Assembly: GCA_002877915.1 (NCBI GenBank)
Contig: PNJE01000166.1
Location: forward strand, 1 to 34,498
DNA length: 34,498 nt
Direction of reading: 5' to 3'
Source: Candidatus Aminicenantota bacterium
GTDB lineage: Bacteria; Acidobacteriota; Aminicenantia; Aminicenantales; Saccharicenantaceae
Shown here: positions 1-34,498 of the stretch, piece after piece
Numbering within the stretch: the stretch's first letter is position 1
Layout of the letters: every line of letters starts with the position of its first letter
Made by a program: the position numbers and the translations under genes
The notes under the pieces: model-generated
The model's database searches: none
What the model saw: only the letters and a program-made list of their open reading frames with translations
What the model was told of the DNA's origin: nothing

Positions 1-1008
1 GAGCTTTTTCAGGTTGGACAGGAAGTAGAAGTGGTGGTGTTAGATTTTAATGAAAATGAGGAAAGAATCTCTCTCGGCTACAAACAGCTGACGCCCGATC
101 CCTGGCTAAGCGTCCCCCAAAAATATCAGCCAGGTACCAAGGTTACCGGTAAGGTGGTAAGCCTGACTGATTTCGGGGCCTTCATCGAATTGGAAAAAGG
201 GGTCGAAGGATTAATCCACATCTCTGACTTAACCTGGTCTAAGAAAATGGTTCATCCCAAAAAAGTCCTGTCCGTCGGCCAGGAAGTTACCGTCCAGGTT
301 CTGGAAGTGAATGTCGAAAATCATCGTATTTCTCTTGGCCTGAAACAGGCTACCCCTCATCCGCTGGAGCTTTTTGCTCAAAAATATAATGTTGGTTCAA
401 GGCTCAAGGGAAGAGTAACCAACCTGACTGATTTTGGAGCCTTCGTCCTGGTAGACAAAGATATCGAAGGATTAATCCATATTTCAGATATTAGCTGGGA
501 AAAAATTAAGCATCCCTCAGAAAAGCTTAAAGTTGGACAAGAAGTGGAAGTTGTATTACTCAACATCGACTTAGAAAAGCAAAAAGTTTCACTTGGTCTA
601 AAGCAACTTGAGGGAGATATCTGGGAAGACTTTTTCCATCGCCAAAAAGTCGGTGACGTTCTAAAAGTAAAGATCGCCCGACTGGTGGATTTTGGAATTT
701 TCGTGGAAATTATGCCAGGCATTGAAGGAGTCGTTTTTAATTCCGAACTGGATGAAAACAAGATAGAAAACCCCGCCGAGGTTTTCAAGGTGGGAGAAGA
801 AAGACTGGCGAAAATTATAAAAATGAATCCGGCTAACAGAAAAATTTCGCTAAGTTTCCGGCAGGCTCAAGCCGACCTTCAAAAAAAGGAATTCCAAAAA
901 TACTTAGAGACTCAAAGCGATCGGTTAACTCTCGGGGATTTATTGAGGGAGCAATTCAAGAATTTATCTTCCAAGGACAACAGCAAAAAGGAGGGCCATC
1001 ATGATTAA
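1..1008 (+). CDS. rpsA: 30S ribosomal protein S1, C-terminal part (5' end outside window)
   Basis: The reading frame is open from base 1, so the gene is cut by the window edge and 335 residues are visible. They comprise the tail of one S1 (OB-fold) repeat (about residues 1-30), two well-conserved S1 repeats (about 45-117 and 131-203) and a more degenerate last repeat (about 217-288). The good repeats share the DFGAF and EGLIHISD motifs; the last has DFGIF and EGVVFNSEL. A lysine-rich tail follows. S1 binds mRNA leaders and delivers them to the 30S subunit. The stop overlaps the start of the HU/IHF gene by 8 bases. The rpsA-ihfB order is also found in enterobacteria. An N-terminal fusion (for example to IspH) cannot be excluded because that end is missing. 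Confidence 0.93.
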   Translation, partial: ELFQVGQEVEVVVLDFNENEERISLGYKQLTPDPWLSVPQKYQPGTKVTGKVVSLTDFGAFIELEKGVEGLIHISDLTWSKKMVHPKKVLSVGQEVTVQVLEVNVENHRISLGLKQATPHPLELFAQKYNVGSRLKGRVTNLTDFGAFVLVDKDIEGLIHISDISWEKIKHPSEKLKVGQEVEVVLLNIDLEKQKVSLGLKQLEGDIWEDFFHRQKVGDVLKVKIARLVDFGIFVEIMPGIEGVVFNSELDENKIENPAEVFKVGEERLAKIIKMNPANRKISLSFRQAQADLQKKEFQKYLETQSDRLTLGDLLREQFKNLSSKDNSKKEGHHD

Positions 1009-1282
1009 AGCCGATCTGGTCGAGATTGTTTCCAAGGAATTGAATATTTCCAAGCAGGAAGCCGAACTGGGAGTTAATTTATTTTTCGAATCCATTAAGG
1101 AAGCCATCCTCAAGGGAGAAGAAATTGAGATCAGGGGTTTTGGCAGTTTTCGTTTTCGCCAAAGAGCCCCCCGCTCTGGAAGAAACCCCCGGACGGGTCA
1201 GTTAGTCGAAGTCCCGCCCAAAAAGGTTCTGTATTTCAAACCTTCAAAACTTCTTAAAGAGATGCTGAATCAGCCTAAATGA
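1001..1282 (+). CDS. HU/IHF-family DNA-binding protein
   Basis: This 93-residue protein has the usual HU/IHF length. It starts with a helix-turn-helix dimerisation region (about 1-40), followed by the signature RGFGSFRFRQRAPRSGRNPR at about 45-65. The RxGRNPRTG tip of the DNA-binding beta arm, with its intercalating proline, is intact. HU/IHF dimers bend DNA and organise the nucleoid. The ATG lies inside the end of rpsA and its ribosome site (AAGGAGG) sits in the last rpsA codons, so translation is probably coupled. The position after rpsA favours an IhfB-like role, but HU and IHF beta cannot be separated by eye, so no symbol is given. Confidence 0.94.
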   Translation: MIKADLVEIVSKELNISKQEAELGVNLFFESIKEAILKGEEIEIRGFGSFRFRQRAPRSGRNPRTGQLVEVPPKKVLYFKPSKLLKEMLNQPK

Positions 1283-1782
1283 AATACCTGGCCGCCCCCT
1301 GGAGACAGACCTATGTGCAAAAGGCACTGAAAATGAAAGGTTGTATTTTTTGTGAAGCCTGGAAAAAGAAAAATTTGGAGGAAGCCTTGATCCTTTTCCG
1401 GGGTAAACATAACTTTATCCTTCTTAACCGGTATCCTTATACCACCGGCCACTTAATGATTGCTCCTTACCGTCATATAAAGAATTTTGACCGCGCTCCC
1501 AAAGAAATAGTTATGGAAGGCATTGAGTTAGCCCAATTAGCCTTAAGAATTCTAAAAAGGATCTATCATCCCCATGGGTTTAATCTGGGTTTGAACTTAG
1601 GCCATAGTGCTGGAGCGGGAGTAGCTGGTCATTATCATCTTCATCTGGTTCCTCGATGGACGGGCGACGCCAATTTTATGCCCATCATCAGTGAAACTAA
1701 AATATTCTGCGAGGATTTGCTAACTACCTACAACCGATTAAGGCCTTACTTCCTCCGGGAAGAGCAGAAACAGGAGAAATAA
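1279..1782 (+). CDS. HIT-family nucleotide hydrolase/transferase (Ap4A phosphorylase-like)
   Basis: The 167-residue protein ends its core with the histidine triad H118-Y-H120-L-H122 followed by LVPRW, the nucleotide-alpha-phosphate-cleaving motif of HIT proteins. An N-terminal C22-x2-C25 pair fits the zinc site of the larger HIT enzymes. The opening KYLAAPWRQTYV matches the start typical of the ATP adenylyltransferase/Ap4A phosphorylase-like branch. Likely substrates are dinucleoside polyphosphates or other nucleotidyl conjugates in the cytosol; the exact substrate cannot be read from sequence. The start is fixed by an ATGA overlap with the HU/IHF stop. Only three bases separate its stop from the ppiD-like gene. 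Confidence 0.88.
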   Translation: MKYLAAPWRQTYVQKALKMKGCIFCEAWKKKNLEEALILFRGKHNFILLNRYPYTTGHLMIAPYRHIKNFDRAPKEIVMEGIELAQLALRILKRIYHPHGFNLGLNLGHSAGAGVAGHYHLHLVPRWTGDANFMPIISETKIFCEDLLTTYNRLRPYFLREEQKQEK

Positions 1783-1785
1783 GCC

Positions 1786-3708
1786 ATGCTTAAAACAATG
1801 CGTAAAAATGTCAAAACGTTGACTCCAGTGCTGTGGATAGTAATTGCCACTTTTATCATCGCCATTTTCGCCGTCTGGGGCGGAGCTGGACGCCTGGGAG
1901 AAGCTAACCGGACTAATACTCTGTTTCAAATTGGTAACCGAAGAGTTACCGCCGATGAATATTTCCAGGTTTTGCGCCAGAGAGTAGAAGCCATGAAAAA
2001 GCAATATCCTGATCTTAATGCCAACCTGATAAAGCAGATTAACCTTCCTCAGCAGCTCCTTGAACAGTTAATTCAGCAAAATTTACTCCTGGAAATAGCT
2101 CGGCAGATGGGAATTAAAGCCACCGATCAGGAACTCCAAGAAAAAATAATGTCTTTCCCGGTATTCCAAAGGGAAGGAAAATTTGTTGGGTTTAATGAAT
2201 ATAAGCAAGTACTGGATTGGAATCATATTCCAGTTCAGAGGTTTGAAGATAGCCTGCGAGAAGAAATAATTTTGAATAAAGTCACCAGGTTGCTGACAGC
2301 CGGGGTGGCCGTGAGCGAAGAAGAAGTCTGGGAAAACTATAAGAATCAAAATGACACCGCCAAAATAGAATATCTTATCTCCTCAATCGACAAGATCCAG
2401 CTGAATATTAAGCCAACAGAAGAAGAAATAAAATCATTTTTTGAAAAAAACAAAACTAAATATCGGGTTCCTGAAAAGCGCGCTGGCCAATATGTTTTTC
2501 TAAAGACCGAAGACCTGAAAAAAGAAATTGCCGTTTCTGATTCAGAGATTCAGAAATATTACCAAGATAATATTAACCAGTTCAAGGAGCCAGCCAAGAT
2601 GCGGGTCAGTCGTATTTATCTTCCCTATACCGAAACTGATAAAAAACAGGTGATGGAGCAGGCTCAGAGTTTAAAAAGTAAATTGAGCAGTGGAGAAGAT
2701 TTTGCTCAGTTAGCCAAAACCTATTCTAAGGATGATAAAGCCAAGAATGGTGGCGACTGGGGCTACACTGACTGGCAAAACCTGGCCGCAGCCGAAATTC
2801 AAGTTATCAATAAGCTGGAAAGCGGGCAGATTTCAGAAGTGGTCGATACCGGGAACGGCGCAGTAATTTTAAAAGTAACAGAAAAAATGCCCGAGATAAC
2901 CAGGTCTCTGGCTGAAGTCAAAGCCATTGTTCAAAATGCCCTTTTAGAACAGAAAGCCAGGAATAAAGCTTCAGATCGACTGGAAAATCTGGCTAAAATT
3001 GCCAAAAAGGCCAGAAGTTTGGACCAAGCCGCCAGGCGGGAAGGCCTGACTGTTCTAAACACTGGACTGCTCAAAAATGGCGATCCCCTGCCTGGAGTTG
3101 ATTCTTCAGGAGCTCTCAGTCAGACACTATTTGAACTCAAGGAAAAAGGCATCTCTCCTCCGATTTTCACTTATGAGGGCGTAGCCCTGGTTCAGCTGAG
3201 CAAAATTGAGCCTGAACACCAGGCCAGCTTGGAAGAAGTTAAAGCTCAAGTAGAAGAAGATTTTATTAAAGAAAAGAAAAAAGAAGCCGCCAAAGAAAAG
3301 TTGCTTTCACTTAAATATTCTCAAGCTACCAACTGGGAAGAATTTGCTAAAAATAATGGCCTGGAATATAAAAAAGTCGAAAATCATAAACGTGGTCAGT
3401 ACCTCAGTCTGATCGATGATACCAGTAAGATTGACCAGTTAGTTTTTTCTATACCCGTTAACCAGGTTAGTGAACCATTTGAAATCGGCGAGGGGTATGC
3501 AGTGGTAAGAGTTTTGGAAAGGAAAGAAGTCTCCAGAGCAGATTTTGAAAAGGTTAAAACCGAAGAAATAGATAAAGCTCTAAATCAGGCCCAGGAAATG
3601 TTTCTCTTCAGTTATTTGCAAAAAGCTCAAGAAAAGCTGAAATTCAAGATAAATTATAATCTTTTCACCAAGACAACTGACGATTTCTTGACGCGGATGG
3701 GAGAATAG
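1786..3708 (+). CDS. PpiD/SurA-like peptidyl-prolyl isomerase, inner-membrane anchored
   Basis: This 640-residue protein has a short basic N-terminus, one membrane segment (about residues 14-34) and a long periplasmic part. Residues 45-200 form a SurA_N-type chaperone region (FQIGNRRVTADEYFQVL; LLEQLIQQNLLLEIA). A parvulin domain lies at about 271-367, with RVSRIYLP, FAQLAKTYSKDDKAKNGGDW and GAVILKV. A second, degenerate rotamase-like region follows at about 400-590. The architecture matches PpiD, a periplasmic folding helper for outer-membrane and secreted proteins at the Sec exit. The start has GGAG nine bases upstream; a second ATG four codons in (1798) is possible. It lies at the end of the rpsA-HU-HIT run, and its own stop is 50 bases before the OPT gene. 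Confidence 0.88.
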   Translation: MLKTMRKNVKTLTPVLWIVIATFIIAIFAVWGGAGRLGEANRTNTLFQIGNRRVTADEYFQVLRQRVEAMKKQYPDLNANLIKQINLPQQLLEQLIQQNLLLEIARQMGIKATDQELQEKIMSFPVFQREGKFVGFNEYKQVLDWNHIPVQRFEDSLREEIILNKVTRLLTAGVAVSEEEVWENYKNQNDTAKIEYLISSIDKIQLNIKPTEEEIKSFFEKNKTKYRVPEKRAGQYVFLKTEDLKKEIAVSDSEIQKYYQDNINQFKEPAKMRVSRIYLPYTETDKKQVMEQAQSLKSKLSSGEDFAQLAKTYSKDDKAKNGGDWGYTDWQNLAAAEIQVINKLESGQISEVVDTGNGAVILKVTEKMPEITRSLAEVKAIVQNALLEQKARNKASDRLENLAKIAKKARSLDQAARREGLTVLNTGLLKNGDPLPGVDSSGALSQTLFELKEKGISPPIFTYEGVALVQLSKIEPEHQASLEEVKAQVEEDFIKEKKKEAAKEKLLSLKYSQATNWEEFAKNNGLEYKKVENHKRGQYLSLIDDTSKIDQLVFSIPVNQVSEPFEIGEGYAVVRVLERKEVSRADFEKVKTEEIDKALNQAQEMFLFSYLQKAQEKLKFKINYNLFTKTTDDFLTRMGE

Positions 3709-3758
3709 CAGACCAACCCTCTTTTACATAAAATTTATAAAATTTGTTAGGAGGGCAA

Positions 3759-5765
3759 ATGGAGGCTAATAAGAAAACCCTTCCACCCGAGGCTTATCGT
3801 CAGTTAGGACCTGGAGAAAGATACATTCCCCTTGTCCCGGCAGAACAAATAATTCCCGAAGTTACTTCCCGCTCGGTTCTCTGGGGTCTTTTCATGGCGC
3901 TTTTTTTCACTTTTTCCATGGCTTATCTTGGATTAAAAGTTGGAACTGTGCCGGAGGCCGCCATCCCCATAGCCATCCTGGCGGTGGGCTTGGGCTACAC
4001 CTATTCCCGTAAGAATACCATTCTGGAAAACGTCATCATTCAATCTATTGGAGCTGCTTCTGGGGCGCTGGTAGCCGGAGCCATCTTCACCATTCCGGCG
4101 CTTTTTATCATTGGCCTGCCAATTGATATTTTTAAAATTTTCCTTTCGACCTTCCTGGGAGGCTGCTTAGGGATCTTATTTTTAATCCCCCTTCGTCGTT
4201 ATTTTGTTTCAGAAATGCACGGGAAGTTGCCATTTCCAGAAGCTACCGCTACCACTGAGATTTTAGTTTCTGGCGAGGCAGGTGGGGCTCAAGCGAGACC
4301 TTTAATTTTAGGAGTGATCATAGCCAGCATTTATGAATTCTTGGCTATCGGAGTAAGATTATGGAATGAAGTAATTACGTTCCGCTTTTTACCCTTCCTG
4401 AACAATCTGGCAGAAAAAAGCCGCTTAGTGCTAAAAATTGACGCTTTATCAGCTTTTTTGGGCCTGGGATACGTTATTGGTCTCCGCTACAATGCCATTA
4501 TTGTGGCCGGCGGGTTGCTATCTCATTTTGGTTTTATCCCGATTATCTGGTTTCTGGGGCAGCACTTCCCCGAAGCTATTTACCCAGGGAAGATTCCCAT
4601 TTCCCAGATGGATGAAGTCCAGATTTTTTCCACCTATGTTCGCAATATTGGCATTGGAGCCATTTTTATGGCCGGGGTAATAGGTATAATCAAATCAATG
4701 CCGATTATGGTTAAATCCTTTTCCCTGGGCTTCCGGGAAATTCTCAAAGGAAAGCAAGGCGGCGGAGTTAACCAGGCGATTCGGACCGACCGGGATCTTA
4801 AGATGTCCACCATTATTGCCGGCCTGATTCTTACCTCGATAGGTATCTTTCTTTACTTTCTCTGGATTTCCAACCTGAAATTTTCCTTGATCGGGCTTAT
4901 CATTTGCCTTCTTTTATCTTTTCTATTCACCACCGTAGCGGCAAACGCCATCGCTATTGTCGGAACCAATCCAGTTTCAGGGATGACTCTAATTACAATA
5001 ATTCTTTCCAGCGTCATTCTCATTGGAGCCGGATTATCAGGAAAAGAAGGAATGGGAGTGGCCCTTTTGATAGGAGCAGTGGTTTGCACCGCTTTATCAG
5101 TCTCCGGAAGTTTCATTACCGACCTTAAAATAGGATACTGGATTGGAGCTACGCCTCGAAACCAGGAAAGATTTAAATTCAGCGGTATCCTGGTATCTGC
5201 TCTCACAGTGGGAGTAGCCATTTTTATTCTGGATAAGGCCTTTTCTTTTCAAAGTGGAGCTCTGGCTGCCCCCCAGGCCAATCTGATGGCCGCAGTCATT
5301 AGATCATTAATGTCCAGAGAGCCAGTAACCTGGCTGCTGTATGGCATCGGAGCCGCTGTGGCCGTGGTGGCAGAAATTTCTCAAATCCCACCGCTGGCTT
5401 TTGGCCTTGGAATGTACTTGCCACTTCACCTGACCACTCCGTTGCTGGTTGGAGGTTTTCTTTCCCATTTAGTTAAGACCTCGAGCAAAGATAAAGAGCT
5501 ATCAGAAAAAAGGCATTACCAGGGCATGCTTATCTCCTCTGGTTTTATCGCCGGTGGAGCATTGATGGGAATTGTCCTGGCAGTCTTGAAGTTAACCAAC
5601 CTGGACCACTATGTTAGCCTGGGAATCCCCATGATTCTGAAAAACGGCAAGTGGGTAGATGGAGCTCCGGCCGGCTGGTTTAATCAATATGGTGAAATTA
5701 TCAGTCTGATTGCCTTTATTATTTTAATAGCTTTTGTCTACTGGCAATCGAAAAAAGCAAAATAA
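3759..5765 (+). CDS. OPT-family oligopeptide transporter
   Basis: The 668-residue polytopic membrane protein has about 14-16 hydrophobic helices. Near the N-terminus is the OPT-family pattern RSVLWGLFMALFFTFSMAYL, then AAIPIAILAVG and EMHGKLPFPEATATTEILVS. Further GTNPVSGMTL and AFGLGMYLPLHL blocks are typical of bacterial OPT proteins. These are secondary carriers moving oligopeptides or metal-peptide complexes inward. I chose ATG 3759, four bases after AGGAGGG at 3749-3755; an in-frame TTG at 3744 sits before that ribosome site and is unlikely. An M29-like aminopeptidase gene follows after 20 bases, so import and cleavage of peptides are probably co-expressed. The exact substrate is unknown. 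Confidence 0.92.
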   Translation: MEANKKTLPPEAYRQLGPGERYIPLVPAEQIIPEVTSRSVLWGLFMALFFTFSMAYLGLKVGTVPEAAIPIAILAVGLGYTYSRKNTILENVIIQSIGAASGALVAGAIFTIPALFIIGLPIDIFKIFLSTFLGGCLGILFLIPLRRYFVSEMHGKLPFPEATATTEILVSGEAGGAQARPLILGVIIASIYEFLAIGVRLWNEVITFRFLPFLNNLAEKSRLVLKIDALSAFLGLGYVIGLRYNAIIVAGGLLSHFGFIPIIWFLGQHFPEAIYPGKIPISQMDEVQIFSTYVRNIGIGAIFMAGVIGIIKSMPIMVKSFSLGFREILKGKQGGGVNQAIRTDRDLKMSTIIAGLILTSIGIFLYFLWISNLKFSLIGLIICLLLSFLFTTVAANAIAIVGTNPVSGMTLITIILSSVILIGAGLSGKEGMGVALLIGAVVCTALSVSGSFITDLKIGYWIGATPRNQERFKFSGILVSALTVGVAIFILDKAFSFQSGALAAPQANLMAAVIRSLMSREPVTWLLYGIGAAVAVVAEISQIPPLAFGLGMYLPLHLTTPLLVGGFLSHLVKTSSKDKELSEKRHYQGMLISSGFIAGGALMGIVLAVLKLTNLDHYVSLGIPMILKNGKWVDGAPAGWFNQYGEIISLIAFIILIAFVYWQSKKAK

Positions 5766-5785
5766 ATTAATGAAAGGATAAAAAA

Positions 5786-6733
5786 ATGAAGGCTAATAAA
5801 CTTTATCAGGCGGCTGAGAAAGCTATTTTCCAATCTTTAAAGCTTAAACCAGGGGAAAGTTTCCTCCTGGTTACTGATAAGCAAAAGATGGAAATAGCCG
5901 AAGCTCTGGCTTTTTACGCTAATAAAGCTGGGGCTGAGACCACCACCTATCTGATGACTGAAACTCTAAGACCGATAACCAAACCAACCAAGCTATTCCG
6001 GTTGCTGACTGAAAAAGCTCAGGTGATCGCCTACTTGCTCGACGCCAGAATTGAAGAGAAACCTTTCCGTGGTTTCATGGTCAGTGAGGGGATGAAAAGA
6101 AGCCGCATCTGCATGATGCCCGGAATCACTAAGGACATGATGGAAAGACTGGTCAATGTTGATTTTGCCAAGATGAACGAGTTCACTAAAAAAGTCATCC
6201 GGGCACTGAAAGATGCCGACAAGGTCATCATTGAGAATCCCGATGGAACAAATATCAGTTTTAGCGTTAAAGGAAGGAAATGGCATAACGACAATGGCGA
6301 TATCAGCAAAAAAGGCAAAAGCGGCAATCTACCCGCCGGCGAAGGTTACACCTGCCCGGTGGAAGAAACCTTTACCGGTAAGCTGGTCATTAGCCTGATC
6401 GATGATAAGCTCGGTTACGGCGAAATGGAATTTAAAGAGGGCCGGCTTATTCGCTGGAAAGGAAAAGGGATTGAAGCCATCGTCAAAAATATTGGTTCGG
6501 ATGAGACTGGATTTATTATTGGCGAGTTCGGTATAGGAACTAATCCCGGGGCTCGCCTTTGTCCGAACATGCTGGAAGCAGAAAAGGCTTTTGGCACTGT
6601 CCATTTTGCTATCGGAGATTCTTATGGAATTGGCAAAAACAAGAGCCAGCACCACTATGATGCCCTGATTGATAAAGTTACCATTATTGCCAAGGGTAAA
6701 TACATAGCTAAGAATGGCCGCTTTTTAATTTAA
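5786..6733 (+). CDS. M29-like leucyl aminopeptidase (aminopeptidase T type, short form)
   Basis: This 315-residue protein resembles the COG2309 aminopeptidases. M29 enzymes use a two-metal site built from Glu, Glu, His, Tyr and an HxD pair. Candidate equivalents here are E186 (NLPAGEGYTCPVE), E247 (IIGEFGIGTNPGAR), H273 (FGTVHFAIGD) and H290-Y-D292. It is shorter than classical aminopeptidase T (about 410 residues), mostly at the N-terminal side, as in the uncharacterised short group. It probably releases N-terminal residues from peptides in the cytosol. The start has AAAGGA eight bases upstream. The OPT transporter gene ends 20 bases before it. No gene follows on this strand for at least 400 bases. 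Confidence 0.85.
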   Translation: MKANKLYQAAEKAIFQSLKLKPGESFLLVTDKQKMEIAEALAFYANKAGAETTTYLMTETLRPITKPTKLFRLLTEKAQVIAYLLDARIEEKPFRGFMVSEGMKRSRICMMPGITKDMMERLVNVDFAKMNEFTKKVIRALKDADKVIIENPDGTNISFSVKGRKWHNDNGDISKKGKSGNLPAGEGYTCPVEETFTGKLVISLIDDKLGYGEMEFKEGRLIRWKGKGIEAIVKNIGSDETGFIIGEFGIGTNPGARLCPNMLEAEKAFGTVHFAIGDSYGIGKNKSQHHYDALIDKVTIIAKGKYIAKNGRFLI

Positions 6734-6818
6734 TATTTGAAACTGACGGCTACTGAGACCATTTTTTAGTAAGCCAAGGCAGAAATCAAAGAGAAAAGCG
6801 AATCTAACTGAATCATCT

Positions 6819-6921
6819 GGCTTTTATCCTAAATTTTTAAGCCACTCAGATTTTCCCTTCCAAATTTATTGGGAAAGCGTTTTTTCGGTTTCGTGGCTGA
6901 CGGGTAATCCACTATAAAGCC
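6819..6921 (+). other. Nested inverted repeats, possible structured RNA or 3' UTR
   Basis: Three pairs of complementary segments lie nested in the right order. GGCTTTTAT (6819-6827) pairs with ATAAAGCC (6914-6921) with one bulge. AGCCAC (6840-6845) pairs with GTGGCT (6893-6898). TTTCCC (6852-6857) pairs with GGGAAA (6871-6876). Together they could fold into one long imperfect hairpin. The helices are short and the spacer is AT-rich, so chance pairing is possible. The strand is inferred from the flanking plus-strand genes. Confidence 0.3.
6852..6885 (+). terminator. Possible intrinsic terminator after the OPT/aminopeptidase pair
   Basis: TTTCCC and GGGAAA form a 6-bp stem with a 13-base loop, followed three bases later by six T residues (6880-6885). 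It lies about 120 bases after the aminopeptidase stop. The stem is weak, so this is a tentative call. Confidence 0.35.
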
Positions 6922-7143
6922 AAATGGTCAAAAATAATTGTCATCCGGTGAGCTTAGCAGCAACAACTTTTGACTATTTTTAAAATTCTTTTAAGACTTT
7001 GAAGATATTTTTCAAAAATTTTTTTAAAATAAACTTTCCTTGTTCTGAGATTATTTCTCTCTTCTCCTATCCGATTTTAGTTCTGCTATTCATCTATTAT
7101 TCTTAAGAGTGAGACAAATATCTGTCTTTTTCAGTCTCTATTA
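6922..7143. other. AT-rich spacer upstream of the secreted peptide gene
   Basis: With the nested repeat just before it, this completes a non-coding gap of about 410 bases after the aminopeptidase. It is very AT-rich (runs such as AAAAATTTTTTTAAAATAAA near 7014-7033). Its place upstream of the peptide gene means it should hold that gene's promoter. TTGACT near 6968 lies in a suitable place, but no good -10 follows at 17 bases, so no promoter is called. Confidence 0.4.
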
Positions 7144-7233
7144 ATGATGTTTAAAACTAAACCGGTTTCTCAGCTGTCCGAAGCGGCTCAGTTGGCATCT
7201 TTTTTGCTCAATTTCTTGGTGAAGGGAGGTTAA
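7144..7233 (+). CDS. Possible 29-codon leader ORF coupled to the secreted peptide gene
   Basis: An ATG-ATG start at 7144 opens a 29-codon frame whose TAA is separated from the next ATG (7235) by one base. The ribosome site of the peptide gene (GGGAGGT, 7225-7231) is made of its last codons, which forces the terminal K-G-G. The product would be a short helical peptide (SQLSEAAQLASFLLNFLV). No ribosome site is visible in front of it. It may be a translated leader that couples to the peptide gene, or a chance frame. Confidence 0.25.
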   Translation: MMFKTKPVSQLSEAAQLASFLLNFLVKGG

Positions 7234-7234
7234 C

Positions 7235-7459
7235 ATGAAAAGAGCTATCGCTCTCACCTTGCTAACACTTATTATCCTATCATCTTTCCTGCTTATCCCG
7301 GCCGCTTCTCAGTCTACCAATCCAGCTGATTCCTGCTGGAACAACTGGGAAAGGTGCAAAGCCCGAGCCCTGGCGTCTGATATGGGAGTAATCAAGACGA
7401 CCCTGGCTTTAACGCTTTGCGACATTGCACTTGGTAATTGCTTGATGAAAGCGGTCTGA
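7235..7459 (+). CDS. Small secreted peptide with twin CX6C cysteine motif, unknown function
   Basis: The 74-residue product has a clear signal peptide: a K2-R3 start, a hydrophobic core at about 4-21, and an AAS-type cleavage region near 23-27. The mature part is about 48 residues. Its four cysteines form a symmetric pattern, C34-x6-C41 and C62-x6-C69, with 20 residues between. This spacing suggests a helical hairpin closed by two disulfides; that fold is inferred, not seen. The ribosome site GGGAGGT is strong. A hairpin right after the stop separates it from an ORF, a beta-propeller gene, a thiol-disulfide protein gene and an ABC transporter on the same strand. It could be the substrate of that system, or a structural envelope peptide. 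I do not recognise the family. Confidence 0.8.
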   Translation: MKRAIALTLLTLIILSSFLLIPAASQSTNPADSCWNNWERCKARALASDMGVIKTTLALTLCDIALGNCLMKAV

Positions 7460-7466
7460 GAAACCG

Positions 7467-7503
7467 GGGAGTTCTGGCTATTTAGCCAGGACTCCCTTCT
7501 TTC
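7467..7503 (+). terminator. Strong hairpin after the peptide gene, probable (partial) terminator
   Basis: GGGAGTTCTGGC (7467-7478) and GCCAGGACTCCC (7485-7496) form a 12-bp stem with a single G-U wobble and a 6-base loop. The tract TTCTTTC follows at 7497-7503. It starts eight bases after the peptide stop. The T tract is interrupted, so some read-through into the downstream genes is likely. Such an arrangement would give more peptide mRNA than downstream mRNA. Confidence 0.75.
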
Positions 7504-7527
7504 AAATATCGCTGGAAAGGAGATTAA

Positions 7528-7821
7528 ATGCCGAAAGCAGCCGCCTTGAGGAGCGACCTAATTTTTGTTTCAGGCTCTTTCTGGAGATGGGAAATTAAAG
7601 GCCATTTGTCCGGTCAAAAAAGGCTGCCGTTTTCTTACCAGCTTAAATTTCGGAGCAAGCCAGATGAGCCTGCTATCGCCCCCCCACAAGTAACCTTGAT
7701 AAGATTAATGTCCGCGGAACAATTAAAAATAAGAAAACCTCGAGGCGCAGCCCTCCATCTTGAGCCTGAGATTCTTAATTTTAAAAAGCAATTTAAAGGA
7801 GGTCTAAACTATGAATCGTAA
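7528..7821 (+). CDS. Orphan 97-residue basic protein, hypothetical
   Basis: A 97-codon ORF has a very good ribosome site (GAAAGGAGATTAA before the ATG). It fills the space between the hairpin and the beta-propeller gene, overlapping that gene's start by 11 bases. The product is basic, with no signal peptide or membrane segment and no motif I recognise. The C-terminal KGG is forced by the ribosome site of the next gene. In favour: the strong translation start, the position and the length. Against: no recognised family and weak protein-like character (several RxxKPR stretches, few hydrophobic repeats). It may be a small partner of the peptide system, or a decayed gene. Confidence 0.45.
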   Translation: MPKAAALRSDLIFVSGSFWRWEIKGHLSGQKRLPFSYQLKFRSKPDEPAIAPPQVTLIRLMSAEQLKIRKPRGAALHLEPEILNFKKQFKGGLNYES

Positions 7822-8785
7822 GTTTAAAGCAACTCTTTTCTTCATCCTTTTGTCGGTTTTCATTTATTCAGAGGCAGCCCAGATAAAAATTTTAGCCGTA
7901 AAGGAAATTCCTTTAAAAAATCCTGAAGCTCGTCCATTCTTTTTTAAGCCAACAGTTATCATTTCTGCTCATCAAGACCTGTTCATTGCTGAATCCGGTG
8001 ATAATAGAATTCGGGTTTACGATAGCCAGGGTGAGCCAAAATATACCATCGGGAAAAAAGGCCAGGGACCGAATGAGTTTGATAATTTAATCGGTCTGGA
8101 TATCCTTGGGGACCGCATTTACGCCGCTGATTCTTTCAATAACATGATAAAAATATTCAGCCAGGATGGTAAATATCTGGGTGGCTTTAAAACCCCCTTT
8201 AAACCTATTTATGTGGCCGTTTTAAGCCAGGATAAAATCCTGGTTACCAACCGACCTTTGCCTTTGAAACCTGAGAAAATGGTTTTTTGCTTTAATTCCA
8301 GAGGTGAGCTCCAATGGAAAGCAATTGATCCGGTTCCGGCCAAAGATCAAATTTTTTACACTCTAATCAACGAGATCATGCTGAAAAAAGACGAGGTTGG
8401 CCATGCTTATATAATCTGGAAGTACCAAAATAAATATATTCTGAAAATAGATGGCCACGGCCAGGTGATTGAAAAAATAGGACTTGACCAGAACTATCCG
8501 GTTAAATCAATCAATCTGCCGCTTAAAGAAGAAAAGAAAATTATAACCTCTGTCTGCTGGAACTGGGCTCTTTCTGATAACAAATTTTACCTTATTCCAC
8601 CTGTCTATACCGAGGATGGAGATATAGGACCGGGGAAAGACATCATGGTAATAAATGATAGAGGAAGCATTTCTGCTTTTATCAAGTTGCCTCAGGCTCT
8701 GCGGCTGCTAACTGTAAATAAAAATATTATTTATGGTATCGACACAGACGATGAGCTCCACATTTATCAACTGGAGGATAAATGA
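7811..8785 (+). CDS. Secreted 6-bladed beta-propeller protein (NHL-like)
   Basis: The 324-residue protein begins with a signal peptide (about residues 1-22, ending SEAAQ). Propeller repeats follow: DLFIAESGDNRIRVYDSQG, then RIYAADSFNNMIKIFSQDGK, then weaker blades with KILVTN and KFYLI strands. This is the pattern of the NHL-type or 6-bladed beta-propeller proteins frequent in Bacteroidota and Acidobacteriota-like lineages. In Bacteroidota such proteins often stand next to small secreted peptides (for example the NVEALA group). No catalytic residues are evident; binding of a peptide or glycan ligand is the usual guess. The ribosome site is AAAGGAGGT. The stop overlaps the next start (ATGA), so it is translated together with the thiol protein. 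Confidence 0.85.
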   Translation: MNRKFKATLFFILLSVFIYSEAAQIKILAVKEIPLKNPEARPFFFKPTVIISAHQDLFIAESGDNRIRVYDSQGEPKYTIGKKGQGPNEFDNLIGLDILGDRIYAADSFNNMIKIFSQDGKYLGGFKTPFKPIYVAVLSQDKILVTNRPLPLKPEKMVFCFNSRGELQWKAIDPVPAKDQIFYTLINEIMLKKDEVGHAYIIWKYQNKYILKIDGHGQVIEKIGLDQNYPVKSINLPLKEEKKIITSVCWNWALSDNKFYLIPPVYTEDGDIGPGKDIMVINDRGSISAFIKLPQALRLLTVNKNIIYGIDTDDELHIYQLEDK

Positions 8786-9240
8786 AAAAGATATTTTTTA
8801 TATTTAGGAAATTAATTTTCGCCCTGATGATTATCTGGCCCGGCCTCTCACCAGCCATTTTCTCAGCCCAGGCCCTGACCTTTGATCAGACAGCTCTCAA
8901 TTCAATCCAAAAGGTTCCGGTCAAAATATATTCATCCCTGGAGGAAATTACCAGAGGCTCGGGCCAGTCGGTTTTGCTGGTTTTTTTCTCTCTGAGCTGC
9001 CAGGTCTGCTGGGATGAATTATTTGAAATGAAAGAATTTATTGAAAAATTCAGCCTGCCTGTGATAATAATTGGCGTATCGGCAGATGAGAGAGAAGAAC
9101 TTCAGGCCTTTGCGTCCAGATATTCATTCCCTTACCCTATCCTCCAGGACAAGGATAAAAAGCTTTATCGCCAATTCAGGGTCCGGCTCGCGCCCTTGAT
9201 TATCAAACCAGGAGAGATAAAGCTAAGCAATGTTTATTGA
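8782..9240 (+). CDS. Exported TlpA/AhpC-like thiol-disulfide protein with CQVC site
   Basis: This 152-residue protein has an N-terminal membrane or signal segment (about 8-31) and then a thioredoxin-fold domain. VLLVFFSLSCQVCWDEL carries the CxxC pair C73/C76. IIGVSADEREELQAFASRY and FPYPILQDKDKKLYRQF match the TlpA/redoxin core. P138 (RLAPLI) fits the cis-proline before the last strand. The usual WCxPC context is replaced by SCQVC. The domain stops soon after the cis-proline strand, so it is slightly shorter than typical TlpA. It probably reduces or isomerises disulfides outside the cytoplasm. The four-cysteine peptide encoded upstream is an obvious candidate client, but this is inference. 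Its stop overlaps the permease start by 11 bases. Confidence 0.8.
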   Translation: MKKIFFIFRKLIFALMIIWPGLSPAIFSAQALTFDQTALNSIQKVPVKIYSSLEEITRGSGQSVLLVFFSLSCQVCWDELFEMKEFIEKFSLPVIIIGVSADEREELQAFASRYSFPYPILQDKDKKLYRQFRVRLAPLIIKPGEIKLSNVY

Positions 9241-9964
9241 ATCTCAGTTCCAAATGAATTTCTTTTTAGTTAAGAAAAAATTATTAAGGAGCAAAAATGC
9301 TCTTTTTATAAGCGCCTTGCCCTTAGTGGCGGTTCTTTATGTCCTCCTGGCTGACTCTCTGAATACTGCCTTAAAGTTTTTTCTTTTTCTCTTCCCCTAC
9401 CTTTTTCTGTTTTTCTCTGGCGATATGATGAAAGATGAAATTGATAGCGGAATTCTGGAAAATGTCATTTTTCTGGAGGATCGGTATCGCCATTACCTTT
9501 TCCAAAAAAATTTTATTCTGTTTGTCCTGGCCTTTTTATTTTCCGCCTCGATTTTTTTCTCCCTGACTATAGCCAGCCTATTACCGGGAACGTTCAAATG
9601 GTTCTATCTCTTCCAGTTTTTGGCCGGAACAATAATCGGAGCTTACTATATCGCCCTCAGCGGGTGGTTGAGCTTTTATTTTCGAGGAGGTGCAAATATA
9701 ATCATTGTAATCGTAGGACAGATCACCGCCATCGTATCCTTATTCTTCTCAATGCAGGAGAGAACTGGCTTTTTATATTATTTAGAAAAAGGAGAATTTC
9801 CCAACCTGATAGCTAAAATCAAATTGAGCCTTTTGGTTCTGATTATTCCCAATTTTTTAATTACCAAAAATTTATCAAGTTATCTATTTCTGGCGATTCT
9901 GGGAGCTGGTTTATTCTTATTCCTCCAGTGGCATACAATTAAAAACCTGGAGTTAAAAAAATAA
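9230..9964 (+). CDS. ABC-2 type permease subunit
   Basis: The 244-residue product has about six hydrophobic helices (roughly 26-44, 47-65, 88-112, 120-145, 150-172, 185-240 with a break). A cytoplasmic N-terminus (FLLVKKKLLRSK-like, about 9-24) and the phrase DEIDSGILENVIFLEDRYRHYLFQKN between helices 2 and 3 are typical of ABC-2 exporters of the NatB/bacteriocin-immunity kind. It starts within the thiol-protein gene; an alternative ATG at 9254 would remove the overlap. The ATPase gene follows with a one-base overlap (TAATG), so the two subunits are almost certainly partners. The direction of transport is expected to be outward; the substrate is unknown. Confidence 0.82.
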   Translation: MFIESQFQMNFFLVKKKLLRSKNALFISALPLVAVLYVLLADSLNTALKFFLFLFPYLFLFFSGDMMKDEIDSGILENVIFLEDRYRHYLFQKNFILFVLAFLFSASIFFSLTIASLLPGTFKWFYLFQFLAGTIIGAYYIALSGWLSFYFRGGANIIIVIVGQITAIVSLFFSMQERTGFLYYLEKGEFPNLIAKIKLSLLVLIIPNFLITKNLSSYLFLAILGAGLFLFLQWHTIKNLELKK

Positions 9965-10671
9965 TGGGTGAAAATCTTATCGAGTCATTCAATCTGTCTA
10001 AAAATTACGGACAAATCCAGGCCCTCAAAGAGGTCTGCTTTTCCATTAAAAAGGGAACTATTACTGCCTTTCTGGGAGAAAACGGAGCCGGCAAAACAAC
10101 TACGATAAAAATTATTCTTGGCTTCTTGAAGCCAGATTCCGGAATAGTGAAAAAAGGAAACGCTCGAATCGGTTATGTACCTGACCGTCCCCTTTTTTTC
10201 CCCTGGGCTACAGGAGAAGAGATTCTCGAAGTTACGGCCAAGCTTTTTAGAATTGATCTTTTCAGATTGCCGGGTTTAATAGAAAATACCAGTGCCCGTA
10301 TTGGATTTGATCAAGCTCTTCTGAATAGAAAAGCTCAGACTTATTCCATGGGGAACCAGAAAAAGATGTCTTACCTGCAAAATCTCCTCATCAAGCCGGA
10401 ACTTTTAGTTGTGGATGAACCTTTCACCGGTCTTGATCCCATCTCAATCAGACTGGTCCGGGACCTTTTCTTAGAGCTAAAAAAAGAAGGAAAGACCATC
10501 TTTCTGAGTTCGCATTTAATATCCGAGCTGGAAAAAATCTGTGAGGAAGTAATAATTATAAGAAAAGGACAGGTTCTCCTTGAAGATAATCTGAAGAAGA
10601 TAAGACAAACCACCAATTCCGACCTGGAAACTATATTTCTATCACTTCACCAGAAGTTACTAACCGGATGA
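9964..10671 (+). CDS. ABC transporter ATP-binding protein
   Basis: The 235-residue ATPase shows the full set of nucleotide-binding motifs. Walker A is GENGAGKTT (38-46), the signature region is YSMGNQKKM (127-135), Walker B is LLVVDEP (147-153) followed by the TGLDP D-loop region, and the H-loop is H184 (LSSHLISELE). The signature departs from LSGGQ towards the S-x-G-x-x-x-K type of CcmA/NatA-like exporters. The short Walker A to Q-loop region (IGYVPDRPLFFPWATGEE) is also CcmA-like. It pairs with the ABC-2 permease just upstream. It is the last intact gene of the peptide/propeller/thiol/ABC run. Confidence 0.93.
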   Translation: MGENLIESFNLSKNYGQIQALKEVCFSIKKGTITAFLGENGAGKTTTIKIILGFLKPDSGIVKKGNARIGYVPDRPLFFPWATGEEILEVTAKLFRIDLFRLPGLIENTSARIGFDQALLNRKAQTYSMGNQKKMSYLQNLLIKPELLVVDEPFTGLDPISIRLVRDLFLELKKEGKTIFLSSHLISELEKICEEVIIIRKGQVLLEDNLKKIRQTTNSDLETIFLSLHQKLLTG

Positions 10672-10774
10672 AAAATTCTTTTAGCCTTGTTTCCGTTTTG
10701 ATAAAAAGCTGGCTAACTTGCTGAGCTATTATTTGCTTAGTTGGATGAAATCTCGAAAGAAATTTATAAACTGA
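10668..10774 (+). pseudogene. Possible stub of a second ABC-2 permease
   Basis: An ATG overlapping the ATPase stop (ATGA, 10668) opens a frame reading MKNSFSLVSVLIKSWLTC before a stop at 10722-10724. In another frame, just downstream, SWMKSRKKFIN can be read (about 10739-10771). Such a start, SLVSVLIKSWL followed by a K/R-rich turn, is how ABC-2 permease subunits often begin. The rest is missing or unreadable. It may be a decayed permease gene, or coincidence. Confidence 0.3.
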
Positions 10775-11054
10775 ATTATAATTTGTTTTTAGAGATCTGA
10801 TCAATTCAAGATTTCTCAACTGCCCCGGGGAATTTAATAAACCAGATTTTCCTCCACCCGGCCGACCATTGAGCAAGTAATTTTATCCATTTGGCCGCTT
10901 GAGACGGCAACCAAAATCACTATCATCCATGGCAATTTTCCTCTGAAAATCAAAAAACTTTTTGCCTCCCCCTCCAGATTATTTTAAAATTAAATTGATC
11001 GATGGTTACCATAAACAGCTGGTTAAAACCCCATTGATTTTAATAGGAGGGTTA
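10775..11054. other. Spacer without recognisable gene
   Basis: About 280 bases with several stops in all plus-strand frames up to 10946. From 10947 a frame is open into the next gene, but it has only a TTG start (10962) and no ribosome site. I see no promoter or convincing hairpin here. Confidence 0.4.
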
Positions 11055-11438
11055 ATGGCTGATTTCGAGCTGAAGCAACTTCTTCCCCTTTATGGTGAAA
11101 TTGGCATCTTGAAATACGGAGGAACGCTGAACTTTAATCGGCTGGAAAAGTTAATGGAACCGGTTCGCCTTGGACAGGAAGAGTTTACCTTAAAACATCT
11201 GGAGATTCTTACCCAGGACCCCCTTTCCCCAGCCTGGTGGAAACTTCCAGAATTGAATCAAGCAGAAATCGAACCTTTAAAATGGGCTTTCAAATTTCTT
11301 CAGCCGCGAGAAGAAACGGTCATTCAAAAAGCCTTTGCCTTGTTTAAAAATATTGAGGTCCTCTCCTGTTTGTTAAGAGTAATTTGTCCGAGATATTACG
11401 GCATTTACAGTGCTCCGGTGGAAATCTCTTATCTATAA
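11055..11438 (+). CDS. Hypothetical protein, N-terminal part of a probable frameshifted gene
   Basis: ATG 11055 follows a strong AGGAGGG site and opens a 127-residue frame; an upstream TTG at 10962 is in frame but has no ribosome site. The product is soluble, with ELKQLLPLYGEIGILKYGG and a helical second half (IEPLKWAFKFLQPREETV). It ends at 11438 inside the next frame, which overlaps it by 55 bases in the -1 phase and has only a TTG start without a ribosome site. The simplest reading is one gene of about 340 residues broken by a single-base shift between 11357 and 11436. I do not recognise this part. Confidence 0.55.
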   Translation: MADFELKQLLPLYGEIGILKYGGTLNFNRLEKLMEPVRLGQEEFTLKHLEILTQDPLSPAWWKLPELNQAEIEPLKWAFKFLQPREETVIQKAFALFKNIEVLSCLLRVICPRYYGIYSAPVEISYL

Positions 11439-12037
11439 AAGCTGAAACTCCGATAAAAAAATACCTTGAATATCTTGATAACCTGACCGAGCTTCAGGAA
11501 ATCTATGCCTTTGACCGAATCGCTGATGTGGATATGGCTCTATGGACCCTGGCCTGCCTGTTAAATGAAGAATATTTATGGAAAAAGCCGGAATATTATC
11601 AAATCATCGATAGTTATATAAATCAATCTAATCCTGTAAAAAAAATCTCTGCCCGCAATGCTCTCCGGGACATTCGGAAGACAAATTTAATTTACCTTGA
11701 TTTGTCTGAATGCTTTATCGATACCGACCCAGAAATTGCCGGTATTTTGGCTGGCAAAGAGCTGGAATGCCTGATTGACCGGCTTTTTATCAAGGTCCAG
11801 AGTGGGCCTAAAATCTATCTCCCGGTAAAAATGCCAGAAAAGCTGGCTGAGTTGGTCAGGAAAAAAGTCTTGACCGATCAGCTAAAGGATGAAATTGGCA
11901 GTTTCTGGGAAACGAGAAATAGCGCTGTCCACTGGGACCTATCGTCGGCTAATGATTGGAAACTTAAAGATTTGAAGAAAAGAGTTGGCGAGATGATTAC
12001 CGGAATCCGGAAATTGAAAGAAAGATTCGGAAGCTGA
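11384..12037 (+). CDS. HEPN-like domain protein, C-terminal part of a probable frameshifted gene
   Basis: This frame gives up to 217 residues, mostly helical. The C-terminal region (about 115-215) looks like a HEPN domain. A helix KELECLIDRLFIK is followed by LAELVRKKVLTDQLKDEIGSFWETRNSAVHW, in which R178-N179-x3-H183 is the RNxxxH motif used by HEPN ribonucleases and their inactive relatives. No recognised nucleotidyltransferase or other partner gene is next to it. The start is uncertain: TTG 11384 has no ribosome site, and the frame most likely continues the 11055 ORF through a frameshift. An RNase or RNA-binding function is inference from the motif alone. Confidence 0.6.
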   Translation: MSEILRHLQCSGGNLLSIKAETPIKKYLEYLDNLTELQEIYAFDRIADVDMALWTLACLLNEEYLWKKPEYYQIIDSYINQSNPVKKISARNALRDIRKTNLIYLDLSECFIDTDPEIAGILAGKELECLIDRLFIKVQSGPKIYLPVKMPEKLAELVRKKVLTDQLKDEIGSFWETRNSAVHWDLSSANDWKLKDLKKRVGEMITGIRKLKERFGS

Positions 12038-12153
12038 ACTTTAGCTTTGGACCGAATCCAATAATCTACTCACTTTCTCTGAAAGTTTAAGCGCCCGAAT
12101 CGGATATTTTATCTTCTAAATAACCTCTAAAATAATCAAAGGATTATTGAGAT
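12038..12153. other. First part of the gap between HEPN-like gene and amidase gene
   Basis: The gap between the HEPN-like gene and the amidase start is 351 bases. This part has no ORF and no clear hairpin with a T tract. The remainder holds one small doubtful ORF (12154-12294) and the amidase ribosome site. Confidence 0.35.
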
Positions 12154-12294
12154 ATGAAAATAGAAAGTTTCCATAAATTAAAACCTAAGTTAATAGCCAG
12201 TGAAGCAATGGCGGGAAAGATCATTCTGCCAATAAAAAATGATGAGAAGAAAAAAATAAACCCAGTTATCAAAGCAAACTCATTTTTAACCTGA
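12154..12294 (+). CDS. Possible 46-residue small protein
   Basis: A 46-codon ATG frame reads as a lysine-rich peptide (SFHKLKPKLIASEAMAGKII, then PIKNDEKKKINPVIKANSFL). Only a weak TGAG lies upstream of the ATG. There is no signal peptide and no known motif. It lies between two plus-strand genes. It could be a real small basic protein or a random frame in AT-rich DNA. Confidence 0.25.
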   Translation: MKIESFHKLKPKLIASEAMAGKIILPIKNDEKKKINPVIKANSFLT

Positions 12295-12388
12295 TGACCC
12301 GGAACTCTCTCAATTGAAAAAGCCCGTAAAAAGCGATATTTTATCGAGGTCGGAACTAGATCATCCCGGCAAAAATGGAGGAAAAAAA

Positions 12389-13216
12389 GTGACAGAAAGA
12401 AGAATAAAAATAGCTTTAGGACAGATAGCTGGTAGCCCGGATCGGCAAAAAAATCTGGAAAAAGGGCTTCGGATTTTAGAAGAAGCCGCTCGAAAGGGAG
12501 CTCAGGTAGTAGTTTTTCCTGAGCTATCCTTTCTTCCCTTTTTACCACAGAAGCCGGCTGAGCCCGGGTATGAAAGCTGGGCCGAACCTGTCCCCGGTCC
12601 AACTACTGAAATGATATCCAGAAAGGCAGGTGAGCTTAGATTAACAGTAATTTTCAACCTGCTGGAAATTTACCAGGGAAAGACTTACGACTGTTCTCCG
12701 GTCATTGACTCTGATGGAAAGCTGGTCGGGAAAAATAGAATGGTTCATGTGCTGGAAGCCCCTAATTTTCACGAAAAGAGTTATTATAATCCTGGAGACC
12801 TGGGTGCCGGTGTTTTTGAAACTTCTATTGGCCGGATCGGATTAGCCATCTGCTATGATAGACACTTTCCCGAGTATATGCGGGTTCTAGCAATGAAAGG
12901 AGCAGAATTGGTGGTCATCCCCCAGGCTGGAGCCAAAGGCGAATGGCCAGCCGGCCTGTTCGAAGCTGAAGTCCAAGTAGCTGCCTTCCAAAACGGTTAC
13001 TTCTGTGCTCTAACCAATCGGGTCGGCCGTGAGCCCAAGGTGGAATTTGAAGGCGGTTCTTTCGTAGTCAGCCCATTCGGCCAGGTAATCGCTCAGGCCA
13101 GAAGAGGAGAAGAAGAACTCTTGCTAACAGAGGTTGACTTAAGTCAGCTGGAAGATTGCCCAGCTCGGAAGCATTTTTGGAAAGATCGCCGCCCAGAGAT
13201 TTATGATCGCCTTTAA
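12389..13216 (+). CDS. Nitrilase-superfamily carbon-nitrogen hydrolase
   Basis: From GTG 12389 the product is 275 residues; GGAGG at 12378-12382 precedes the GTG at good spacing, while the longer TTG frame (12314) has no such site. The catalytic triad of the superfamily is visible: E45 (VVFPELSF), K115 (GKNRMVH) and nucleophile C155 (AICYDRHFPEYMR). NPGD and GAELVVIPQAG blocks agree. The context around the cysteine resembles beta-ureidopropionase, N-carbamoylputrescine amidase and related enzymes that hydrolyse N-carbamoyl groups or amides. The substrate cannot be decided from sequence. Neighbours give no pathway link; it may be monocistronic. Confidence 0.87.
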   Translation: MTERRIKIALGQIAGSPDRQKNLEKGLRILEEAARKGAQVVVFPELSFLPFLPQKPAEPGYESWAEPVPGPTTEMISRKAGELRLTVIFNLLEIYQGKTYDCSPVIDSDGKLVGKNRMVHVLEAPNFHEKSYYNPGDLGAGVFETSIGRIGLAICYDRHFPEYMRVLAMKGAELVVIPQAGAKGEWPAGLFEAEVQVAAFQNGYFCALTNRVGREPKVEFEGGSFVVSPFGQVIAQARRGEEELLLTEVDLSQLEDCPARKHFWKDRRPEIYDRL

Positions 13217-13416
13217 GTTTTATTTATTATTTTATTTTTCACCCGTTTGAAAAAGGATAGCCCGGTTGACCTAAACTTTAACTTTTTTCTCGTTTTTTTC
13301 CGCCCGCCAGTCAGATGCTTAGAGCCATAACATTTAGCCACTTAGAAATCTTTAATCAGGGATTGATTTCGGAATAAAGGTGGAAGCTATTGTCCACTTT
13401 CAGAAACTTTTTGGGC

Positions 13417-14115
13417 TTAGCTACCTAAATTATTCTTTCTTTTTTCAGCTAACAAAGCCTCTTCCAGTTCCTCGGGATGGTGGCGGCAATGATACTCAAT
13501 TTTGCTGGCTGACCGATGAGCTTTATAATAAGGCCAGCCTTGTTCCATCAGGTGCCTCTCGTGCAATTCATGAAGAAGAACAAACTTCATCTCTTTTCGG
13601 CTGAGGTCATCATCAAGCCAGACCTCATTTTCTGGAATAAAATGATAAACTTTATCATGCCCGCCCTCAGTAAAATCTATGAAAAAAAGGCTTCTAACGA
13701 GCTCCCCGCGGACTATCCAGACTTTAACTCGGCCACTATATTTTTTTATTAATTTCTCATGAATTTCATCAATTACGCCTTTTTTCTTCAGAGCTTCCAT
13801 TCGTCGGATTAATTCGGCCTTGCGCCTCTCTCTTTCTTCAACGGCATCAGCCTCAGTAAGAGCTTTATCATAAGGCAGACCAGAAGCCATCAACCGATAT
13901 TCGACCAGTAAATGATCAATGAAAAATTGCTGCTCGCCAGCGCCATGTTCCTGATCTATCCAGAATTCATGCTTTGGAATGAAGCGGAATCTGTAGTGCT
14001 GGCCAAAATTAGTAAATTCTTCATCTATATTTTTTCGGACATAATTACCATCAACAATCCAAACAGTAATATCCTCAATCTGGTCGAGTTTTTTCACATA
14101 AGGCTTTTTTAACAT
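13417..14115 (-). CDS. Uncharacterised protein with two tandem copies of one domain
   Basis: The 232-residue product is an internal duplication. Residues 18-93 and 132-207 align end to end: VWIVDGNYVR/VWIVRGELVR, FRFIPKHEFWID/YHFIPENEVWLD, then RLMASGLPYDKALTEADAVE/HLMEQGWPYYKAHRSASKIE. A basic helical linker (94-131) separates them. The second copy has H182-E-L-H-E186 at the centre of a helix; the first keeps only H68 and E72 of that set. The HxxxE or HExHE arrangement recalls a metal-binding helix but is not the classical HExxH. There is no signal peptide. The ribosome site is AAGGAGAG. It may be co-transcribed with the large gene upstream on the minus strand. Function unknown. Confidence 0.75.
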   Translation of the reverse strand: MLKKPYVKKLDQIEDITVWIVDGNYVRKNIDEEFTNFGQHYRFRFIPKHEFWIDQEHGAGEQQFFIDHLLVEYRLMASGLPYDKALTEADAVEERERRKAELIRRMEALKKKGVIDEIHEKLIKKYSGRVKVWIVRGELVRSLFFIDFTEGGHDKVYHFIPENEVWLDDDLSRKEMKFVLLHELHERHLMEQGWPYYKAHRSASKIEYHCRHHPEELEEALLAEKRKNNLGS

Positions 14116-14180
14116 TTTTCTCTCCTTTTTATTTTTTAAAATAATTTTTCGGGATTTCTGCCTTTACCTTCGCCATAAAA

Positions 14181-14221
14181 GCTTTGGGTTGACAAAAAAA
14201 ACGGCTGAGAGAACCCAGCTC
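14181..14221. repeat. Inverted repeat between two minus-strand genes
   Basis: The arms AGCTTTGGGTT and AACCCAGCT pair except for a two-base bulge, with about 21 bases between them including a run of eight A. It lies about 70 bases upstream of the tandem-domain gene (minus strand). On the minus strand the loop holds eight T. It could be an RNA leader structure or a weak terminator. Confidence 0.35.
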
Positions 14222-14268
14222 ATTAATTTAATTTTCATTATCTCCCTAATTTTAAGCCCTATTTTAAT

Positions 14269-14379
14269 TTAGCCTGTAACAAAATAGTCAACAGCCAGGC
14301 TCAAAATTTCCTTTCCCCTGATTTTTTCCTCAAAGGTTTCCTCCAGCCAGGAAATAACCTTTTTTCTTTCTTCTATCAT
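14269..14379 (-). CDS. Possible 36-residue small protein or gene remnant
   Basis: A 36-codon minus-strand frame follows the large gene by 16 bases. It reads like protein: charged and amphipathic, RKKVISWLEETFEEKIRG then KEILSLAVDYFVTG. A GGAAG lies only one base from the ATG, too close for a normal ribosome site. It may be a genuine small protein translated after the large gene, or the surviving end of a longer gene. Confidence 0.35.
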   Translation of the reverse strand: MIEERKKVISWLEETFEEKIRGKEILSLAVDYFVTG

Positions 14380-14395
14380 TCTTCCATCATAATTT

Positions 14396-16855
14396 TTATT
14401 TTACTCTGGTCAAATGATAAATCGAATACGGCTCCAGATTAAAAATCGCTACTCCACCATTAAAATTAAATTTAACTTGAGTGGAGGCAGCCCCTTTCTG
14501 GCCGCTAAAATACTTGTCTATCTTACCCAGGCTATTTATTTTTATTTCTAACCAATCAGCCGGGAGATGAACCACTGCTTTTAAAGATGAACCTGTCGGG
14601 TTAATTAATCTGAGTTCGCCTTCTTCTTCGGCTATTTCCTGTAAGTCAGAATGTTCTACTCTAACGTCTTTTTCAAAAGCCTGGAGGTAGGGCAGTTCAT
14701 ATAGGTTGGAAACGATGACCAAGCTGTCATCATCCTCGTAGAATTTTTTTAGGTAAGTATTAAAATGACCACAAAATTCAAACTTACCACCGGTAGCTTC
14801 TTTCATCTTTTTATTAGCTTCTAAGGAATGCCAGAGCAACTGATGGGCATAATCAAGATACATTTTCTTGCCGGTATGTTTATATCCCGCAACCAGAGCT
14901 TCCATGATCCAGGGAATATAGGTAGGAGCGGTGGCTACGGAAGAATCTGTTCCAGTAGTCGGTTCGCCAAACTGGCCAGTCCAATCGCCATCCTTCCTGG
15001 AAACACCGCCTTTTAGCCAGCTGAATTCACCTTGGTATTTATCCATATGAATAAAGGACATCAACAAAGCATCAAGGATTTTGGTACCGTTTTCTAACCA
15101 TTTTTGCTCACCGGTGTAATCATAGAGTCGGTACAGGACCTTAGCGGCAAAGGCATAAACATTAACCGATGGCTCACCGGCATGGTCCTCAAGAAGCAAA
15201 CCATAATTTTCCAGCACCTGAAGCTGATTTTCCATGGCTTCAACCGCCCGCCTCAGATACTTCTTATCGCCAGTAAAGGAATAGGCTGAAAGCATGACAT
15301 CAATACCAAATTCGCAGGCATCAAAAGTATTCAGGTCATCTTTCCAGATTAGCTTGGGTGGCTTGGTCGATGGATCAACCACTGCCCGCCAGAACCATCT
15401 TTTCCCCTCAGGATTCCACATCAACCCGGAATAAACTTTTTCAAAATTGAGTAACAGGGCTTCTTTGACTTTCTGATTCTCAGTCAGAGGATATTCCGCC
15501 AGCAGGGATTCAACGTTGTAAGGTTGTGACCAGAGAAAGCACTGTCGCTGCTTGATATCCACAGTTTGATCCATAAAATAGCCATAAAAAGGATGCTCAG
15601 GGGAATTCCAGCGCATCTTTTCTAAATAATACTTGTTGGCCATAACAGTATAATTCAACCAGGTTTTATCTCCCGTTAGATAAAACATAGTCATAAAAGC
15701 TTTGCCAGTCATCTCATTGTGCCAGTCATTAGTTGGCCACTCATAAGCATGGTACACCCAGCCTTCTTTAGTAATTGTCCGGGGCACATTTCGGACAAAA
15801 TAATCCTGCACTTCCCTCAGGTTTACCTTTTCAAAATTAAGGCCATTTTCCTTGAGATAACGTTCATAGCGAGAATATATATTTTCATCTGAAAAAGTAG
15901 CTACCAGATTGAATTTGGCCTCGCCCCCCGCTTTTATTTTGGCTGCTTTCCAAACAAAAAGACCGTGCTGGTGAAGAAGCCACCACCCGCCAGTAAAATA
16001 ATTGTCCTTAGTATCACGTTTTATTTTCCACGGAAGCATTCCCGAACCGGCCAGCCCATCTCCTCGAACGGTAAAAGTAAAGTTCTCCGTGAACCCCAGA
16101 GGTTCAATTTGACGACAGCAAAGAAGTTCGGGCGGTCCAAAATTGGTATCGATGATCTTATTGGCCGGAAGGGTTAATAAATTGAGGTATTGTATTTCTT
16201 TGTCCTGCTTGTTCCGGACTTTAAGATCAAAAAATAATTGCGGCCCTTTTAAACTTATTTCCAGATTATATTCTAACCCCTGGCCCTTATCCGATTTGAG
16301 AATTAAAATTGGCCCTTTTTCTTTATCCTTCCTGGTAGCCCGCTTTTCAAAATAGACATACCACTTATACGATGGGTTCTTGACTGATTCCTTAGAATTC
16401 CAAAGAGAAAGAAACGGATTATCGGGGTAGCTCTCGGGCTGGCCGACGAGGCCAATAACATCATTGGAACTCAGGGTGGGGTAAATTTGCCGGGCTATAT
16501 CCCAGCCGACATATCGATAGGCCACTTCGTTTCGGTATCGAAGTTCTTGAAGATAATAACCATTCCAACGAGGATCAAGGTCTCTTTTCTCCGGCGGGTT
16601 ATCAAAAGTATTAAGTGCCTGGTGTCCCTTCCAGACATCAACATAATCAAACCGTAAATAAATCTGTCCATTGGTCATTTCAATTACATCTCCGGGAGAA
16701 TCCTGGCCATTGTGATCATTATCATGCCAAACTAAGCTTACTTTTTGAGATGTGCTGATTGGACTCAAAAGAAGGTAAAGAAGAAGTGATAGGAAAATCA
16801 AGCCGAGAATAAGGATAAAGCTAAACCACAGCCCTCTTTCTTGTCTTAAATCCAT
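14396..16855 (-). CDS. Large membrane-anchored extracytoplasmic protein, probable (alpha/alpha)-barrel fold
   Basis: The 819-residue protein has one N-terminal membrane segment (about residues 9-31); the rest should face the periplasm or outside. An N-terminal beta-rich region (about 35-330) precedes a long helical region (about 340-720). That region has repeated W/Y-rich helices such as FMTMFYLTGDKTWLNYTVMA, LMLSAYSFTGDKKYLRRAVE and YRLYDYTGEQKWLENGTKIL, the signature of alpha/alpha toroid enzymes acting on polysaccharides. A short beta domain closes it. I infer a glycan-active or glycan-binding role but recognise no family and no catalytic residues. The start at 16855 has AAGGAGG five bases upstream. 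The frame stays open for 44 more codons to a GTG at 16987, which I treat as untranslated. Confidence 0.75.
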   Translation of the reverse strand: MDLRQERGLWFSFILILGLIFLSLLLYLLLSPISTSQKVSLVWHDNDHNGQDSPGDVIEMTNGQIYLRFDYVDVWKGHQALNTFDNPPEKRDLDPRWNGYYLQELRYRNEVAYRYVGWDIARQIYPTLSSNDVIGLVGQPESYPDNPFLSLWNSKESVKNPSYKWYVYFEKRATRKDKEKGPILILKSDKGQGLEYNLEISLKGPQLFFDLKVRNKQDKEIQYLNLLTLPANKIIDTNFGPPELLCCRQIEPLGFTENFTFTVRGDGLAGSGMLPWKIKRDTKDNYFTGGWWLLHQHGLFVWKAAKIKAGGEAKFNLVATFSDENIYSRYERYLKENGLNFEKVNLREVQDYFVRNVPRTITKEGWVYHAYEWPTNDWHNEMTGKAFMTMFYLTGDKTWLNYTVMANKYYLEKMRWNSPEHPFYGYFMDQTVDIKQRQCFLWSQPYNVESLLAEYPLTENQKVKEALLLNFEKVYSGLMWNPEGKRWFWRAVVDPSTKPPKLIWKDDLNTFDACEFGIDVMLSAYSFTGDKKYLRRAVEAMENQLQVLENYGLLLEDHAGEPSVNVYAFAAKVLYRLYDYTGEQKWLENGTKILDALLMSFIHMDKYQGEFSWLKGGVSRKDGDWTGQFGEPTTGTDSSVATAPTYIPWIMEALVAGYKHTGKKMYLDYAHQLLWHSLEANKKMKEATGGKFEFCGHFNTYLKKFYEDDDSLVIVSNLYELPYLQAFEKDVRVEHSDLQEIAEEEGELRLINPTGSSLKAVVHLPADWLEIKINSLGKIDKYFSGQKGAASTQVKFNFNGGVAIFNLEPYSIYHLTRVK

Positions 16856-17375
16856 TACCACCTCCTTACCAGAGTCTCGAATTGCATCTTTGGTAATGTT
16901 TTTCTGATCGGTCTCAGGTGAATTGGCTCGGGGACTGAACTTGGTTAGACTTCCTTCTCTCTTTTCCTCTCTTAAGCTTACGTTCACCTCCAGTCTAATA
17001 AATCTCTTGATGATAAGTCAAGAAATTAAGAGTTGTTCAATACGTTGAAATCAGAATAAAAAGATAAACCAGCAATAAAAAGGAGGAAGCCGACTCTCTA
17101 AATAAGTCAGAATTAATAATTATATAAATAAATCCATCTTAAAGACCACTCTTGGGGTCAAGCATCTTGGCTAATATTTTGGCTGCTTGATTAAAACCTA
17201 AAAGGAAACCTCAGCCGTTATTGAATACCTTTATCCTTCTGCTATTCTCGTTCAGTCAATGGTTTAACCAATGTTTTTGGGCGAGGAATGGTTTCTTCTG
17301 ACGACCAAAAAAAGTTCAAATAAGATTCCAATGATATTTTGATTTTTAGTAAATTGAGAGCAATTTATTCACTTA
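16856..17375. other. Non-coding gap between large minus-strand gene and etfA
   Basis: About 520 bases. The first 132 continue the open frame of the large gene without a convincing start. The rest is AT-rich. It holds TCAAGCA (17158-17164) facing TGCTTGA (17184-17190) as a 7-bp inverted repeat with a 19-base loop, and TAAATTG/CAATTTA (17350-17367) with a 4-base loop just past the etfA stop. Neither is followed by T residues on the minus strand, so I do not call terminators. The promoter of the large gene should lie here. Confidence 0.4.
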
Positions 17376-18572
17376 TTACTTATTCAGGCGGCGCTTAAAG
17401 GCTCTCGTCAGGGCCGGAACCACAGTGAATAAATCGCCAACTATTCCATAGTCAGCAATCTGGAAAATCGGGGCTTCCGGGTCTTTGTTGATAGCCACAA
17501 TGACCTTGCTGGTGCGCATGCCAGCCTGGTGCTGGATGGCGCCGCTAATCCCGCAGGCGATGTAAAGGTCGGGTCGAACGGTTCGGCCAGTCTGTCCGAC
17601 CTGGTGAGCATAGGAAATCCAGCCGGCATCAACTGCCGCCCGCGAAGCTCCAACCGCTCCTCCCAGGACCTCAGCCAGTTCGTGCAATAGGCTAAATCCT
17701 TCTGGTCCCTTAAGTCCCCGCCCGCCGGAAACAATGATTTTAGCATCGGCCAGATTGACCTCATTTTTTTCCACAATCAAGTCCAACACCTTGGCAGCAA
17801 TACTTTCTTCTTCCAGGACTGCCTTTTCCCGAATGATCTGCCCTGTTCTCGATTCGTCAGGCCGGGGCATTTCAAATACATGGTGCCTGACGGTGGCCAT
17901 TTGAGGTCTTCGTTCCGGACATTTAATGGTCGCCATGATGTTCCCACCAAAAGCCGGACGTATTTGAAGCAGCAGATTTGAACCCTCCTCAATTTCGAGC
18001 CCAGTGCAATCAGCCGTCAGGCCGGTATAAAGGTAAGTGGCCACCGCTCCAGCCAGATCTCGCCCCCGGGTACTGGCTCCTAACAGGAAAATTTCGGGTT
18101 TATATTTTTTTACCAGCTCCACGAGGATGCGAGCATAAGGATCTGTTCGATAAGCTTTCAAAGTCGGGTCATCAACCAGGAATACCCGGTCCGCTCCATA
18201 AGCAATCGCCTGGTGGGCTAACTGTTCCACTCCGTGGCCGAGCACGCAGGCAGTGAGGACACTGCCTCTTTTATCAGCCAGCTTTCTGCCCTCACCCATC
18301 ATTTCCCAGGAAATGGAAGAAGCTTGCCCGCTGAGCTGCTCGACCCAGACCCAGACTCCAGAATAATCGGCGAGATTAACCCCTTTTTTTTCAATTTCCG
18401 GAAGGCTCAGGGCATTAACCGGGCATTCGGGCACACACGCCCCGCAGCCGGTGCAGGATTCATTAACCACTACAATATTTTCAGCATCCAGGATCAAAGC
18501 ACCAAATGGGCAAACCTGAAGGCATAGACCACAACCGGTGCAAACATCTCTATTAATTTGAAGTAAAGCCAT
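17376..18572 (-). CDS. etfA: Electron transfer flavoprotein alpha subunit with N-terminal ferredoxin domain
   Basis: The 398-residue product starts with a two-cluster [4Fe-4S] ferredoxin domain: C11, C14, C17, C21 and C40, C43, C46, C50, each followed by proline at the fourth cysteine. EtfA proper follows. Its C-terminal FAD-binding block is clear: [40 protein letters not shown] and the conserved [20 protein letters not shown]. The ferredoxin extension is known from anaerobes, for example CarE of the caffeyl-CoA reductase complex and the EtfA of Acetobacterium lactate dehydrogenase, where electron bifurcation occurs. ATG 18572 has GAGGAGAG upstream; the TTG at 18587 is before that site. It follows etfB by 11 bases. 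Confidence 0.95.
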
Positions 18573-18583
18573 TTTTTCTCTCC

Positions 18584-19384
18584 TCAAGTAATGATTTTTT
18601 CGGCAATGAGTTTTTCGGCCAGAAGGTCAGCTTGAACTTCAGATGATTCGGCCAGGATAAGTTCGCATTTGCCAGCTCGAGGTGGCGGAGTGGCGATTTT
18701 AACTACCCTGGTGGGAGAGCCTTCGAGCCCGATTAGTTTCGGGTCAACATCCAGGTCCTTAGACGTCCAGGTTGGGATCTGGGCTTTCTGAGCTTTTCTT
18801 ATGCCCAGGATAGTCGGGTAACGCGGCTGATTGATGTCTTTTACCACGGTTATCAAGCAGGGTAATGTCGCCCTAACCACCTCTTTTCCTTCTTCCACCA
18901 ATCTCTCCACCTCAATTAACTTTTTTTCAAAGTCTATGCTTGAAATTTTGGAAACATAGGTCAGCTGGTTTATCTGGAGCTGGGTAGCAATGCCCGGCCC
19001 CGTCTGACCAGTATCGCCGTCTATCGCCTGGCGGCCGCATAAAATTACGTCAAACTGCCCTATTTTTTTGATAGCCCTCGACAGGGTATAGGCGGTTGCC
19101 CAGGTATCGGCTCCAGCAAAAGCCGGGTCGCTTAGCAAGATGGCCTCGTCAGCTCCCATAGCCACCGCTTCTTTTAAGGCACTGATGGCCTGGGGCGGGC
19201 CCATGGTTATCACCGTAACTTTCCCACCGAATTTCTCTCTGAGCCTCAAAGCTTCTTCGATAGCATAAGTATCAAAAGGATTGATGATGCTGGGCACGCC
19301 CTCTCTGATGAGAGTCCCTCGCTCAGGATCAATCTTGACCTCGGTCGTATCAGGAACCTGCTTGATACACACTATAGCCTGCAC
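18584..19384 (-). CDS. etfB: Electron transfer flavoprotein beta subunit
   Basis: The 266-residue protein matches EtfB/FixA throughout: the start QAIVCIKQVPDTTEVKID, NPFDTYAIEEALRLRE, VTVITMGPPQA, then DVILCGRQAIDGDTGQTGPG and PCLITVVKDINQPRYPTILG. The beta subunit binds the second nucleotide (AMP, or FAD in bifurcating Etfs) and contacts the dehydrogenase partner. It starts with GTG 19384, with AGGAGGT upstream. etfA follows after 11 bases, so the pair forms one operon from the promoter at about 19523-19551. No acyl-CoA dehydrogenase or other partner gene lies in the window, so the electron donor is unknown. Confidence 0.95.
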   Translation of the reverse strand: MQAIVCIKQVPDTTEVKIDPERGTLIREGVPSIINPFDTYAIEEALRLREKFGGKVTVITMGPPQAISALKEAVAMGADEAILLSDPAFAGADTWATAYTLSRAIKKIGQFDVILCGRQAIDGDTGQTGPGIATQLQINQLTYVSKISSIDFEKKLIEVERLVEEGKEVVRATLPCLITVVKDINQPRYPTILGIRKAQKAQIPTWTSKDLDVDPKLIGLEGSPTRVVKIATPPPRAGKCELILAESSEVQADLLAEKLIAEKIIT

Positions 19385-19522
19385 GGTTCACCTCCTGGTG
19401 AAATTAATTTTCCTCTCATCTCAGGTCAACAAAAATAAAACCTGAGGAATCGTTTTCCTCGTTGTTTCCAGCCGTCAACCCGGGCTGGCTCAGATTCTCC
19501 AGCAAATTTTAAATTTCGAAAA

Positions 19523-19551
19523 AATATAATTCACCCGGCGCTCGATGTCAA
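19523..19551 (-). promoter_or_regulatory. Sigma-70-type promoter for etfBA
   Basis: On the minus strand TTGACA (19546-19551) is followed after exactly 17 bases by TATATT (19523-19528). The -35 is a perfect consensus and the -10 matches 5 of 6. The predicted start of transcription near 19516 leaves an untranslated leader of about 130 bases before the etfB GTG. Confidence 0.75.
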
Positions 19552-19825
19552 GGAAAACCGGCAGCCTGTTAATTTAGATCTTGAAGTTTAAACAAAGAAA
19601 TAGGCTTTTGCCCTAAAGAATACTATTTTACCATTTCTTCCTCAAAAGACCACCTTTCTACCCAATTCTTCATAGACTCAGTTAGATTTTGAGGGCTTCA
19701 TAAAAATCCGAAAATAATAGCTGGTTAGTTAAATAATTAGGTACTGACTTGCTATAAGGCAGGTTCTAATCTAAAATCTATTTTATTTTTTGAGCCAAAA
19801 AGAAATATAGACAACGGAGAAAAAG
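19552..19825. other. Rest of the divergent intergenic region etfB / C-S lyase
   Basis: The whole divergent gap is 441 bases. Besides the etfBA promoter and its leader it has no gene. For the plus-strand lyase gene, TTGCTATAAGG near 19749-19759 resembles an extended -10 without a clear -35. No other signal is evident. Confidence 0.35.
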
Positions 19826-21013
19826 ATGAACATTAAACTATTCGACTTTGATGCTGGCCTTGACCGAAGGAATACCTGTTCCCTTAAATGGGATTTCTGT
19901 GAGCAGGTTCTCGGCGTGCCGGATGTTATTCCGATGTGGGTAGCGGACATGGATTTTTCGGCTCCGCCGGAAGTGGTTAAAGCCGTGCAGCAAAGAGCCG
20001 CTCACGGCGCTTATGGCTATCCGTTTATACCCCGTTCTTTTTGGTCAAGCATCATCAACTGGATGAAAACCAGACATAACTGGGAGATAAAAAGAGAATG
20101 GCTCAGCCGCGCTCCGGGCGTGGTGCCTGCTCTGAACCTTTGCGTGCAAGCCTTTACTTCCCCCGGTGATAAAATCATCATCCAGAGCCCTGTTTATTAT
20201 CCGTTTTATTCAGCGGTAGAAAATAACGGTCGCCGGGTGGTTAAAAACCCGCTAATTTTTGAAAATAAGACTTGGAGAATGGATTTTACTGACCTGCGCC
20301 AGAAAATTGACCACCGGACGAGGATGCTTATCCTTTGCAGCCCGCACAACCCGGTGGGACGGGTCTGGAAGAAAGAAGAGTTGGAGCAGTTAGCAGAAAT
20401 TTGCCTAAGGCATGATATTCTGATCGTCTCGGATGAAATTCACGCTGAGCATGTTTATAAAGGTCATAAGCACATTCCGATTGCTTCCCTTTCACCAGAA
20501 ATTGCTGCTCGCACGATTACCCTCAACGCTCCGAGCAAGGCTTTTAACATTGCCGGGCTGACGACTTCTTTTGTCATAATACCAAACCCTCAACTTTTAA
20601 ACCGCTACAAAATACAACTGGAAAACCTCGGGTTGACCGTCAACAACATCTTTGGCTTGGTAGCCCTCGAGGCCGCCTACACTCACGGGGCAGCCTGGCT
20701 GGACGGATTAGTCCAATACCTTGAAGCTAACATGGACTTTGCCCTACAGTATTTTGAACAGCGCATTCCCCAGATTAAGTTTTTAAAGCCAGAAGGAACA
20801 TATCTGGCCTTGCTTGATTGCCGGGCTCTGGGACTTCCTCAGAATCAACTAAACGAGTTATTTCTGAAAAAAGCAAAGGTTTATTTTGATGAAGGTCCAA
20901 TTTTTGGAGAGGAACTGGAAGGATTTGAAAGGATGAACTTAGCCTGCCCGAAGAAAACCCTGGAAGAAGCCCTTCGCCGTATTGAACAAGCCGTAAAAAG
21001 TCTGATTGTCTGA
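19826..21013 (+). CDS. PatB/MalY-type PLP-dependent C-S lyase (cystathionine beta-lyase-like)
   Basis: The 395-residue fold-type I aminotransferase-like protein begins with the family marker IPMWVADMDFSAPPEVVKAV. It contains YGYPFIP, the PGVVPALN segment, SPVYYPFY, SPHNPVGRVW, SDEIHAEHVYKGHKHIP and the PLP lysine K238 in NAPSKAFNIAGL. These are hallmarks of the MalY/PatB group, which cleaves cystathionine, cysteine or S-conjugates to a thiol, ammonia and pyruvate. The function is cytosolic sulfur amino-acid metabolism; the exact substrate is open. GGAG lies eight bases before the ATG. It faces away from etfBA and is followed by 170 bases without a gene. Confidence 0.9.
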   Translation: MNIKLFDFDAGLDRRNTCSLKWDFCEQVLGVPDVIPMWVADMDFSAPPEVVKAVQQRAAHGAYGYPFIPRSFWSSIINWMKTRHNWEIKREWLSRAPGVVPALNLCVQAFTSPGDKIIIQSPVYYPFYSAVENNGRRVVKNPLIFENKTWRMDFTDLRQKIDHRTRMLILCSPHNPVGRVWKKEELEQLAEICLRHDILIVSDEIHAEHVYKGHKHIPIASLSPEIAARTITLNAPSKAFNIAGLTTSFVIIPNPQLLNRYKIQLENLGLTVNNIFGLVALEAAYTHGAAWLDGLVQYLEANMDFALQYFEQRIPQIKFLKPEGTYLALLDCRALGLPQNQLNELFLKKAKVYFDEGPIFGEELEGFERMNLACPKKTLEEALRRIEQAVKSLIV

Positions 21014-21183
21014 AAATTCTATTTGACAATTATCCACGCTTAGTTTAATAAATAACCATCAGAATGTTTTTCAGGTCCAAGCCTTGGATAGGTCGACATA
21101 ATGCTCGGGGAAAAAAGTTTCAAACAAGGTCAGTCATATTTAAAACTTGAGGGCTTCACAATTTTTATCTTTAAAGCCTGAAA

Positions 21184-23094
21184 ATGTACGTTTCGCTGGT
21201 TTTAAATGTCTCTTTAATTCTGGCTTTAGTTGCCCTTTATAGTCTGATCATACGTTCTACCACTCTCGGGAAAAAATCATGGGCTGTTTTGAATGGCCTC
21301 GTTTTCGGGTTGACGGCTGTATCTGCCATGAGTGTGGCTTACCATTACGGCGGCGGTGTAATTTATGACGGGCGCTCGATTATACTTTCACTTTCTGGGC
21401 TTTATGCCGGCACAATTCCCACCATCATTGCCTCGCTCCTGGCCATGCTCTATCGCCTCTTTCTTGGAGGGAATGGCGTTTACGCTGGTTTGACCACGAT
21501 ATTATTTTGCGCCACCACAGGATTGCTTTTCCGCCGGAAATTTTTAAACAAGATAAATAACCTGAACAAGCTGGAGCTCCTGATTTTTGGGTTAGTTGTA
21601 CACTTTATCATGCTGGCCTGCCAGCTTTTGATAAAGCCCTGGCCTGCCGGTCTGGCCGTCATCAGCCGAATCTGGCTCCCCATTATGTCAACCTTTCCTC
21701 TGGCCACCATGCTTACCGGGCTTCTCCTGCAGCAAGAAAATCGTCGATTTGAAGCAGAATTAAAGCTCAGGGAAAGCGAAGAAAAATACCGCGTGCTTTT
21801 TGACCACGCGGGTCAGATGATTATCGTGGCCCAGGATGGAGTTTTCAAACTGGTCAACAAGAAATGTCTCGAATATGGATATACCCAAAAAGAAATTATT
21901 GGCCGACCTTTCCTGGATTTTATTCACCCCGAAGATAGAAAGTTAGTGGCTGAAAGACATCTGCGGCGGATAACCGAAGCGGATTTTGAGGCTAACTATG
22001 AATTTCGCTTCCTGACCAAAGATGGAAGCACCCGATGGGTAGAAATAACCGCTGTCAGGATAGAATGGGAAGGTCGCCCTGCCTCCCTCAACTATATCAC
22101 AGACATAACTGACCGGATTAGAGTTCAGCAAGAAAAAGAAGAACTGCTCAAGGTGATAGAAAACAGTCATAATGAGATTTATATTTTTGACCCAAATTCT
22201 TTAAGATTCACCTACGTCAACCAAGCCGCTTTGGTCAACTCCGGCTACACTCTGGAAGAAATGCTGAACCTGACCCCTTTGGACCTAAAACCTGAATTCG
22301 ACCAAACTGGTTTTCGAGCTTTATTGCAGCCACTGCTTTATGGAAGTAAGAAAAAGCAGGTTTTTGAAACTTACCATCGGAGAAAGGATGGCTCTACTTA
22401 TCCAGTAGAAGCTCATTTGCAGCTGGTTGAAGTAGGAGGCAAGAAAAGTTTTTTAACTATCATCTTGGATATCAGTGAAAGAAAGCAGGCCGAAAAAAAT
22501 TTAGAAAAAACACTTAATGGAATAGTCAGGGCCGTCGCACGAACAGCCGAAGTCCGAGACCCATACACAGCCGGTCACCAGGAAAAAGTAGGCGAGCTGG
22601 CTGAAGCCATTGCTAAAGAAATGAACCTCGACGATTCGCGTGTTCAGGCGGTGAAATTAGCCTCCATGATTCACGACTTAGGTAAAATTGCCATCCCGCC
22701 AGAAATTTTAAACAAACCTGGGCGTTTGACGGCCATCGAGATGGAATTAATCAAAACCCATCCCACCGTCGGTTACGAAATCCTCAGGGATATTGAATTC
22801 CCCTGGCCGCTGGCTGAAATCGTCTATCAGCATCACGAAAAAATGGATGGCTCTGGGTATCCACGTGGTTTAAAGGGCGAGGAAATTTTGTTAGAAGCCA
22901 GGATAATAAGCGTGGCTGATGTGGTGGAAGCTATCTCCTCTCACCGACCATACCGGCCTTCCTTAGGCCTGGACAAAGCCTTGGAAGAAATTAAAAACAA
23001 CGCCGGAAAGTTGTATGACGAAAGAGTAGTCAGGCACTGCCTCGAACTATTTGAAAAAAAAGGGTTTAAATTCAAGGAAACTCAAACTTTTTAA
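21184..23094 (+). CDS. Membrane sensor with LytS-like 5TM domain, two PAS domains and HD-GYP phosphodiesterase
   Basis: The 636-residue protein starts with a multi-helix domain (about 1-185) whose sequence GGGVIYDGRSIILSLSGLYA plus FLGGNGVYAGL is the 5TM-5TMR_LYT sensor of LytS-type proteins. Two PAS domains follow (about 198-312 and 318-440: GRPFLDFIHPEDR, then YPVEAHLQLVEVGG). The HD-GYP domain spans about 448-625 with H497-D498 (MIHDLGK), H550-H551-E552 and D555-GSGYP. HD-GYP domains hydrolyse cyclic di-GMP and some act on other cyclic dinucleotides; all key residues seem present, so activity is expected. There is no clear ribosome site before ATG 21184. No diguanylate cyclase lies nearby. 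Confidence 0.93.
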   Translation: MYVSLVLNVSLILALVALYSLIIRSTTLGKKSWAVLNGLVFGLTAVSAMSVAYHYGGGVIYDGRSIILSLSGLYAGTIPTIIASLLAMLYRLFLGGNGVYAGLTTILFCATTGLLFRRKFLNKINNLNKLELLIFGLVVHFIMLACQLLIKPWPAGLAVISRIWLPIMSTFPLATMLTGLLLQQENRRFEAELKLRESEEKYRVLFDHAGQMIIVAQDGVFKLVNKKCLEYGYTQKEIIGRPFLDFIHPEDRKLVAERHLRRITEADFEANYEFRFLTKDGSTRWVEITAVRIEWEGRPASLNYITDITDRIRVQQEKEELLKVIENSHNEIYIFDPNSLRFTYVNQAALVNSGYTLEEMLNLTPLDLKPEFDQTGFRALLQPLLYGSKKKQVFETYHRRKDGSTYPVEAHLQLVEVGGKKSFLTIILDISERKQAEKNLEKTLNGIVRAVARTAEVRDPYTAGHQEKVGELAEAIAKEMNLDDSRVQAVKLASMIHDLGKIAIPPEILNKPGRLTAIEMELIKTHPTVGYEILRDIEFPWPLAEIVYQHHEKMDGSGYPRGLKGEEILLEARIISVADVVEAISSHRPYRPSLGLDKALEEIKNNAGKLYDERVVRHCLELFEKKGFKFKETQTF

Positions 23095-23135
23095 GAATTT
23101 TGCCCCCGTTAAATTCGCATTGCTAACCGCAATAA

Positions 23136-23161
23136 TAAGAAGGAAAGAGTAAGAAGGAAAG
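23136..23161 (+). repeat. Short direct repeat, two copies of TAAGAAGGAAAG
   Basis: Two identical 12-base copies (23136-23147 and 23150-23161) are separated by AG, giving a 14-base period. Each contains a ribosome-site-like AAGGA. They lie between the HD-GYP gene and the RNA methyltransferase gene, about 90 bases before the latter's start. Confidence 0.8.
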
Positions 23162-23207
23162 GCGGGAAAGCCCAAACTTTAACTCACAAAATAAGATTCC
23201 TACGCGG

Positions 23208-23260
23208 CTTCAGCCAAATAAGATATAATAATCTTATGAAGCTTCCTTATGTGGCTGAAG
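23208..23260. repeat. Inverted repeat over the methyltransferase start, with an alternative inner hairpin
   Basis: CTTCAGCCAAATAAG (23208-23222) faces CTTATGTGGCTGAAG (23246-23260); 14 of 15 positions are complementary. Inside it ATAAGAT (23218-23224) and ATCTTAT (23231-23237) form a perfect 7-bp stem with a 6-base loop. The two structures share bases, so only parts can form together. The right arm contains the ATG at 23249 used for the methyltransferase. Confidence 0.8.
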
Positions 23261-23938
23261 ACGACCGGCTCGACTGCTCTCGGGTTTAACGTCGGTTTAG
23301 TAGCCAGAGCGATGAAAAATACTGGGTTTAGCCGACTGCGGATAGTTGGCCAGCCGGAGCTGGGTCCAGAAGCCCTGAAAACTGCCGTCCATTCGACAGA
23401 CATCCTGAAAAATGCCACCTTCTTTGATTCTTTAGCGGAAGCAGTCTCCGACCTGAACTTAGTTTTTGGTTCAACGGCACGCTCCAGGAAAGCTTACAAA
23501 ATTATAACCATAGATGAAGCTGTTTTGAGGATTAAAACTTACTCGCCAGAAACAAAAATAGGCTTAGTGTTTGGAAACGAGAGAACCGGACTGAGCGACG
23601 CCGAGCTGCGTCAGGTCAACTTTGTCTTTTCCATCCCTCAGGTAAGCCGCCAGCCCTCTTACAACCTGGCCGCAGCCGTGTTGATTACCCTTTATACTTT
23701 GTTCAGGGAATCCAGCTCTCGCTTAGTGGCGCAGGCTCCGCCTCCCATACCGCGGAAAGAACAAGCTGACTGCCTGGAATTAATCTTGAAAAAGTTAGAA
23801 AAACGAGGTTTTATGCACGACACTAACCGAGAGCATGTGACCAACTTGCTCTACGACCTTTTTGGCCGCTTGGCTCTTTCTGAACGCGACCGGCGATTCC
23901 TGACGGCAGTGTTTAATAAAGGTCTGGATAAAGAATAA
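23249..23938 (+). CDS. TrmJ-like SPOUT RNA methyltransferase, unusual N-terminus
   Basis: The 229-residue protein carries the SpoU/TrmJ motifs: NVGLVARAMKNTGFSRLRIV (motif 1 region), IGLVFGNERTGLSDAEL (motif 2) and the knot-forming IPQVSRQPSYNLAAAVLITL (motif 3). A helical tail typical of TrmJ follows (LEKRGFMHDTNREHV, LFGRLALSERDRRFL). Such enzymes 2'-O-methylate tRNA position 32 or rRNA using S-adenosylmethionine. The usual first strand, VLVxPxxPxNVG, is replaced by an unrelated MWLKTTGSTALGFNVG. No ribosome site precedes ATG 23249, and an inverted repeat covers the start. Either the N-terminus is altered by a frameshift or insertion, or translation is controlled by the hairpin. Confidence 0.82.
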   Translation: MWLKTTGSTALGFNVGLVARAMKNTGFSRLRIVGQPELGPEALKTAVHSTDILKNATFFDSLAEAVSDLNLVFGSTARSRKAYKIITIDEAVLRIKTYSPETKIGLVFGNERTGLSDAELRQVNFVFSIPQVSRQPSYNLAAAVLITLYTLFRESSSRLVAQAPPPIPRKEQADCLELILKKLEKRGFMHDTNREHVTNLLYDLFGRLALSERDRRFLTAVFNKGLDKE

Positions 23939-24749
23939 CCTCAGATTTAATTTCTCTCAGCCAAGCTAAATTCCTTTAGGAGGCTAAAGCTGATTCCTTC
24001 AGTTAGTCATTTTTTCCACAACTGAATTAAATTTACTCAGCTTCTCTTATGATAAAACTATTAACCTGGATTATTTTTTCTGATTAAATGATTCCATTTA
24101 AGTTCAAGGTTAAAGGGAAAAATGCTCTTTTTCATCTATCTAAGTAAAAAGCCTTGAAGAACTCTGTTTTTATTCAAAATCAAAAGACGGTCCTCTAACC
24201 TTATTACACGATTATTTGCCCTATTTTAGAAAAACAAACTCTTTTTGATCTTAATAAATAATGGACCTTACCTTAATTTATAAATTTTAGATCCAAGGAA
24301 TTAAAACGGAAGTGGTCTAAATATTTGTAAAGGAATTTAGCTCTCCATCTCACCTCCATCAGCTCAATTCCTGACTTTTTAATAAAGTCTCACCTGCTTA
24401 GCCGGGATTAGAAACTATCGCCCGACAATTCTTGAAAAATCAGCTTGGCCTAATTTTCTCTAAATAAATTCTAAACCCCTAAAGTTGAAGTTATTAATCA
24501 AGCTAATATCTTTAAGGAGTCCAAGCTTCCAGGCTAAATCAATAAATCCGGCCAAAAGCTCGGGCCCGAACTTTGCCTTATAGTTTTATTTAACAAGTTG
24601 AGAAAAGGCGCAGGCAAGGTGCGGGCCTCATTTAGGTCAGGCCTCTCGTTTTCTTCTGAAGCCAGGTTTTTAGCCGGTAGCTTTCTAATCCTGTTCTATT
24701 CTATTCCCTCTTACCGGCCAGATAGTGTATTCTATTACTTGAGGTAATC
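23939..24749. other. 811-base region without recognisable gene
   Basis: No frame of useful length and no RNA gene that I can recognise. It is AT-rich with many stops on both strands. Two small features stand out: a palindrome TCGGGCCCGA near 24561-24570, and a hairpin GGCCT (24624-24628) / AGGCC (24639-24643) followed by CGTTTTCTT. It may be an eroded gene, or hold an unrecognised RNA. Confidence 0.4.
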
Positions 24750-25148
24750 ATGGATAAGGGAAAAAAATTTATTCTCGGTCTGGTAATCATTGCGGTTATT
24801 AATCTGTTTGTCGCTTTAATGACCATATCATTCTGGCTCGGGCACCTCCTGGCTCATCGTTTCCCAAATACTCTACCAGTCCCCGATAATCTTTATAATG
24901 CCTTCGCTATTCCGGATCTTATTCTCTCTGCTATCCTTATCATCAGCTCTTACGGACTTTTGCGCTTTAAAAAGACCGGTTACATCTTTGCCCTTATCGG
25001 GATTGGCATGTGGTTGTTTGATGTTCTACTGGTAACAGGTTTGACTGGACTTTTCCGGTTGAGCTTAGTCGTACCCAGCCTGCTATTTTGCTTCTGGGCC
25101 ATTTTTTATCTTTGGAAAAGGCGAGATGTATTCCAGCTTTTTTCTTAA
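24750..25148 (+). CDS. Small four-helix membrane protein, hypothetical
   Basis: The 132-residue product has four hydrophobic segments (about 8-33, 52-68, 75-95, 103-122) and a basic cytoplasmic end (WKRRDVFQ). TTGAGGT stands six bases before the ATG. I recognise no family; the topology resembles small DUF-type membrane proteins. It lies 82 bases ahead of the broken permease gene on the same strand and could share its transcript. No functional hint is visible. Confidence 0.7.
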   Translation: MDKGKKFILGLVIIAVINLFVALMTISFWLGHLLAHRFPNTLPVPDNLYNAFAIPDLILSAILIISSYGLLRFKKTGYIFALIGIGMWLFDVLLVTGLTGLFRLSLVVPSLLFCFWAIFYLWKRRDVFQLFS

Positions 25149-25230
25149 AAAGGCCATTAAGAAAAAGAATTAGGCCTTTGTATTCTTATATGAACAAAAA
25201 TTAAAAAGGCAGCCAGTGGCGTAACAGACA

Positions 25231-26572
25231 ATGATTAAAGCTAAGCTGGGCACTTTTGATGTGACTATGATCGTCGTAAGTCTGGTCATTGGCATTGGCA
25301 TCTTCCGGACACCAGCTATGGTAGCATCGGTCGCCAGAACTCCCCTTCTTTTTTTCACTGCCTGGGGAGCAGGAGGCTTGATAACCCTTTTTGGTGCTTT
25401 GACCTTTGCGGAAATAGGGGCCCGATTCTCCGAGCCCGGCTCCTATTATAAAGTAGTGGCCTCCAGCTATGGTTCACTCCTGGCTTTTTTGCTCAACTGG
25501 GCTAACATTTTCATAATTAATACAGCCAGCGGAGCCGGCGTCGCCCTGATAGGAGCCGAATATATTTCGCCCGTAATCCTACCACCCCAGGCTCGAACTT
25601 CCCAGAATACTCTTTTTATCGCCCTTTTAATGGTGGCTGTCCTCCTGGTTTTAAATTATCTTGGCATAAAATCTGGTGCCTGGACTCAGAATATTCTGAG
25701 CCTGTCGAAAATTATATTGATCATTTTTCTGGCTACGGCAGCTCTTCTGAGTGCCAGGACCAATCCCTCTGTCCTGGCAGATTCTCTTCCCCTGCAGAAT
25801 TCATGGTGGGCTGCTCTTGGTCTTGGATTTATTTCGGTTTTTTTCAGCTATGGCGGTTATCAACAGACTATCAACCTTGGGGCCGATATAAAGGAATCGC
25901 CCAAAAAAATGCCCTTAGCCATTATCTCAGGTATGCTCATAGTCATCAGTTGTTATCTTTTAATTAACCTGGCTTACTGGAAAACCCTCGGACTTTCAGG
26001 CATGGCTTCTTCTAAACTCGTGGCTGCTGAAACAGCTGGAGTAATTTTTGGTCCCCTCGGCGACAACCTGGTTTCCATAGCCATTTTCCTTTCGGCCTTA
26101 GGATTTCTCAACAGGATTTCTCAACGCTATTCTGATGCAGCTTCCCCGCACCTATTTAGCGATGGCTGAGGACCGGACCCTGCCGGCTATCTTCAAGAAA
26201 ATAAATCCCCGGACTCAAGTTCAAGAATTTGGCTTACTTTTCCTGGGAGCTTTCATTTTGTTAAGCCTCGTTTTCCTCCGGACCTTCGAAAATATCGTCA
26301 ACTACGTTATGTTTTTAGATAGCTTGGGTATTGCCGTCGTGGCTTCCACTATTTTCATCTTGAGGCGGCCAGCCCGAAAGAGCGAGTCATCCTATAAGGG
26401 ATTTAAGATTCCTCTTTACCCATTCCTGCCTGCGGTTTTTATATTTTTTCTGCTCAGCGTTACCATAAGCGTGCTTTTATCTCAACCGAGGCAAGCGCTC
26501 CTCGGGTCAATTTTTCTCCTCCTGGGTTTCCCTCTTTATTTTTTCCTGCGCCGATTGACAGTCGTTCGGTAA
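25231..26572 (+). pseudogene. APC-superfamily amino acid permease broken by a 13-bp duplication
   Basis: Two frames together encode one APC-type permease. The first (25231-26169) has VVSLVIGIGIFRTPAMVASV, AEIGARFSEPGSYY, LNWANIFIINTASGAG and FFSYGGYQQTINLGADIKES, covering about eight helices. The second (from about 26127 to 26572) continues with LPRTYLAMAEDRTLPAIFKK and the last helices. The break is at an exact tandem copy of AGGATTTCTCAAC (26100-26125). Removing one copy gives LGFLNAILMQLPRTYLAMAED and a 442-residue protein of normal family length. As it stands, translation stops at 26169 after a short altered tail. The break may be a recent mutation, phase variation or an assembly error. 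Confidence 0.88.
26100..26125 (+). repeat. Exact 13-bp tandem duplication inside the permease gene
   Basis: AGGATTTCTCAAC occurs at 26100-26112 and again at 26113-26125. Thirteen is not a multiple of three, so the second copy shifts the frame. It lies at the junction of the two permease frames. Confidence 0.95.
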
Positions 26573-26674
26573 AATGACAAGTATTTAGCTCACAAAAATA
26601 GTTATTTTTATAATCAGGCTATAAAATAGTATTCCCTTATCAGACTTTATTAAATTCCCCTCAAGTTGCCTGAT

Positions 26675-27736
26675 TCATAAATTGAAACCTATTATCAAAC
26701 CACAATAAGGATCGAAATAGCGCTGACCTTTAAATTCTTTAGTCCTTAAAACCGCATAGAAGCCCAGGACCGCCTGTTGGCTTTGATAGACCATCCCAGA
26801 GGTCAGCTGACCATAAAGAGCCCTGGCCTCAACCTCAGGGCTGCTCTGGAAGGTATTTCCTTCAAGAAGAAGGTTATGAAAAATGAGTTTTCCTTCCAGC
26901 CGGCAAAAAGCGTAAATGGACGTCCTGGTGGTATTTAATAGATTTAATTGGTTAAACAAAGGCGAGGGAACAAAAGCTTCATTTTGAGGCTTAAGATTCA
27001 GGCCAAATTTCAAATCAAGAACTGTACCGATGGCAGTGGTCAGGTTACCAACCTGTCCGCTCAGACCCATTTTAACTGCGGGTCGACAGGATGAGTGGTC
27101 GCCTTCTTCTGAAAGGTCAGTTAAATTCCACAGACGTCCAAACCATAATTCAAAAATTGGTTCATTTTTAAGCTGGTTTGCCCATCCCTGTGGCTCAACC
27201 CAGCCATAAGTTCGATGAAGCCACTTTTGAGCTGCGTCTGCCAAGGAGGCTGGGCCTATTACTCCAACGGCGGCTCCGAAACTGTCTTGCTGTTGCCCGG
27301 TATTTCTTATTAGAGATAAGCTACCATAAAGAAGACCGGCATAGGGACGATCATCTCGAATAACTTGCGATTCAAACAAATCGGCCGGGGTGAATGTTCC
27401 CTGGGTCAGGGAAATTGCCACCCATCTTTCTGATTGGTGGCTGGCTGATAGGCGAGAGTTTTTATTGACCTGATTATCATCTCCCAAAAGGTTGATATTC
27501 AACCGATATAAAAATCTTAATAAGCCAGACTTTTGTTTTTCCCTAAGCGGCGGCGACACCCAGGTAAAGCCTATTCCGTTGGTATAACCATCGTCTCGCT
27601 GCAGCCAGACATCATTTTCAAGGTTAAAAATAAAACTGCCCCGGCCGCCACCTGGGGCTGGATATTCAGCCGGTTGAGAAACAGAAAAAGAAAAATTCAT
27701 CACCAAAAGCCAAATAAAAAATAAAAGCTTTTTCAT
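26675..27736 (-). CDS. LpxR-like outer-membrane lipid A deacylase (DUF2219)
   Basis: The 353-residue protein has a signal peptide (about 1-20). The mature part shows the DUF2219/LpxR pattern: FNLENDVWLQRDDGYTNGIG, DDRPYAGLLYGSLSLI, GPASLADAAQKWLHRTYGW and WANQLKNEP. LpxR is a calcium-dependent beta-barrel enzyme that removes the 3'-acyloxyacyl group of lipid A. Likely counterparts of its active-site residues are N41-D42, T52 and H174, with E181 nearby; the last assignment is approximate. Alternating hydrophobic strands and a C-terminal GLIIGFNL ending suit an outer-membrane barrel. This implies lipopolysaccharide. The ribosome site is weak. It may be the third gene after plsC-like and POT, though 284 bases separate it from the latter. 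Confidence 0.85.
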   Translation of the reverse strand: MKKLLFFIWLLVMNFSFSVSQPAEYPAPGGGRGSFIFNLENDVWLQRDDGYTNGIGFTWVSPPLREKQKSGLLRFLYRLNINLLGDDNQVNKNSRLSASHQSERWVAISLTQGTFTPADLFESQVIRDDRPYAGLLYGSLSLIRNTGQQQDSFGAAVGVIGPASLADAAQKWLHRTYGWVEPQGWANQLKNEPIFELWFGRLWNLTDLSEEGDHSSCRPAVKMGLSGQVGNLTTAIGTVLDLKFGLNLKPQNEAFVPSPLFNQLNLLNTTRTSIYAFCRLEGKLIFHNLLLEGNTFQSSPEVEARALYGQLTSGMVYQSQQAVLGFYAVLRTKEFKGQRYFDPYCGLIIGFNL

Positions 27737-28020
27737 TCTTTTCTCATTTTAACCAATTTCTGGTGAAATTTCGCTTCCATTGATCTTTTTAGAGCTATTA
27801 TCCTTTTTGTTTATTTTCAAGCCTTGGCAGGTGGCCATCTTCCTTGAGCTGGTCCTGGCCCACACCGGAAGAATTTCTCTATCAGTTCATCATTAAGCTT
27901 CCTTCCTATAAATCCCGGGTGCTTATTTCAGACGAAAGTTTTTATTTTATTTTATATGATCTTCAGAAATTCTCTGCCCGAGCAACTGGGCTCTTAGCGA
28001 GATTATGTCTCCAGTTCCGC

Positions 28021-29703
28021 TCAGCTGGCAGCAACTTTTTCTAATTTTTTCATTATGCTGAACATAAAAGCAGCCGAAAGCAAACAAGCCACCACCAGAA
28101 TCGACCATAGAGCCCACAGCGGAACCTTCATCCATAACCAGCCGACCACACCCACAAGATAATTGCCGATGGCGGTAGCGGCAAACCAGCCTCCCTGCAT
28201 CAAGCCTTTGTATTTGGGCGGGGCTACCCGTGAGACAAATGAGATGCCCATCGGGCTCAGGAAAAGTTCAGCCACCGTCAACAGGAAATAGGTGCTTATT
28301 AACCAGTAAACAGAAACTTGATACTGGGGAGGAGCCACCTGACCACCCAGAGCTGCCGGGCTGGGTAATCTCAATGAACCTATTACCAAAATAGAAAAGG
28401 CGGCTGCAGTCAATAGCATGCCGTAGCCAATTTTTCTTGGAGCTGAAGGCTCCTTCCCTTTCTTATTTAGATAGGCAAAAAGGGCAATTATTATTGGAGT
28501 TAAAGAAACTATGAAGAAGGGATTAAAATGCTGAAAGCGCTGGGGCTGAAATGGATTTACATCAGGATAAGTTCGATATCGCAGGTAAGTTAAAGCTCCA
28601 AAAACGATTAAAGTTAATCCTCCTCCGATTCGTGAGCCTTTGGAAGCATTTCTCTTTACCAAAAAATAAAGTCCAGTTAGGGCTAAGTACAAAGGAATCA
28701 AGCCGGTCAGATCAAACCAGAGATTGGTCAGCTTATCAACCTGGGGCACGGTATAATCTCGAGCAAAAAAGGTCATACTGACAGCCGATTGCTGGAAAGC
28801 CATCCAAAAGAAAATGACCACGAAGAAAACAAGTCCCAGGGCGACCAATCTTTCCTTGGTCTGTTCTGGCGTCAGTTCCACTACCTGTGATTTTAATTCG
28901 GCTGAGGCCGCCTTCTGTTTTTCGGTTACATCAGCTTTCCGGTAGTATTTTCTAAATCCCCAGAAAATCAGCATGGAAATTATCAAGCTGATACAGGCAA
29001 GGCCGAAACCAAAATGATACGATTTACTCAAGGTGCTCAGGTAGTTCTCGGCAAACGACTTTAGATTATCAAAGGTAATGGAAGGATTCTGTTCTTTGGC
29101 CACCGCCAGGAATTGCGAAACATCAGCCAGCTTGCCTTTAAGAAAATCATGAGCCAGGGCCGGAATCCGGGCATCATACCTGAAATTGTTCCTGGACAGA
29201 ATCCAGTTGCAAGCCTTTTCTGAAGCCGAAGGCGCAAACATCGCTCCGATGTTTATCCCCATGTAAAAAATGTTAAAGGCTCGGTCTCTGAGGGAACTAT
29301 ATTTTGGATCATCATAAAGGTTGCCGACCAGAGCCTGCAGGTTTCCTTTGAATAATCCCGTTCCGAGGGCGATAACTGCCAGGGCAGCCAGGACCAAGAC
29401 AAAGCCTGTTTCAAATCGGGTAGGAAGAGACAGCATCAAATATCCGATAAACATTACCACCAGACCAAGGCTGATAGTTTTCCCATAGCCAAGTACTCGA
29501 TCAGCTAAATACCCACCGAGCAACGGGAAAAAATAAACACAGAACATAAAAATCCCATAAATGTAACCGGAAGTGCCAGAACTCAATCCGTATTTAGCCT
29601 GCATGAAAAGAACAAAAATGCTGACCATCGTGTAGAATCCGAATCTTTCGCCCATGTTGGCAAAGAACGCGACAATCAATCCCTTGGGATGTCCTTTAAA
29701 CAT
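28021..29703 (-). CDS. POT/PTR2-family proton-coupled peptide transporter
   Basis: The 560-residue protein has about 14 membrane helices and begins GHPKGLIVAFFANMGERFGF. E19-R20-F21 is the E2-R-F part of the ExxERF proton-coupling motif of POT carriers, but the first glutamate is asparagine (N16). GTGLFKGNLQALVGNLYDD and FNIFYMGINIGAMFAPSASE are the other POT signatures. A long soluble insert lies between helices 6 and 7 (about 185-225), as in the Bacteroidota-type subgroup. It should import di- and tripeptides with protons. GGAGAC precedes the ATG. It follows the plsC-like gene by 45 bases and is probably co-transcribed with it. Confidence 0.92.
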   Translation of the reverse strand: MFKGHPKGLIVAFFANMGERFGFYTMVSIFVLFMQAKYGLSSGTSGYIYGIFMFCVYFFPLLGGYLADRVLGYGKTISLGLVVMFIGYLMLSLPTRFETGFVLVLAALAVIALGTGLFKGNLQALVGNLYDDPKYSSLRDRAFNIFYMGINIGAMFAPSASEKACNWILSRNNFRYDARIPALAHDFLKGKLADVSQFLAVAKEQNPSITFDNLKSFAENYLSTLSKSYHFGFGLACISLIISMLIFWGFRKYYRKADVTEKQKAASAELKSQVVELTPEQTKERLVALGLVFFVVIFFWMAFQQSAVSMTFFARDYTVPQVDKLTNLWFDLTGLIPLYLALTGLYFLVKRNASKGSRIGGGLTLIVFGALTYLRYRTYPDVNPFQPQRFQHFNPFFIVSLTPIIIALFAYLNKKGKEPSAPRKIGYGMLLTAAAFSILVIGSLRLPSPAALGGQVAPPQYQVSVYWLISTYFLLTVAELFLSPMGISFVSRVAPPKYKGLMQGGWFAATAIGNYLVGVVGWLWMKVPLWALWSILVVACLLSAAFMFSIMKKLEKVAAS

Positions 29704-29748
29704 ATTTTCTGTCTCCTTTAATTAAACTAAAGTTGAATAATCATCTGC

Positions 29749-30513
29749 TTAACGTTCCCTTAAAATCTGCATAAATAGCTTATTGACCGTTGTTTCCAGC
29801 GCCCGCCTGAAATTTTCAACTGTCTCACTACCTTTATCTGACCAATAATGGCTGATCCGAAGCGGCGGGCCAACATTGACCCAGATCTTGGCCGGGACTC
29901 CAAACGGGATGTGGGTCCCAAAAATAGCCATTGGTGTGACCGGTACATCCAGGCGAAATTCCTTAAATAGATCAAAAGCCATAACTGCCGCCCCATGGCG
30001 GAAGCGGGAAACATAAGGATTGGGATCGGCATCATTAAAATGCCCTCTACCTTGAAGGGCAATTATAGCCCGACCCTGCCTGAGGTATTCCTCGCACTTT
30101 TTAACAGCTTCGGCCCGCCCGGCATAAAGGTCCACCGGGATATAGCCGACTTTGGCGATGTTACCCGAGATATAACGAACAAAAAGGGAAAAAAATGGAG
30201 CTAATAGGAAATGGACAACCAATCCAGCATCTTTCAGGCTACGATAGAGGTGTTTCTTAACCAGGAAGCTGAATTCTTCCTTATTGAAAATCATTTTATT
30301 GGCGGTAAAAAAAATCGGACGCGGAACCGTTTTAAATAAAACAGCCACATCTTTATAACTGCCAACGTGATTTCCAACTATGATATTGGGCCCCTCCTTG
30401 ACAAAATTCTCCGCTCCTTTGATCACCAGCTTTTTGGGGAAGAGGGCCAGACTGCTTAATCTTTGGATTACTTTTTCAAAACTTTTTAACTCTTCTTCAA
30501 ACGTTCTTGGCAT
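29749..30513 (-). CDS. PlsC-like acyltransferase with divergent active-site motif
   Basis: The 254-residue protein aligns with 1-acylglycerol-phosphate acyltransferases: IIVGNHVGSYKDVAVLF (block I), FFTANKMIFNKEEF, GYIPVDL (block II/III region), ALQGRGHFNDADP, then VPVTPMAIFGTHIP (block IV). It departs from the standard enzyme at key places. The HX4D motif reads H49-x5-D55, and the FPEGTRS block reads ALQGRGH. It may act on a different glycerolipid or acyl acceptor at the inner membrane. A sigma-70-type promoter ends nine bases before the ATG and no ribosome site is visible, so the mRNA may be leaderless. The POT gene follows by 45 bases. Confidence 0.78.
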   Translation of the reverse strand: MPRTFEEELKSFEKVIQRLSSLALFPKKLVIKGAENFVKEGPNIIVGNHVGSYKDVAVLFKTVPRPIFFTANKMIFNKEEFSFLVKKHLYRSLKDAGLVVHFLLAPFFSLFVRYISGNIAKVGYIPVDLYAGRAEAVKKCEEYLRQGRAIIALQGRGHFNDADPNPYVSRFRHGAAVMAFDLFKEFRLDVPVTPMAIFGTHIPFGVPAKIWVNVGPPLRISHYWSDKGSETVENFRRALETTVNKLFMQILRER

Positions 30514-30522
30514 GAGCTTTAT

Positions 30523-30551
30523 ATTCTAACCCAGAATTTTTTTGATTTCAA
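30523..30551 (-). promoter_or_regulatory. Sigma-70-type promoter directly in front of the plsC-like gene
   Basis: On the minus strand TTGAAA (30546-30551) and TAGAAT (30523-30528) are 17 bases apart, each matching consensus well (5 of 6). Only nine bases lie between the -10 and the ATG, so transcription should begin within a few bases of the start codon. Confidence 0.6.
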
Positions 30552-30877
30552 AAAATATCAGTCATTACCTCTAAAAAATACAATGATTATTTGGAAGAAG
30601 GAGAAGTCCACACCAGAAGAAAAAGCAATAGCTGGCCATTAAAGGAATGCCAAATTACCATCATGAAACCAAAGATATAATCAAGGAGGCGCCCGACCTA
30701 ACTCGCTTTCCAGGAGACTTCTTTTTGTGGAGTGTTAGAAGGCTCTATCTCCATTAGCCTTTTTACATTTCTAATTTTCCTCTGAAGAAATGTATTGGAA
30801 TTATCTAAGAGCCATAAAAATTATGGCTAAACCGCATCTCTTATCTTTCAAACTGTTCTTTTCCTTAAATCATTAAG
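30552..30877. other. Spacer between plsC-like promoter and TonB-domain gene
   Basis: About 326 bases, part of a 364-base gap. AT-rich, no ORF with protein character, and no clear terminator after the TonB-domain gene (minus strand). AAGGAGG at 30683-30689 on the plus strand is not followed by a useful frame. Confidence 0.4.
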
Positions 30878-31861
30878 TCATTTTTCCTTTAGCTGAAAAT
30901 TCACCGTGACAGTGAAAACTATGGGCTTCGGTTTACCATCTATTATGACCGGTTCATAAACCCATTGCTTGACTGCATCAATAGCCGCCTCGTCGAGCAA
31001 AGGCACTGACTTCAGCACCCGGACACTGGCTACCCGGCCGAATTGGTCAGTGGTTACTTCGAGAATCACAATTCCCTCCACTCCCGCTTTCCTGGCCTCT
31101 TCCGGGTAAACGGGATCAACCTTTTTGATAAGCTTTGGCGGTTTTATTTCCCCTATCGCCCGGACGGCATCAATAAACAGTAATGACTCAACAGACTGTG
31201 ATCCTATTACCCCTCCTGTTGCTCCGCCCGCCGGCACTTTTGGAGTAACTTCAACCTTTTCCCCGCCAATCGGGATAACAGCTATACCCACCGGCCTGAT
31301 ATTCTGCACCTTAAGCGAAAGGAAATAAGGTTGGCCAGATTTGTCCTCAAAGCCTAAGGTGGTAATGACATTTTTATAAAGTGATAATTCTGAATCAAGG
31401 AGGCTAACTTTCATTTCCCCATTCTGTTCCATCACCTCAATTCGGCCGGTTATTTTCTCAGGATGGTCAATTCGAACCAGAGTAATGATGATGGCATATT
31501 CTTTGTTGTCGAGCTGAAAAATATGAAAATCCTTGGCCCCGATTTGAGTCCAGCTAAGGTTGGCTTCAGTCAGCAACCTAACAGCCTTGAGATTAAAAAC
31601 CCGTTGGAGCTGGCTCTCTTCTTTTTCCGAGGTGTCTTCACCCTTAATGCTGGCCGAGAGAGTATATTGCCAAAAAGAAGAAGTTACCGCCTTGATCGGC
31701 TCCACCCGCCCTTCCCGGATTCCTTCAAATACCTTGAGCTTCAGTTCAGCCAGTGGCGTCTTCTCTTTTGCTGATTTCTGGTTTTGAGCCTGTAAACCTG
31801 AGGCAGGCAGCAGAACAATAATTAATATTCCCACTATCGATAATTTTTTTATCTTTTTCAT
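30878..31861 (-). CDS. Secreted protein with C-terminal TonB domain
   Basis: The 327-residue protein has a signal peptide (about 1-25, ending LQAQ). A central region of unknown fold follows (about 30-230, with FEGIREGRVEPIKAV and GAKDFHIFQLDNKEYA). Residues about 242-327 form a TonB C-terminal domain: KKVDPVYPEEARKAGVEGIV, LEVTTDQFGRV, LDEAAIDAVKQWVYEP and the final VTVNFQL strand. TonB domains of this type often occur in periplasmic proteins without an ExbBD partner nearby. GGAGATCAAC precedes the ATG. It follows the sigma/anti-sigma pair by 45 bases, so it may be a target of that regulator. A true energy transducer is less likely, because the N-terminus looks like a cleaved signal rather than an anchor. 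Confidence 0.82.
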   Translation of the reverse strand: MKKIKKLSIVGILIIVLLPASGLQAQNQKSAKEKTPLAELKLKVFEGIREGRVEPIKAVTSSFWQYTLSASIKGEDTSEKEESQLQRVFNLKAVRLLTEANLSWTQIGAKDFHIFQLDNKEYAIIITLVRIDHPEKITGRIEVMEQNGEMKVSLLDSELSLYKNVITTLGFEDKSGQPYFLSLKVQNIRPVGIAVIPIGGEKVEVTPKVPAGGATGGVIGSQSVESLLFIDAVRAIGEIKPPKLIKKVDPVYPEEARKAGVEGIVILEVTTDQFGRVASVRVLKSVPLLDEAAIDAVKQWVYEPVIIDGKPKPIVFTVTVNFQLKEK

Positions 31862-31906
31862 GTTGATCTCCGCTCATCAGATTAAAATAAAATAAAATTG
31901 AATAAA

Positions 31907-32416
31907 TTAGTTAACTGCTTCTGCCCAGATAATGATCATCTCTGGTTCGTCAGTTTGAAAAATATAAGCGGCGGCTGGATGCCCCCTGGCCTGAAGATAA
32001 TTTATTGATACATTTGATACTGTTTTCGTTTTTTCAGTATCAAATTTTTGAAGGGTATAGTCCTTTCCCTTTTGGCTGGCAAGATGCCAGGCGAATCCGG
32101 ACATCAGAAAAGTGATAATCAGGGCAGTAATCCCAGCATAAATTCGCCTCAACCATCGGCCGCCTCTTTTAACTGAAGAGGACTCAGTATTTGGATCATC
32201 CTGCCTGGCCAGGGTTTCCGCCCTGATTAGCAGTCCTTCAGACCAAAGATTATTTAAGGGAAAAAGCAACCTCCGGGCCTCTTCCTGGGTGACCAGCCTT
32301 TTCTGACAGTCAAGGCAATGGTCGAGGTGCACCCGGAGCAACCAACATCTTAAGCCGGCAACTGGAATCAGCCGCCAGCTAAGATCAACCAGATGACACC
32401 AGAACCTTCTTTTCAT
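31907..32416 (-). CDS. Zinc-binding anti-sigma factor, membrane anchored
   Basis: The 169-residue protein has an N-terminal zinc anti-sigma motif, H30-x3-C34-x2-C37 (VHLDHCLDCQKR). A single membrane helix follows (about 90-112, IYAGITALIITFLMSGFAWH) and then a small extracytoplasmic domain. The ZAS arrangement binds an ECF sigma factor and releases it on a signal. GGAGAGGGG stands just before the ATG. The start lies 32 bases inside the end of the ECF sigma gene, so the two are translationally coupled. The partner is therefore almost certainly that sigma factor. The inducing signal is unknown. Confidence 0.85.
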   Translation of the reverse strand: MKRRFWCHLVDLSWRLIPVAGLRCWLLRVHLDHCLDCQKRLVTQEEARRLLFPLNNLWSEGLLIRAETLARQDDPNTESSSVKRGGRWLRRIYAGITALIITFLMSGFAWHLASQKGKDYTLQKFDTEKTKTVSNVSINYLQARGHPAAAYIFQTDEPEMIIIWAEAVN

Positions 32417-32906
32417 TTCCCCTCTCCATTAACTTTTTTAATTTTTTCCGGGCCTGAAAAAGGTGGACCCGGACAGTGCCCGGAGCACAGCCAACAATAT
32501 GGGCTAATTCCTCCGTGTTATAACCCTCCTTGGCCCAAAGCAGCAAACAAGCTTTTTCCTTTGGTTTGAGCCGGTTAAGGACAGATTCAGGCAACCTCAT
32601 TTGGATAGAATTTTCTGGCCCGTCCTCTTTCCGGGCTGGACAGGCCTCGGCGGCTCGCTCAAAGAAATTTAAAAAGCGGCGGCGTTTCTTAAGCTGGTCC
32701 AGGCACTTCCGGTAAAGTATGGTAAAAGCCCAATTCTTAATGTCTCTGTTTCCATCAAAGTTTTCGCTATGTCTAATCATTTGAACCAGCATTTCCTGGC
32801 AGGCATCCTCGGCATCAGGCCGATTTTTTACCAGGCTCAAGGCAAAATACATCACTTCATCTCCATACTTTTCCACAAAATCCAGAAGCTGTTTCTTTTC
32901 TAACAT
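32385..32906 (-). CDS. ECF-family RNA polymerase sigma factor
   Basis: The 173-residue protein has region sigma-2 at about 12-80 (MYFALSLVKNRPDAEDACQE, then NWAFTILYRKCLDQLKKRRR). Region sigma-4 lies at about 110-160 (LNRLKPKEKACLLLWAKEGY, NTEELAHIVGCAPGTVRVHL). ECF factors direct polymerase to stress or envelope promoters. It overlaps the anti-sigma gene by 32 bases. AGGA lies six bases ahead of the ATG. A short inverted repeat CAGGT/ACCTG (about 32910-32925) lies just upstream. No GGAAC/GTC-type ECF promoter could be picked out by eye, so self-regulation is not shown. Confidence 0.93.
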   Translation of the reverse strand: MLEKKQLLDFVEKYGDEVMYFALSLVKNRPDAEDACQEMLVQMIRHSENFDGNRDIKNWAFTILYRKCLDQLKKRRRFLNFFERAAEACPARKEDGPENSIQMRLPESVLNRLKPKEKACLLLWAKEGYNTEELAHIVGCAPGTVRVHLFQARKKLKKLMERGNEKKVLVSSG

Positions 32907-33090
32907 TCAGGTCCTGGTACCTGAAATTTTATATTTTCTAATTACATCTTCTTTCACCTTCGTAAATCATACGACCAAGAAGCCCATAGTGTTTATTTCC
33001 CTTTTGTTACCATATAATTTTAAGTCATTTTTGAAATTATTGATATTATCCTTGGAAAAAATGAAAACTCCGAACACGGATTTAATTTTC

Positions 33091-33119
33091 TTGTCAGGGG
33101 CACTTGAAGAGTGTTAATT
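33091..33119 (+). promoter_or_regulatory. Possible promoter of iadA
   Basis: TTGTCA (33091-33096) and TTAATT (33114-33119) are 17 bases apart. The -35 matches 5 of 6 and the -10 only 4 of 6. It would give a leader of about 55 bases before ATG 33182. Confidence 0.35.
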
Positions 33120-33181
33120 TATTCTGGAAATGAAGACTGGTTTTCATAAATTCAAATTAAAATCATTTGAGTGGAGATGAA

Positions 33182-34354
33182 ATGTTCAAATTAATAACCA
33201 AAACGAATATTTTTGGACCAGATGGGCAGGGTAGAAAGGATATCCTCATAGCTGGAGAAAAAATTGCTGCTCTGGAAGAGCCAGGAAAAATAAATATTAA
33301 GGGAATAGAAATTGAGGTTATCGATGGTTCAGACCTACTGGCGGTTCCTGGTTTTATTGACCCCCACGTACACATCACCGGAGGCGGGGGTGAGGGTGGC
33401 CCGGCTACCAGAGCGCCAGAAATTCGCGTGGAAGACTGCCTGAGCTGCGGCGTTACCGGGGTAATCGGTTGCCTTGGCACTGACAGCCTTACCAGGCATC
33501 CCTCTTCGCTTCTGGCGAAGGCCAGAGCGCTGGAAATAGAAGGACTCAGCACCTGGATTTTTGTTGGAGCCTACAACCTGCCCACTCCAACCATCACCGG
33601 GAGCGTTCGTTCAGATATCGCTTTGATTGATAAGGTAATCGGAGCCGGCGAGATTGCCCTTTCTGACCATCGATCGAGCCAGCCGACTTTTGAAGAATTC
33701 TTGCACCTGGTGGCTGAATGTCGCCTGGGTGGCATGTTAGGCGGAAAAGCCGGCGTGGCTCATTTTCACTTAGGCGACGGCCGGCGTGGCCTCGAATATT
33801 TTTTCAGAATGGTTGAAGAGACCGAAATACCCGTTACCCAGGTGATTCCAACCCACATAAACCGTAATAGAAGGCTTTTTGAACAGGGACTCCAGTGGGT
33901 AAAGCTTGGAGGTTATATTGACCTCACCACTGGACCTGAACCAGTGGATGAGGAAGAAATCAGTGTGGTCGAAGCCTTAGGTCAGATTAAACAAGCTGGC
34001 CTTCCATTAACCCAGGTTACGGTAAGCTCTGATTCTAACGGGAGCCTGCCAGTTTTTGATAAACAGGGTCAACTAATCGGCCTCACGGTAGCCAGCCAAA
34101 AAGATTTTCTGCGGGCTTTCCAGAAGGTAGTTCAGGATGGAATTTTAACTCTAAAGGAAGCTGCCCAGGTTTTCTCCACTAATGCCGCTCGCTTTTACCG
34201 GCTCTTCGGGAAGGGCAAAATTATAAATGGTAGTGAGGCTGATATTTTACTTTTTAATCGATCACTTGAGCTCCAATACGTCCTCAGCCGGGGCAAAATG
34301 ATGATGGAAAACAGCCAGCTAAGGGCCAAGGGCACTTTTTCTGCCAAGGAGTAG
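33182..34354 (+). CDS. iadA: Isoaspartyl dipeptidase (beta-aspartyl peptidase, amidohydrolase fold)
   Basis: The 390-residue protein matches IadA along its whole length: FIDPHVHITGGGGEGGPATR (H62, H64), GVIGCLGTDSLTRHPSSL, LSDHRSSQPT, HFHLGDG (H196), PTHINRN (H225) and SSDSNGSLP (D284). These fit the two-zinc site of the E. coli enzyme. The bridging residue, a carboxylated lysine (K162) in E. coli, aligns with E157 here (GAGEIALSDHR). IadA hydrolyses isoaspartyl dipeptides left over from damaged proteins and takes part in peptide breakdown. ATG 33182 is five bases after GGAG; the TTG at 33167 lies before that site. It stands alone, divergent from the ECF sigma gene. Confidence 0.93.
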   Translation: MFKLITKTNIFGPDGQGRKDILIAGEKIAALEEPGKINIKGIEIEVIDGSDLLAVPGFIDPHVHITGGGGEGGPATRAPEIRVEDCLSCGVTGVIGCLGTDSLTRHPSSLLAKARALEIEGLSTWIFVGAYNLPTPTITGSVRSDIALIDKVIGAGEIALSDHRSSQPTFEEFLHLVAECRLGGMLGGKAGVAHFHLGDGRRGLEYFFRMVEETEIPVTQVIPTHINRNRRLFEQGLQWVKLGGYIDLTTGPEPVDEEEISVVEALGQIKQAGLPLTQVTVSSDSNGSLPVFDKQGQLIGLTVASQKDFLRAFQKVVQDGILTLKEAAQVFSTNAARFYRLFGKGKIINGSEADILLFNRSLELQYVLSRGKMMMENSQLRAKGTFSAKE

Positions 34355-34498
34355 GCTCCGGAGATTGATTTAAGAGGTTAAAAAATTTACAGAATTTAGC
34401 CGAGACAAAAAACTTTATCAATAAATAAATGGGCAAATAGAATTTATAGAAAAAATAAAAAATAGGAAAAATTATCAAAAAAATAAATGGTCAAGATG

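Follow-up and report, generated by a model that had tools for sequence, protein, structure and literature searches.

The window analysed here is the whole stretch of 34,498 nucleotides from Candidatus Aminicenantota bacterium, and two overlapping open reading frames on its forward strand are the subject of this report. One of them runs from an ATG at 11055 to 11438 and the other from a TTG at 11384 to 12037, with 55 bases in common. The first frame was listed as opening at a TTG at 10962; the ATG at 11055 is the start position in nearly all of the relatives, and a Shine-Dalgarno-like AGGAGGG is found before it at 11045–11051. No ribosome site comparable to this one precedes the TTG at 11384, and the second frame is free of stop codons from 11357 onward. 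Close to its end, at 11915–11932, the second frame encodes R-N-S-A-V-H. The original prediction had described a split HEPN-like gene at this locus, and its account of the overlap, of the strong ribosome site before the first frame only and of an RNxxxH motif near the end of the second was borne out in each of these respects.

The two frames are the halves of one gene of 327 residues. A search for full-length homologues, as had been proposed, returned single genes and not pairs. Intact orthologues of 327–329 residues, with 60–63% identity and a single open frame, were detected in ten same-genus genomes (Candidatus Saccharicenans-type) and in the bin G042, and intact copies stand in records named Ca. 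Saccharicenans and Aminicenantes. An eleventh copy from the same genus (G016) runs past the edge of its contig, a decayed remnant with stop codons occupies the syntenic site in G003, and no match was obtained in six of the 18 same-genus relatives. Once joined, both halves aligned end to end with the single-frame proteins with E-values of about 1e-122 to 1e-137. Codon constraint was measured by the differences from the intact orthologues at each codon position, and divergence at position 3 was approximately 1.7–3.0-fold above that at positions 1 and 2 in both halves, the same ratio as among the intact orthologues themselves. A chance pairing of the two frames is excluded by these alignments together with the excess of third-position divergence in both halves. 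When the contigs were scanned, a single-protein query detected nothing and an alignment query recovered 14 loci. The bin G042 (L025 / L056, G042:C59) is assigned to another family of the same order and its record is named Clostridiales bacterium A05DMB-I-28; its gene has the same neighbours as in Ca. Saccharicenans, which points to either a contaminating contig or a transfer.

The site of the break was located with six orthologues. In all six cases the alignment with the first frame stopped at base 11423 and that with the second frame resumed at the same base, so the sequence of the window is one base short at this point; the DNA at the join also has one base fewer than eleven orthologous copies. 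The single-base shift that had been predicted between 11357 and 11436 was thus narrowed to 11423. The break (11420–11426) separates an N-terminal coding part for residues 1–123 of the family protein (11055–11423, in a frame that ends with the stop at 11438) from a C-terminal part for residues 124–327 and the stop codon (11423–12037, listed as the frame from the TTG at 11384). Broken about one third of the way in, the gene as written in the assembly would yield two non-functional pieces.

Since codon constraint in both halves is as between intact orthologues, the break is recent or an error, that is, either a very recent mutation or a fault of the assembly. The background of such breaks was estimated in 20 contig stretches and the window, where approximately 40 comparable genes elsewhere in the assembly gave one other break. 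At L094 (G000:C6), an orthologue of 262 residues from G010 aligned with positions 5871–6652 in two frames joining around 6263–6293, which marks a frame break there. The window also contains, at 25231–26572, an amino-acid permease (AA_permease_2 in its first part) that is split into frames 25231–26169 and 26135–26572, with an overlap of 35 bases.

An assembly or sequencing error in a gene that is intact in the organism has about an even chance of being the cause. The damage consists of a lone one-base difference inside a short run of A, coding constraint is kept, and assembly errors are plausible given the further frame break and the split permease, although a run of just three to four A is atypical for a homopolymer error. 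A genuine young pseudogene, in which the shift is real and the gene is being lost, is a serious possibility that falls a little short of even. True gene loss does occur in the genus, as the remnant in G003 at the same site demonstrates, and one third of the same-genus relatives (6/18) are without a match; on the other side stand the absence of a second lesion in approximately 980 bases, the constraint intact in both halves and the same signs of assembly errors. It is very improbable that the locus encodes two products, either from separate genes or through a programmed frameshift, as only the geometry of the overlap speaks for it, whereas every intact relative is a single frame without a shift, the cut lies within the conserved N-terminal domain, no canonical slippery heptamer is present and the TTG has no ribosome site.

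Structure modelling confirmed the HEPN assignment of the original prediction for the C-terminal 120 residues (11675–12034), which have a predicted HEPN fold with an intact Rx4H site. When these last 120 residues were folded with 13 relatives, a helical bundle of the HEPN type was obtained (pLDDT 86.3, pTM 0.79). The 27 best Foldseek matches of this model in the PDB were all HEPN or HEPN-containing proteins, among them MntA-HepT, SO_3166, YutE, 1wwp (TM 0.64), 4nqf, 1ufb, 2hsb and Csm6, with weak E-values (best 0.1). The entries 1ufb and 1jog are HEPN proteins. The model of a full-length orthologue was all helical (pLDDT 86), and its PDB matches were also headed by HEPN proteins. Since the Foldseek E-values are weak, the case for HEPN relies on the uniformity of the match list, the position of the motif, the conservation of the E, R, N and H residues, the weak profile matches of family members and one match above the DUF4145 cut-off.

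The motif R-N-S-A-V-H, followed by W, lies where the penultimate helix ends: R81, N82 and H86 of the model close helix 68–86, ahead of the last helix at 94–118. A Glu codon at 11765–11767 (residue 238) is invariant in the family and falls in model helix 19–41, which is helix 1 or 2 depending on whether a short helix at 7–14 is counted. Among the 20 aligned family members covering these positions, E, R and N were invariant and H was present in 19. The HEPN motif has been described as Rx4-6H with a polar residue after the R, located where helix 3 ends (PMC3710099), and the motif found here fits this description in both sequence and place. Many HEPN families have a conserved acidic residue in helix 2. 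A distant member found beside Mrr and HNH genes, L016 (G041:C220), has RNKIVP at this place, with Pro replacing the motif His, and is possibly an inactive copy.

In profile searches, DUF4145, a family that belongs to HEPN (PMC3710099), matched the window protein with 15.1 bits against a cut-off of 23.1 bits, and no single profile reached significance for the window protein itself. A distant relative in G002 passed this Pfam cut-off of 23.1 bits with 24.4 bits, and weak matches were obtained among the members for DUF4145 (nine), HEPN_Apea (four), HEPN (two), HepT (one) and CARF_HEPN (two, best 5e-5). A sequence search against the PDB gave chance matches only, and nothing significant was detected in a viral fold library.

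The first 205 residues or so form a helical domain in which conservation across the family is highest. Its core reads FK..E..S..LR...P.HYxIYSxP and is followed by a VDM motif, and its invariant residues include R38, S104, R108, Y115, S119, Y140 and D160 (L002 numbering). No model in Pfam, NCBIfam, PHROGs or PADLOC describes this domain.

The gene is surrounded in the window by beta-propeller, redoxin, ABC and CN_hydrolase genes. Most of the genomes of the genus carry it at a fixed site downstream of three genes, which encode a small secreted protein containing Cys, a beta-propeller and a redoxin, and in many of them a gene for an M14 peptidase comes next downstream. Genes for a small secreted Cys-containing protein, a beta-propeller (DUF5128) and a redoxin (AhpC-TSA) are found in a row at 7235–9240 of the window, and many genomes of the genus preserve this trio. 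A cluster of HsdM, Fic and Methylase_S genes lies directly downstream of the gene in G004, G009, G014 and G042. The genus orthologues adjoin genes for metabolic and secreted proteins, and this setting is not a clear defence island. The placement next to a peptide/ABC locus, to which the original prediction had drawn attention, has no evident meaning because only G003, of the orthologous loci examined, has the same ABC pair; a functional link to the ABC/peptide genes (9230–10671) was therefore rejected. The lack of a nucleotidyltransferase partner, also predicted, held: none is found nearby, and the genome contains a single NTP_transf_2 match, located on a different contig (G000:C70). Another gene of the window, at 13417–14115 on the reverse strand, encodes a protein of 232 residues with no Pfam match at E 0.01 and no counterpart in the related loci examined.

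Distant members of the family were identified at twelve loci, in G010, G003, G041, G002, G446, G434, G459, G220 and four genomes of another class. Defence genes lie beside six of the twelve, a raw count without a random-gene control. These neighbours were PDC-M57A/DUF6884 in G010, Mrr and DUF499/HmaC with a UvrD-type helicase in G003, Mrr/PDC-S02 and HNH in G041, HmaC with HmaB-like and GmrSD genes in G446, HmaC with an HmaB-like gene in G002, and WYL-BrxA-BrxB-BrxC in G178. The member in G316, on a short contig, has a WYL regulator only, and a defence neighbour was not evident at the remaining five of the twelve loci, most of which were judged by eye. A 2026 census describes HEPN genes that stand alone next to BREX and DUF499 systems as backup suicide effectors (PMC12839542). 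For DUF6884, the titles and abstracts retrieved in a literature search contained no mention of defence. Homologues were absent from viral contigs, and tblastn found none in plasmids (two distant members as queries) or phages (one distant member).

Two further copies were damaged. The distant member at L019 / L034 (G003:C30), which is part of a DUF499/Mrr island, has an in-frame TAG. Another member is represented by a C-terminal fragment beside DUF499 at L129 (G002:C4). Judging from these two cases, the family is often broken.

Several known systems resemble this protein in part. Members of the HEPN superfamily (DUF4145, DUF86/HepT, HEPN, HEPN_Apea) share the bundle fold and the Rx4H motif with N after the R at the end of the penultimate helix, whereas the window family adds an N-terminal helical domain of approximately 205 residues that has a conserved core of its own. 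The toxin of the MntA-HepT (type VII) toxin-antitoxin system is alike in fold and motif, but the window gene has no adjacent nucleotidyltransferase gene. Several distant members lie near BREX and DUF499-centred (Hma) loci, the systems whose auxiliary HEPN effectors have been described (PMC12839542), while neither BREX nor Hma genes adjoin the gene of the window. PADLOC CARF_HEPN and Cas13-ApeA matched weakly in two members and one member, respectively, but no match was full-length; a CARF Rossmann domain is not predicted, since the model contains no beta strands.

Taken together, the gene quite probably encodes a solitary, two-domain, defence-type HEPN endoribonuclease of 327 residues that is damaged in this assembly; the RNase activity and the role in defence are inferred. 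HEPN enzymes that have been studied offer an analogy, according to which the protein most likely forms dimers and the RN...H residues would form a metal-independent RNase site. The N-terminal domain of approximately 205 residues probably recognises a trigger or a partner; it may sense stress or infection, upon which RNA would be cut and growth or phage multiplication halted, and a nucleotidyltransferase partner would not be needed for this.

A HEPN-fold protein with a non-nuclease binding or regulatory role, acting as a chromosomally fixed housekeeping factor, is an unlikely alternative. The stable syntenic position beside metabolic genes in many genomes of the genus is consistent with such a role, and so is the Pro of L016. 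However, all of the orthologues and nearly all of the distant members retain R, N, H and E, while loss of the motif is reported to be usual in HEPN domains that serve as fused substrate-binding modules (PMC3710099).

The preferred reading, a solitary HEPN endoribonuclease, can be extended tentatively to the family, although the wider proposal is held at somewhat below even. The members may constitute an uncurated Acidobacteriota family of two-domain HEPN ribonucleases with their own N-terminal sensing domain, serving as an auxiliary effector beside BREX, DUF499/Hma, Mrr and GmrSD-type loci, with one branch that would have come to occupy constant chromosomal positions in Ca. Saccharicenans. An annotation based on this assembly would show two short hypothetical proteins instead of one enzyme. 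The finding would add a family to the solitary HEPN nucleases that are associated with defence of the restriction type, and the invariant residues of its N-terminal domain mark a candidate trigger-sensor site.
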